This document shows positions 1 to 47,222 of a stretch of 47,222 nt of DNA, in pieces; the first letter of the stretch is position 1, and every line of letters starts with the position of its first letter. Where the stretch lies: positions 1 through 47,222 of IMG/VR virus record IMGVR_UViG_3300025141_000173; one strand, given 5' to 3'. The DNA comes from a virus. The position numbers were made by a program, and so were the translations under genes. Under the pieces are notes generated by a model. That model was given only the letters and a program-made list of their open reading frames with translations, had not been told where the DNA came from and made no database searches.

Positions 1-99
1 GTCGGCGACAAACTCGGAGAGCCCAATGTCTCGGAGGCCCTCGTCTAGCCTGATGTTCTCGTTTATATAACCGAACCAGTTACGTGTCACAAAATCCAT
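1..99 (-). CDS. 5' end of an unrecognised gene (cut by window edge)
   Basis: Only the first 33 codons are visible. They begin MDFVTRNWFGYINEN and then run through an acidic stretch, with no stop before the window edge. The ATG is preceded by GAGG with suitable spacing, and an AT-rich block with ACTATTTATAAT lies about 20 bases further upstream. I do not recognise the family from this fragment. It is the last gene of the groEL-led group in this window and may have its own promoter. Confidence 0.6.
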   Translation of the reverse strand, partial: MDFVTRNWFGYINENIRLDEGLRDIGLSEFVAD

Positions 100-117
100 A
101 AATATACCTCAACATTA

Positions 118-125
118 TAAATAGT
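118..125 (-). promoter_or_regulatory. Candidate late-promoter element ACTATTTA (copy 1)
   Basis: The minus strand reads ACTATTTATAATG about 20 bases before the ATG of the gene at the window edge. The same octamer occurs before the genes at 7374, 39840 and 42915. No -35 hexamer is visible. It could be a -10-type late promoter or only AT-rich leader sequence. Confidence 0.3.
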
Positions 126-128
126 TTG

Positions 129-485
129 CTATTTCCAAAACAGTTGGACCGCTATTATAAGGAGTGATAAAAATACACAGATCATTGTTTTGGGGGTGAA
201 CATGCTCTCGCGCAGGAAGACCCACGTCAGCAGAGGAAATGTAAAATATGATATTGCGAAGACCATAAAACGAGGGCCCCACACCACGCCGCCCATGGCT
301 TCGTATGCAAGTTTAACGCCATACCAGAAACAAAGACCTGTCGGAATGGAGAAGATTGCAACAGTCAGGAGCGGCTTATCAGCCCACCACTCCCACACGA
401 ACTGACTGTTGTTCTGAAACCACGCCATCACTTGTCCAAGGGCAAAGAAAAAGCATGCCCACCCTAATCCGCTAAAAATTGGCAA
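129..485 (-). CDS. Small multi-spanning membrane protein, unknown function
   Basis: The product has 118 residues and about four hydrophobic segments (near residues 4-22, 38-58, 70-88 and 96-116), with short polar loops and a conserved-looking FLRESMFTPKT stretch before the last helix. The start is TTG, chosen because a perfect AGGAGG lies six bases upstream. The gene overlaps the end of the methylase-like gene by 14 bases, so translation is probably coupled. It resembles small drug/metabolite-transporter-like four-helix proteins in shape only. It probably sits in the host inner membrane; its role is unknown. Confidence 0.7.
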   Translation of the reverse strand: MPIFSGLGWACFFFALGQVMAWFQNNSQFVWEWWADKPLLTVAIFSIPTGLCFWYGVKLAYEAMGGVVWGPRFMVFAISYFTFPLLTWVFLRESMFTPKTMICVFLSLLIIAVQLFWK

Positions 486-1236
486 TTAACACCTCCTCAC
501 AATTTTGTTCATTGCTTGTTTCATTTCCATATTTATCTATCAAAGTTATATTAAATTTTTCGTACAGCTTGAGGACACCAGGGTGATAATTATAGCTAAC
601 CACCCAAGGACTACTTTTACTCGCTAGGATGGAGCACACCTCTGTATGCTTAAATGTAGTGCCTTCATATGCCTTGTTCTTTCCTTCTTCAAATAAGTTA
701 TAACTAAAATCACCACAGGGAACAAAGATATAACCTCGCGGATTGGCGTTGTCGAGACTGCTGATTACTGTTTGCTCCTCATCGAGGACCAAATGAAAAT
801 TTTTCGGAGCCTTAAATGTTCTTAAATAATTTAATGCGACGGGAGTAAAATTCTGCATGCTTAATTCACCGGATGAAATGAGGCCCTTCTCCGAACAACG
901 ATTCAATAGGAAGAAAAGACTGGCGCGGATATAAGGATCAGCCCGCATGGGCCATGATTCCTGTAGGTGACTAAACATCTCTTCATCAAATTTAAACACG
1001 TCTGAAGTAATAATATCATAGAGCTTGCGGGGGTGGCGCGAGAGGCAATCCCAAAATTCATGTACATAATAATTGGTAGTGTGTGCAATAACAAAACGAT
1101 CATAGGAGGCGAGATTTAATTCTGCCTTCCCCCCGTAAAACAGGTATGTATCTATTACACTGCGGGGCGCGATCTTCTTTTTAAGCGCAGCGACACATCT
1201 TCCGTTGTGGGTTGCATCTTTAAGCGGGGTCTTCAT
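472..1236 (-). CDS. Degenerate D12-class (Dam-like) adenine methyltransferase homologue
   Basis: The 254-residue protein has the layout of D12-class N6-adenine methyltransferases. FYGGK (about residues 33-37) stands where the SAM-binding FxGxG lies. It is followed by a segment like the inserted 'Dxn.elin.y..i...p' region and, near the end, SYNYHPGVLKLYEKFNI, which matches the C-terminal part of the fold. The catalytic DPPY position reads FVPCGDFSYN, so the Asp-Pro-Pro-Tyr motif is missing. I infer an inactive or repurposed relative, perhaps DNA-binding or a subunit. The family link is by eye. There is no clear Shine-Dalgarno; the start overlaps the preceding stop, suggesting coupling. Confidence 0.6.
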   Translation of the reverse strand: MKTPLKDATHNGRCVAALKKKIAPRSVIDTYLFYGGKAELNLASYDRFVIAHTTNYYVHEFWDCLSRHPRKLYDIITSDVFKFDEEMFSHLQESWPMRADPYIRASLFFLLNRCSEKGLISSGELSMQNFTPVALNYLRTFKAPKNFHLVLDEEQTVISSLDNANPRGYIFVPCGDFSYNLFEEGKNKAYEGTTFKHTEVCSILASKSSPWVVSYNYHPGVLKLYEKFNITLIDKYGNETSNEQNCEEVLIANF

Positions 1237-1579
1237 CTACGTGAGCCACAGAATGCTTAAATTGTTCTAACTTTCTCTCCAGATCGGAAGCGTCTATAGG
1301 TTCTCCCCCCTGTGTGTCTGCGTCAGCTGTCGTAAATCGAACATAGCCGTTAATAATATTTGATATATCGGAAAACGCCTGATCAATCCGCGCAAGTTCT
1401 TGTCGGGTGTCATCGATCGAACGCAATGTGTTCAACGAGAGCACTCTTTCCTGTGCAGGTAATTCAATCTGCGATACTGCAGTTTCTAACTTGGCATAAG
1501 AACGCTGCAATAGTCGCAGTGTCTCATCGGCCAAATCATCAAGCTCAATGGAATATTGAATATTAACTCTGTGTGACAT
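1220..1579 (-). CDS. Small helical protein, unknown
   Basis: This 119-residue protein is almost wholly alpha-helical in appearance. Heptad-like leucines (LADETLRLLQRSYAKLE and RQELARIDQAFSDI) suggest a coiled coil, and the C-terminal tail is acidic. A GAGAGGAT ribosome-binding site precedes the ATG. It sits one base after the preceding gene and overlaps the methylase-like gene by 17 bases. I do not recognise a family; an accessory or assembly role would be a guess. Confidence 0.65.
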   Translation of the reverse strand: MSHRVNIQYSIELDDLADETLRLLQRSYAKLETAVSQIELPAQERVLSLNTLRSIDDTRQELARIDQAFSDISNIINGYVRFTTADADTQGGEPIDASDLERKLEQFKHSVAHVDEDPA

Positions 1580-1580
1580 C

Positions 1581-1871
1581 TTATCCTCTCAATAGTCTTT
1601 TGCCGGTCTGCAGTGCGCTCTCTACTATTTCTGGCGCTCCTACAACCACTATCTCTGTTCCGGTTTGCCCTCGATTAATGGTTAGTTTAGAAAACTGATG
1701 GGCTCCATTTAATCCTGGTGCAACACTGCCATTCTCATTCAATTCTCGCATCTTCTTTTCTTCTCTAATCATGATTACGTGCTCGGGGTTGACGAATATT
1801 TCGCGCAATGAATATAATTTATTTGTAGTAACGGCGCCGTTGCTGCACACTTCAGTAAGTTTAACTAACAT
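1581..1871 (-). CDS. Small beta-rich protein, unknown
   Basis: The 96-residue product begins MLVKLTEVCSNG and has an SLREIFVNPEHVIMIRE segment, loosely like the short FlbD-type motif (LT...NP..I..I). A basic tail, GKRLLRG, closes it. The start codon shares a base with the preceding stop. No catalytic motif is visible. The FlbD likeness is weak and should not be read as a flagellar role. Confidence 0.6.
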   Translation of the reverse strand: MLVKLTEVCSNGAVTTNKLYSLREIFVNPEHVIMIREEKKMRELNENGSVAPGLNGAHQFSKLTINRGQTGTEIVVVGAPEIVESALQTGKRLLRG

Positions 1872-2086
1872 TATCGTTTCTCCACATAATAGGTGCTATC
1901 TTTGTTTATGGTCCAGACATTCCCGTCCATAAAGACATCATAGCTTCTATCGTTCTGGCCGCAAATTACTGCTGTGCGAGGGGCATCGGTTACCACATAT
2001 CTCTTTTCGCTGTTTTCTCGAAGCCAGTGTAATCGTGTGTGCTGGGGAATCCACACTAAATCTCCCTTGTTCATATTTTCTGTCAT
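1871..2086 (-). CDS. Small protein, unknown
   Basis: The 71-residue protein contains GDLVWIPQHTRLHW and several aromatic residues, which suggests a compact SH3-like or beta-barrel fold, but no family is recognised. GGAG precedes the ATG. The gene follows groEL by five bases and overlaps the next gene by one base, so it belongs to the groEL transcription unit. Confidence 0.6.
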   Translation of the reverse strand: MTENMNKGDLVWIPQHTRLHWLRENSEKRYVVTDAPRTAVICGQNDRSYDVFMDGNVWTINKDSTYYVEKR

Positions 2087-2091
2087 ATGTT

Positions 2092-3663
2092 TTACTCCGT
2101 TTGGATGATCCCATAATTGGTGGTGATCAAAGTGCCGGCACAGCTAGCCGCGTTTTGCAGCGCCGTCCGAGTTACTTTAACGGGATCGATAATTCCACTT
2201 CTAAATAGATTAACTAGCTCTCCGGTTCTAAAATTCCAGCCATAATTTTCTTTAGATTCCAAAATTCTGTTAATAATTAGATCGGGAGATTCGTTGGCAT
2301 TCATGGCCATCTGCTTAAAGGGCTCATAACACGCCTCCTTGACCACTGTTGCGCCATAAGCCTGTTCTGGGCCCTCTGTAGTAATGCATATCTTCTGTGC
2401 GGCGCGCAATAAAGCAGTGCCGCCCCCACACACAACTCCCTCTTGCTGCGCCGATCTGACTGCTTCTAGGGCATCTTCGATTCGGTGCTTCTTCTCGGTC
2501 ATTTCAACCTCCGTAGCTCCTCCAACCTTGATAACAGCCACACCTGAAGAAAGACGGACAATTCGCTCTTGAATGCGAGTGCATTCATCTAGTGCTTCTG
2601 TGTCCTTGATCAACTGCTTCAATGCTTCAATCTTATTTTCGATTTCCTCATAATTGCTACTACCCCCTACGATGGTGGTGGCATACTTATTACTTTCTAC
2701 AAACTTGGCGGTGCCCAAATCGGACATCTTTATCTCAGGTAACTTCATACCGCTCTCTCTCGTCACAAAAGTGGCGCCCGTGGACAGCGCAGCATCATTA
2801 AGGATTGCGCGGCGCTCTTCACCGTACATCGGGGCCTTAATAGCTGCCACCTTGAGAGTGCCTCGCATAGCATTCATGATCATGGCAGCTAACGCTTGCC
2901 CCTCAATGTCTTCTGCTACAATTATCAACGGTCGACTTTCGCGAGCGACCAACTCTAAAACTGGCAGAATCTGTTCCACGTTAGAAATCTTGTGGTCGGT
3001 GATAAGGAATAGGGGCTCATCATAATACATCATTCCTCTTCTCTCATCAGTGATGAAGGCAGATGCACAAAAGCCAGAATCCATCTTAAAGCCCTCGGTT
3101 ATATCCAGAGATGTATCTAGTGACCGAGATTCTTCAATAGTAATTGACCCATCTTGACCCACCTTATCTACTGCTGTCGCAATTAATTTCCCTATAGCTG
3201 TATCGTTATTGGCAGAAATTGCAGCCACGTGCTCAATATCTGCGATACTGTTCACAGGCATCGCCATATCTTTAAGATTACCTACCACTTCCCTAACAGC
3301 CAAATCGATGCCACGTTGTAGCTCGATAGGAGAAACACCGGACGCGATAAATCGTTGGGATTCACGGAGGATAGCTCTTGCAAGAACTGTTGATGTCGTT
3401 GTTCCATCCCCTGCCTCGTTATTTGTTTCAATAGCCGCTTGGCGTAAGATTTGAGCGCCTGCATTTTCAAATGGATCCTCCAATGCTACAAAATATGCGA
3501 CAGTCACGCCATCCTTCGTAATGAATGGCTGTTTGTCTTTTTCCTTTAGCAGTACATTGCGGCCTTTCGGCCCAAGTGTAGACGCCACGTTGTCTGCCAG
3601 TACGTTGGCGCCCTTGATAATCTTCTGTTGTAGAGTTTGATTGTCATCATAGGCTCTGCTCAT
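2092..3663 (-). CDS. groEL: Phage GroEL-type chaperonin (Cpn60)
   Basis: The 523-residue product aligns end to end with group I chaperonins: ASTLGPKGRNVLL near residue 30, the ATPase segment AGDGTTTSTVLARAIL near 84-98, the apical region with LIIVAEDIEGQAL, and the GGATEVEM and EEGV-type VVCGGGTALL motifs late in the protein. It ends NYGIIQTE and lacks the usual flexible GGM tail. By family knowledge it forms a folding chamber, and in T4-like phages such systems fold the major capsid protein. The partner GroES-like gene is at 18343-18618. GAGGG precedes the ATG and a perfect consensus sigma70 promoter lies just upstream. Confidence 0.95.
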   Translation of the reverse strand: MSRAYDDNQTLQQKIIKGANVLADNVASTLGPKGRNVLLKEKDKQPFITKDGVTVAYFVALEDPFENAGAQILRQAAIETNNEAGDGTTTSTVLARAILRESQRFIASGVSPIELQRGIDLAVREVVGNLKDMAMPVNSIADIEHVAAISANNDTAIGKLIATAVDKVGQDGSITIEESRSLDTSLDITEGFKMDSGFCASAFITDERRGMMYYDEPLFLITDHKISNVEQILPVLELVARESRPLIIVAEDIEGQALAAMIMNAMRGTLKVAAIKAPMYGEERRAILNDAALSTGATFVTRESGMKLPEIKMSDLGTAKFVESNKYATTIVGGSSNYEEIENKIEALKQLIKDTEALDECTRIQERIVRLSSGVAVIKVGGATEVEMTEKKHRIEDALEAVRSAQQEGVVCGGGTALLRAAQKICITTEGPEQAYGATVVKEACYEPFKQMAMNANESPDLIINRILESKENYGWNFRTGELVNLFRSGIIDPVKVTRTALQNAASCAGTLITTNYGIIQTE

Positions 3664-3685
3664 TAGTCCCTCATGGTTAGTTTAT

Positions 3686-3714
3686 ATTATAATCTCTCTC
3701 GACTATTTTGTCAA
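3686..3714 (-). promoter_or_regulatory. Consensus sigma70 promoter for groEL
   Basis: The minus strand reads TTGACA, 17 bases, TATAAT: a perfect match in both hexamers and in spacing. The -35 lies right beside the stop codon of the preceding gene, and the -10 is about 23 bases before the groEL ATG. Confidence 0.9.
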
Positions 3715-3716
3715 GC

Positions 3717-5321
3717 TTATTTAGTGTCTTTTACGCGGACAGCCAAAGTATCCGTGCTTTCGGCCAAATCGGCGCCGGCGGTGGCCGCTTTGTCGGCGCC
3801 ATCCATCTGCCCTTGCACAAAGAATCTATTTATTTCGGTTGTAACTTCATAAAGCTGTTGGTAGATAGGCATTATTTCCTCCCTAAGCGATTCGCCGTAG
3901 CTATTCATCACATCCAACACTTGTGCCTTTCCGACCACAAGGTTCCCGATATCGATAGTTTCCGCATTGCTTAGCGCCGCGGCCTGATCAAGATGGAACT
4001 GCGGTCTAGTGAAGCCTGCTGCTCTGATTATCTCCCCCCACAGCTGAGGGTTTTCGGCACCTATAGCTTGGAGGTCAGTAATCTTGTCTTTACCTCTTTT
4101 CTTCTTGCCAGTGGCGCTATCGCGCTGCTTAAGTTTAAACAATTTTCTCATTGGTCTTATGGAGAGGGGATTGTCTTCGCTCAGTCTAATCATCTTGGAG
4201 TGGAGAAGCTCGTAGCGAGCTTTGCGGACATCAACTAAGTCTGATTCGGGACCTATTTGTGTGCGCGGGGGTGGTGTCGTATTTGTGATCTGTAGAAATT
4301 TGTTAAAGGCGGACTCTCCCTCTTTGCTGATCATCAGCTCTGGGTTATACGATCTCCACAACTGGCCCATGCCGCCGATACCAGTAAGCTTTCGGGCGCT
4401 CTCCATATCTCCCAGAAGACTGCGGGCCACATCAACGGGATATCCCAGCATAGGCATCAAACTAATGAGCAGTTCCTTAAAATTATCGGTGTGTTGTTGA
4501 AGTTTTTGCAGCTCTTTTTCGGTTGTCTTAACTGCTTCTTGGATGACTTGAGGAATGACAAGTCGATCAAGATTAACTTTGCTGCCTAGCCATTCAAAAA
4601 AGTTATCGCGAGTAATTGTAAATTCATAAAATCCCAACTTCTCGTCATCATACTTAATAGCCACAATGTAGCGAATACCGTATTCAATCCCCAATGGGTG
4701 ATTCGCCAAAAACTGCGTTATATTATACATACTTCCTTCAATCGCCGTCTTAGGATTAAGGAGCTTTAAACTAACCGGCTCGCCAGTGACGCCATCTACA
4801 TAATCGTGGATTGGGAGACTTCCTTTTGTTTCTTCACCGCCGCGACCAGAAACCTGGGCGCCGCCCAACAGTCCCGCTAGAAAAGCTTCGAAAATAAATC
4901 CGGCGCCGGCGTCGGTAAAGTCTTGAACAACAACAGACAATAGGCGCAAAAATGTTAAATTTCTAAGGATCTCGGAGGCATCTTTACCTCCAGGATTCGA
5001 AGCAGATACAAATTCGTTTATGGCTGCTATTTTTTCCGGCAGGCCTTGTCCCTCTGCAATTTTTCCCATCATGGCGGTGAATGTCGAGCTAACTTCAGCT
5101 TTGTTTGCTATATCCTCATCGTCAGGGCGCCCTATCATCTCGCTAAACTCAAACTGTGGAAGGTATTTGTACAGTTCTTCCATCGATGGTTGTTTTTCTT
5201 CGGAGATGAATGTCAAACCGTTGGTCATTATATTTTCTATCATCTGCATCAACGACGGTGCATCAATGAGGCTATTCTTCTTTTTATATTCTTCATTCAA
5301 TATATTTTTTAAATCTGACAT
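3717..5321 (-). CDS. Large unknown protein, possible PD-(D/E)XK nuclease-like core
   Basis: This is a 534-residue protein of no family I can name with certainty. Residues 141-186 show a glutamate in a helix (FEAFLAGLLGG, E145), then IHDYV (D173) and PVSLKLL (S184, K186). That spacing fits E...D...(E/S)xK of PD-(D/E)XK nucleases. YGIRYIVAIKYDDEKLGFYEF follows as paired strands. The C-terminal third is helical with a basic patch (KKKRGKDK near 400). The nuclease reading is an inference; a virion protein is also possible. AGGAA precedes the ATG. The gene follows clpP closely, suggesting one transcript from the promoter at 6433-6461. Confidence 0.7.
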   Translation of the reverse strand: MSDLKNILNEEYKKKNSLIDAPSLMQMIENIMTNGLTFISEEKQPSMEELYKYLPQFEFSEMIGRPDDEDIANKAEVSSTFTAMMGKIAEGQGLPEKIAAINEFVSASNPGGKDASEILRNLTFLRLLSVVVQDFTDAGAGFIFEAFLAGLLGGAQVSGRGGEETKGSLPIHDYVDGVTGEPVSLKLLNPKTAIEGSMYNITQFLANHPLGIEYGIRYIVAIKYDDEKLGFYEFTITRDNFFEWLGSKVNLDRLVIPQVIQEAVKTTEKELQKLQQHTDNFKELLISLMPMLGYPVDVARSLLGDMESARKLTGIGGMGQLWRSYNPELMISKEGESAFNKFLQITNTTPPPRTQIGPESDLVDVRKARYELLHSKMIRLSEDNPLSIRPMRKLFKLKQRDSATGKKKRGKDKITDLQAIGAENPQLWGEIIRAAGFTRPQFHLDQAAALSNAETIDIGNLVVGKAQVLDVMNSYGESLREEIMPIYQQLYEVTTEINRFFVQGQMDGADKAATAGADLAESTDTLAVRVKDTK

Positions 5322-5330
5322 TCTTAATTC

Positions 5331-5987
5331 CTAAACAATAATATCTGCAATTCCAAGTTTAACTGCTTCTTCTGCAGATAAATAGACATTTACCTTACGT
5401 TCCAGCATTTTTTTAACATCTTTGTGGCTCATTTTGGTCTCTGCGACAAGGCAATCAGAATACATCTGTTGCAATTGTTCGATCGCCTCCATCTCGTTAA
5501 GCATATTATGGAGACTGCCGCCGTTACCTCCCATCACTGAATGGATCATTACGCGGCAGTTTTTACCAATCTGTCTCTTGCCTTTGGTGCCGGCGGCCAA
5601 TAGTAATACGCCAGCAGACATAACCTTGCCTAGGCCAATGGTGTGGATCTCAGATGACTCGGATATGCTCCGCATTATGTCATAAAGTGCGAACATGTCA
5701 TCGGCTGATCCTCCATATGTAGAGATATAAAACTTTATAGGCTTTCGGTTTTCTTCTTTGGACGCCTTGTTATATTCATCCAGATATATAAGCCCGTGCA
5801 CCAAATCAGCTATTTTGTCTTCTACCACGTCGGTAAACAATCCAATAATTCGGAGATCAAGTTCTGGCTCGGAGGCCTCCTTGAGGGCGTTCGGATCCAA
5901 GATAATAACCTTCTTCTCCTCTTCCTCCTCGGCGAGTATTTCATTGGTGACAAAGCTACATGCTTTCTTAATCTTATCAAATATCAT
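5331..5987 (-). CDS. clpP: ClpP-like serine protease (first copy)
   Basis: The 218-residue protein is a family S14 peptidase: STYGGSADDMFALYD, the nucleophile motif VMSAG (S124), MIHS (H149) and LSAEEAVKLGIAD near the end. The third triad position, usually Asp in a 'D.fLSA' context, appears to be Asn (N200). The N-terminus carries an extra acidic stretch (EEEEEKK near 21-27). No Clp ATPase is visible in the window, so it would need a host unfoldase or act on unfolded or capsid-associated substrates. The start overlaps the preceding stop (ATGA), with GGAG upstream. Confidence 0.9.
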   Translation of the reverse strand: MIFDKIKKACSFVTNEILAEEEEEKKVIILDPNALKEASEPELDLRIIGLFTDVVEDKIADLVHGLIYLDEYNKASKEENRKPIKFYISTYGGSADDMFALYDIMRSISESSEIHTIGLGKVMSAGVLLLAAGTKGKRQIGKNCRVMIHSVMGGNGGSLHNMLNEMEAIEQLQQMYSDCLVAETKMSHKDVKKMLERKVNVYLSAEEAVKLGIADIIV

Positions 5988-6388
5988 TCTTTACTCCAGC
6001 TTCTTAATTTAAATAGAAGTTCTTTGTTATTTGCAAGGTGAAACATTGCAGAATTCCAATCATCAAACTGTGCAGTTCCCCTGAAGAACGGAGGATGTTC
6101 GGCGAGAAGAGCCTTTATGCCATCTCTTTTATAGCACTCAACTTCGTTATTGAATAGCTTCTCAAAATTATCAATCTGCTTTTGATCACCCCCTTCGAGT
6201 ACAATTTCTTTAATCTTGGACATCTTGAGATAGTTATAATGTTCAAGGCCCTTTATCAGTACAGAGAGGGACACTAAGCGAGCCATTTCCAAGACCTGCA
6301 GCCCTACCCTAGTCGCTTTAAAAAAGTAGAAGGTGCGACACGTCACATATCCAAAAATAAAACACAGAAGGTATAAGAAAACTTGCAC
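5984..6388 (-). CDS. Membrane-anchored small protein, unknown
   Basis: The 134-residue product has one hydrophobic N-terminal helix (about residues 2-16) followed by a soluble helical domain. It contains no recognised motif. It starts with GTG, preceded by AGAGGAG at good spacing. It is the first gene after a strong promoter and is coupled to clpP by an ATGA overlap, so it could help place the protease at the membrane; that is only suggested by the neighbourhood. Confidence 0.65.
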   Translation of the reverse strand: MQVFLYLLCFIFGYVTCRTFYFFKATRVGLQVLEMARLVSLSVLIKGLEHYNYLKMSKIKEIVLEGGDQKQIDNFEKLFNNEVECYKRDGIKALLAEHPPFFRGTAQFDDWNSAMFHLANNKELLFKLRSWSKE

Positions 6389-6400
6389 TTAGATCTCCTC

Positions 6401-6435
6401 TAAAAAATAACCACTAGGGTTTCCTAGTGGTTATT
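6401..6435 (-). terminator. Intrinsic terminator after the core-protein gene
   Basis: A perfect 13-bp stem (6406-6418 with 6423-6435) has a 4-base loop, followed on the minus strand by a run of T. It lies 27 bases after the stop at 6463. The promoter at 6433-6461 overlaps its first arm. Confidence 0.9.
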
Positions 6436-6461
6436 ATAATGGTTCGTAGGGCTTTTGTCAA
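6433..6461 (-). promoter_or_regulatory. Consensus sigma70 promoter interlocked with a terminator
   Basis: TTGACA, 17 bases, TATAAT on the minus strand. The -10 overlaps the first arm of the terminator at 6401-6435. A start about seven bases downstream (near 6426) would leave most of that arm out of the new transcript. It drives the 134-residue membrane protein, clpP and the 534-residue gene. Confidence 0.9.
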
Positions 6462-6462
6462 G

Positions 6463-7374
6463 CTATTTTGTGAGGCGCTTCATGATTCTTTCAGCCAATT
6501 GATCGACCACTTCTTCGTGACGCGTCTGGGCCTGAAGTCTAGCAGCAACTCTGCGGGCGACCTCGGCAACCATAGCGTCATCACCAGCTACAGCTTCCTC
6601 CCATCGACTCTTCTTGCGAGCAGAAGATCTTTGCACGGGAGGATCGTCTTTGGGATCGGTTCCCGGCAGAACCTCAGTGGGTTCATCGATGAGGGGGCCA
6701 TGAGGACCTTCGTCTGAGGGCTGACCTCTGGAGGGGAGCTTCTTGGCCTTGCGGGGTTTTCCAGTGTCATATCCGCGACCGGTAGCTGTAATCTCGTCAA
6801 GCTCTTCACTTTCATTTACGTAAGCATCATCGCCTTTCTTTTCGCCGCGGCCTTTACCGATAGTCTTCTTCTTTGTACCTTCGGCTCCGCGCAGTTTGGC
6901 GCCCTTGCGCTTGTCTGCTCCAGGCTTCTCTTTCTTAGCGGTATAGTCTTTCTCTTCATAGCGCATGCCAGGGGGCTCTTCTTCGATGTCGGCCTCAAAC
7001 TCTTCCTCACCTCCTTCTGGGCCCATCTCCATGTCCATTTCCATCTCTTCTTCGCCCTCTTCGGGGCCCATGGCATCACGTAAACGATCGGCAAGATCGA
7101 TAATCGCCATGGCTTCCTCATCGGAGAGGGACATCTCTCCTTCGGCTGGAGGCATCTCATCGACAGCCTCCATATCCTCAATCTCTTCTTCACCGCCCAT
7201 GGGATCATCCATCTCGACAGCGGCGACATCCATTTCTTCGTCGCGCGCACCGGGCATAGAGGACATGCTGGGCATTCCCATCTCTTGAAGCGTGTTATCG
7301 GCTAACGGTGAAAGGTTAGCCAACTTCATAAATTGGCGAATCTCGCCTTCTGTTAATAGTTTTTTACGAGCCAT
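6463..7374 (-). CDS. Highly charged protein, possible prohead core/scaffold component
   Basis: From the chosen start the product has 303 residues. The N-terminus, MARKKLLTEGEIRQFMKLANL, is followed by a very acidic, Met-rich region (about residues 40-140, full of EEE and DME), then a Lys/Gly-rich basic region (about 145-190), and a helical C-terminus with VAEVARRVAARLQAQ. An in-frame ATG 10 codons earlier is ignored because AAGGAG sits correctly before the one at 7374. Acidic internal head proteins such as T4 gp67 are the best analogy, by composition only. It ends its unit at a strong terminator. Confidence 0.65.
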   Translation of the reverse strand: MARKKLLTEGEIRQFMKLANLSPLADNTLQEMGMPSMSSMPGARDEEMDVAAVEMDDPMGGEEEIEDMEAVDEMPPAEGEMSLSDEEAMAIIDLADRLRDAMGPEEGEEEMEMDMEMGPEGGEEEFEADIEEEPPGMRYEEKDYTAKKEKPGADKRKGAKLRGAEGTKKKTIGKGRGEKKGDDAYVNESEELDEITATGRGYDTGKPRKAKKLPSRGQPSDEGPHGPLIDEPTEVLPGTDPKDDPPVQRSSARKKSRWEEAVAGDDAMVAEVARRVAARLQAQTRHEEVVDQLAERIMKRLTK

Positions 7375-7412
7375 TTTATAAATTCTCCTTGATGCTGACT
7401 GCAACTCAAAGA

Positions 7413-7420
7413 TAAATAGT
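7413..7420 (-). promoter_or_regulatory. Candidate late-promoter element ACTATTTA (copy 2)
   Basis: The minus strand reads GGAACTATTTATCTTTG about 40 bases before the core-protein start at 7374, in the short gap after the sigma-like gene. It is the same octamer as at 118, 39867 and 42968. Confidence 0.3.
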
Positions 7421-7431
7421 TCCTTTTTTTA

Positions 7432-7695
7432 TTAAAATCCAAAAAACACATGTGTCTTTAAAACACTTTTAAGTTTTGTCATAGCCTTAGTCTCAATTTG
7501 TTTAATTCTAGCGAAAGATAATCCGTGTCTTTCCGCAATTTCTCGAAGTGTCATGGGCCCGTTTTCATATACGGAAACAAGAGTACAGTTGTGCTCTGTT
7601 TCATAGTTTATCCACAATCTACAATCTTCAACAGGACAATTTACATTCAATTCCATACACTTGCGAGAACACTCTCTTAAGCCGTCTTTTTTCAT
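7432..7695 (-). CDS. Sigma-70 region-4-like DNA-binding protein with a Cys cluster
   Basis: In this 87-residue protein, residues about 38-80 form a sigma region 4 helix-turn-helix: PMTLREIAERHGLSFARIKQIETKAMTKLK matches the conserved '-35 recognition' pattern. The N-terminal third carries C9, C13, C20 and C25 (C-x3-C-x6-C-x4-C), a possible zinc site not found in ordinary sigma factors. There is no region 2. A phage late sigma or promoter-recognition factor comparable in role to T4 gp55 is plausible but unproven. The ATG overlaps the stop of the preceding gene, so the two proteins are translationally coupled. Confidence 0.75.
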   Translation of the reverse strand: MKKDGLRECSRKCMELNVNCPVEDCRLWINYETEHNCTLVSVYENGPMTLREIAERHGLSFARIKQIETKAMTKLKSVLKTHVFFGF

Positions 7696-8024
7696 AACTC
7701 TGGGTGCTCCTCTGATATTAGATCAAAAATATTTTCTATCTCGCCGTCGTTGAGCGCCATGTCATGGAGCAATTGCTTGCCGTTCTGGCGCAACCGAAAG
7801 GATTTTGATTTTTTATTTTTAGCTTGCTTCTTAACCTCGTCAATAAAGCTCACAATTCTCTCATCCTCTTGTAGGTAGCCGCTGATTATGTGTCTAAAAA
7901 ATGCTGACTGCGTGAGCCCATCATACCGGAGCCTGACAATAAGCTTAGCGTGTCGATGGTCATTATCAGTGAAGACCACCTTCTTAGTAAGATTTCCATA
8001 ATCAACTTGATTGTCATCAGACAT
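7692..8024 (-). CDS. Small ribbon-helix-helix-like protein paired with the sigma-like gene
   Basis: The product has 110 residues from the chosen start. After a short beta-like N-terminus (VVFTDNDHRHAKLIVRL) comes LTQSAFFRHIISGYL, which resembles the helix pair of ribbon-helix-helix regulators. The middle is Lys-rich and the end is acidic (IFDLISEEHPEL). Two ATGs lie six bases apart; AAGAG is correctly spaced only for the one at 8024, which shares a base with the preceding stop (TAATG). Coupling to the sigma-like gene suggests a transcription role, possibly as a co-activator. No family is firmly recognised. Confidence 0.6.
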   Translation of the reverse strand: MSDDNQVDYGNLTKKVVFTDNDHRHAKLIVRLRYDGLTQSAFFRHIISGYLQEDERIVSFIDEVKKQAKNKKSKSFRLRQNGKQLLHDMALNDGEIENIFDLISEEHPEL

Positions 8025-9073
8025 TACCATTCTCTTGTGGTGATGTGCGGGCGACTCTCCGATAATCCCGAAGGCGTCTGAATGATGTACATAGCCTTAC
8101 TTCTAAACTCTATTAAGTCTCGGGCGCCGCTATAGGAGAAACCAGAGCGTATTCCGTTCTGCAAATCTTCTAGGATTGGACCGACGTCGCCGCGATGAGG
8201 TACGCGACTCGCAACTCCCTCGAAAGAAGAGTATTTTCCGCGCCACTCTACCTGGGCCTCCTTGGAGGCCATCCCGCGATATGCTTTCCATCTCGCGCCC
8301 CGATCATCGTAAAAGATGGAACCAGGAGCCTCAGTGGTGCCGGCCAACAATGAGCCGACCATTACTGCGTCGGCGCCGGCGGCAAGAGCCTTTACTATAT
8401 CGCCAGAGTTTCTAATGCCCCCGTCTGCTATAATCTTAACATCCCTGTCGGTTTGAGCGCAGTTAATAATTGTCTGGAAGCCTGGGAGGCCATGGCCCGT
8501 CTGAATTCGCGTAGAGCATATCGAGCCCCCTCCGATATTACAGCGAACGCTGTCGGATCCCCAATCGGCCAGGGCGTTGATGCCATCCAATGTGGCGACA
8601 TTGCCGGCCATCAAATGATAATCATCACCTGCTTCTTCGCGCAATTGAGTGAGCGCTTCTTTCATCATAATGTGGTGGCCGTGAGCCACGTCGATACAGA
8701 TTAAATTAGCCCCAGCGGCTATCAGAGCCTGCGCTCTCTCAAAATAATCTCCCGTAACACCTACGGCGCCGCCAATAAGACATCGCTGTCTCTTTTGTGC
8801 TCGCTCTAGCGCAGTTAAGGTGCGCATCTTTTTAATTTCATCAACTTGTTCTTCAATTGTATTATAACGATGAATAATGGCGCAGGCGCCAGAGCGAGTG
8901 GTGGCTATAGCCATCTGATGTTCAGATATGGTGTCCATCGGAGAAGCAAAAATTGGCAAATCAAGTTTAACTCCTTTTCCTAAATAAGATGAGATATCTA
9001 TTTCTGAGCGCGAACGGATATCCGAGTACTGAGGTACTAATAGTATGTCGTCATACGAAAGTGATTGATTCAT
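8024..9073 (-). CDS. IMP dehydrogenase / GMP reductase family enzyme
   Basis: The 349-residue (beta/alpha)8 protein has FASPMDTIS near 42-50 and the active-site loop GGGSICSTR, with the catalytic cysteine at about 186. [28 protein letters not shown] is the phosphate-binding part, and YRGMASKEA starts the flap. There is no CBS pair. The flap is short and ends [14 protein letters not shown], like GMP reductase, whereas the tail [10 protein letters not shown] resembles the IMPDH cation-site end. It acts in guanine nucleotide supply, either IMP to XMP or GMP to IMP; the sequence does not settle which. AAGGAG precedes the ATG. Confidence 0.9.
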
Positions 9074-9088
9074 GTTTTCTCCTTTTAT

Positions 9089-9481
9089 TCATCTAGCTAA
9101 CTTATCGAAAAACTTTTCCATATCGTGTGGGTGATACCACATCTGAGGGTTTGTCTCGTTATCCGGCGGATCCGGCATAATTTGAACCTCTGTACGATAT
9201 TGGCCCGGCGTGAGGCCTTTCGCTCTTACCGCCACAATAGTAGGCACTCCTTCAAAACCCAAATCAGACTCAGCTGACAGATAATCTTCGATATTTACGG
9301 CAAAAAAATGGATTTTGTCTTGATACTTGTCCTTGGCAGCTAATTCCTTGTAGTGATCGCTCAAGCTATTGCACATGTGGCAGGATGGCTTGTAAAATTT
9401 TATGACAAAAGTCGCTGGCTCTTTTACGTGCCCATTCATAATTTTGTCCAATGCTTCTTTAGATAATCGAAAGACTTTCAT
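9089..9481 (-). CDS. Thioredoxin-fold protein with CHMC active site
   Basis: The 130-residue protein has the thioredoxin layout: FVIKFYKPSCHMC with the redox pair at C34 and C37, then IHFFAVNIEDY and EGVPTIVAV with the cis-proline. The tail carries a longer loop (IMPDPPDNETNPQ) than in host thioredoxin. It could reduce the class II ribonucleotide reductase encoded at 18847-20814, which needs an external dithiol donor. The ATG overlaps the preceding stop and has AAAGGAG upstream. Confidence 0.85.
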   Translation of the reverse strand: MKVFRLSKEALDKIMNGHVKEPATFVIKFYKPSCHMCNSLSDHYKELAAKDKYQDKIHFFAVNIEDYLSAESDLGFEGVPTIVAVRAKGLTPGQYRTEVQIMPDPPDNETNPQMWYHPHDMEKFFDKLAR

Positions 9482-9873
9482 TTTTTCTCCTTTGTGTTCG
9501 CAAATCGCTCCCTCATCGGGATGTCTTCAAGTGTTTCATATACAGTCGCATTGGGGCCCGCAAGATGAGCGGTCATCTCATGGATTTCCTGCATGCCTTG
9601 ACGAAGCTCATCCATAGACTGCAGAAATTCTTGAGTGCAAGACATTTCGAAGCAGTAAACCCGATGTTCAAAAATTTTTTGAAGATGGGGAGGCAGTTGC
9701 TGTTTGCACGACTTACAGGCGAGTTCAGGCTTGGGAATGATATACCATGTTCGCAGGTGTTCTGGGTTTTCACTCTCAAACTGCTTCCCGCATCCTTGAC
9801 ATTCGCGAGGAAGATCGTCCTTTACTGCCTTAATATGCTCAATTGTTTCATCAGAATTTAGTCCATGTTTCAT
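9478..9873 (-). CDS. Small zinc-ribbon-like protein, unknown
   Basis: The 131-residue protein contains CQGCGKQFES and CKSCKQQ, two CxxC knuckles about 30 residues apart and a likely zinc ribbon. A helical C-terminal half follows. It overlaps the following thioredoxin gene and the preceding zinc-protein gene by four bases each. Its function is unknown. Similar paired-CxxC small proteins are common in marine T4-like genomes, which is recollection and not a search result. Confidence 0.65.
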   Translation of the reverse strand: MKHGLNSDETIEHIKAVKDDLPRECQGCGKQFESENPEHLRTWYIIPKPELACKSCKQQLPPHLQKIFEHRVYCFEMSCTQEFLQSMDELRQGMQEIHEMTAHLAGPNATVYETLEDIPMRERFANTKEKK

Positions 9874-10136
9874 TTTATATTATTCTCCTTCTTATACTGT
9901 TTTGCTACTTTACGAGCCATTTTCCAGCAATCAGGACAGTATAGCCTAACCACATCTTTCTCGGGAATTACCACATTCCAGGTTTGAGCCATCTTCTTGT
10001 TTGTTTTGTCAAATGGCTTTAGGCACGCCAAGCACTCATCAGGAAGGTTGTCAAACTGGAAAATTTTTTCGGCAAGCTTTTCAGATGAATTCTCTCCCAT
10101 TTGTTTTTTCATAGTTCGGCGCTGCTTACGATTCAT
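9870..10136 (-). CDS. Small basic zinc-binding protein, unknown
   Basis: This is an 88-residue, strongly basic protein. The N-terminus MNRKQRRTMKKQM is followed by CLAC and later CPDC, forming a two-knuckle zinc site, and the Lys-rich end is KVAKQYKKENN. Nucleic-acid binding is a reasonable inference from charge and zinc. Four-base overlaps with both neighbours place it in one coupled series with the methylase, the second zinc protein and thioredoxin. Confidence 0.65.
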   Translation of the reverse strand: MNRKQRRTMKKQMGENSSEKLAEKIFQFDNLPDECLACLKPFDKTNKKMAQTWNVVIPEKDVVRLYCPDCWKMARKVAKQYKKENNIK

Positions 10137-10606
10137 CGATTCATGGCTCCGAAAACCTGCTGATGGTTCTTGCCATCAAAAACTACGACAGCAGACGGAA
10201 AGGGCGCACTATTGCTACTGTTTCCAAACTTTAGCCTACCCTTTACAAAATACACCTCCGAAGCATGCATCACATAATTATGCCAATACTTCGTATCCGT
10301 TCGTGCAGGAATCAGCATCACCACCTTAGATGCTCCATCTTTAGCTGTATCGTACCCCTTTTTAATCCACTTGTCAATGCCTCTTCCATATGGAGGGTTG
10401 ATAAATGTTATATGACCAGACCAGTCCTTAGACAGGCCGTCTTCCGCTTCTGTATAAAAATTGGCACACTTCGTATTATGAATGTTGGCGCATGGATCCA
10501 AATCAAACGGCCCAAAGCGCCAGTTAAGTTTATCAAAAAACTCTTGAGGGGTTGCCCACTCGCCAGTCTTTGAGCTAAACATCGTATTTTGTGTATTCTT
10601 ATCCAT
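10133..10606 (-). CDS. Phage-type DNA N6-adenine methyltransferase (Dam family)
   Basis: The product has 157 residues from the chosen start. WATPQEFFDKLN, FDLDPCAN and the catalytic INPPYGRG (an NPPY form of DPPY) are all present, followed by MLIPARTDTKYWH, the pattern of the small phage Dam family. It transfers methyl from SAM to adenine in DNA and may protect phage DNA or mark it. An earlier in-frame ATG at 10660 is rejected: GGGAG precedes the ATG at 10606, and the longer start would run far into the dUTPase gene. Confidence 0.9.
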   Translation of the reverse strand: MDKNTQNTMFSSKTGEWATPQEFFDKLNWRFGPFDLDPCANIHNTKCANFYTEAEDGLSKDWSGHITFINPPYGRGIDKWIKKGYDTAKDGASKVVMLIPARTDTKYWHNYVMHASEVYFVKGRLKFGNSSNSAPFPSAVVVFDGKNHQQVFGAMNR

Positions 10607-11057
10607 CTGTACTCCCGAGGGCGCCTGTGCCTCTATTACTAATTGTCTTGGGATACTCATATAGTGTGCCCTGGGTGTTTTCTTGTGGCTGAAAGTGTAT
10701 AACTGGCATCATTACCAGTTGTGCGATCTTGTCACCGTCTTGGATGACTCGCGTGGCGCGTCCAATATTATGGACATTGATGAATACTTCTCCATCGTAG
10801 CCTGAGTCAATCACGCAAGCGCCCACTACCAAATTTAACTTAGCTGCCACGCTTGAACGATTCTTAACCTCCAGCATATAGCCGTGAGGTACGCCAAAGC
10901 GTAATCCTGTTGGCACTAACTTACTCTCGCGCGGCTCAACAGCTATAAGCTGTTGTGGCTCTGCTTGAGAGTAAAACACATCTAGCCCAGCGTCCGATGG
11001 ATTTGCACGCTGTGGGCTATGTGCACTGTCTCGCGTCTTGGTATATTCAATGATCAC
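10599..11057 (-). CDS. dut: dUTP pyrophosphatase (trimeric dUTPase)
   Basis: The 152-residue protein carries all five dUTPase motifs in order: SDAGLDVF, KNRSSVA, IDSGYDGE, GDKIAQLVMMP and the C-terminal NRGTGALGST. It converts dUTP to dUMP, preventing uracil incorporation and supplying dTMP synthesis. The start is GTG, overlapping the preceding stop (GTGA), with GGGAGGAG upstream. It shares a transcript with the GapR-like gene from the promoter at 11331-11359. Confidence 0.95.
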   Translation of the reverse strand: MIIEYTKTRDSAHSPQRANPSDAGLDVFYSQAEPQQLIAVEPRESKLVPTGLRFGVPHGYMLEVKNRSSVAAKLNLVVGACVIDSGYDGEVFINVHNIGRATRVIQDGDKIAQLVMMPVIHFQPQENTQGTLYEYPKTISNRGTGALGSTDG

Positions 11058-11305
11058 TCTTCGTCTCCTCCCGAGATCATGTTGAAGTTCTCAACAACCT
11101 CGTCGATGTTTACCTTGCCCTTGTAAAGGCGATATGCCTTGACAGCGGCTCGGATCTCGTCAGTGTTGAGCCAGCCGTTCTCACGGAACTCAGAGCGAAG
11201 CTCTCGCTTCTGCTCTTTGTAAGGCTCGATACACTCTTCAATTGCCGACAACGAACGGATATATTCCTTGACGTAACGTTTTCTTTCTTCATTAGTTGAA
11301 GCCAT
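11054..11305 (-). CDS. Small helical protein, possibly GapR (DUF2312)-like
   Basis: The product has 83 residues from the chosen start. The pattern of a long helix, then KRELRSEFRENGW, then DEIRAAVKAYRLYKG resembles the GapR/DUF2312 layout (helix, 'vyaEaK.nGfd', second helix with basic residues). GapR binds overtwisted DNA near replication forks. The resemblance is by eye and moderate. AAGGAGGG precedes the ATG at 11305; an in-frame upstream ATG lies over the promoter -35 and is rejected. It is the first gene after a strong promoter. Confidence 0.65.
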   Translation of the reverse strand: MASTNEERKRYVKEYIRSLSAIEECIEPYKEQKRELRSEFRENGWLNTDEIRAAVKAYRLYKGKVNIDEVVENFNMISGGDEE

Positions 11306-11330
11306 TTTATCCCTCCTTGGATACTTTATT

Positions 11331-11359
11331 ATTGTAACAAACTGAGATCGGTTTGTCAA
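11331..11359 (-). promoter_or_regulatory. Sigma70 promoter for the GapR-like/dut unit
   Basis: TTGACA, 17 bases, TACAAT on the minus strand, directly after the stop of the ClpP-like gene and about 25 bases before the ATG at 11305. One mismatch to consensus. Confidence 0.85.
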
Positions 11360-11362
11360 CTT

Positions 11363-11971
11363 TTATTTGAACTCAAATACTACTTTTACGTCGATCTTTA
11401 ATTCGGGAACATGAAGCTTGTTTGCTAGTTTGTGCCTCTTAGTTTCTTTTGCATCCAGAAACCAGTCTGAGTGCCCTTTTTCGTGCACGATATCTAAAAA
11501 GTAATTTTCGTCATGGCCACAATTTTTAGCCATCATCTTGTATATCTTCTGATTCAGCCTCTCGACCTCTTGGGCGTTGGCTTTAATCTCCTCGACCTTT
11601 CCCCACCCCATCGAGCTTACGTCATGGATCATTAATGTGGCATCCGGATCCATATAGCGCCTCCCCTCAACGCCGAAGCTAAAAAGAACGGCGCCGCAGG
11701 ACATAGCTTTGCCTTGCACAATTGTGGTGACAGGAATACGAGAGTGTTGAATGTCCGAGATCATCGACATCAGACTGTAAACCTGCCCGCCGTAACTGTC
11801 AATGATAATCGGCAATACCGGCTGGCCTGTGTTCTGCGCTCTTGCCACATCCTTAGAAAAGTCTTGTGCCGCTTTCTCGTCAAACTTATTGACGCGAATA
11901 ACCACGGGTAAACTCTCACTTCTAAACTTAACTTCTTTGAGCAGTGCGCTCGGTGTATAAATAATATTCAT
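11363..11971 (-). CDS. ClpP-like serine protease (second copy)
   Basis: The 202-residue S14-type peptidase has IIIDSYGGQVYSLMSM, the nucleophile AMSCG (S91), LMIHDVS (H116) and SDWFLDAKE (D169), a full Ser-His-Asp triad. It is very different in sequence from the copy at 5331-5987. The motif set also fits phage prohead or scaffold proteases of the ClpP clan, but the gene lies beside dnaE and not among head genes. AGGAT precedes the ATG, three bases after the dnaE stop. Confidence 0.88.
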   Translation of the reverse strand: MNIIYTPSALLKEVKFRSESLPVVIRVNKFDEKAAQDFSKDVARAQNTGQPVLPIIIDSYGGQVYSLMSMISDIQHSRIPVTTIVQGKAMSCGAVLFSFGVEGRRYMDPDATLMIHDVSSMGWGKVEEIKANAQEVERLNQKIYKMMAKNCGHDENYFLDIVHEKGHSDWFLDAKETKRHKLANKLHVPELKIDVKVVFEFK

Positions 11972-11974
11972 TTT

Positions 11975-14900
11975 TTATCCTAGTAGTCTGAATGTTTTTC
12001 CTACAGCGTAGGTGGAGAAGCCCCAGTTCTCGTCGTACTTTAACTTAGCCATGTAGGGGCGATTCAAGTGAATGCGATCCTTTTCGGGCTTAATACCCCA
12101 GCATCTGATCTTAGTTAGTTCGTTATTGGAGTCAATAACCTCAACAATCCAATAGTTCTTGCCATTCTTAGTCTTTCTTGGAATGATTTTACGAGGAATA
12201 AACCAGCATACGCATAGCTCGGGATCGAACTCAGAAATCGGCGGGATGAACTTCTCTTGAAGCCTTTGGACGGTTGCCGGCGGAATCACCAGATTGATCG
12301 GGAACACTCCTGTGAGTTCTGTCTTGAATTGGATAATCTCCGATTCGCTGAAATCTCCCTCTGGTCGATAAAGTTCCAAATTCTCAGAAAATCTCTTGGG
12401 ATTTTTTGGGCGATCTACGATACACGCAGACCAAAAGTGTTTTCTGCCAGTGAAGCGATCATCGATGATGTCATCCAGCGCGCCACCACGACACAGAGCA
12501 TCCAGAGACTTCTTGTTTAACTTAGAGTATGTGATACCCTCGTTGAACAATAGCTCTTCGGCGCTGTTGAGTGGACGGTTCGCAAGTATCTGATCGATTG
12601 CTGCCATACCCAGACCCTTGATAGAGGTGAGCGGCTGAATCATTGTCTTGCCGTCATCGCTAATCTCCCAGACTGTGCCTGATTTGTTAATGTGCAGGGG
12701 CGCGATCTTAAAGCCATACTTCTTGGCGATGTTAATTGCCTTCTCCTTTCTAGTCTCGGGCTCCTTGTCGAGAAACGCCGCCATCCACTCCGCAGGGTAG
12801 TAGTTCAACAACCACGCACATTGGAACGAGATGATGGAATAGCTAACCGCATGCGACTTGTTGAAGCCATAGCCCGAGAAGAACTCAAACTTGTCCCACA
12901 GGTCTTGTGCTTGGTCACGGGCTATACCCTTGTCAACACAGCCTGTAATGAACTTCTTGTGGAGCCTGCCTTTCACGCTGTTCTTTCCGGTTCCCTTCTT
13001 CGTCAAAACCTTGCGCAGCATATTACCTTCGTCAAGAGTTAGGCCACCGAGCTTATGACCCAGCAGTGCGATTTGCTCCTGAAAGATTAGGAAGCCAAAT
13101 GTCTCCTGTGTGATCTCACAGGCTTCGTCTGAGAGGTACGCGATCTGATGTGGGTGCTCCTTGGCTTCCACGTAGTCAGCGTCAACACCAGCCGACAGCG
13201 GACCAGGGCGGAAGATAGAAGTCACAGCAGACACATCAATGATGTTGCGGGGCTTGACCTTCGTGCAGAACCCTTGCGCTCCCTGCTCTGTGAACTGAAA
13301 GACTCCAGCCCACTTGCCCTTGTGAAAGATGTTCTCGTATACCTCTTGGTTATCCAAGTCAATCCTGTCAGGGTGGAGGTTCTCATCGTAGTACTCTCGC
13401 ACCTGTGCGAAGGTTGGGTTCTCAACGCCGTGATGTCGGCGCAGGATATGTTCGATGGCGCCTTCCATCATCTTTAACGTAGATAGGCCAAGCAAATCAA
13501 ACTTAATGAACCCCATTGGCTCAAGATGCCTGACGTTCTGGCCCTCTGCCCACGGAGCCTGACGCACACCACCGGAGTTAATCAGCGGCATACTCTGGTC
13601 TAGGTTCTCTGCGATGACCACGCCACCAGCGTGACGGGAACACGATCGCACCTGCCCCACAAGACCCTCAACGTGAGCCTTGACTGCGGGATACTTGTTC
13701 AGATATGCGCGCAGTGACGGCGAGAACTCCATTGTTTCTTCCCACGTGGGCGCATAGACGCCAGCCTTGATACCGTGCTTCTTCTTTGCCTCGGGTGTAG
13801 CCTCTCGGATCATCACAGATGTGACTGTGTTTGCCTCCGTAAATGGCACGTCATAGAACTTTGAGATGTCCTTGATGAGCGATCGCAGCTGGAGGGTGTT
13901 CCAGTTAGAGATTGGAGCAACGCAGTCGGCGCCCCACATCTCCACCAGCTTCTCCTTCAATGCCATACTATCAGATATATCATAGTCAATATCAGGATAG
14001 TCTGTGGCATCGGAGCGTAGGAACCGAGAGAACAGTAGGCCGTGCCTGATAGGATCAACCTGTGTGATGCCCAGGGCGTAAGCCACCAGCGAACCTGCGG
14101 CAGAACCACGACCGGGGCCGGCCAACATCATAGTGGTGGCAACGTCTGCGATAGACTTCATCGTCAAGAAATACTTGGAGAAGCCTCGGTCATCGATAAC
14201 ATCTAGCTCGTGCTTAAGTCTTTGAATATATTCTGGATTGCCTTGGAAGCCTCGGGCCTTCAATCCCTCAAGGGAATACTGTACTAGCGCCTGTGTCGCC
14301 GTGAAGCCGGCTGGCACCACGAAACTTGGCAAACGCACAGTGTTGTCAGGGAAGAACTTCTCAATGCGGTCAAACGCGATACGGTGCGACTCTTCGATGC
14401 TCTCTCGCACCAAGTCATCATCATACTCAAAGCCGCCTTCTGTCGCATACTTCTTATAGCTTGCCCACATCTCGTCGCCGTTCTTAGGATACAACTCGTA
14501 GCCCACTTCTTCAACGCCCGCGGGTAGTTCAGACTCCATGTAATCTGGCAGTCCTCCCTTGCCGAGCCAACCCAAGCGAGTATATAGTTCTCGATCTCGC
14601 CAAGCTTCCGGGTCAGGATAGTGACTATCGGCTGTGCTTAGAAGTTTAACGTCGTGCTTCTGTGCGGTCTGGATGATGTATTGGTTGAGCTTGTGCTGAT
14701 CCTCCACGTTGTTCCATTGGATCTCGGCATACCAGCGATCGCCAAAGATATCTACCATCTTCTCGGTTGTCTCGCTCATAGCGCTAAGGACAGCTTCATC
14801 GCCTTCATCGCGATGCTGCCAATAGTTCCCAGCGTAGACTCCTCCAAGACACGCAGACGCAGCGATGATGCCCTCATTGTACTTCTTTAGGAGCGCGTAA

Positions 14901-15403
14901 TCAATACGAGGATACCTGTAAAAGTTTTCTGGTTGGTAAGACTCGGACACCAATTTGAAGAGATTGTTGAGCCCTGTCTGGTTCTGTGCCAGGAGGACGA
15001 GATGGTGGCGCCGGCGCAGGATATCCTGTGTCTTCTTGCTGCTGGCCGCATCTTCAACGGTAGCACCTGATTGATCGGTCTTCTTGATTGATCGTGCTCG
15101 CTTCTTGTCTTCCATTGCTGTCTCGTATTCCTCTCGCCACTCTTCAATAGACGGGATGAAATACGCCTCACACCCATAAATGGGCTTGAAGTCTTTGCCT
15201 TCCTCATGCATCTTTTTGGCGTGCAGAACCTGATACGCTAACCCATTCATGTTTCCATGATCGGTGAGCGCCAAAGCCTCTCCTCCGTTGTTGTAACAAA
15301 AGTCCATATGCGCCTGGGGATACCCCAGCGCATCAAAAATAGAACCAGCAACACTATGTGCATGCAGTCCTACAAACTTAATCTTGGATGTTTTCCGATT
15401 CAT
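11975..15403 (-). CDS. dnaE: DNA polymerase III alpha-type replicase (family C)
   Basis: The 1142-residue protein is a nearly full-length bacterial-type DnaE. The PHP domain starts at residue 14 (HAHS, TDHGNM). AGPGRGSAAGSLVAY precedes the catalytic PDIDYD (D471, D473, D475), and the third catalytic Asp is in IKFDLLGL (about D636). GVFQFTEQGA, FRPGPLS and FLIFQEQIALL follow, with an OB-like C-terminal domain. No epsilon-like exonuclease is seen. GGGAGG precedes the ATG. The coding sequence looks clearly GC-richer than the flanking genes, a hint of separate ancestry. The window also has a family-A polymerase, so the division of labour is open. Confidence 0.95.
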   Translation of the reverse strand: MNRKTSKIKFVGLHAHSVAGSIFDALGYPQAHMDFCYNNGGEALALTDHGNMNGLAYQVLHAKKMHEEGKDFKPIYGCEAYFIPSIEEWREEYETAMEDKKRARSIKKTDQSGATVEDAASSKKTQDILRRRHHLVLLAQNQTGLNNLFKLVSESYQPENFYRYPRIDYALLKKYNEGIIAASACLGGVYAGNYWQHRDEGDEAVLSAMSETTEKMVDIFGDRWYAEIQWNNVEDQHKLNQYIIQTAQKHDVKLLSTADSHYPDPEAWRDRELYTRLGWLGKGGLPDYMESELPAGVEEVGYELYPKNGDEMWASYKKYATEGGFEYDDDLVRESIEESHRIAFDRIEKFFPDNTVRLPSFVVPAGFTATQALVQYSLEGLKARGFQGNPEYIQRLKHELDVIDDRGFSKYFLTMKSIADVATTMMLAGPGRGSAAGSLVAYALGITQVDPIRHGLLFSRFLRSDATDYPDIDYDISDSMALKEKLVEMWGADCVAPISNWNTLQLRSLIKDISKFYDVPFTEANTVTSVMIREATPEAKKKHGIKAGVYAPTWEETMEFSPSLRAYLNKYPAVKAHVEGLVGQVRSCSRHAGGVVIAENLDQSMPLINSGGVRQAPWAEGQNVRHLEPMGFIKFDLLGLSTLKMMEGAIEHILRRHHGVENPTFAQVREYYDENLHPDRIDLDNQEVYENIFHKGKWAGVFQFTEQGAQGFCTKVKPRNIIDVSAVTSIFRPGPLSAGVDADYVEAKEHPHQIAYLSDEACEITQETFGFLIFQEQIALLGHKLGGLTLDEGNMLRKVLTKKGTGKNSVKGRLHKKFITGCVDKGIARDQAQDLWDKFEFFSGYGFNKSHAVSYSIISFQCAWLLNYYPAEWMAAFLDKEPETRKEKAINIAKKYGFKIAPLHINKSGTVWEISDDGKTMIQPLTSIKGLGMAAIDQILANRPLNSAEELLFNEGITYSKLNKKSLDALCRGGALDDIIDDRFTGRKHFWSACIVDRPKNPKRFSENLELYRPEGDFSESEIIQFKTELTGVFPINLVIPPATVQRLQEKFIPPISEFDPELCVCWFIPRKIIPRKTKNGKNYWIVEVIDSNNELTKIRCWGIKPEKDRIHLNRPYMAKLKYDENWGFSTYAVGKTFRLLG

Positions 15404-15689
15404 TTGTCCTCCCTGAAATCTTAACCCAAATTGCCCACATTATGGGCACCGCGATAGGATGAACACACAATAACCAACTTACCGGTGCTCCTGTAAGAAA
15501 CCACGGATTGACATTGTTGCCCAGCCATATAAATAGCAATGGAAACATAATGTCTTCGACAACTTCCCAAATAATAAATATGACAAGAAACGCCTTACCG
15601 TGCTTTTTTAACAACGCCTTTAGATGAGATAATTTAAAATGATGTAGTTTGTGCGTAAGCCTACGCCACAGACCTTTAAGTATCCTCAT
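15378..15689 (-). CDS. Small membrane protein with a basic N-terminus
   Basis: The 103-residue protein has a basic, His-containing head (about residues 1-30), then two hydrophobic helices (about 33-55 and 67-90), and a polar tail ending in SENIQD. It overlaps dnaE by 26 bases and the preceding gene by 14. No family is recognised. Its place within a lysis/replication stretch does not identify it; a holin-like role is possible by shape but unsupported. Confidence 0.65.
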   Translation of the reverse strand: MRILKGLWRRLTHKLHHFKLSHLKALLKKHGKAFLVIFIIWEVVEDIMFPLLFIWLGNNVNPWFLTGAPVSWLLCVHPIAVPIMWAIWVKISGRTNESENIQD

Positions 15690-16572
15690 CTAATCCCTCG
15701 ACCCTATATGGTATTTTAGCGTGTTTGTGCGTAATTGTCAATGGTTCATATGGTTTTTCTAAAACTTTTTCAGAACCCAGATAGGCACAATAATTATGCC
15801 ACTGAGAAATGTCGTAATACCATTCGGCATTTTTCTGAAACTTTTTATCAAAGCACACTTGAGAAAACACCTCACTCAGCGAATAATGTTTCGCCGACCA
15901 CCTCTCGTCATAGGGGAGCTTTTCTGATGGGAAGACTTCTCCAGGTTTTCTTGGTTTGTATTCTCTCGTTGTGGTCTCATTAATGTAGTTGCGGCATCCT
16001 TTAAAATCTTCTCCGTTGAACGTGAACGCCATTGGAACCCCATCTTTAATCGTCAGACCATCGTAAGAAAGAACAAAGTTCTGTCCTGGTTCAGCGATGT
16101 GCAACCTCTCCGATCGGAGAGAGTCTATATCATAAACCGAGAGAGGGAAGGAGACATAAAACTTTTCGGGAAGCACCCATCGTGATATTTTAGCTGCGGT
16201 TACCCAAGCGCAATGCGCGCCATATAAAACAGACCACCCATACGAGTCGCGGCGATTGCGATCTTTGGGATGTATCGGAACATAGTAAATAGGAATTTCT
16301 TTGCGAGCATCCGAAGGAAATCGACTTCGTGTGCTATAGTATACAGGATCATAAATCCATTCCCCAATCGTCTTGCGTATAATAGGGGCCAGATCCGTAT
16401 TCGCCACAATCCAGATAGTTTGGCAACCCACAAGAGCACATTCATACACTGACTTCTGAATGGCGCTATAGCCATTATTAACCGGCATCATAATTTCTGG
16501 AAGCGGTGTATCGAAATCAGTGTCTAGGTTGGCAACAGGTATTATACCTGCCATGTGGACGTGCTGTGGCAT
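15676..16572 (-). CDS. Nucleotidyltransferase-like protein lacking the usual signature
   Basis: The first 70 of 298 residues follow the Rossmann-like start of sugar-phosphate nucleotidyltransferases: AGIIPVANLDTDF, then PLPEIMMPVNNGYSAIQKSVYECALVGCQTIWIVANTD in two parts. The GxGxRL...PK signature is absent, so ordinary catalysis is doubtful. The rest contains YYVPIHPKDRNRRDSYGW and Trp/Tyr-rich segments I do not recognise. The gene overlaps its neighbours and sits next to another conserved-looking unknown. A sugar- or nucleotide-binding role is only an inference. Confidence 0.65.
   Translation of the reverse strand: MPQHVHMAGIIPVANLDTDFDTPLPEIMMPVNNGYSAIQKSVYECALVGCQTIWIVANTDLAPIIRKTIGEWIYDPVYYSTRSRFPSDARKEIPIYYVPIHPKDRNRRDSYGWSVLYGAHCAWVTAAKISRWVLPEKFYVSFPLSVYDIDSLRSERLHIAEPGQNFVLSYDGLTIKDGVPMAFTFNGEDFKGCRNYINETTTREYKPRKPGEVFPSEKLPYDERWSAKHYSLSEVFSQVCFDKKFQKNAEWYYDISQWHNYCAYLGSEKVLEKPYEPLTITHKHAKIPYRVEGLDEDT
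15713..15741 (-). promoter_or_regulatory. Sigma70 promoter within the 3' end of the nucleotidyltransferase-like gene
   Basis: TTGACA, 17 bases, TAAAAT on the minus strand, about 25 bases before the ATG of the membrane-protein gene at 15689. It would supply the membrane protein, dnaE and the ClpP-like gene. Confidence 0.65.
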
Positions 16573-17420
16573 TATAAATACCTTAGAAATCTATCGTAGG
16601 CGGCACAAGACGCCTCAAGAGTCGCAAGAAGAGATCGTGTCGATACTTCCGAAAGCGATACCCGATCGTCTTTTGATATAATCTCCATTGGATCTCTGCG
16701 CTTTGTTCGTCGGATAGGTGTTGTTCGAAATTTATAATGTTTTGGGTTTCCATTGGTTGAGTAGCCATTCTGCCTTCCTTTCATTCCTCTTTTCTCCATC
16801 TCGGAGATCATTTTGAAGCGCGCCATTGTTTCGCTGTAGTCAAACTCCAGCAGCTGTTCTTCTGTTAGAGTCGAAACTATGCAAGCATCTTTAACGGGAG
16901 AGTTGCCGCACATACGATCCGATGAATAGAACCAGATTTCTTTGACAAAATCATCACCCACCCAAATATGATCGACTTCGTGCTTGCCCCCGCTGTTGAA
17001 TGCAATCCAATCATAACATGTGTAGGTTGGATTAGCAAGCTCTTTTTCTTTCACAAGGCCAGAAATATTATCGTCACCGAAATAAAAGCAATTACTAAAG
17101 TTTAACACACCTATCTTGGAGTATTCATTGGAGCAGATTAAATGCTCGCCGTCAAATCTCATAGACTCGCAAAGATTTGCGAACGGTACCTTACCATCGA
17201 GATTAAGAAGAAACAATAGTCGTTCCCAAAGAAGTTCTTTTTGGATTGGCCCACCTGCGCTAGTAAGTTTAACGCACCCTAAGTCCGTATTCGCCTCAAG
17301 GAAGTCAAATCGAAATGGGCGGCGTGGCTGAGAAAAAAGGATGGGTAGATTATTATTGAAGGCGAACAATGTCGCCTTTAAATCACTTCCAATAACTATG
17401 CCTTCATACTCTAATATCAA
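16572..17420 (-). CDS. Conserved-looking phage protein, unknown
   Basis: The 282-residue protein starts with a Rossmann-like beta-alpha segment (LEYEGIVIGSDLKATLFAF). It contains YTCYDWIAFNSGGKHEVD and IWFYSSDR, with many aromatics, and a basic segment KHYKFRTTPIRRTKRRD. I recall similar proteins in marine T4-like phages without known function. The start is TTG (TTGA overlap with the endolysin stop), with AAGGA correctly placed. It is coupled to the next gene by a one-base overlap. Confidence 0.65.
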   Translation of the reverse strand: MILEYEGIVIGSDLKATLFAFNNNLPILFSQPRRPFRFDFLEANTDLGCVKLTSAGGPIQKELLWERLLFLLNLDGKVPFANLCESMRFDGEHLICSNEYSKIGVLNFSNCFYFGDDNISGLVKEKELANPTYTCYDWIAFNSGGKHEVDHIWVGDDFVKEIWFYSSDRMCGNSPVKDACIVSTLTEEQLLEFDYSETMARFKMISEMEKRGMKGRQNGYSTNGNPKHYKFRTTPIRRTKRRDPMEIISKDDRVSLSEVSTRSLLATLEASCAAYDRFLRYL

Positions 17421-18325
17421 TCGTCCTTCACTTCTTCAAGGAGTTTCACGATATCCAGACCAGCGCAATCGATCTTGTTCTTGCTTACGTGATAATGACT
17501 GATAAAGCCAGAGAAGCTGCCATACTTGACGTCTTGTTCGTACTTCGTGGATGTGGAGCCGAACTGATTCTTTGGCGCTTCGTATGGGATCTCAGCTGCT
17601 TTGTGGATTGCTTTCCAAAGCGCTTTGAGCGCTTCAATCTGAACAGGATAAAAATCGGTGTGTTCCCGCAACTTATTGCCGTGCACCCACGCATCGTCCA
17701 CAAGGGGACGAGGGCCAAAGCCGTTCTTTTCGTACCAGCTTTGATACTTGGTATAATATGCATTACTAATCTCAACACCAACGGACGCTCGGTTTACTCG
17801 CTCAGAGCCTGCGTGCCAAGCACCGTGCTGCATGTCTAAAGTTTGGTAGATGGTCCCGTCGTTGTCTATGAGAAAGTGCACTGATGCTCCGCGCCTATCT
17901 AACACACGCTGACACGACGTAGAAGACAGACATACGTCCCAGTGGTTAACAAAGAGGCGAATGTTGCGCTTGGGGCGACCCGAATAACTATAGTAATGGC
18001 CGGAAGGTGTTTCTAAGCCACCCTCTTCGGACCACAAAACAACCTTGTCCCAGTCAATCGCTGTAAAGTTTCCTTGATAAACAATAAAATTTGAATAACG
18101 ACAAGTTTTAGGCTGATGATCATCTATGTTTGCCTGTCTTTCTGTCCACAAGCGACGAAAAGTCGCAGGACCACATAGACCATCAGCCGATAAGCCTTTT
18201 TCTTTCTGCCATTTCTTAACAGCGCGCGTTAGTTTATCATCAAAATACTTCTCACCAAACCAAGTCGGATCCCATCCAAGCTTGGCTGCTGACGATTCAT
18301 TATAAAAGTTTTTGTCTATAGTCAT
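17417..18325 (-). CDS. Endolysin: N-acetylmuramoyl-L-alanine amidase with peptidoglycan-binding domain
   Basis: Residues about 28-62 form a peptidoglycan-binding domain (LTRAVKKWQKEKGLSADGLCGPAT). Residues about 125-290 form an Amidase_2/PGRP domain: FVNHWDVC gives the first zinc His, VHFLIDNDGTIYQTLD and HGAWHAGS follow, then ASVGVEISN, and a late SHYHVSKNKIDCAG with the remaining zinc and catalytic residues. It cleaves the bond between MurNAc and L-Ala during host lysis. There is no signal peptide, so a holin would be needed; none is certain in the window. Confidence 0.92.
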   Translation of the reverse strand: MTIDKNFYNESSAAKLGWDPTWFGEKYFDDKLTRAVKKWQKEKGLSADGLCGPATFRRLWTERQANIDDHQPKTCRYSNFIVYQGNFTAIDWDKVVLWSEEGGLETPSGHYYSYSGRPKRNIRLFVNHWDVCLSSTSCQRVLDRRGASVHFLIDNDGTIYQTLDMQHGAWHAGSERVNRASVGVEISNAYYTKYQSWYEKNGFGPRPLVDDAWVHGNKLREHTDFYPVQIEALKALWKAIHKAAEIPYEAPKNQFGSTSTKYEQDVKYGSFSGFISHYHVSKNKIDCAGLDIVKLLEEVKDD

Positions 18326-18342
18326 CGAATATTGTTTCCATT

Positions 18343-18618
18343 TTAGTTAATAATCCCCACTACATAATTATCAAGAACAACGTTTATTTTACTATTATTT
18401 ATAGTTATTTCTTCAATCATCGACTTATCTACAATCACAAATGCTCCATGAGCCATCTGATCTCCAAACCTAACATCCGAAGCGTAGCTCACTACTTCCG
18501 CTGTAATATAGCGCTCCTCTGTGGGCTTAAAGTCATCCGGCAATACAATACCGCTCTCTGTTTTGGGGGGCGCTGCGCGCACTGTGACTTGAATATATCT
18601 GTTAACGGGCTTAAACAT
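18343..18618 (-). CDS. groES: GroES-like co-chaperonin (gp31-type)
   Basis: The 91-residue protein follows the GroES pattern: VNRYIQVTV at the start, ESGIVLPDDFKPTEERYITAEV, where the mobile loop is short, GDQMAHGAFVIVDKS, and a closing LDNYVVGI strand. By analogy with T4 gp31 it would cap a chaperonin to fold the capsid protein. Unusually its GroEL partner is also encoded here, some 15 kb away under another promoter. GAGGTAGGAA precedes the ATG. Confidence 0.85.
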   Translation of the reverse strand: MFKPVNRYIQVTVRAAPPKTESGIVLPDDFKPTEERYITAEVVSYASDVRFGDQMAHGAFVIVDKSMIEEITINNSKINVVLDNYVVGIIN

Positions 18619-18838
18619 TTCCTACCTCTTTTTCAATTATCTTTTGTTGTTTCTTATACAGGATCTCGCTCAGAAATACCTCTTCGCGAGATTTACACTT
18701 CTTACAATACATGCTAACATTAACATGGCCACCCACCATTGCTCTTATATTGCCGGTGGGCGCCCAATAGCACTCGCCGCCATCTTTCTTACAGCGGCGC
18801 TGGAGAGCCTTATTCTCCATCAAATGATTAAAATTCAC
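18611..18838 (-). CDS. Small zinc-ribbon-like protein, unknown
   Basis: The 75-residue protein has C16, C23 and a CKKC knuckle, and a Lys-rich helical tail. A zinc ribbon is likely. The start is GTG with GAGGTGAA in front; an ATG seven codons on is the alternative. It lies between the ribonucleotide reductase and groES with an eight-base overlap into groES. No function can be assigned. Confidence 0.6.
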   Translation of the reverse strand: MNFNHLMENKALQRRCKKDGGECYWAPTGNIRAMVGGHVNVSMYCKKCKSREEVFLSEILYKKQQKIIEKEVGNV

Positions 18839-18846
18839 ACTTCACC

Positions 18847-20814
18847 TCAAATTGTACATGATTCTCCATCACAAAACTTCGTTCCTGAACCGCCTTGTTC
18901 TACCTCGAATCTTTGGACGGGAGTTATTTTACTAATCAATTCTTCATAAGCTTCTCGGCTAATAGGCTCATACGGCGCTTGCTTATAGCCCGTCTGCTCA
19001 TAGCGCAAAAATGAAACTGCCTTAAGTCTGCTTTCATACATTTCTAATGCATCCTTTATCTGATCGGCCTCTTCCGGCTTAAATGTAACAGTTATAGAAA
19101 CTGAATTATCGGCCCAATAATGTTGATATTGGGCGGCAATCTCTAGCTGCTCCCACATCGAAACTGAGCGCTTACCTTTTTGAAAATAGGGCTCATGGAC
19201 CGGAAATTCAACACAAACGGTATTAGGAGAATACTCATCATCTTCAATATTATAACCTGCATCGGCCAAAGTTTTAAGCAGTTCCGAATCTTTTCCAAAC
19301 CTTATCCGTCTAATATAATATTCATCCTCTGGAAAATGAATTCCGGGGGTGGATCCGTTCAAGAGAGATACGGTGCCCGATGGCTTAATGCTGGTCATTC
19401 TAATTGATTTAGGGATGCAGAGCCAATTAGAGTATTCTTGATCTAGCTGTCGAACATGCTCATACCCGTTGTCGCACCAATTCAGCATTTCACGTAAGCC
19501 GTGCTTATTGAATGCCTGCACCACTCCTGATTGAGAGAGGCCTATGCGACGATTCTTCAGCATCTTTGCATTGGTTTCTGGCCAGTGCGTATTCGACAGC
19601 GTGATCGTTTTGCCATAGAGATACGCGATCTTTAACGTCTTAAGATAATCTTCATAATCAGCATGTTTTGCTGGGAACGTTTCAACCAGACAGCATAGCT
19701 CTGCATCTTCTAACTGCTGTTCTACGCAGGGATTGAAGCCAGCTACATTAATATCGTCAAACCTCTCCCCGTCTTTAAAACGGCCGCGAGTACGTGCGTT
19801 GTTTAACCAGATATATCCTGGCTCTCCATTCTTCTGGGTTTGCGCGGCATGCCAAGTATAGTCCATTCCAACGATTGCATTAAAGGAATTATTGGAGCCC
19901 CATCGATGATGATAAAGCTTCTCCTGATCATTCTTCATCTCTAGATATCTACGATCATCGTGGGCGCCCATGGCCAGCGCAGCAGAACGACGAACATTTC
20001 CCGCCACCACACATCGACCAATTAGATTTTCCGTGTCCACAATATCGACGGAAGTGATAGGCTCCCCAACTTTGGCAGAATATAGTTCGATCAAGTTCTC
20101 ATGAAGCTCCTTGAGGGGGCCATGGCCAGAAGATGTACCGCCGAAGCCGCGAATTAGCGCGCCTTCAGGCCGAATCGCTGAATAATCAAATTTTGGCACC
20201 TTAGCGCCGAAGAAGAATCCATCCAATAAGGAGTGTACCGAGTCGACCCAGCCCTCTCTAGAATCATCAATCACCAACATGTCATTTGTAAATTGTGGCT
20301 CCTTAATCGTAAGCGAATTGCTACCCTCCGTATCAAATCCAACTCCGATGCCAACCATCAGGGCATCCATCATCCATGCGAAGAGGTAGCCCCCCTTGGT
20401 TGCGAGATCGCGGGTCGAACGAAAAGCACAGTTAAATAATCCAGCAGCAGTTCGCTCTTCTACAAACTTGGTTCCCATCATCCAGAGGCCGCGGCCGGGA
20501 GGAGTCCATTTAAGATTAAACAAGCGATCATATGCATCCTTCGCTGTCTTCTGAGCTTTGTTGTCGTTCCACTCTAGACCCAGCAAGAACACGTGCTGCT
20601 TTTGCATATTAAACATACCTTCGATTACGCGGCGGCATGTTTGCCACCACTCTTCGGTGCCAGAAGCTTCAGGCTCAAATTCGTTTAATCGTCTTGCGTA
20701 TGTGCGCTTGAATGTAACGTAGCCGAGGGGGCCCCACGGCACTTGTTGTTCTTTATAAGGCTCGATAAACGTGTCTGATAGTCTAAAGCGGCGAATATTT
20801 TCAATGGTTCTCAT
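18847..20814 (-). CDS. nrdJ: Class II (adenosylcobalamin-dependent) ribonucleotide reductase, monomeric type
   Basis: The 655-residue protein matches the monomeric ribonucleoside-triphosphate reductase family: FNCAF with a redox cysteine, FNPCVEQQLEDAELCCLVE around the finger-loop site (NPCxE), SIKPSGTVSLLNGSTPGIH, and the C-terminal pair CDGESC spaced like the dithiol shuttle of the Lactobacillus enzyme. It makes dNTPs using B12, and so works without oxygen or a diiron subunit. It depends on cobalamin in the host and on a reductant such as the encoded thioredoxin. It overlaps the helicase stop by four bases (ATGA). Confidence 0.95.
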   Translation of the reverse strand: MRTIENIRRFRLSDTFIEPYKEQQVPWGPLGYVTFKRTYARRLNEFEPEASGTEEWWQTCRRVIEGMFNMQKQHVFLLGLEWNDNKAQKTAKDAYDRLFNLKWTPPGRGLWMMGTKFVEERTAAGLFNCAFRSTRDLATKGGYLFAWMMDALMVGIGVGFDTEGSNSLTIKEPQFTNDMLVIDDSREGWVDSVHSLLDGFFFGAKVPKFDYSAIRPEGALIRGFGGTSSGHGPLKELHENLIELYSAKVGEPITSVDIVDTENLIGRCVVAGNVRRSAALAMGAHDDRRYLEMKNDQEKLYHHRWGSNNSFNAIVGMDYTWHAAQTQKNGEPGYIWLNNARTRGRFKDGERFDDINVAGFNPCVEQQLEDAELCCLVETFPAKHADYEDYLKTLKIAYLYGKTITLSNTHWPETNAKMLKNRRIGLSQSGVVQAFNKHGLREMLNWCDNGYEHVRQLDQEYSNWLCIPKSIRMTSIKPSGTVSLLNGSTPGIHFPEDEYYIRRIRFGKDSELLKTLADAGYNIEDDEYSPNTVCVEFPVHEPYFQKGKRSVSMWEQLEIAAQYQHYWADNSVSITVTFKPEEADQIKDALEMYESRLKAVSFLRYEQTGYKQAPYEPISREAYEELISKITPVQRFEVEQGGSGTKFCDGESCTI

Positions 20815-22211
20815 ATTTTGTTTTTTCCTCTTAATTTATGTTTATTATACTTAGCTGCTAACAGCTGCTGTTGTGCTTTCGGGTCAAGAGCAACCGGAGC
20901 TGTTACGACGGCGCTTGTTTGTGACTGAGAGCCGGCCTGATGTGCTCTTGGTAGAATCTTTATATTAACGTTTGACGTATCCATAAATATAGGGTAAATC
21001 ATTCCATCTGGCCCATTTCTATTTTTGGCAATAAATATTTTACCTTGATTGTTTTGCTTATCTTCAATTGTGCGAGACACAGAAAAGATAAAGTCGGCAA
21101 CGAAGCACTTATTGAAAGCCTCCGAAATCTGCTCCATCGTGATTACTTCTGCGCTGAGCCCCGATCGGTTTGTTTGTGATGCTGTCCAGATGGGGCATTG
21201 GAATTCCGTGGATAGGGCGCGCAACTCTTCATAAATAGATTCTAGCTCGTTTCTTTTTTCTTTCCGAACCAGCACGGGCTTCAAAAGATCTGCGTAGTCC
21301 ACTATGATCAGACCCGGCTTTATGCCTCGTTTTATGAGGCGCGAGAGATGCGCGCGAATTGTATTGGTAGACGCTGATTTCGTAGGATATTCCTTGATAA
21401 TCAGGTTGCCTTCAAAGTCTTTGATCTCTTCATATATTTCTTGTTTAAAATTTTTGATGTCTGAGAGGGGGTAACCGGTAATGCAGCTGTCATAGCGATT
21501 TGCGATCACTGTATCTTGCAATTCTAAGGTATACTGCACGACGGTCTTTCCTTCGCGGAGAGCAGCTGCACCTAAGTGAACCAGCACCATACTCTTACCG
21601 GCACCAGTAGGAGCGATGACCACTCCAAGTTCGCTTTTTCCAAGGCCTCCCCCCACAATCCCATCGATGTCTTTCCAGCCTGTTGATACTGGATTTCGAT
21701 GCTTAGGCTTGAATCTTTCTTCAAAGTCGACCATGTAGTCGTAGCCAAAGTTATTCTCAGAGCCAAGGCGCAGAGCATCATTAATTACTTTTGAAATTTC
21801 ATCAAACGAGCTTCGTTGAAGAAGACTCACTGATTTCACCATCGCCTCTTTGAGGTTTTGCTTGCGACAAAAATCTAATGATGTTTCCTTGATGTAGTCA
21901 GTATCAAACAGTTCCCTGGAGTGGATGCGCGCGAAATATTCGCGGACCTGCTTCTGGATCACCTCGTCCTCGGATTCCAAATCCGTTCGAACGATCGTAA
22001 CCATCGCCTCTACAGAAGGATGAGTGCTGTATTTAGCTCGATAAGTAACAAGCTTGCGTAGAAAAACACGCAGGTATTCGAGTTCTAAAAAATTAATGTC
22101 CAGCACCTCTGTGATTTGATCCGCGAACGGCCTATCCTCAAAGATTAGTTGAACAAGTCCCTCTTGGAAGGTTTTCCCATACCTTCCAAAATTTACCTTT
22201 TCTGCTATCAT
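20811..22211 (-). CDS. Replicative DNA helicase (DnaB/gp41-like)
   Basis: The 466-residue protein has a helical N-terminal domain (1-150) and a RecA-fold C-terminal domain with Walker A APTGAGKS (about 200-207), LIIVDYADLL as Walker B, WTASQTNR (sensor/H3), and a late IAKNRNGPDG arginine-finger-like segment. It would unwind DNA 5' to 3' at the fork. No primase is visible in the window. It is the first gene after a strong promoter and is coupled to the ribonucleotide reductase. Confidence 0.92.
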   Translation of the reverse strand: MIAEKVNFGRYGKTFQEGLVQLIFEDRPFADQITEVLDINFLELEYLRVFLRKLVTYRAKYSTHPSVEAMVTIVRTDLESEDEVIQKQVREYFARIHSRELFDTDYIKETSLDFCRKQNLKEAMVKSVSLLQRSSFDEISKVINDALRLGSENNFGYDYMVDFEERFKPKHRNPVSTGWKDIDGIVGGGLGKSELGVVIAPTGAGKSMVLVHLGAAALREGKTVVQYTLELQDTVIANRYDSCITGYPLSDIKNFKQEIYEEIKDFEGNLIIKEYPTKSASTNTIRAHLSRLIKRGIKPGLIIVDYADLLKPVLVRKEKRNELESIYEELRALSTEFQCPIWTASQTNRSGLSAEVITMEQISEAFNKCFVADFIFSVSRTIEDKQNNQGKIFIAKNRNGPDGMIYPIFMDTSNVNIKILPRAHQAGSQSQTSAVVTAPVALDPKAQQQLLAAKYNKHKLRGKNKI

Positions 22212-22234
22212 AAATACCCTCTGTTTGTCTTATA

Positions 22235-22262
22235 ATTATAGCCGATCTACCCTGAATGTCAA
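22235..22262 (-). promoter_or_regulatory. Sigma70 promoter for the helicase/RNR unit
   Basis: TTGACA, 16 bases, TATAAT on the minus strand: perfect hexamers with a 16-base spacer. It lies in the gap between the exonuclease stop and the helicase ATG. Confidence 0.88.
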
Positions 22263-22276
22263 GGTAAGATCAAATT

Positions 22277-23257
22277 TTATTCACTTGCGTTGTCAACGCA
22301 CTCGTAGTTGATCTTGTTTAACTGTGACTTAAGATCTTCCCAATTTAACTCACCAAATCCATCTTCGCGCATCATGCGAATTAGCTCTGTCCTATTGAAA
22401 TCACACTCGAAATTCTCCACCGCTTCTTGTGTAAACTGCTTTGCCTGAACAGACATTTGGGGCGCGTAAAGTTGCATCATTTTATAGTTATGTTCCACCA
22501 ACTTTTTATTCTCAATTACGTTATTATAAAACTGCACACGCGATCCTTTTGTGCTCTTAACACAATACTCCAAAACCTCTGGAATGGTGTAATCTTTATC
22601 CTCTCCCAAAAAAGGCAGACGCTTCTGGATTGTTTTCAAGCCGGCCCCTTTGATGCCGGGCAGGTTATCTGATGTGTCACCGGCCATGGCTCTAGCCAAG
22701 GCCATATTGCGAGGATGAACACCAATTGTCTCTACGATACGATTCGCATTTAGCATTTCATTCACTGTGGGGCGCCACAAGATTGTCTCGTCGTCACACA
22801 ACTGCATGAAATCCTTATCGTTTGATACGATAATTTTCTGCCAGCCATCATAATATTTCATTTGTGTTACATATGAAACAATATCATCAGCCTCAATCTG
22901 AGGAATAAGTACTTGGATGATCGGCATCTCATTCATGTATTCGATGATGCGTTTCTGCTGCCACATTTTATTGGCTAGCTCCTCGTCTTCCGTCAGGTTG
23001 CGGATGGCGCGGTTAAGGCGAATGGGCTTTCTGCCTGCCTTGTAATTCTTGTCCATAGTCTTGCGCTTGCGGGAGCCATCGGGGCCATCCCACGCAATGA
23101 TAATGTTATCTGGCTTTGTTTCGCGAACCAGCTTCTGTAGGATTTTGATGAACCCCTTTAATCCGCCGATCGGCTGCCCGTTGGTAGATAGCGACGGGTC
23201 AACAATGTATGCCCGCAGGTATGCGTTCAACGCATCGATAATCAATACTCGTTTCAA
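22277..23257 (-). CDS. 5'-3' exonuclease / flap endonuclease (FEN/Pol I N-domain type)
   Basis: The 326-residue protein has the metal sites of the 5' nuclease family: LIIDALNAYLRA, IIAWDGPDGSRKR, QIEADDIVSYV, VSNDKDFMQL and MAGDTSDNLPGIKGAGLKTI (helix-hairpin-helix). It removes RNA primers and flaps; the family-A polymerase in this phage lacks this domain and the two are encoded separately. The start is TTG with GAGGGGG eight bases upstream; that ribosome-binding site lies in one arm of a hairpin discussed at 23264-23306. Confidence 0.93.
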   Translation of the reverse strand: MKRVLIIDALNAYLRAYIVDPSLSTNGQPIGGLKGFIKILQKLVRETKPDNIIIAWDGPDGSRKRKTMDKNYKAGRKPIRLNRAIRNLTEDEELANKMWQQKRIIEYMNEMPIIQVLIPQIEADDIVSYVTQMKYYDGWQKIIVSNDKDFMQLCDDETILWRPTVNEMLNANRIVETIGVHPRNMALARAMAGDTSDNLPGIKGAGLKTIQKRLPFLGEDKDYTIPEVLEYCVKSTKGSRVQFYNNVIENKKLVEHNYKMMQLYAPQMSVQAKQFTQEAVENFECDFNRTELIRMMREDGFGELNWEDLKSQLNKINYECVDNASE

Positions 23258-23263
23258 AATAAT

Positions 23264-23306
23264 AACCCCCTCAAGTCATAATACATTATAACTTATTGAG
23301 GGGGTT
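23264..23306 (-). promoter_or_regulatory. Hairpin holding the exonuclease ribosome-binding site
   Basis: An 11-bp stem (23264-23274 with 23296-23306) encloses a 21-base loop containing the -10 of the promoter at 23285-23313. On read-through RNA the second arm would bury GAGGGGG, the exonuclease ribosome-binding site, and the stem is followed by ATTATTTT, so it may also act as a weak terminator. Confidence 0.55.
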
Positions 23307-23313
23307 AGGTCAA
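23285..23313 (-). promoter_or_regulatory. Sigma70 promoter for the exonuclease
   Basis: TTGACC, 17 bases, TATAAT on the minus strand. Initiation about seven bases after the -10 would omit the first arm of the hairpin at 23264-23306 and so leave the ribosome-binding site free. Confidence 0.85.
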
Positions 23314-23322
23314 GTGTTTTTT

Positions 23323-23610
23323 TCAGAATCTGAAAACAATCACCCACTTGCCTCGGATGTGATTCCACTTCCACATAAAATGTGGCTTATGGTGGACCAT
23401 CACCCAGTGGCCACGATAAAAATATACGGAATGGGCAGTACGGGCCTTTGGGGGCCGGGCCGGCTTTGCCACGCTATAATGGTGGTGCTTGTGTGTTGTG
23501 TGCACGTGATGCTTTTTGGGAGCGTGGTGCTTATGCGGGACGGCTCTCTTCTTGGCTTCTGCGACATTAAGCTGCGTTGCTAAGAGCAGTGTTGTAATTA
23601 ATGAAGTCAT
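23323..23610 (-). CDS. His-rich exported small protein
   Basis: The first roughly 19 residues look like a short signal peptide (MTSLITTLLLATQLNVAEA). The mature part has a basic His-rich stretch (KHHAPKKHHVHTTHKHHH in essence), then aromatic repeats VYFYRGHWVMV and MWKWNHIRGKWVIV, reminiscent of secreted YxWxxGHW-type repeat proteins. Metal or surface binding in the periplasm is an inference. A strong AAGGAGA precedes the ATG, which overlaps the recA stop. It is not a standard phage core gene and looks like a passenger ('moron'). Confidence 0.7.
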   Translation of the reverse strand: MTSLITTLLLATQLNVAEAKKRAVPHKHHAPKKHHVHTTHKHHHYSVAKPARPPKARTAHSVYFYRGHWVMVHHKPHFMWKWNHIRGKWVIVFRF

Positions 23611-24755
23611 GACTTCTCCTTGTGTGGTACTGTTAGATCCTCTGGCTCTGCGTAGTATGCCTCGGCACTTCCTTCGCGTTTGTCGAACTTCTGAATAATC
23701 TCTTCATCCATTAGACGCAGAACCCTATCTTTAAATTCATTATCAGTTGTAATTAGTTGTGTCCACTTTGATGGTTGGAACTTTTTCTCGTAGTCGTCCA
23801 CCTTTAACGTATACCACGCACCCGCAGAAGTCAAGTGTTCAGATGACTTGATCGCGTCAAACCAACTCTCTTCGTCTCGAATGCCAATCTCGTTCCCCCA
23901 GAGTATGCGAAAGGCACAGGATCTGCCCTGAGTTCCAAAGCGAGACTTCTCAAGTCTAATCTTTACCTCAGATCCGATCCTAAATCCTTTTTCATCCACA
24001 ACGAACGAAGACTTAGCTTTGCGTCCAGTAAGCCAGATGCGCAAAGAATAAGCATAGTGCATGGCCTTCCCACCTGGGGTGATATAGGGTGTTGTCATCG
24101 CGATAATACGTGCTGTGGGGCCCTGTGGGATGTTTGTCTTCAATTGATTGAGTACGATGAAAGTCGCCTGTTTGTCTGCGATCGGGATCGTCAGCTTAGA
24201 CATTCCTTTTGCAAGAATGCGCGCTTTCATTGCCATTGAAGATTGTGGATTGAAATCACCCTCTACGTCTGAAACTGCCGGTGTAAACGCTAGCGAGTCC
24301 CAAATTAAAACAAGCTGTTCATCAGTGGCCCCAAGCAATTCTTCAATCGTCTCCAGCACAAACTCGACGGAGGATGCCTGAACGTACATTAGACGGCTCA
24401 AATCACAGCCTGCTTGCTCTAAAAAAGTTGGGTCGATTGCTGACTCAGAGTCAAAATATACGACGAGCTTTCCTTGTTTCTGGGCGTTTGCTGCGATCTG
24501 TGCGGCCATATAAGATTTGCCTGTGGATTCTAATCCTGCAATCTCAGTTACTTTGCCAACGGGAACACCTGCGCGCTGACCCTTGCATATAATAGAGTCA
24601 AGCCAGCGTGAGCCAGTTGGAATCCAATCTTTAACGGAGGTTGGATTATCTCCAGTCAAGTCGTGAGCGACATTTCGCCCGGCTTTCTTGTTTACTAATT
24701 TCATCAGATCTTGCATCGCTACGCGACCTGCCTTCGTTTTTGTTTTCTTTGCCAT
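23607..24755 (-). CDS. RecA/UvsX-type recombinase
   Basis: The 382-residue protein has Walker A GLESTGKS (74-81), the VVYFDSESAIDP segment with the catalytic Glu region, LVLIWDSLA as Walker B, FIVLNQLK, and TPGGKAMHYAYSLRIWL, all in RecA order. It catalyses homologous pairing and strand exchange, used by T4-like phages for recombination-dependent replication. The basic N-terminus is typical. GAGGG precedes the ATG. It lies after a terminator at 24771-24803 with no room for a separate promoter, so it appears to be expressed by read-through. Confidence 0.93.
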   Translation of the reverse strand: MAKKTKTKAGRVAMQDLMKLVNKKAGRNVAHDLTGDNPTSVKDWIPTGSRWLDSIICKGQRAGVPVGKVTEIAGLESTGKSYMAAQIAANAQKQGKLVVYFDSESAIDPTFLEQAGCDLSRLMYVQASSVEFVLETIEELLGATDEQLVLIWDSLAFTPAVSDVEGDFNPQSSMAMKARILAKGMSKLTIPIADKQATFIVLNQLKTNIPQGPTARIIAMTTPYITPGGKAMHYAYSLRIWLTGRKAKSSFVVDEKGFRIGSEVKIRLEKSRFGTQGRSCAFRILWGNEIGIRDEESWFDAIKSSEHLTSAGAWYTLKVDDYEKKFQPSKWTQLITTDNEFKDRVLRLMDEEIIQKFDKREGSAEAYYAEPEDLTVPHKEKS

Positions 24756-24770
24756 AAAGCCCTCTTATTA

Positions 24771-24803
24771 AAAAAAATGCGGCAGACTTTTCACCGGTCT
24801 GCC
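24771..24803 (-). terminator. Terminator/attenuator between lipoprotein gene and recA
   Basis: A GGCAGAC/GTCTGCC stem (24781-24787 with 24797-24803) is followed on the minus strand by GCA and then at least seven T. It closely resembles the hairpin at 24931-24966. The recA ribosome-binding site follows at once. Confidence 0.8.
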
Positions 24804-24817
24804 AGCGGCTTTTTGTT

Positions 24818-24916
24818 TCACTCAGCGACGGCAGCGGTGTCTTCGCCGGTGTCTTCATCAGCGTCTCCACAGCCGCTCATTAGAGCGCATGCGGCGATTA
24901 GTACAGCGTACTTCAT
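24818..24916 (-). CDS. Very small lipoprotein (32 residues)
   Basis: The frame MKYAVLIAACALMSGC starts a classic lipoprotein signal, with lipobox LMSGC (Cys16). The mature part is only 17 residues, acidic (GDADEDTGEDTAAVAE), and has Asp after the +2 Gly. AAAGGAGGG precedes the ATG at ideal spacing. It would be acylated and placed in a host membrane. An Rz1-like spanin would normally be proline-rich and paired with an i-spanin, which is not seen here, so superinfection exclusion or envelope modification are alternatives. The gene lies between two look-alike terminators. Confidence 0.75.
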   Translation of the reverse strand: MKYAVLIAACALMSGCGDADEDTGEDTAAVAE

Positions 24917-24930
24917 AATCCCTCCTTTGG

Positions 24931-24966
24931 AAAAAATGTGGCAGAGTATTTTAACCCCGCTCTGCC
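24931..24966 (-). terminator. Terminator/attenuator after the SSB gene
   Basis: A GGCAGAG/CTCTGCC stem (24940-24946 with 24960-24966) with a 13-base loop is followed on the minus strand by ACA and six T. It lies 28 bases after the SSB stop and 15 before the lipoprotein ATG, leaving no space for a promoter between. Confidence 0.8.
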
Positions 24967-24993
24967 ATCGGTAATAGACTCGCCTATTTATTA

Positions 24994-25761
24994 CTAGCCT
25001 GTCATCAATTCATCAAACGCACGGTCTACATCGCTCTTACCATTGGCGGCGCCGTACTTGGCTGTCTCAGATGAGCGCGCTTCGGCAGATTGACTGCCAG
25101 AAAGTTGCTCATCGAGAATTGCGTCGACCTGTGCAGCACTAAGACGTTCAAATAGTCCGTCAAAGTCAGGCATGCGATCGAGGAGGGCAGGGATCGCGTC
25201 CTTATCTGCCAGGAGGGTGGACGTATTTCGACGCATTTTAAGGTTCGTCTGTGGGTATGCACCGGGCTTATTAGCCTTGGTGTATGTCAAGGTGATATCA
25301 GTACCCTCATGAATGTCCGTGATATCTCCATATTCTGGATCGAGAATATACCCGAGAAGAAGCTCGTAGGCTTTCTTACCGTATCCGTATACCTTGAGGC
25401 CTTCTTGTTCTCGACCACGAATCACAACGGGAGAGAAATAGCGCTGGCGCACAAAAAGTGACTTTGCAAGCTTCTTACTTTCCTCGTCGTTGTTATCTAC
25501 TCCCTCGCGCCACAGCTGCGAGGCAAATTCACACAAGGGGCAGCTTTCTCCAAAGTTCCTCTTAGGGCAGAGGATACCTCCCTTGTGCTCTCCCACATTA
25601 TAGTGGAAGAACATCTCCTTTAGCGGATCGCCATCGGCTGTCGGCACGATCCGAATATCGGTGTCTCCTTCGTCTGGCTTGAACCAGACAGAATCTTCCT
25701 TTGTTCCTTCGCCGCGAAGGGATGCGAGCTTTCGTCGCATCAAGTCCATATCAATTCCCAT
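24994..25761 (-). CDS. Single-stranded DNA-binding protein (gp32-like)
   Basis: The product has 255 residues from the chosen start. The zinc subdomain reads H53-x11-C65-x8-C74-x2-C77, nearly the H-C-C-C spacing of T4 gp32, in a context of FFHYNVGEHKGG and FGESCPLC. The N-terminus (MDLMRRKLASLRG) fits the basic LAST-type cooperativity region. The tail is acidic-ended (SDVDRAFDELMTG), where gp32 binds partners. It coats ssDNA at forks and recombination sites. AAGGAGAA precedes the ATG at 25761; an in-frame ATG 10 codons earlier is rejected. Confidence 0.9.
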   Translation of the reverse strand: MGIDMDLMRRKLASLRGEGTKEDSVWFKPDEGDTDIRIVPTADGDPLKEMFFHYNVGEHKGGILCPKRNFGESCPLCEFASQLWREGVDNNDEESKKLAKSLFVRQRYFSPVVIRGREQEGLKVYGYGKKAYELLLGYILDPEYGDITDIHEGTDITLTYTKANKPGAYPQTNLKMRRNTSTLLADKDAIPALLDRMPDFDGLFERLSAAQVDAILDEQLSGSQSAEARSSETAKYGAANGKSDVDRAFDELMTG

Positions 25762-25812
25762 TTTATTTCTCCTTTTTGTTGGGTAAAGCAAATCAAGCGT
25801 TCCTTGATTTCT

Positions 25813-25841
25813 AAATTATCACACTCAACGTAGCTTGTCAA
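25813..25841 (-). promoter_or_regulatory. Possible sigma70 promoter for SSB
   Basis: TTGACA lies just before the end of the tubulin-like gene on the minus strand, followed after 15 bases by GATAAT or after 17 by TAATTT. Both choices are weaker than the other promoters in this window. Confidence 0.5.
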
Positions 25842-26677
25842 GAGTAATTTTGTATTGCGTTAGTGTGGGCAACGCAAAGCCCAAAGTCTTGTAATTCTGT
25901 TTCATAGATAGCATAAGAAATCCGCCGAAATGCATTGCGAGGTTTCCCCTTCAGCATATCAACTATCTTCTTGTGCAATCCTCCTTCTTGTTCTAGTTTG
26001 TCCCTATTGATACATAAATAATAACACACATCTCGACTCATGTCAAGCTGATATAGCCATTTTTCTTCCAGATTTTTGATATTTAAAAGACCGTAAGTTC
26101 GAATACGATTTATATCTAGCGGCTTTGATACCATTCCTATTTCTGGCTCAGCATGATTAAAATAGTTAATATAGTGAACTGTAGAGAATATAGATTCATT
26201 AATCTTGTCGTAATACGTTTTAATGGGGATATCTCCGATGGTCTTTTCGATCATGACGTTCGACAGAGGAGTGAACGAAGCGAGAAGGCCAGATCTTGCA
26301 TACTCCTGCAAAATACTAAATATTGCCTTATCTAATAATTTAGGAACTCCCGTCATCAATTCGGCATCTGGCTGTACATAAAATACATCGATCTTTTTAT
26401 CTCTTATCTGTTGCAGGATCCCCAGTGTATAATTAGAACTATAAGAAGAGCCTACCACAAACACCTGTACGCGTTCATCAATGTTGGCGAAAAACTTGTC
26501 TAGCTTGGGGATATTTTCTTCATATTGTTCTGGCGATGGAAATGACTTCAGCTTAAAGCGGTACTTCGATCGCCGTTCGACACCATCATTCATGAGGTAT
26601 ACATTGTAATTTTTCGTAGTGTTGAACTTTTCTGCTATTTTGGAAGCCGCGCTTCCTATTCCGATTATCGAAATCAC
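25838..26677 (-). CDS. Very divergent tubulin/FtsZ-like protein
   Basis: The order of elements in this 279-residue protein follows FtsZ: ISIIGIGSAASKI (T1 position, residues 3-14), NVYLMNDGV (where FtsZ has NTD, 25-33), VFVVGSSYSSN (76-82, where the GGGTGTG loop lies), a helix, then VFYVQPDAELMTG (98-110) and LLASFTPLSN (131-140, where FtsZ has 'vIPN'). Next come a long helix and LDINRIRTYG (187-196), at the T7 loop. The glycine-rich signature is lost, so ordinary GTP binding is doubtful. No database comparison was possible. It is coupled to the polymerase upstream by ATGA and lies before ssb, so a link to replication organisation is possible. Confidence 0.6.
   Translation of the reverse strand: MISIIGIGSAASKIAEKFNTTKNYNVYLMNDGVERRSKYRFKLKSFPSPEQYEENIPKLDKFFANIDERVQVFVVGSSYSSNYTLGILQQIRDKKIDVFYVQPDAELMTGVPKLLDKAIFSILQEYARSGLLASFTPLSNVMIEKTIGDIPIKTYYDKINESIFSTVHYINYFNHAEPEIGMVSKPLDINRIRTYGLLNIKNLEEKWLYQLDMSRDVCYYLCINRDKLEQEGGLHKKIVDMLKGKPRNAFRRISYAIYETELQDFGLCVAHTNAIQNYS
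26018..26046 (-). promoter_or_regulatory. Possible intragenic sigma70 promoter upstream of SSB
   Basis: TTGACA, 17 bases, TATTAT on the minus strand, within the 3' part of the tubulin-like gene and about 260 bases before the SSB start. Confidence 0.45.
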
Positions 26678-27849
26678 AGCTTTACCTCGTTCAGATTATA
26701 ATAATCTTTTCCTGCACGTAAATTCGCCATATAGCCATCTTCAAAAATATCTCGAATACCCATTACCAGATCTCGGTCCTCGTCAGAATAATCAATTACG
26801 ATCTCATCGTGAACAATATGTGAAATAAATGATTTTTTGCCTTCCAACATTTTGTCAATTATTACTGCCTTTTCAAGCACCCGATCAGCTGTGGTGCTCT
26901 GGATCAAATAGTTCAGCGCCTTTCTCTGCTCCACTTTGATTTGGCGACCATATGGGGTATGAATATATCCATCTTTATAATACTTGTCAAGCACTTTTTC
27001 GCGGTCATAATATTCTGAATCAATGTCCTTCGATTCAGGATTATAAAGCCATGCAAAGAAATACAGCTTCGCCTCTTCGCGAGTCATTTCCATATCTTTA
27101 ATAATATTCTGCACATTCCATTCGTGTATGTCGTACTCGGGCTGTTGCTGGCCACATAAACTAAGAAGCGTTCGAATTTCTGCTCCGTTATAATCAAAAC
27201 TCATCATCAGATCATTGTGGGGTTTAATTATACGACGAAGTTCTTTCTGCAAGTTTAAGATCGGAAAGGAGCCGGGGTGCGTCGAAAGTCTCCCCGTTAC
27301 AGTGCCGAACATGTTATAATCAATGCGCCTAAAGTTCTTCATCAATTCCTGAATCTTTTGGCGATTCATTGACGAGTAAAATAATTGCTTGCAGTCCTCG
27401 CTGTTAAGGTTCAAGCGCTGATATCTGATCTTGTGCAGAAGCTTATAAACCGAGTCTAAATGATCATAGTTTTCGGGCTTGTCGTATGTCTCGAATACGT
27501 GCTCAGTAATTCTGTTCTTAAGTTCGCAAAATCGCACAAGAAAATCATGAGGAATCAAGTCAAACACGCAGTGATCGGCCATATTAACCTTGGCGATCTT
27601 AAAGGATTTAAGATATGCCTTCATCTTTCTTTGAGTTGCTTGCAGCTCGTTACACAGGTCTTCGGGACAGCAGTCTGTAATATTTCGGCCGCCGGTTCGG
27701 AGCCATGCATATTCTACGGAGGGATCGGTGATGGAGCCACTATATCTCCATGTCTTAGTCAAGTCAGAGGGAAAATTATCAAAATATAATTTACCATTTT
27801 GATAAACACCAATACACTCTTTCTTATCGTCTATAGCCTGAAAAAACAT
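26674..27849 (-). CDS. Short family-A DNA polymerase
   Basis: The 391-residue protein has a complete family-A catalytic core: TVTGRLS (183-189), motif A SFDYNGAEIR (D219, E224, R226), motif B with R257, K261, F265 and Y269 in the spacing of E. coli R754, K758, F762 and Y766, then QRKALNYLIQSTTAD, and motif C IVHDEIV (H347, D348, E349). The Gly after the motif B tyrosine is Asn. The N-terminal 150 residues show no 3'-5' exonuclease motifs. Most family-A polymerases exceed 550 residues. With DnaE also present, it may do repair or primer replacement, together with the separate 5' exonuclease. Confidence 0.9.
   Translation of the reverse strand: MFFQAIDDKKECIGVYQNGKLYFDNFPSDLTKTWRYSGSITDPSVEYAWLRTGGRNITDCCPEDLCNELQATQRKMKAYLKSFKIAKVNMADHCVFDLIPHDFLVRFCELKNRITEHVFETYDKPENYDHLDSVYKLLHKIRYQRLNLNSEDCKQLFYSSMNRQKIQELMKNFRRIDYNMFGTVTGRLSTHPGSFPILNLQKELRRIIKPHNDLMMSFDYNGAEIRTLLSLCGQQQPEYDIHEWNVQNIIKDMEMTREEAKLYFFAWLYNPESKDIDSEYYDREKVLDKYYKDGYIHTPYGRQIKVEQRKALNYLIQSTTADRVLEKAVIIDKMLEGKKSFISHIVHDEIVIDYSDEDRDLVMGIRDIFEDGYMANLRAGKDYYNLNEVKL
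26962..26990 (-). promoter_or_regulatory. Possible intragenic sigma70 promoter upstream of the tubulin-like gene
   Basis: TTGACA, 17 bases, TATATT on the minus strand, inside the polymerase gene about 285 bases before the tubulin-like start. Confidence 0.4.
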
Positions 27850-27867
27850 TAATTCTTAGCCTCGGCG

Positions 27868-29205
27868 CTATGTCTCATCGTCGTGACTATGGGTTGTACC
27901 CTCACGCGCGACAAAAACGGACTCCCCCACCTCTTCGGCGAGGGACATCTGCTGACTTTCGAAGTATGATTCAAGGGGGGCCTCTCTTGCTGTAGCTTGG
28001 CCAGTTTTAAACGCCATATCTGATTTGGCCATGGCATGCTTATAATAATAACCGTATGAGCCCGGTTTGTCAAACATTTTATTAATAACTCTTTCAAATG
28101 TCCAATTGGGCGGATGGTTATTAAAGGTGAGAATTTGATCCTTTACCAGGCGCGCGCGGTCGTGCTTAGTCATCGCTGGCTTTTCTTCCATCAATCTAAT
28201 GTTTAAATACACACTATTCCAAAAATGTTCATTATAGCTTTCTCTCAATTGTTCTTCAGATTCATAGCTTCGAGGCACTTGCACTCTTGTGATCGTCTTT
28301 CCGCTAGCATTACAATATTCCTGCACCCGTACATCAGCCGCAGTAACAGTATTATATATATTAAGCAAATCTCTAATAAATCTCTTTTCTTGATAGACGC
28401 CCGGTGTTTGGAAGAGAGTGCTTAGAATGGCAGTCCGTGTAGGCGCGCCATAACGCTCTGATATTTTATGAACCTCCGGTGCGGCAATGTCCATGACGAT
28501 TCTCCACGGGATATTTTCATCTATCATGAAACCATATTGATTGCACGCATTTACAAAATAATTCCAATTCGGACTCGTAAGAAAATCTGTTATCTTTTGC
28601 TCGTCATTGGAATACTTTAAATCCGCAATCTCAATCGCAAGGCCGCTAGAAAGAATAGTACACTGACGGCTTTTAATGAAGCCAGGATAGGTATAGGGCA
28701 TTTTGGCCACCCCTACAGACAAGATATCCATAAACTCCTTAATAAATTGCGGAAAATCTAAAACTTGGATGTTGAGTCTTATGAATTTATTGATTATAGA
28801 CTCGCTGTAGATTCGATGATAATCTCTATATAACTTTCGAGGGGGCTGGTATGCCTTGTAAGCCTTCAGTTGGCTCAAATACTTATCATCCTTTAATATT
28901 TGGCCGGTGGCAACTGCTTTCTCAAACTGGCGGGCCATTTCATTAAAAAGATCTGCAACAAACGCCATGGCCTTGGCTCCTTGTGCATTCTGGCGATCGG
29001 TTACGTTTCCCAAGGGGGCCATGGAAACAGAATAAGGCTCGATAGGGGAGAAATAAGAATCAACGCGGCCATACAACAGCTTCTCTCCGAAATTAAAATT
29101 TACAATATTCTTAGATATCCCCCTCATCCGAAGGCGAAAATATTGGCGCTTATTAAATAATAGAAAAGAATTTTCTAAATTACTAGTTGCATAAAAATCA
29201 GACAT
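27868..29205 (-). CDS. Unknown protein between baseplate and replication genes
   Basis: The 445-residue protein is rich in aromatic and charged residues. SYFSPIEPYSVSMAPLG and GVAKMPYTYPGFIKSRQCTILSSGLAIEIADL are recognisable blocks, but I cannot assign a family. The C-terminal 60 residues look disordered (ESYFESQQMSLAEEVGE, ending in HSHDDET). It lies 12 bases after the 1530-residue hub-like gene, with AAGGAGGG before the ATG. Its position suggests a virion protein, perhaps baseplate wedge; this is inferred from order alone. Confidence 0.6.
   Translation of the reverse strand: MSDFYATSNLENSFLLFNKRQYFRLRMRGISKNIVNFNFGEKLLYGRVDSYFSPIEPYSVSMAPLGNVTDRQNAQGAKAMAFVADLFNEMARQFEKAVATGQILKDDKYLSQLKAYKAYQPPRKLYRDYHRIYSESIINKFIRLNIQVLDFPQFIKEFMDILSVGVAKMPYTYPGFIKSRQCTILSSGLAIEIADLKYSNDEQKITDFLTSPNWNYFVNACNQYGFMIDENIPWRIVMDIAAPEVHKISERYGAPTRTAILSTLFQTPGVYQEKRFIRDLLNIYNTVTAADVRVQEYCNASGKTITRVQVPRSYESEEQLRESYNEHFWNSVYLNIRLMEEKPAMTKHDRARLVKDQILTFNNHPPNWTFERVINKMFDKPGSYGYYYKHAMAKSDMAFKTGQATAREAPLESYFESQQMSLAEEVGESVFVAREGTTHSHDDET
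28045..28073 (-). promoter_or_regulatory. Possible intragenic sigma70 promoter upstream of the family-A polymerase
   Basis: TTGACA, 17 bases, TATTAT on the minus strand, in the 3' end of the 445-residue gene, about 200 bases before the polymerase ATG. It would mark the switch from virion genes to the replication block. Confidence 0.5.
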
Positions 29206-29217
29206 TTTTCGCCCTCC

Positions 29218-32200
29218 TTAATCTCCGATCCACGTCCACAGATCGCTTATCTGAAAGCCGCTTGGCGCAGTAGGCATCGCTTGCGTAGTATTAGCTGCAG
29301 CGGGGCGAGTGGCTGTAAACGGGCAACCGCGCTTATATGGATACCCCAAACTATTATCACCAGCACCCATTTGAGCTTGATCGTTTTCATCTGCCAGTCT
29401 ATCCACTTGGTTGGTCCACTTAGCCTCGATAACTGTTTTTGCCTTACCAGCAGAAAATTCATGCTTAGACCTAACAACCATAAAATATCCTCCAATGCCT
29501 AATTTAGTGAGATCGAACGGCTTAGAGTCCACTGTCATTCCGCGAGTACCAGGAGCGAAGCCGGCAGGATCTATATAAATATAGGTACCCGGAAAGGCAT
29601 GAACATTTGCATACATATCTATTTCAGCGTCATAGACTACTCGTAGCTGCGTCATTCCATCAAAACCTTCTTTTTCAAAGCGCGCCTCTGCAAGACCTTT
29701 GGAGTTATTCTTCGATAGTTTTATATTTTTTATAAGGCCGCGATCTCTTCCCAGAACATAATGGAATATACCTCTTGAGGTGTCTCCCGGATCAACATAT
29801 TTTTGAGATGGGGCGCCTTTAGAGTCTGGGGTATGTTGCGTGCATCTATGCTTACAGCCATTCATCAATTCTGTAGGCATCGTGCGCGCAGCAAAGAACA
29901 CAAAATAATTCATCTCTTCTCTGACTGTGGGGTGTACTATCGCGGAGCCTCGCCTTCCGGAAATGTTTAGGGCTGGCATCGGAAGATGGTTTAGAGCCAC
30001 TCTTGGACTAAACATCCACGGTTTCTTGGTTCCTTTCACGTTGAGCTTGATCTTTGTTCTTCGATTGTGTATCAAATTTGTAAATTCATCCAATGGCTGC
30101 CCGCCAACCCCTCCGGACTCCGGATCAGTTGATTTTAAGGAGAAATTAGAATGTGAAGTAAGGACAGCCTGATTAACGCGAACTTTTTGTTTAATGTTGT
30201 AGCGAAAACAGTCATCCTTATTTAAGAAGTCATTAACTAAATTATTAAGCAAATCATTCAGGAATCTTGTAAGGCTATACAGCGTCTCTTCTTTACGCAA
30301 CATGCGATCTGCTATCCATTCTAGAAAATATTTCACAGAAATAGGCACATCTCCAAAATTGACAAAATTGCTCATTGTTCCATTTTGCATTCGAGGCTTC
30401 ACAAACTCCACAGGACCCAGAACCACTCTAAATCGCTTAAAGTTCTGTAGATATTTCTCGTACTGGCGCGCCTTGTCTTGTAGGGTGCACCGATCGATGC
30501 CGCCGCCTAATACGCGAATCTTTTTGGGCAACTCTCTCAGCTCAAGCTCGATATTCTCCATCGCTATGTCTAATAGATCGGACAGATAGAAGAACGATAC
30601 ATTATTAGAATTAGGATCAATCGCCACTAGCGCTGCCGCGATCTGGCCCTCGTCTTCTGTGCTAAAGCTGGCGCCATCGGATTTCTGTACATCCCTCATC
30701 TCTGTTAGAGTTACATCAACAGCTTTTGCTACCACCGTATTATGCTGGGAATTTGACAAAACAAAGCTATCCCCATGAATACCGCCGGTGCCGGTTCCTC
30801 CTTCCGGATTATACTCAGCAAAGGGACCATTATCTAAAAAATTTATCACATGTTCGTAGGGCACATTAATATAATAAATTCGATCTCTATTGATCAATTG
30901 TCGCATAAGAGTAGAGATAGAGGTGCGTTGCTCTTCATCGACTGCTGCGGCATGTTCTTTTTTCAGAGACTCTAGCTGCTTATCCTCACAAACCTTGCGA
31001 TAATGTTGCATTCCAAGTTGGCGTCGAAGCCGCTGAACTGTCATATCCGCATTGGCAAAAACATTATAAGCTGTGGCATCATAGAAATCTTCGGCATATG
31101 CTAGATAGTTTAATGTAAAGGTTACGCGACCCATGTCATCAAAGTCAAAGTTATGCACAGTCGGCGTAAGATTCAGAGTTATAAAAGAATTATATATAGC
31201 GTCTTTAACGTCGTCTCTCATGGCAGCAAATTCTCCATTCGGAACCGACCATCCTACAACCGCCTTAAGTCTGAAATTTAACTGTGATAGTTCGTCATTT
31301 ACCTCAATATACCTAGCGTTTATGTCGCAGCTAGTGTTTTCGCTTCTAGTATTAGATGTTTTCATGGCCAAATCAGTATATTTATAGCCTCCTCGATCCT
31401 GTACAAGTTCGTCAAAAGTATTGGCAAATATTTTTAGCTGCGCTTTGATACTCTTCTTGGCTGAAAAAGGATTACTGCCGTCATAAGTGAAATTAAAGTG
31501 CTGGAGACCTACGCCCACACCTCTTACTGATTTGCTTTTAAACATATCTAATACTTCTTTTTTCATGTGCGAATCAAATCTTATTTCATGTTCTCTCTCA
31601 TTGCCCCCATCGTCAAACTCCACCTTATAGAGCCTAATATACGGCTGCAGATTTGATAATTCATGATTACGAATATCCCATAAAGTGGGCAACGACGGGT
31701 GCTGAGTTAGATGGTTTAACATGCCATACGGGTTGCCATCCAGCTGAAGGCATGCATTGCCTATATAATCTGGCTCCAGGCTCCAGGTGGGATCGACATA
31801 ATACGGCACGCGCTTCTTAATCTTAAAGCCTCCGGAAGCGGCGCCTATATCAGAGCCTTTTACAGAGCCGCCGGCTTTATAAGTCAGCAGTCTATTTTCA
31901 TTATTTTTCTTATAGTTGGCGATTATATTAATAAAACTTAGCAAGAAGCATTGTTCCCTAAACAAAACTTTCTCTGCGGTGGTTCCATAAAATCCTCCAT
32001 GAATATTCAGCTTGGCTAGATTGAGGTTTGCAATAATCTCGTCTTGAGCCATCGTTGAATATTCGTCAACGATCAGGGCCAGTATATTTTCTCCGAGTCC
32101 ATCCATTTCGCCAACTTCGGCCTTAACGGCCACATATTCTTTATCTACCTTTTTATCGCATTCGTAGATTGCCTCGGAGCCTGCCGTGATTATTTCCAGG

Positions 32201-33810
32201 TGACTTTTTATCTGGCCAAAATAGTGCGCCACCATCTCGCCAGCCTGCGCGGCTCTATCCCCTATCGCTCCCGCCAGGGCGCCAGCGGTGGAACTTCTAC
32301 CCACCTCGCCGGCCAAAGTAGTTACTTTTGCACCAGAAGAGCCGGGAGTACCACTCGAATTATACACGTTGCGATCCCACATCGATGTCATTAAGCCACA
32401 GTATGTGTCACCAAGAACATGACACATATTAATGGGGCTATAGCGACCTAAGTTGGAACCGTCGATCTTAATACCGCTATAGTTTCCGTTATCTAAGATG
32501 CCGCCTGCGACTGCAGTCCATTTTCCGGTGTGTTCGGTGATCGGCGGCTTCGAGTTGCCGGCATCGGCATACATATCCTCCTCCAAATAATTAGCTGCGA
32601 TGGCGGGGAAGTCGGCCTTGGGGAGCGAGCCATGATGCGGGCTCGGCTTCTTGCCGGCGGTATAGCGGCCGCGGCCATAATACATCATCCAATTTACAGT
32701 TCCCCATGTGTACTGCTCCGCTGCGGCGGCGCCGCCGGCTAAATCGCTTGCTCCGTGATTCATCGCTGTAATCTTATGATACATCAACATATCTCCAGCA
32801 ACGCTCATGGCATCAAGGTCTGATTTCTTAAACATATGCTTCTTAACGGCCATGCAATAATACATTATATTACATATCAGCGTATTAAACTGAAAGGGAT
32901 ACCAGCCGGCGCTAGTGCCTTGAGTGTCATTTGGGAACCGGTATGCAGGATCATTATAGCGGGGAACCACAATACTCTGATTACTAGAATCTCCATGGGC
33001 TATATATCCAATATCATCAAAAACTAATTTTTTTTGGAAATCGGCTTTAAGCTGCAGCAGTCCAAATTTGTAGCCAGTGGTTCGCGAGGGTGTCTTGTCC
33101 CAGATTCCGCTGTCGCTGAAATAAGGATACAGCCAGGAAGATGGATCCGCGGATCCCATGAAAGTGGCGATATCTGACTCTACCCAGCCTTTAGGTTGTC
33201 GATAGCCAGTACCAGTACTAGTGGGCGTCGTTTCGGCAAACTGCCCTTGATCACCCTCATAAGCTAGCAACCAATCAGCTTCGGCGCCGCCCAAGATCGC
33301 TGGCGCTTCTTTAATGAACTGTTTTATTAGCGTATCTATGTTGTCTACAGCTGCTACCATATCATAGCCCACTTGAGCAATCTTTGCGGCGCACTCATTA
33401 TAAAGTGGCATAATTCTTTCTTTTGCTAGCTGTGCTGCTTTTGCCGGTGCATCAACAAGCTTTTGGCACTGTTCTATATAGAACATGCGCGAGCCCGGCT
33501 CTACGCCCATGTTCTTCACCATCATGCCTACGTTATACTTCGCGTTGGCCTCTTGTTTGCCGACGTAGCAGGCCGCGGCCCATGTAAAGCAATAACAGTA
33601 CTTAATATCGCCGACCCAGCCGGCGGTGATGATGGTGACTGCTGTGTCCACGCTGGCGCACGGCGCTTCGCATCCATAATAGTAGTCATCTCGGGCTTTT
33701 GCATAATCTGCATCCCATTTAGCGGCCGCGTCCTTGTATATTGCGAGGGCGGCCTTGGCCTCCTCCATATTCTCGGGACTCCAGTCACTTACATCAAAAT
33801 TTTGGCCCAT
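29218..33810 (-). CDS. Giant baseplate/hub-like structural protein (1530 residues)
   Basis: It is the largest gene in the window. The N-terminal 100 residues carry several cysteines (YYYGCEAPCAS, DIKYCYCFTWAAACYVG), unusual for a virion protein. Helical stretches follow (about 120-180 and 520-620), then a Gly-rich region. Near the C-terminus, GTYIYIDPAGFAPG and LGIGGYFMVVRSKHEF followed by KTVIEAKW resemble the closing beta-barrel of tail hub proteins (gp27/gpD type). No enzymatic motif is certain. Its location after tape measure, tube-baseplate and LysM genes is the usual place of the hub. The assignment is by position and C-terminal pattern. Confidence 0.65.
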   Translation of the reverse strand: MGQNFDVSDWSPENMEEAKAALAIYKDAAAKWDADYAKARDDYYYGCEAPCASVDTAVTIITAGWVGDIKYCYCFTWAAACYVGKQEANAKYNVGMMVKNMGVEPGSRMFYIEQCQKLVDAPAKAAQLAKERIMPLYNECAAKIAQVGYDMVAAVDNIDTLIKQFIKEAPAILGGAEADWLLAYEGDQGQFAETTPTSTGTGYRQPKGWVESDIATFMGSADPSSWLYPYFSDSGIWDKTPSRTTGYKFGLLQLKADFQKKLVFDDIGYIAHGDSSNQSIVVPRYNDPAYRFPNDTQGTSAGWYPFQFNTLICNIMYYCMAVKKHMFKKSDLDAMSVAGDMLMYHKITAMNHGASDLAGGAAAAEQYTWGTVNWMMYYGRGRYTAGKKPSPHHGSLPKADFPAIAANYLEEDMYADAGNSKPPITEHTGKWTAVAGGILDNGNYSGIKIDGSNLGRYSPINMCHVLGDTYCGLMTSMWDRNVYNSSGTPGSSGAKVTTLAGEVGRSSTAGALAGAIGDRAAQAGEMVAHYFGQIKSHLEIITAGSEAIYECDKKVDKEYVAVKAEVGEMDGLGENILALIVDEYSTMAQDEIIANLNLAKLNIHGGFYGTTAEKVLFREQCFLLSFINIIANYKKNNENRLLTYKAGGSVKGSDIGAASGGFKIKKRVPYYVDPTWSLEPDYIGNACLQLDGNPYGMLNHLTQHPSLPTLWDIRNHELSNLQPYIRLYKVEFDDGGNEREHEIRFDSHMKKEVLDMFKSKSVRGVGVGLQHFNFTYDGSNPFSAKKSIKAQLKIFANTFDELVQDRGGYKYTDLAMKTSNTRSENTSCDINARYIEVNDELSQLNFRLKAVVGWSVPNGEFAAMRDDVKDAIYNSFITLNLTPTVHNFDFDDMGRVTFTLNYLAYAEDFYDATAYNVFANADMTVQRLRRQLGMQHYRKVCEDKQLESLKKEHAAAVDEEQRTSISTLMRQLINRDRIYYINVPYEHVINFLDNGPFAEYNPEGGTGTGGIHGDSFVLSNSQHNTVVAKAVDVTLTEMRDVQKSDGASFSTEDEGQIAAALVAIDPNSNNVSFFYLSDLLDIAMENIELELRELPKKIRVLGGGIDRCTLQDKARQYEKYLQNFKRFRVVLGPVEFVKPRMQNGTMSNFVNFGDVPISVKYFLEWIADRMLRKEETLYSLTRFLNDLLNNLVNDFLNKDDCFRYNIKQKVRVNQAVLTSHSNFSLKSTDPESGGVGGQPLDEFTNLIHNRRTKIKLNVKGTKKPWMFSPRVALNHLPMPALNISGRRGSAIVHPTVREEMNYFVFFAARTMPTELMNGCKHRCTQHTPDSKGAPSQKYVDPGDTSRGIFHYVLGRDRGLIKNIKLSKNNSKGLAEARFEKEGFDGMTQLRVVYDAEIDMYANVHAFPGTYIYIDPAGFAPGTRGMTVDSKPFDLTKLGIGGYFMVVRSKHEFSAGKAKTVIEAKWTNQVDRLADENDQAQMGAGDNSLGYPYKRGCPFTATRPAAANTTQAMPTAPSGFQISDLWTWIGD

Positions 33811-33826
33811 CTAGTCTTTTCCTTTC

Positions 33827-34168
33827 TCAGGCAGCATTCAATATCCTCAAAGTAGATTCAAGATCGACGGGTATTTGAATAACATCTCCGGGATAGATAT
33901 CTGCTTCCGTAGGGAGCCCATTCCACCACGCGATAACCCACCAATATCGAGTGTCCCCATAATGCTTATGGGCTAAGTTATAATATCGGTCACCATATTT
34001 CCATATATGAGTGGAAGTATTAATTTCAGCTCGTTCGCGTACACCCGGGTTTCGTATTATAGGGGTCGCATAGTGGTTAATAACGGGCATACCGCCACGC
34101 TCTTGGCGTAAAAAAGAATAATAGTTAGAAGCATTGGCTATAACTTTTTGATTTAAATATCTGGGCAT
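33827..34168 (-). CDS. Baseplate wedge protein with LysM domain (gp53-like)
   Basis: In this 113-residue protein, residues about 55-105 form a LysM-type fold: WKYGDRYYNLAHKHYGDTRYWW then IAWWNG and YPGDVIQIP, which matches the 'gD.l..iA..yYGd..lWw.Ia..N......l.pG..l.iP' pattern of T4 gp53 and of gpX-like baseplate proteins. It probably anchors the wedge to the central hub. It sits between the 414-residue tube-baseplate protein and the hub-like giant. Confidence 0.8.
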   Translation of the reverse strand: MPRYLNQKVIANASNYYSFLRQERGGMPVINHYATPIIRNPGVRERAEINTSTHIWKYGDRYYNLAHKHYGDTRYWWVIAWWNGLPTEADIYPGDVIQIPVDLESTLRILNAA

Positions 34169-34180
34169 CTCTTGCTCTCC

Positions 34181-35425
34181 TTAGTCGATAAATTCGCTCC
34201 AATCAATTTCCCCGGTGCCGCCGGCGGCAGTATAAAATAACTCAGCCTGATTAGCGCTCTCTCCGGACGGCCCGTCGTAAGCCATGTGCGTGCCTGCTAC
34301 TTCTGCGGCGGTACCGGGGTTGTTAATCTTTCTGACAAACCATTTATTTGCGGTGCCGGCTGTCTCATCCAGTTTTCGTTTGTCACGGTTTGCGCGCATC
34401 TTCCCGAACATGCCAGAATATCTGGCTTGTGCGTTTTGTTCGAACTGATCTGCAATCGCTGTGGCTGTCTGTTCTTCACGTTGCTCTCGGGCTGCTTGCG
34501 ACATTGCATTTGCTGAAGCCTTTATTTCGCGCTCGACTTCGCCATAGCCCTTGGGCTTGCTTCCTGGAAGATTAGCGCCATAGGGAAAGAGGGCGTTGGA
34601 AAAATTACCTTCTGAGTCCCAGCCAAGCTGAGATTCATGAATCACTGCAAAATCCAAATTCACCTCCAACAATTTAGGCACTATAGTGCCCATATTTAAT
34701 TCGAAAGCTCCATAGTCGGGAGTATCTAAATTATGGTTAACACTAAAATTTTTAATAACACCGAGCAGGCCATCGATCGTCCCCGGCTCACCCGGGAGGC
34801 CATGAGCCGCGCGCCCGGCTCGATGGGCGTCAAAAGTTCCCTGGCCGTTGGTAGCTAACTTATCCGTGGTCGTTTGGTCTCTCTTTGCGAACAAATTCAT
34901 AATCTTCATGCGCACAAGGGGCGATTGGGCTATTGTTAGGGCATTATCGCGGGATGGGGAGGGGGCCTTCCCGCCATAATCATAATTGGGATATAAAAAT
35001 TGTACTAACTGCTGAACTTTTGCGAGATTCTCGAAGCCCTCGCCCTCGGTGGCGGCCGGAATTCGAAAGCCTATTGTAATATTCCGCGTTGTATTCTTAA
35101 ACATGTAAATGGGGTCGGCGCGCCCATATACACTTTCGGCGGCCCAATCAGGAGAATACGTCTCATTAAGGGTCATAATAAAGGCCTTAAAGGCAACGGA
35201 CGTTTGACTGGGAACATGTTGGAAAATGATCGACATCCCAGCGTTTGCGTAAGCATCAGAGCCGTCGATATAATATAATTGGTTGGCCAGTTTCTGGGTG
35301 GATGAGTGTGTGTCGTACTCAGAGCGAGCCGCATCAGTGGCCTGGGCCTCCTCAAAGCCCGCTTCATCGAGCGATGAGCCGGCGCGGCGCCGGATGCCTC
35401 CTATTTTTTGTGAATTAAACGTCAT
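34181..35425 (-). CDS. Tail tube-baseplate junction protein (probable)
   Basis: The 414-residue protein has a beta-rich core: AFKAFIMTLNETYSPDW, DPIYMFKNTTRNITIGFRI, GVIKNFSVNHNLD and PKLLEVNLDFAVIHE, alternating strands like tube-fold proteins at the tube base (T4 gp48/gp54 analogues). A helical C-terminal segment with many Gln and Arg follows (SQAAREQREEQTATAI). It is encoded directly after the tape measure. The family is not named with certainty. Confidence 0.6.
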   Translation of the reverse strand: MTFNSQKIGGIRRRAGSSLDEAGFEEAQATDAARSEYDTHSSTQKLANQLYYIDGSDAYANAGMSIIFQHVPSQTSVAFKAFIMTLNETYSPDWAAESVYGRADPIYMFKNTTRNITIGFRIPAATEGEGFENLAKVQQLVQFLYPNYDYGGKAPSPSRDNALTIAQSPLVRMKIMNLFAKRDQTTTDKLATNGQGTFDAHRAGRAAHGLPGEPGTIDGLLGVIKNFSVNHNLDTPDYGAFELNMGTIVPKLLEVNLDFAVIHESQLGWDSEGNFSNALFPYGANLPGSKPKGYGEVEREIKASANAMSQAAREQREEQTATAIADQFEQNAQARYSGMFGKMRANRDKRKLDETAGTANKWFVRKINNPGTAAEVAGTHMAYDGPSGESANQAELFYTAAGGTGEIDWSEFID

Positions 35426-35431
35426 ATTTAT

Positions 35432-38050
35432 TTACCCCTGTCCGTTAACTGCATCGATGGCCGCTTGGCCTTCGGATGTCTCTAATACCCTAATTACTTG
35501 CGCATCAAATTTATCACCACCAATTACTACTGTAATTGGCATTCTTGCTATTTCGCGCGACTGGCCAGCGCCTGAAGCTGTTTTGGTAGCAGGTTTTGAT
35601 CCGCCAGGGCCACCAAGCTGTCTGATGGCCTCGGTAACTACTGCTGCTGTTTCCACTGTTGCCTGGAAGGCTAGTGCTTTCATGTAGGGTATCGATTTCA
35701 TTGCCTCGGCTATACGCTCTAAGGCTGTGGCAAATTCGTTATACTGAGACACTTTTACTCTTGCCATGGCATCTGTCCATATACCCAGATTTTTCATTTG
35801 CTCGTTGGGCATCGTTGAGAGCGCCCAAGAAACACCCAAAAGGCCGCCGGCGAGGAGAAGCATGCCGGTGATTGCTAGCGGAGCAAATTTTAGAAAAAGA
35901 CCAACGCCGCCTAAGAAAAGCGTGAAAGCCAGAACCTTTTCCATCTCAATTGCATTAAATATAATGGCTATTCCCTCACCCATCAATTTCATTCCCAGGC
36001 CAGCGAGAGCGATAGCACCACCCATCATCAGGATCGCGGCGCCAATAGCTAGAATAATTGGAGTAACGGGAGCTGCCGCCGTAGAGGCGCCGGCGATCGT
36101 GACTATCATAGTAGAAAAAGCGGCTCCAACTGCCGGCGCAACCCAAATCAGGGCTATCATAAAGCCTAAGAAACCAAGCAATTGTGGTATATTAAGTGTA
36201 CTAAAAGCCAGAGCAATCGCAGCTACGCCGGCAGCAACAAACATAAAACTAACACCGACCGCTATAATCTGCATGGGCCTCAACAATGCGATTGACGCTG
36301 CAAAACCAGCCGTAGGGCCCGCGGCGCCGCCGCTCGTTGCCCCTACCATAGCTATGCGGGCGCCTAGGCCATTCAGAAGGCCCGCAAGAATAGGAATCTT
36401 TGTTATAAGACCAGCTATCCAAATTGCAACAAAAACCTCTATGTGTTCTATGACAAACATCATTACGCCCCCAAGCGTCTGGAGAGCATTTATAAACACA
36501 AATAAGGGCCCTTCGGCATCTGTCAGCGCTACCTCATTCTCCTCATAGTAAGTTAGAAGTTGATCGATATAGTCTAGAACAGGCTCTAAAATAGGAATTA
36601 ACTTCATCATAATGGCGTTAAATCTATCCTGAAAGTTAGCCATTGTTTTAGCTTCTTCGGCCATTCTTGCATAATCAGCTTCTGTCTTTCCCATATCTCC
36701 ACTAAGCGCGTCAAAGTCGCCTCGCATAAGAGCAGCCAGCTGTGAAACATCTTCCAAACCAGCGGCTTCTGCATAAAATTGCTTCTGGTAATAACCCATG
36801 TCATCAAAGCTCAAACCAGTGCCTTCGATAGCATCTTTAATCATCTGGAATCTGCCCACCGGATCAGTTTCCATCATCATATCCATTGCATTCATAAAGT
36901 TGCCGCCCAAGGCTGCGTTCAATAGACCTGCGCGCTCGGCGGCGCCTTCGAATGTGTCAAATTTATTGGTGACTTGAAGAATCTTCTCCATCTCAATGCC
37001 GGTAATCTTCGAAACGCGGGCCAGATCCTTAAAGGCCTTGGTGCCGTTATCTCCAAGCTTCGACAATTGAGAGCCCATTCTGGCATATGCGGCTGTGATT
37101 TTACCCGGGGGCTCTTGCATGTCTCGGGCAAATGCGTCCAGCTCCATCATCGTATTCATGGCTTCGGTCCCTGTCATTTGAAATGCGACAGTGGCCGTCT
37201 GCAGGCCTTTAGTTAGGTCATCGCCCGAATGACCAATTTTTGTCATAGTGGACATAACTTTAGCTAATTCATCTTGAGTAGAGGCAGCCAACATAGTAAA
37301 ATCAGTAAATCCTGATCGCAAATTGGTCACTTGATCGTAAAACTCTTTCATGCCGACTGTATTGCTGCGCACCTCCCCATATACACCTCTCATTCTCTTC
37401 GTAAAAGCTTCGCTGGCGCCAGTGGCGCGGCGCATTGAATTTTCTGCCTTATCCATCTCAAATATAAGACCGATTATGGCATCGACAAAATTCATAACGA
37501 TACCAACACCCAGAGCGCCAATAAAGGCGCCTGCTGCTTTTCTACCGCCCATTAAAGCTTTGCCAACTTTAATTAAATTTCCTGCGTTAAAGAAGGGGTG
37601 CTTTTCATACTGCGAAAGAGAGCTAGCAAACGTAGTTCCAAACTCCGTCGCGGCGGCAGTGCCTTCTTTGATGGCCTTTGAGGTGCCCAATATTTTCTTA
37701 AGGCTCTTGTCAGCCTCCTTGTATTGCTTTTCCAATACTTTGAGTCTATCTAAATCAGCCTTTTCCAGTTCAGTTGAGCCTGCGATAATTTGCTTTTGCT
37801 TATCTACAAGAAGACGTGCTTTTTCAACTTCAGACTCGGCAAGCAGAATATTTTTTTGTTTAGAACTGCTTACTTTTTCCAGACGTTTTTGGTAATCATC
37901 CTGAGCGGACAACAATTCCTCGATGCGATCGAGAGATTTCGTCTCCAAATCAAGAATATCTTTAATGGTCTCTTTTAGCCTTTCTGCGTTGTCTGTATCG
38001 ACAGGGCCGGCTTCAGGAGGCGAACCCCCGCCAGTAGTATCATCAGCCAC
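35432..38050 (-). CDS. Tail tape measure protein
   Basis: The 872-residue protein has a long coiled-coil start (about 20-130: KETIKDILDLETKSLDRIEELL and similar), helical middle repeats, and five or six strongly hydrophobic segments (about 165-200 and between 520 and 770, such as LAGLLNGL and LLLAGGLLGVSWAL). Coiled coils plus hydrophobic helices, just after the chaperone ORFs, are diagnostic for tape measure proteins. It sets tail length and may enter the host membrane during DNA injection. A terminator-like hairpin lies between it and the preceding ORF. Confidence 0.88.
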   Translation of the reverse strand: MADDTTGGGSPPEAGPVDTDNAERLKETIKDILDLETKSLDRIEELLSAQDDYQKRLEKVSSSKQKNILLAESEVEKARLLVDKQKQIIAGSTELEKADLDRLKVLEKQYKEADKSLKKILGTSKAIKEGTAAATEFGTTFASSLSQYEKHPFFNAGNLIKVGKALMGGRKAAGAFIGALGVGIVMNFVDAIIGLIFEMDKAENSMRRATGASEAFTKRMRGVYGEVRSNTVGMKEFYDQVTNLRSGFTDFTMLAASTQDELAKVMSTMTKIGHSGDDLTKGLQTATVAFQMTGTEAMNTMMELDAFARDMQEPPGKITAAYARMGSQLSKLGDNGTKAFKDLARVSKITGIEMEKILQVTNKFDTFEGAAERAGLLNAALGGNFMNAMDMMMETDPVGRFQMIKDAIEGTGLSFDDMGYYQKQFYAEAAGLEDVSQLAALMRGDFDALSGDMGKTEADYARMAEEAKTMANFQDRFNAIMMKLIPILEPVLDYIDQLLTYYEENEVALTDAEGPLFVFINALQTLGGVMMFVIEHIEVFVAIWIAGLITKIPILAGLLNGLGARIAMVGATSGGAAGPTAGFAASIALLRPMQIIAVGVSFMFVAAGVAAIALAFSTLNIPQLLGFLGFMIALIWVAPAVGAAFSTMIVTIAGASTAAAPVTPIILAIGAAILMMGGAIALAGLGMKLMGEGIAIIFNAIEMEKVLAFTLFLGGVGLFLKFAPLAITGMLLLAGGLLGVSWALSTMPNEQMKNLGIWTDAMARVKVSQYNEFATALERIAEAMKSIPYMKALAFQATVETAAVVTEAIRQLGGPGGSKPATKTASGAGQSREIARMPITVVIGGDKFDAQVIRVLETSEGQAAIDAVNGQG

Positions 38051-38093
38051 TTGTTAAGTACCTCGTTATCATAAAATAATTAGTATTATAAAC

Positions 38094-38119
38094 AAAAAGA
38101 CAGAGCTAATAACTCTGTC
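38094..38119 (-). terminator. Terminator between chaperone ORF and tape measure
   Basis: A 7-bp GACAGAG/CTCTGTC stem (38099-38105 with 38113-38119) has a 7-base loop, followed on the minus strand by TTTTT. It begins one base after the stop at 38121, so the tape measure gene may be set apart in level from the tail tube and sheath. Confidence 0.75.
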
Positions 38120-38120
38120 C

Positions 38121-38351
38121 TTAGTTACCCATTAAATCGGGGGGAATACGAGGCTGGTTATGCGGTGTTAAAGTTTGAGATTTAGAGCGCCCACTCGACG
38201 CGCCTTCAGCTGCTTCTTGTTCCATCTTGAGTTGTTCAGCGAGCCTTTTCGTGAACCAGTTTCGAAGTCCAACGGGCAAATTGTAAGCCTCAGAGAACGA
38301 CCAGCCACCAGAGTATTTCAAATAAAAGAACTGCTCATAGATGTTCTGCAT
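38121..38351 (-). CDS. Tail-assembly chaperone second ORF, probably expressed by frameshift
   Basis: This frame encodes YEQFFYLKYSGGWSFSEAYNLP followed by a Gln/Lys/Ser-rich tail. It has an ATG at 38349-38351 but no Shine-Dalgarno before it. The same frame is open back through a seven-T tract at 38370-38376 inside the preceding gene. A -2 (or +1) shift there would fuse it to the gp26-like protein, as in the G/GT pairs that precede tape measure genes. It may therefore exist mainly as a fusion tail. The 76-residue stand-alone form is the alternative. Confidence 0.8.
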   Translation of the reverse strand: MQNIYEQFFYLKYSGGWSFSEAYNLPVGLRNWFTKRLAEQLKMEQEAAEGASSGRSKSQTLTPHNQPRIPPDLMGN

Positions 38352-38355
38352 ATAA

Positions 38356-39216
38356 TCATCGGTCAGGCCAAAAAAAGTCCGCAGTCAGCGGTACCTCCAT
38401 TTCCTGCTCATGGGGACAATTCTCGCACTCAAAATATTGACTAAGATCGACATTAGGAGCAGCCAATTTATAGGCCGCCCTTAGATGTCGAGAATCCATG
38501 GAAGGAAGATTGTCAACACAATATTGAATTGCTTCAGGGCTGTCATATTCGTTGACTGCCACAATAAGATTTTTAAGCTGGCGTGTGATAAGGTTGTCTG
38601 ACTTGTTCTTTTTTCGTTGCTTTTCGGAGAGATCTAGCATGTTTTTCTCTTCCAGACCCGTCAGCAATCTAAATTTTACATTTAGGCCTGTCTTGGGTAA
38701 AGAGGTCGTAAAAGTACCATCTTCGTGATTCACAATCTCTAATTCGTGGATATTCTCTCCATGATATACCCGTGTATCATTCAGATCAAAGGAGAACTGC
38801 TGTTTTACGCTGCATGCGGGACACGTTATCTGCGTTTCATAATCATTGCCATATCCCGAGACACGGGCTGCGATCAATATCGCGTTTCTATCTCCGATCA
38901 GCATATTTTGGGGATTAATTCGCTTATTTCGAATAAGGCTCTCCAGCACTCGATCAAGCGCAATGCCCTTTTTGAGGAGCGCACGTGAAGTAAGAATATC
39001 TTCCTCTTTTGCTGTCATTTGCTTAATTTCTATGGCCTCTTGACCATAAAGGGGATGATTTTCAGGATAAAACACCCCTCTAGAGGGAAGCTCTACGAAC
39101 TCCGTAGGAACAACAAATGAGAAACCTTCATTTTCTAGCAGTTCTTGGGGGGGCGCCGCACTGGATTCGGGCTTAGGGGGCGCCATGCCTCCAAGACGAT
39201 TTTTGTTTCTTGACAA
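38356..39216 (-). CDS. gp26-like baseplate/tail-assembly chaperone protein
   Basis: The 286-residue protein matches the T4 gp26 type family: LPSRGVFYPENHPL, EIKQMTAKEEDILTSRALLKKG, ML.GDRNAILIAARVSGYG, and two zinc knuckles CPAC (near 145) and CENC (near 269). It ends EVPLTADFFWPDR. The FFW codons contain the seven-T tract that may serve as a slippery site into the 76-residue frame. The start is TTG, preceded by GAGGTG. By position, just before the tape measure, it is the G-type tail assembly chaperone. Confidence 0.85.
   Translation of the reverse strand: MSRNKNRLGGMAPPKPESSAAPPQELLENEGFSFVVPTEFVELPSRGVFYPENHPLYGQEAIEIKQMTAKEEDILTSRALLKKGIALDRVLESLIRNKRINPQNMLIGDRNAILIAARVSGYGNDYETQITCPACSVKQQFSFDLNDTRVYHGENIHELEIVNHEDGTFTTSLPKTGLNVKFRLLTGLEEKNMLDLSEKQRKKNKSDNLITRQLKNLIVAVNEYDSPEAIQYCVDNLPSMDSRHLRAAYKLAAPNVDLSQYFECENCPHEQEMEVPLTADFFWPDR
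38370..38376 (-). other. Candidate programmed frameshift site (T7 tract)
   Basis: On the coding strand the zero frame reads GAC TTT TTT TGG and stops 12 bases later. A slip of -2 (or +1) enters an open frame GGC CTG ACC GAT GAT TAT ATG, continuing into the 76-residue ORF without a stop. The tract allows tRNA-Phe to re-pair fully. Confidence 0.65.
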
Positions 39217-39246
39217 TATACACCTCGCGTTTTATTGTTTGTCTTT

Positions 39247-39840
39247 TTATACGTTGAAGAACTCGGTACCGCCGCCAGGGCCGCTGGATTCGACAGATGT
39301 CTCGACACGGGCCCAGTCGTAACGTAGGGTCACCGAGAGTTCTGTTAAGTCATCATTTCCATATTCTAAGTTTTCGCCGTACTTCAATTCGGTAATGAAA
39401 GAGTTCCATAGCGTCCAAGTCTCAAGAGCGTTGCCCTCTGCATCGAGCTGCGTAACAATAACAGAGCCCAGCGCGCTAGCCGATTTAGCCTTAGAAATGC
39501 TTGTCATGCTGTTTGTGGTTGCGTCGGTAGGTGGCGTATAGCCCGACTGTTGTACGATATCAGAAAACGTTGCTGTCATATCCGGATCGACGGGATCTAC
39601 GAGCGTGACAGTGACCTCGTTCCAGGTAACGTTACCGGGATAATAAAAAGTATGATTTAAATATTTATGTTCAGCTGCATTAATCGCAAAGGAAGGCTTG
39701 CTCACAGTCTTGGCGTACCAAAGGGTGGCGCCTCCCTGTGCAGCATTAATCCCCTGGAATTCTACTGTAAACCTAAAATTTCTTTTAGGATCTCTTAGGT
39801 CGGTTGCACTTTCACCGAAATTTGTTGACCAAAATGGCAT
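39247..39840 (-). CDS. Tail tube protein (gp19-like)
   Basis: The 197-residue beta-rich protein begins MPFWSTNFGESATDLRDPKR, then NFRFTVEFQGI and WYAKTVSKPSFAI, with a PGNVTWNEVTVTLVDP strand pair and LSVTLRYDWARVE near the end, the pattern of T4-like tail tube proteins. It polymerises into the inner tube through which DNA passes. It follows the sheath gene and precedes the chaperone pair, the usual order. A good ribosome-binding site (AGAGGAG) precedes the ATG. Confidence 0.92.
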   Translation of the reverse strand: MPFWSTNFGESATDLRDPKRNFRFTVEFQGINAAQGGATLWYAKTVSKPSFAINAAEHKYLNHTFYYPGNVTWNEVTVTLVDPVDPDMTATFSDIVQQSGYTPPTDATTNSMTSISKAKSASALGSVIVTQLDAEGNALETWTLWNSFITELKYGENLEYGNDDLTELSVTLRYDWARVETSVESSGPGGGTEFFNV

Positions 39841-39866
39841 TTTTAGAAACTCCTCTTATCTAATTT

Positions 39867-39874
39867 TAAATAGT
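39867..39874 (-). promoter_or_regulatory. Candidate late-promoter element ACTATTTA (copy 3)
   Basis: The minus strand reads GCTACTATTTAAAATTAG about 30 bases before the tail tube ATG and directly after the hairpin at 39878-39895. Confidence 0.35.
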
Positions 39875-39877
39875 AGC

Positions 39878-39895
39878 GTGGGGAAAATCCCCCAC
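39878..39895 (-). terminator. Hairpin after the sheath gene
   Basis: A 6-bp GTGGGG/CCCCAC stem with a 6-base loop lies six bases after the sheath stop. No T-run follows, so it may be a weak terminator or an RNA-stabilising end. Confidence 0.5.
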
Positions 39896-39900
39896 ATCTT

Positions 39901-42900
39901 TTAGTCATCGAAAGATGCTCCCGTCGATGAAATCACGAAGTCAATCGCGATGTATTCAATAGCTCTTGCCGGCTTAACCATAATCTTCGCATACATGATG
40001 TTCTGATCAATCAAGTCAGGTGTGGTTGTGGAATCATCAAGGATTAATTTGTAATCTGTAACTCCGTATTCTGTCTTGACATTGGCTAAGAACGGCTCGA
40101 CCAAGGACTTGAATCGATTCCATGTGGCCTGAACATTTTGCTCGAAAAGAACCTGCGTAGAAAGAATGGAAATCTGCTTCTTAAGGAAGATGACAAGTCT
40201 TCTAACATTGATTCTATCAAGCGCAGAGGCGCGCTCCTGAAGGGTCTTCTGGCCGAATACTACAATCCCAGTAGATGGGAAGGACGCAATTGGGTTAATG
40301 CGAGACTCGTAAAGATCGTCGCGGTCTTTGGAGGTGAGCCTTTCTGTAATGCCGGTAATCGGCAATCCAGCGGCACCTTCGGTAAGGCCGCCGCGGTTGA
40401 AGCCTGCAGGAGCAAACCACAACTGCGAAGATGCCTGTGAACTAGCGAGAACGCCCAGCATTGCAACAGAAGGTGGAATCCAAAGAAGGAGGCCGGTGTT
40501 GGCATCGCGAGTCTGGACCCATGGATAGAAAGTACACCCATAGCTAGAGTCGATTCTCCGATCCCTTAGCGCAGTAGCTGCATTAATCGGAGTTGTTCCA
40601 ATTCGGCTAGTCTTGTTAGCGTAATACTGCTCTGAACTAGGAATATACACGTCGGGTAGATCAATCACAGCTAGCGAGTCGGCTCTTTCTTCACACACAT
40701 TAATCATATGAGTAGTAAGATTGGGTAGCGTAAGTCCAGGAGTTGCTAAAAGGTTCATATCGAGATACTCAGGGTCTGCGACGGTATCGATAGCGCGCTT
40801 ATAGGTATAGTACTTATAATCGTTAGTTTCGCTTGATGCGTTCGACATCCCCGCGTTATATAGAGGATCCGGCTTCTTAATGTCGAATCCATCAAAACCA
40901 CCCCAGAAGGGCGCCGTGAATCTATTAACACTCTGGTTAAGTAGATCGGTGTAAGAACCAGAACTATAAGCAGTGCCCTTAGCATAACTACCGGACTCAT
41001 ATTCCCACGCCTGACTATTGGAACCTGTCTTAATATCATTCATAGTAAAGGCATAGGAATAAGCTTCGATACCAACTAAATTAGTCGGGAAACGTCCGCT
41101 ATAAGATGATGCAAGAGGATCATCAGGAAAATCAGCGTACAAAAGTCCATTCATCGTCATAACACTATCGTCCGGACGTGTACTGGCACTCGTTCTTGTG
41201 ACCGTCAGCCCCCAGTATGCATTTTTAGGATTGGCTAACCCACCATCAGATGCTGAAGTACGAAGTCTGTCTCTCGGAAAGTCAAGAGTGCCCGATAATG
41301 CCGTCCACGAAGTATTATGCTCCGGGTTCATTCCACACATCGGCCACGCGGTCACAGCCTCAGACGCACCGCGGTTTCCAGTAATATTCAAGAAATTATC
41401 GCCGGAAGTATCAACAACATTAATAAATGAATTCGCAAGAGAGCTTGCAGACATCACGGGAGCCGTCTGCGAGATGTTGTCGCCTATGCCCTTAAACTTG
41501 GGAGAACCAAAATAGCCAAATGGAAGCAGCAGCGGATCTGTCGCTCCAGCTTCAACATCGGCGTTCATTTCAACATATACAAACTTAGAATTATTGGGGA
41601 ACTCTCCGTATACCCTGAGTCGGCGCTGGGTCGAGTCCCATGAATTATACATATCGCCAATTCTGCGTGCAACAAAGTCTGGGGAAGTTGGATCAAGTGT
41701 CAAATTATCATATCTCTCTAAAACCACCACCTTGCTATCAGTGTCAAGAAGACTACGAAGCACCACCGAGAAAGTTCCGTATTCTGTCGTTGTGGAGGTA
41801 GATTGCCTAATCTTTTCAATTGATACTTTGACATTCTCACTCAACCAGCGACCGTGGCCGCGGCCTTTAAGGCGGAAAAGCTTTGGCATTGCAGAAGGCT
41901 GATATGCGCCGTAGGCGACCGAGACACCATCACCTTGGCTCGGTGCTCCGGAATTTCCACCAAGATCCTGGCCAAAGAACCAGCCAGCGACGGCTTCACG
42001 GGAGGCTTGGCGCAGCTTGTGCGGCCCATTAGTTCCCGAAACAATGGGAAGTATTACTCCAACCAGTTTTCCTGTGTTAAGGCCATCCCATTTAAGATCC
42101 TGTTCGTAGCTTTCGCCAAGCCAATATGGCTTATAAGAAGATGAAGGATAAAATTGATCAGGCAGCGATGTTAGCTGGGGGTTAGTATTAAACCTCTTGC
42201 GAATAAATGTAGCCTGTGTGTCGTCAAGTCCGAATGTAGTCGTCTCAGATGTTTTAACTCCCGTTTTAGAGCCTGTAATCTCGACAGTAAAATGGCCATT
42301 TGCGTCTGTATTGATAGCGCATCCTAGTGCAGCAACAGTATTAGGATTAGCTGCATCCACAGGGGCCAAGCCTGCATTACCAAAGGCGAGACTGCCTGAA
42401 AGTTTAATGGAGGCAGACTCTTCTAAATACCAGATAGCCGCTAGACTGCCGGTTCCAAGATCAATCCCGGGCGCACCTACACCTCCGCTGGCGAAAACCC
42501 ACAGCCCAAAAGCACCACCGTTTGTGTCGCGATCAGTTGTTGGAGTAGCCTGAGTTGCCCAGCCGGCGAGACCATCACCGCTAGCATTGTCATCCTGGGA
42601 TCCTAGCAGACGAATATACGTAAGGGGTGCGACATTTGCACGAAGGAACGCTTTAGCCGCATAAGTTCCATACATAGGAGATTGGTAATTTCCGTAGCGG
42701 GAAACATCGCCGCCGGCTTTACCGGGTACTGTGTCGCCGAACATTTGGACAAATTCTGAATACGACTCTACCTTTACTGGCTGCATCGCAAGGCCCCGAG
42801 TAGAACGTCCAATTACCACTGGACCGATGGCATCTGCAGACTTTGGAATGAACGAATTATCAATTTCGTTGATAAACACTCCAGGAGATACAAATTTAAA

Positions 42901-42915
42901 GCTTTTAACCGACAT
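39901..42915 (-). CDS. Contractile tail sheath protein
   Basis: This 1004-residue protein is long for a sheath (T4 gp18 has 659). The start FVSPGVFINEIDNSFIPKS is the typical sheath opening ('PGVyi.EiD'), and the C-terminal 150 residues contain LLWIPPSVAMLGVLA, NVRRLVIFLKKQI and FLANVKTEYGV, matching the conserved sheath C-domain. The middle 450 residues are Gly/Ser/Asn-rich extra domains, likely exposed on the tail surface. It contracts to drive the tube into the host. AAAGAGGAA precedes the ATG. Confidence 0.93.
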   Translation of the reverse strand: MSVKSFKFVSPGVFINEIDNSFIPKSADAIGPVVIGRSTRGLAMQPVKVESYSEFVQMFGDTVPGKAGGDVSRYGNYQSPMYGTYAAKAFLRANVAPLTYIRLLGSQDDNASGDGLAGWATQATPTTDRDTNGGAFGLWVFASGGVGAPGIDLGTGSLAAIWYLEESASIKLSGSLAFGNAGLAPVDAANPNTVAALGCAINTDANGHFTVEITGSKTGVKTSETTTFGLDDTQATFIRKRFNTNPQLTSLPDQFYPSSSYKPYWLGESYEQDLKWDGLNTGKLVGVILPIVSGTNGPHKLRQASREAVAGWFFGQDLGGNSGAPSQGDGVSVAYGAYQPSAMPKLFRLKGRGHGRWLSENVKVSIEKIRQSTSTTTEYGTFSVVLRSLLDTDSKVVVLERYDNLTLDPTSPDFVARRIGDMYNSWDSTQRRLRVYGEFPNNSKFVYVEMNADVEAGATDPLLLPFGYFGSPKFKGIGDNISQTAPVMSASSLANSFINVVDTSGDNFLNITGNRGASEAVTAWPMCGMNPEHNTSWTALSGTLDFPRDRLRTSASDGGLANPKNAYWGLTVTRTSASTRPDDSVMTMNGLLYADFPDDPLASSYSGRFPTNLVGIEAYSYAFTMNDIKTGSNSQAWEYESGSYAKGTAYSSGSYTDLLNQSVNRFTAPFWGGFDGFDIKKPDPLYNAGMSNASSETNDYKYYTYKRAIDTVADPEYLDMNLLATPGLTLPNLTTHMINVCEERADSLAVIDLPDVYIPSSEQYYANKTSRIGTTPINAATALRDRRIDSSYGCTFYPWVQTRDANTGLLLWIPPSVAMLGVLASSQASSQLWFAPAGFNRGGLTEGAAGLPITGITERLTSKDRDDLYESRINPIASFPSTGIVVFGQKTLQERASALDRINVRRLVIFLKKQISILSTQVLFEQNVQATWNRFKSLVEPFLANVKTEYGVTDYKLILDDSTTTPDLIDQNIMYAKIMVKPARAIEYIAIDFVISSTGASFDD

Positions 42916-42967
42916 GTGCTATTCCTCTTTATAAAAAATGGTTTTAATTGTAAGGCCAATCATTATT

Positions 42968-42975
42968 TAAATAGT
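42968..42975 (-). promoter_or_regulatory. Candidate late-promoter element ACTATTTA (copy 4)
   Basis: The minus strand reads AAATACTATTTAAATAATG, 53 bases before the sheath ATG, in the 105-base gap after the tail-terminator gene. This gap holds nothing else recognisable apart from the sheath ribosome-binding site. Confidence 0.35.
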
Positions 42976-43020
42976 ATTTTTAAACTCAAAAGTCTGTTCA
43001 GGAAGTAAGAAATATATCTT

Positions 43021-43911
43021 TCACTTCAGGATATTGCCAAATATATTTGGGAGGCCAGGGGGCGCCACTGTTTCCTGCGGGTACGTTACCTCAACTGTGT
43101 TCTCGTCCACTCTCACGATGGGACGGTCATCACTCTCTCCCTCGCCAATGAGATAACCCAGCACTCGGATACCAATCTCTGTATTAAACACGCGGGTGTC
43201 TTCTGCTAAGTTATTGACATTATTACTATGGGTATAGCCTGAATCAATGAAGGCCTCATACAAATGACCGTTTCTGCGCATGACAAATGCGCTGATCTGG
43301 CCCGGGCGCACAACGAATGGTTGCACTAGATCATTCATTTGCTGTTGGTATTCTGTGCGAATGGTAATTTTGTATTCTACGTTAACATAAATCGGTATAG
43401 GTATTGAAAGCGACTGAATTACTATCTTTTTATTAACACGGGGATAGAATCGCTGTTGTTTGGCATTTGTGTTTGTGCGTGTGCCGGAAGCAACTGCATA
43501 ATTCCGTGTCTTATCTTTGACGATCCTTTTTGCAATCACAAATCTTCCAGTTCTGCCATTTTTATTTTTCGAATATATTTGCGCTTGAAAAGATCCTTTC
43601 TTTTCAGGATCCTTGGTGATTCCCGTTCTCTCTACACTAACAAGCGGGAGTTTTAGGGCGCCAGCATCGTCTCTCAAGTCTTTTTTGTTTTTAATCTGAA
43701 ATGATCTTTCCGGCACTTGCCATAAAATAGGAACTTTAACAGATCCTTCATTTGTAAATGTAGACAAGTTTAAGTCTTCTTTAATCCACGACATCATGGC
43801 ATAATCAATATCCTCTATTTTAGAGGATAGCATCCCCACCTCCTTGAGGGTGAAAGTTTTGCCATTACTTCCCGTAGGTAACTGCGCAAAATCAAAATTA
43901 TCAGGTAGCAT
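43021..43911 (-). CDS. Tail sheath stabiliser / completion protein (gp15-like)
   Basis: The product has 296 residues from the chosen start. VKVPILWQVPERSFQIKN, LPLVSVERTGI and SIPIPIYVNVEYKITIRTEYQQQMNDLVQPF form the beta core of gp15-type tail terminators, which cap tube and sheath and join them to the neck. A longer frame starts at 43956, but AGGG sits rightly before the ATG at 43911 and the longer start would overlap the neck gene by 56 bases, so the shorter form is preferred. Confidence 0.78.
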   Translation of the reverse strand: MLPDNFDFAQLPTGSNGKTFTLKEVGMLSSKIEDIDYAMMSWIKEDLNLSTFTNEGSVKVPILWQVPERSFQIKNKKDLRDDAGALKLPLVSVERTGITKDPEKKGSFQAQIYSKNKNGRTGRFVIAKRIVKDKTRNYAVASGTRTNTNAKQQRFYPRVNKKIVIQSLSIPIPIYVNVEYKITIRTEYQQQMNDLVQPFVVRPGQISAFVMRRNGHLYEAFIDSGYTHSNNVNNLAEDTRVFNTEIGIRVLGYLIGEGESDDRPIVRVDENTVEVTYPQETVAPPGLPNIFGNILK

Positions 43912-44389
43912 CGAATAGTCCCTTTCTGCTTCTCTTGCAGGTTGCCGAAATCTCAAAACTGTGGTCTACTTGGCCAAATAGTTTTCTAGGTTCTGACAAT
44001 TTAATTATCTCGTAATAAAAATCACCATATAAAACAAAATCCCCCTCTCTCACTTCCAAATTCTGATCCTCCGTTAATCTTCTTCGATGAAAATGCACCA
44101 TAATCTCCCAGCTCTTATCAACTCCGAAGCCTTCCATGTAGTCTGTGACATAATCTGTGAATTCCACCAGCGCGTATACGCGAACGGGTGGTAAGTAAGT
44201 TTTTTCAATGGCTTCGCCGTAAAGATCATGGAAATTAGTTGCCTGCAGGTCTATAGGGTAATAAAGAATCTGCTGGCCGATGACTTTTTCTATTAATTCG
44301 TCATTTACCTGCTTGACAAGATCTCTTTCTTTCTTGCCTAGAAATAGCGGTGGTGGCGGGGCATCGGGTCTCTTCCATTCATCGGCCAT
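43901..44389 (-). CDS. Neck protein (gp14-like, probable)
   Basis: The 162-residue protein starts with a Pro-rich segment (RPDAPPPPLFLG), then a beta-rich body with IGQQILYYPIDLQ, VEFTDYVTDYMEGFGVDKSWEIMVHFHRRRL and EGDFVLYGDFYYEI. This is the pattern of short neck/head-completion proteins that lie between the adaptor and the tail terminator. The gp14 name is by position and general pattern. It starts six bases after the preceding gene. Confidence 0.65.
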   Translation of the reverse strand: MADEWKRPDAPPPPLFLGKKERDLVKQVNDELIEKVIGQQILYYPIDLQATNFHDLYGEAIEKTYLPPVRVYALVEFTDYVTDYMEGFGVDKSWEIMVHFHRRRLTEDQNLEVREGDFVLYGDFYYEIIKLSEPRKLFGQVDHSFEISATCKRSRKGLFDAT

Positions 44390-44395
44390 CTTTCA

Positions 44396-45673
44396 TCATC
44401 CTACAAATATTGGCAGCGGGGTGCCCTTAAAGGAATTTGTGGCTGCCTCAGTCATCTCTGCTTCGGTCTTGGCTAGCTCAGGATAGGTCATGGTGTCTAA
44501 GATCTCCATCAACTTATCTCTTAGTGAACTCTGCTCCTCTTTTGCTTGAGATAGCAATTCGGCATGATTTAGTGTCACCGATTCACCAGGAATAGGCATT
44601 GTTGTAAATTTGCCTCTTATTTGACCTAACATTTCTTTGCATAGCGCCAAAGCATATTTTCGAACCCACTGCTTTCCGATGGCATTTATATTTTCATATA
44701 AAATATTATCAAAAGGCAGCGTGTTTATATTATTGACTCCCTCCCGGCCATCGTCATAATTTGAGTTAATCGACCATACGTCCTTGTTGTCAACGTAAAA
44801 TTGAACCCATATGCGATCTAAATCGCCTTGTAGGCCCCAATAGCTTGGGGTAGGAAACAAGCGCAGCATATTATCTTTTAGTTCATAGGCATAATTAGAT
44901 GTACGCGTTGTTATAGAATCTTCGTACATAATTGCTTGTAATTTATTTTGCCATGTGGGTATTATCTCGAATGTAGAATCATCCGCAAACTGGCCGTAAG
45001 TTGAATAATTTCCAACCACGCCTATGCCTCCATAATAGCCGTAAAAGCGCCACATAGCCCTAGGAGAGCGATAAAAAACTCTCGTAATGATAACACGGTT
45101 ATTGCCGACTGAGCCGGAATAATCAACCTTTGTGCCGGCGTCATCTACGCCGGAATTTGAGGCGCTGTTGATGATCGTCTGAAGATCATAATCTTGTACA
45201 TTTACTTTTGGACCGAAGGATGCCGAATATTGGCGAATTGTGCCACCATAACCACCCAGAGTAGACATCGCGTCACCAATCTGACGTGTTGTGGCTATCT
45301 GGAAGCGCGGGTACCTTAAGTTGGCGCCGGATGGGCCAGAAGTGATATTTCCAAAAGAATCAAATGAGGCAGTTTGGTTGCCTAAAGCATTTGGAAGGGT
45401 ATTTTTGCCCTGATGGAGGTTGACTATATACGAGTATTCTAAAACGGCCTCTTCGTAGGCCGAATAAACGTTATCGGCGGTCAGCTCGATGTCAACAACA
45501 TCGCCGCCAAGCTTTCTATACACATAGTCTACTTGTTTGGCGGCGCCGGTACAAAAAGCGACCGATCCAGTATATACACCAAAAGGAACTGCGGCGGATA
45601 CGCTGTCAGCCGTACCGGTCGCTGGCAAAATGACAGCACTGGTCTCTGAAATAGGATTTAAATCTGTGGGCAT
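44396..45673 (-). CDS. Neck/head-tail adaptor protein (gp13-like, probable)
   Basis: The 425-residue protein begins with a Thr/Ala-rich arm, then DYVYRKLGGDVVDIELTADNVYSAYEEAVLEYSYIVN, which is typical of phage adaptor proteins that contact the portal. Large Tyr/Gly-rich beta regions follow, and a helical C-terminus (LLSQAKEEQSSLRDKLMEIL). Position between capsid genes and neck/tail genes supports gp13-like. GCAGGAG precedes the ATG; a small 5-bp hairpin lies just upstream. Confidence 0.7.
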   Translation of the reverse strand: MPTDLNPISETSAVILPATGTADSVSAAVPFGVYTGSVAFCTGAAKQVDYVYRKLGGDVVDIELTADNVYSAYEEAVLEYSYIVNLHQGKNTLPNALGNQTASFDSFGNITSGPSGANLRYPRFQIATTRQIGDAMSTLGGYGGTIRQYSASFGPKVNVQDYDLQTIINSASNSGVDDAGTKVDYSGSVGNNRVIITRVFYRSPRAMWRFYGYYGGIGVVGNYSTYGQFADDSTFEIIPTWQNKLQAIMYEDSITTRTSNYAYELKDNMLRLFPTPSYWGLQGDLDRIWVQFYVDNKDVWSINSNYDDGREGVNNINTLPFDNILYENINAIGKQWVRKYALALCKEMLGQIRGKFTTMPIPGESVTLNHAELLSQAKEEQSSLRDKLMEILDTMTYPELAKTEAEMTEAATNSFKGTPLPIFVG

Positions 45674-45741
45674 AAGTGAGATCTCCTGCTACTGTAAGTA
45701 GTAATCTCGCCTACAAAACCCCTGGAGCAATATTGCTTCTT

Positions 45742-46083
45742 TTATAAAGATTGTGGGGGTGTCGTTTTCTTAGTTTTCCGCGTTGTGCTTCTTTTTGTAG
45801 ATGTTGCTGTTTTTTTGACTGTTTTCGTCTTTTTGGCAACATCTTTCTTCGGGGGCACAGAAATCGTTGCTGGCGCCTCTGCCTTTGCCGTTAAAGTTGG
45901 GGTCTCAACTATTTTCGGCTCTACTGGTGGCGGGGGAGCGGTGATCGTCTCTTCCACCACTTTGGCTGCCGGCGCTGTCGGAGGGGATGCCTCCTGGCGG
46001 GCCAAGAATTTGGCTCGCGGGTGAGCACTGTGTTTTAATGCAAACTTAGCCTTGGCACATTTTATTCTTCTTTTCTTGCCCAT
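45742..46083 (-). CDS. Small basic Lys/Pro/Thr-rich protein with histone H1-like tail
   Basis: The 113-residue protein has an N-terminal 30 residues that are basic (GKKRRIKCAKAKFALKHSAH), a central Pro/Ala/Val-rich linker (about 33-75), and a last 40 residues that are almost only Lys, Thr, Ser, Arg (KKTKTVKKTATSTKRSTT), like the tail of linker histones. It likely binds DNA or anionic surfaces, perhaps packaged with the genome. AGGAG precedes the ATG. It lies among head genes, but no family is assigned. Confidence 0.65.
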   Translation of the reverse strand: MGKKRRIKCAKAKFALKHSAHPRAKFLARQEASPPTAPAAKVVEETITAPPPPVEPKIVETPTLTAKAEAPATISVPPKKDVAKKTKTVKKTATSTKRSTTRKTKKTTPPQSL

Positions 46084-46170
46084 AAAAAACTCCTGTTTTA
46101 TATGGTAATTAGTATAAAAAGCGAAAATCTCAAAAATTTGCCGGCGAAAAAATTGAGAGGAGCGACATTT

Positions 46171-46205
46171 TCAAAAAAGAACCCCCCACTCCGAAGAGAG
46201 GGGGG
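46171..46205 (-). terminator. Strong terminator with UUCG tetraloop
   Basis: C6/G6 outer stem (46182-46187 with 46200-46205), an inner CTC/GAG stem and a C(UUCG)G loop on the minus strand, followed by TTCTTTTTT. It lies 41 bases after the stop of the small surface-like gene. Confidence 0.92.
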
Positions 46206-46245
46206 AATAATTTAATGCATAGCAAAAAATTTGTTAACTAAATTA

Positions 46246-46701
46246 TTAGCTAAATGCAATACCGTTAGCACCTCCGGCAGCGGCGGTACCAGTTACATAC
46301 CACAAAGTACCATCTGACAGAAGGGTAATTTGGTCGCCTGCTAGTGTAGCACTACCGAATGTAGCTGTGAGGTCAGAACTACCATCAGCCAAATTTTGTG
46401 ATGCAGCACTAGGGCCAGCAACAGCGCCGGCCATGAAGTCTCCGGCTGCTGCGACAACTTTGCAAACAGCGGTAACATAATCTTCCACTTGAATGATCGT
46501 AAAAGTCATCCCAGCAGTTGCAGCGGGCAATGTAATATCTACCCCGTTTTGTCCCATCAAAATAACTTTGCCACTGTCGGCGGCAACCAGTGTTGTATCC
46601 GAAGTTACTGATTTAGTGGTCGCCTTTCGGCGATATAGATCGTTTTGATTTTCGTTAATCAGGCTCTTGATTCTGGCCCAACCTACTCTTTTTGTTCCCA
46701 T
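46246..46701 (-). CDS. Small virion surface/decoration-like protein (probable)
   Basis: In this 151-residue protein a basic N-terminus (MGTKRVGWARIKSLINENQN) is followed by an Ala/Gly/Thr-rich beta sandwich: KVILMGQNGVDITLPAATAGMTFTIIQV, AAAGDFMAGAVAGPS and GDQITLLSDGTLWYVTGT. The pattern is shared by small head-decoration or fibre-tip proteins. Its place right after the major capsid gene, between two strong terminators, suggests high separate expression. GGAG precedes the ATG. Confidence 0.65.
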   Translation of the reverse strand: MGTKRVGWARIKSLINENQNDLYRRKATTKSVTSDTTLVAADSGKVILMGQNGVDITLPAATAGMTFTIIQVEDYVTAVCKVVAAAGDFMAGAVAGPSAASQNLADGSSDLTATFGSATLAGDQITLLSDGTLWYVTGTAAAGGANGIAFS

Positions 46702-46785
46702 AATATGTTCTCCTTATATGAATATTAATTAGGTCAATTAACGAAAGGATTTCTCCTCTCGCTTGTAAGTAGTTTTAGACAAACG

Positions 46786-46813
46786 AAAGCCCCCACCTAA
46801 TGGTGGAGGCTTT
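46786..46813 (-). terminator. Terminator after the major capsid gene
   Basis: A 12-bp stem (46786-46797 with 46802-46813, one U-G pair on the RNA) with a 4-base loop, ending in TTT on the minus strand. It lies 22 bases after the capsid stop. The T-run is short, so termination may be partial. Confidence 0.75.
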
Positions 46814-46835
46814 ACATTTATTTGGCTTCTAGTTT

Positions 46836-47222
46836 TTAGCTAGTAGCACCGGCTTCGCCAGTGAGACCGCGAACAATAACTAGACCGTACATATCAGGTC
46901 TAACCATCTGCTTGGCATAGCGAGTCATCACGCCCTTACGGGGTACGAAGTCCTCTGGTCCAAAGATGGTAGGTGTGGTCTGCAGTGGTACGTATGGAGC
47001 GTACACATATCCGCTTTCAAGGAAAGAGGATCCGCGACGGCCAACGAGAATCACATTTCGCAGGAAGTATGGGTCAACAATGACGTCAAACTTCTTGGAA
47101 AGAGATCCAACCTTAACGGCTCCGACAGTACCACGATCATCGTCAGCAGTGACAGATGCGCGGAATCCAGCGGTGAACTCAAGGATGTTGGCAACTTCAG
47201 GTCCGCAGACGATGAAGTTAGC
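46836..47222 (-). CDS. Major capsid protein, C-terminal part (gp23-like; cut by window edge)
   Basis: The last 128 residues are visible. They read ANFIVCGPEVANILEF, then KKFDVIVDPYFLRNVILVG, GYVYAPYVPLQTTPTIFGP and PRKGVMTRYAKQM, matching the end of T4 gp23-type capsid proteins ('vDPYa...yilvG', 'YaPYvPl', 'TRYg'). It forms the HK97-fold hexamers of the head. The gene starts beyond the window. The encoded GroEL/GroES pair probably serves its folding, by analogy to T4 gp31. Confidence 0.92.
   Translation of the reverse strand, partial: ANFIVCGPEVANILEFTAGFRASVTADDDRGTVGAVKVGSLSKKFDVIVDPYFLRNVILVGRRGSSFLESGYVYAPYVPLQTTPTIFGPEDFVPRKGVMTRYAKQMVRPDMYGLVIVRGLTGEAGATS

Follow-up and report, generated by a model that had tools for sequence, protein, structure and literature searches.

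A conserved candidate +1 frameshift site with an upstream hairpin in gp26-type tail-chaperone genes of uncultured phages

We propose that gene A and ORF B, two overlapping reading frames in the tail region of an uncultured marine phage, constitute one gene whose two products arise through a +1 ribosomal slip stimulated by a hairpin upstream of the slip site. Comparison with relatives makes this the most probable reading, although a good measure of doubt attaches to it. The more general claim that a programmed frameshift fuses two tail-chaperone ORFs of the T4 gp26-type family, which was the core of an earlier sequence-only reading of this DNA, is strongly supported by the comparative evidence, and gene A and the A-B fusion are almost certainly both made from the one gene. 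The sequence analysed, here called the window, is an IMG/VR virus record taken over its whole length of 47,222 bases; no DNA-level match to it was found among the phage records searched.

The whole tail cluster at this locus lies on the minus strand, a point that the sequence-only reading left unstated. Along that strand a tail sheath gene (42915-39901; phrog_23, E 1.9e-63) is followed by a tail tube gene (39840-39247; phrog_4542, E 2.4e-25) directly 5′ of gene A (39216-38356), then by ORF B (to 38121) and a putative tape measure gene (38050-35432). Gene A would encode the short form (286 aa) of a gp26-type tail assembly chaperone, as indicated by its matches to PF12322 (T4_baseplate, the gp26/gp51 family; E 3.6e-19, 69.8 bits against a curated cut-off of 24.5) and to phrog_150 (E 6.6e-20), and its TTG start is preceded by gaggtg (gcgaggtgtata). 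The putative tape measure protein has no family match of its own in Pfam or PHROGs, and is assigned by its size and by its position directly 3′ of the A/B pair, where the sequence-only reading had also placed it; in Immutovirus, SP-15 and LIS04 the corresponding slot carries a tape measure annotation. With the tape measure so assigned by position, two overlapping ORFs lie between the tube and tape measure genes, as in systems of the G/GT kind. Elsewhere in the window, and judged by eye, long minus-strand ORFs resemble a GroEL-type chaperonin (2092-3663), a bacterial DnaE-type polymerase (11975-15403) and, as a second polymerase in the same phage, one of the PolA type (26674-27849).

The minus-strand sequence of gene A closes with GCG GAC TTT TTT TGG CCT GAC CGA TGA, in agreement, from GAC onwards, with the terminal codons that had been read earlier. 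The T7 run (38376-38370) contains the candidate P-site codon TTT (38373-38371) and the first base of the A-site codon TGG (38370-38368). The frame-0 stop TGA (38358-38356) that ends the short form lies four codons past the P-site codon, and such a stop soon after the slip site is also present in the relatives examined. Because the +1 frame is open only after a TGA at 38387-38385, which forms the 5′ limit for a shift, any shift must fall within the 29 nt over which frame 0 and the +1 frame overlap, and the T7 run lies inside this stretch. The +1 frame is open across the junction into ORF B, as the sequence-only reading had it, and this ORF comprises 76 aa from an ATG at 38351 to its end at 38121. 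The predicted +1 extension B (GLTDDYMQNIYEQFF...) would run from 38369 through the stop codon at 38121, an extent that draws on third-position variability, a chain of hhalign comparisons and an AlphaFold2 model.

A first scan yielded 80 relatives, about 57-63% identical, each with the T7 run and with B in +1 wherever the contig extends far enough; a second extended to relatives of about 42% identity. The core set comprises 122 non-redundant junction loci with a YTT-TGG anchor. Five distant loci without YTT-TGG (L082, L086, L088, L089, L097) were set aside and three that are truncated or use another frame (L085, L098, L099) were left out. Relatives were sampled by best matches, and all counts describe relatives of the queries and not phages overall. 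In the core set YTT-TGG is kept and B lies in +1 at 122/122 loci, with the second frame open across the site, which takes the form TTT TTT TGG, and thus T7, in 112, TTC TTT TGG in five and TTT CTT TGG in five. Such constancy argues that the junction is not due to chance. An alignment of related junctions had been suggested in the sequence-only reading, which named stops between the frames and a ribosome-binding site for B as evidence that would tell against its proposal; the slip site and open second frame are conserved, and relatives have neither. Codon variability falls on phase 2 before the site (mean major-base frequency 0.54, versus 0.78 and 0.81 at the other positions) and on phase 0 after it (0.56 versus 0.84 and 0.90), the change that is expected if B is read in the +1 frame.

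A hairpin, CCGC-UGACU-GCGG (38391-38379, minus strand), ends 2 nt before the T run in the window and about 1-4 nt before it across relatives. When the minimum free energy of positions -24 to -3 (about 21 nt before the T run) was compared with that of synonymous-codon shuffles, the mean z over the 122 loci was -3.58 and 82% of loci reached p of 0.05 or less, whereas three control windows in the same test gave z of -0.29 to -0.06. The common stem is CCGC/GCGG, and divergent loci carry others, for example GUUCC/GGAAC and GCCG/CGGC; a C-G to U-A exchange at pair -15/-9 is seen in ten sequences, which possibly do not represent independent events. Downstream of the site there is no signal of a stimulatory structure at +6 to +66 (mean z -0.07). 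The first Phe codon of the site is TTT in 117 of the 122 loci (p 1.8e-9, a value that treats related sequences as independent).

The comparisons establish a conserved site with its hairpin, B as coding sequence in +1 and the homology of B; from them we infer a ribosomal slip of limited efficiency. The majority of ribosomes would end at the TGA and yield the short chaperone A, in the role of gp26 or lambda gpG. A minority would slip by +1 at UUU-UGG: the tRNA in the P site, for Phe (or Leu), would re-pair from YUU to UUU, GGC would become the next codon, and these ribosomes would produce the long chaperone A-B, in the role of gp51 or lambda gpGT, with the predicted junction peptide ...TADFFGLTDDYMQ.... 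By analogy with lambda, A may coat the tape measure protein, with the B domain recruiting tube subunits. The likely stimulator is the small hairpin, re-forming behind the ribosome beside the E site, in combination with the weak UUU codon in that site. The layout of the site matches an in vitro result with bacterial ribosomes (70S extract), in which a hairpin upstream and beside the E site raises +1 slippage on CUUUGA, though only when RF2 is left out; weak E-site pairing also favours +1 (PMC6321510), which could explain why TTT rather than TTC precedes the slip codon. The A-site codon of the present site, by contrast, is the sense codon UGG, and this counts against our explanation. So do the fall of the hairpin signal to z -0.9 to -1.2 in the Mel-JY01 group, the lack of an apparent signal in RM378 by the synonymous-shuffle test, and the fact that a hairpin beside U7 also suits transcriptional slippage. 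Nor does our explanation assign a role to a strongly conserved GGAGG at -25 to -21, 20 nt before the P-site codon (about 38398-38394 in the window, minus strand), which is too distant for a classical stimulatory Shine-Dalgarno sequence.

Transcriptional slippage is the main rival, and a serious one that the sequence-only reading did not consider, although we judge it considerably less probable than a ribosomal slip. In this process the hairpin would form as RNA polymerase crosses T7, the hybrid would realign, and some mRNAs would emerge one U short, with A and B joined in one frame. The GC hairpin 2 nt before U7 resembles an intrinsic terminator, and the juxtaposition of a strong hairpin signal with a slippery run directly after it, seven Ts long in most loci, is what stem-loop-mediated slippage would call for. 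The excess of TTT as first Phe codon, far above the prediction from usage, also fits. There is precedent in an IS element, for which stem-loop-mediated slippage giving transcripts that lack one base was reportedly described by Penno et al. 2015. What speaks against transcriptional slippage is that T runs do not exceed four bases at 10 of the 122 loci (TTTCTTTGG, TTCTTTTGG), where B is still in +1, and that the +1 relation is kept over only three Ts in GXN1 (TTC TTT CGT) and LR756508 (TTT CTA).

If ribosomes do slip here, the direction favoured by the site variants is +1 and not -2. The sequence-only reading had offered "-2 (or +1)" together with a parallel to phage Mu, in which case the product would contain one extra Phe, and the T7 run permits a -2 slip in most loci. 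However, re-pairing of the P-site tRNA from YUU to UUU is possible in 122/122 loci, whereas a -2 slip at TTC TTT TGG would place the Phe tRNA on UCU with a mismatch in the middle position, and B is still in +1 at those loci; the TTT CTT TGG of Immutovirus likewise suits +1 better. The frameshift and its +1 option therefore stand, the -2 option and the likeness to Mu fall away, and we consider a -2 shift highly improbable. B is also in +1 in the distant phages Mel-JY01 and RM378 (both TTT TTT TGG), Immutovirus, SP-15 (TTT TTT CAC), LIS04 and GXN1, and in 65/67 relatives of Mel-JY01; the candidate slip codon is less clear in LR756508 and LIS04. CTT-T is a prfB-type slip, and the slip region of Streptococcus phage GXN1 (L088), TTC TTT CGT C, resembles the influenza PA-X +1 motif.

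We give equally little credence to the idea that B forms a gene by itself, with its own ATG as the start. An ATG does occur at +22 in the window and in 72 other loci, but a Shine-Dalgarno core precedes 0/73 of these; its absence in the window (tttggcctgaccgatgattat) had been noted in the sequence-only reading and extends to the relatives. Moreover, at 41 of 120 loci the +1 frame has no ATG, GTG or TTG on the way from the slip site to the conserved domain, and 15 of these 41 have none anywhere in the open +1 stretch. The conservation of GLT-x-(D/E)-Y starts at the slip site, ahead of the ATG. ORF B is thus without an initiation signal of its own, as is the second ORF in systems of the G/GT kind, although actinobacterial DUF6760 genes beside a gp26-like gene, and B in Cygsa01, appear to use their own starts. 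An assembly error can be dismissed almost entirely, since a true T6 would indeed yield a single fused open frame, but in IMG/VR at least 120 stretches contain the exact 21-base T7 string and 0 its T6 equivalent (counts that rule out sequencing error as the source of the frame break), relatives examined have a frame-0 stop soon after the site, and relatives that lack a long T run keep the same frame relation.

Searched directly, window B has no significant match in Pfam or PHROGs, and its 13.4 bits against DUF6760 (PF20546) fall below the curated cut-off of 27. Links emerge from single pairwise hhalign comparisons. The B profile aligns with the planctomycete partners (E 2.7e-11), and these align with actinobacterial DUF6760 (E 6e-18), so that B is connected with DUF6760 only through planctomycete intermediates. 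The shifted-frame B of cyanophages aligns both with window B (E 1.2e-10) and with the C-terminus of T4 gp51 (E 1.7e-13), and a direct hhalign comparison of T4 gp51 with window B is not significant (E 0.085). Judged by these profile comparisons, B is homologous to the gp51 C-terminus through the cyanophage relatives. This link rests on hhalign by way of cyanophages because the match of the fused A-B protein to phrog_150 did not extend into the gp51 C-terminal part (it ends at 239 of 282). When the fusion was modelled with AlphaFold2 (P0002, alignment A2), the helices of B were predicted with confidence (pLDDT about 83-93 over the main helices), as was the N-terminal part of A, with the rest of A weak. 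A fold search with this model found no PDB match at E 0.001; its viral matches, for the most part baseplate-hub proteins, accord with the family, the model as a whole being moderate (pLDDT 70).

Across the sequences compared, the A-B pair appears in five ARRANGEMENTS: a +1 shift, a -1 shift, separate genes arising by duplication, an in-frame fusion, and a separate start. The -1 form is found on the canonical U_UUU_UUN in cyanophage relatives (motif in 77/77, frame open in 76/77), and the -1 heptamer is also present in Aeromonas 65.2, SRB7757, five planctomycete loci and LR756511. T4 has gp26 and gp51 as separate genes, both of PF12322, and no +1 ORF lies 3′ of gene 26. Two planctomycete genomes (L177, L178) carry A and B as a single in-frame fused gene, and B apparently starts separately in actinobacterial loci and Cygsa01. 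The strongest indirect indication that A-B is the functional product here is that the same fusion recurs through such different arrangements. Among the cyanophages (L211-L290, L202), the gp26-like genes have NNT TTT TTC NNN and then a stop at their ends, B lies in -1, and about 9 nt before the heptamer stands a conserved GAG/GAA-GG that resembles a stimulatory Shine-Dalgarno sequence. In the actinobacterial loci (L184-L201) a short gp26-like gene is followed by DUF6760, and their junction often carries GGGGGAATCGTGAC, in what we suspect is a contractile-injection-system context.

A wider proposal, for and against which we find the evidence about evenly balanced, is that a conserved hairpin beside the E site drives +1 slippage at the sense codon UUU-UGG throughout a widespread lineage of uncultured marine contractile-tailed phages, and that the direction of slippage has switched between +1 and -1 within one chaperone family while the fusion product was kept. 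If true, this would be a natural instance of an upstream-hairpin effect that has so far been shown with reporter constructs. One protein pair has been kept through +1 and -1 shifts, duplication, fusion and separate start, and well over a hundred natural variants are available for the study of how slippage direction is set.

Frameshifted G/GT chaperones occur across long-tailed phages, with T4 long held to be the exception and HSTV-2 likely using +1 (PMC5009743). According to later papers that cite the work (PMC10885494, PMC12846349), T4-type tail chaperones were identified by Vladimirov, Gautam and Davidson 2022; PRFect (PMC10885494) draws from it that a short gene accompanies a fused long gene in some T4-like phages, and in PMC12846349 it is the reference given for -1 signals of the poly-T kind in T4-like phages. 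As relayed there, the T4 relation is prior art and the -1 sites probably are too. The connection that the sequence-only reading drew between the gp26-type family and frameshifted chaperones is thus upheld but, going by those accounts, is not new, and we make no claim of novelty for T4 gp26 and gp51 as short and long forms. A +1 site or its hairpin in PF12322 chaperones was not found in the literature searched, which excluded most subscription journals, and the +1 site with its 5′ hairpin, as found in this uncultured lineage, seems to be new. The phage tail-chaperone shifts known so far are mostly -1, and the present +1 site, strongly conserved and preceded by a hairpin, adds to them. Our comparison also offers an explanation for the truncated cyanophage gp51, reported by Sullivan et al. 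2010 to lack about the first 200 residues (PMC3037559): a -1 shift from the gp26-like gene would account for the missing part. In annotation, where a B ORF is listed as hypothetical or as short gp51, its fusion to the upstream gene deserves consideration.

Among known systems, prfB (RF2) CUU-UGA is alike in that a P-site YUU slips onto UUU, as would be possible with the YUU-U of all 122 loci and most closely with their CUU-UGG variants. It differs in having a stop in the A site, where the present site has the sense codon UGG, and a Shine-Dalgarno sequence 3 nt upstream, where the hairpin occupies the near position here and GGAGG is further away. We know of no 5′ hairpin reported for HSTV-2 or Listeria phage PSA. 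They are tailed phages for whose structural genes +1 frameshifting is reported (PMC5009743; likely in HSTV-2), a likeness of kind. The cyanophages share the A-B architecture, their short gp51 being the shifted-frame B, but use the canonical U_UUU_UUC with B in -1, and no 5′ hairpin signal was found in these relatives. In T4, A has homologues in gp26 and in the N-terminal part of gp51, and B is linked to the gp51 C-terminus via the cyanophages, but the short and long forms are two genes. In common with the locus studied here, lambda G/GT has one gene with two products, placed between the tube and tape measure genes, and a frameshift close to where the first ORF ends joins the two; the lambda shift is -1 (PMC5009743), whereas the shift proposed here is +1, in PF12322 proteins and with a hairpin upstream.
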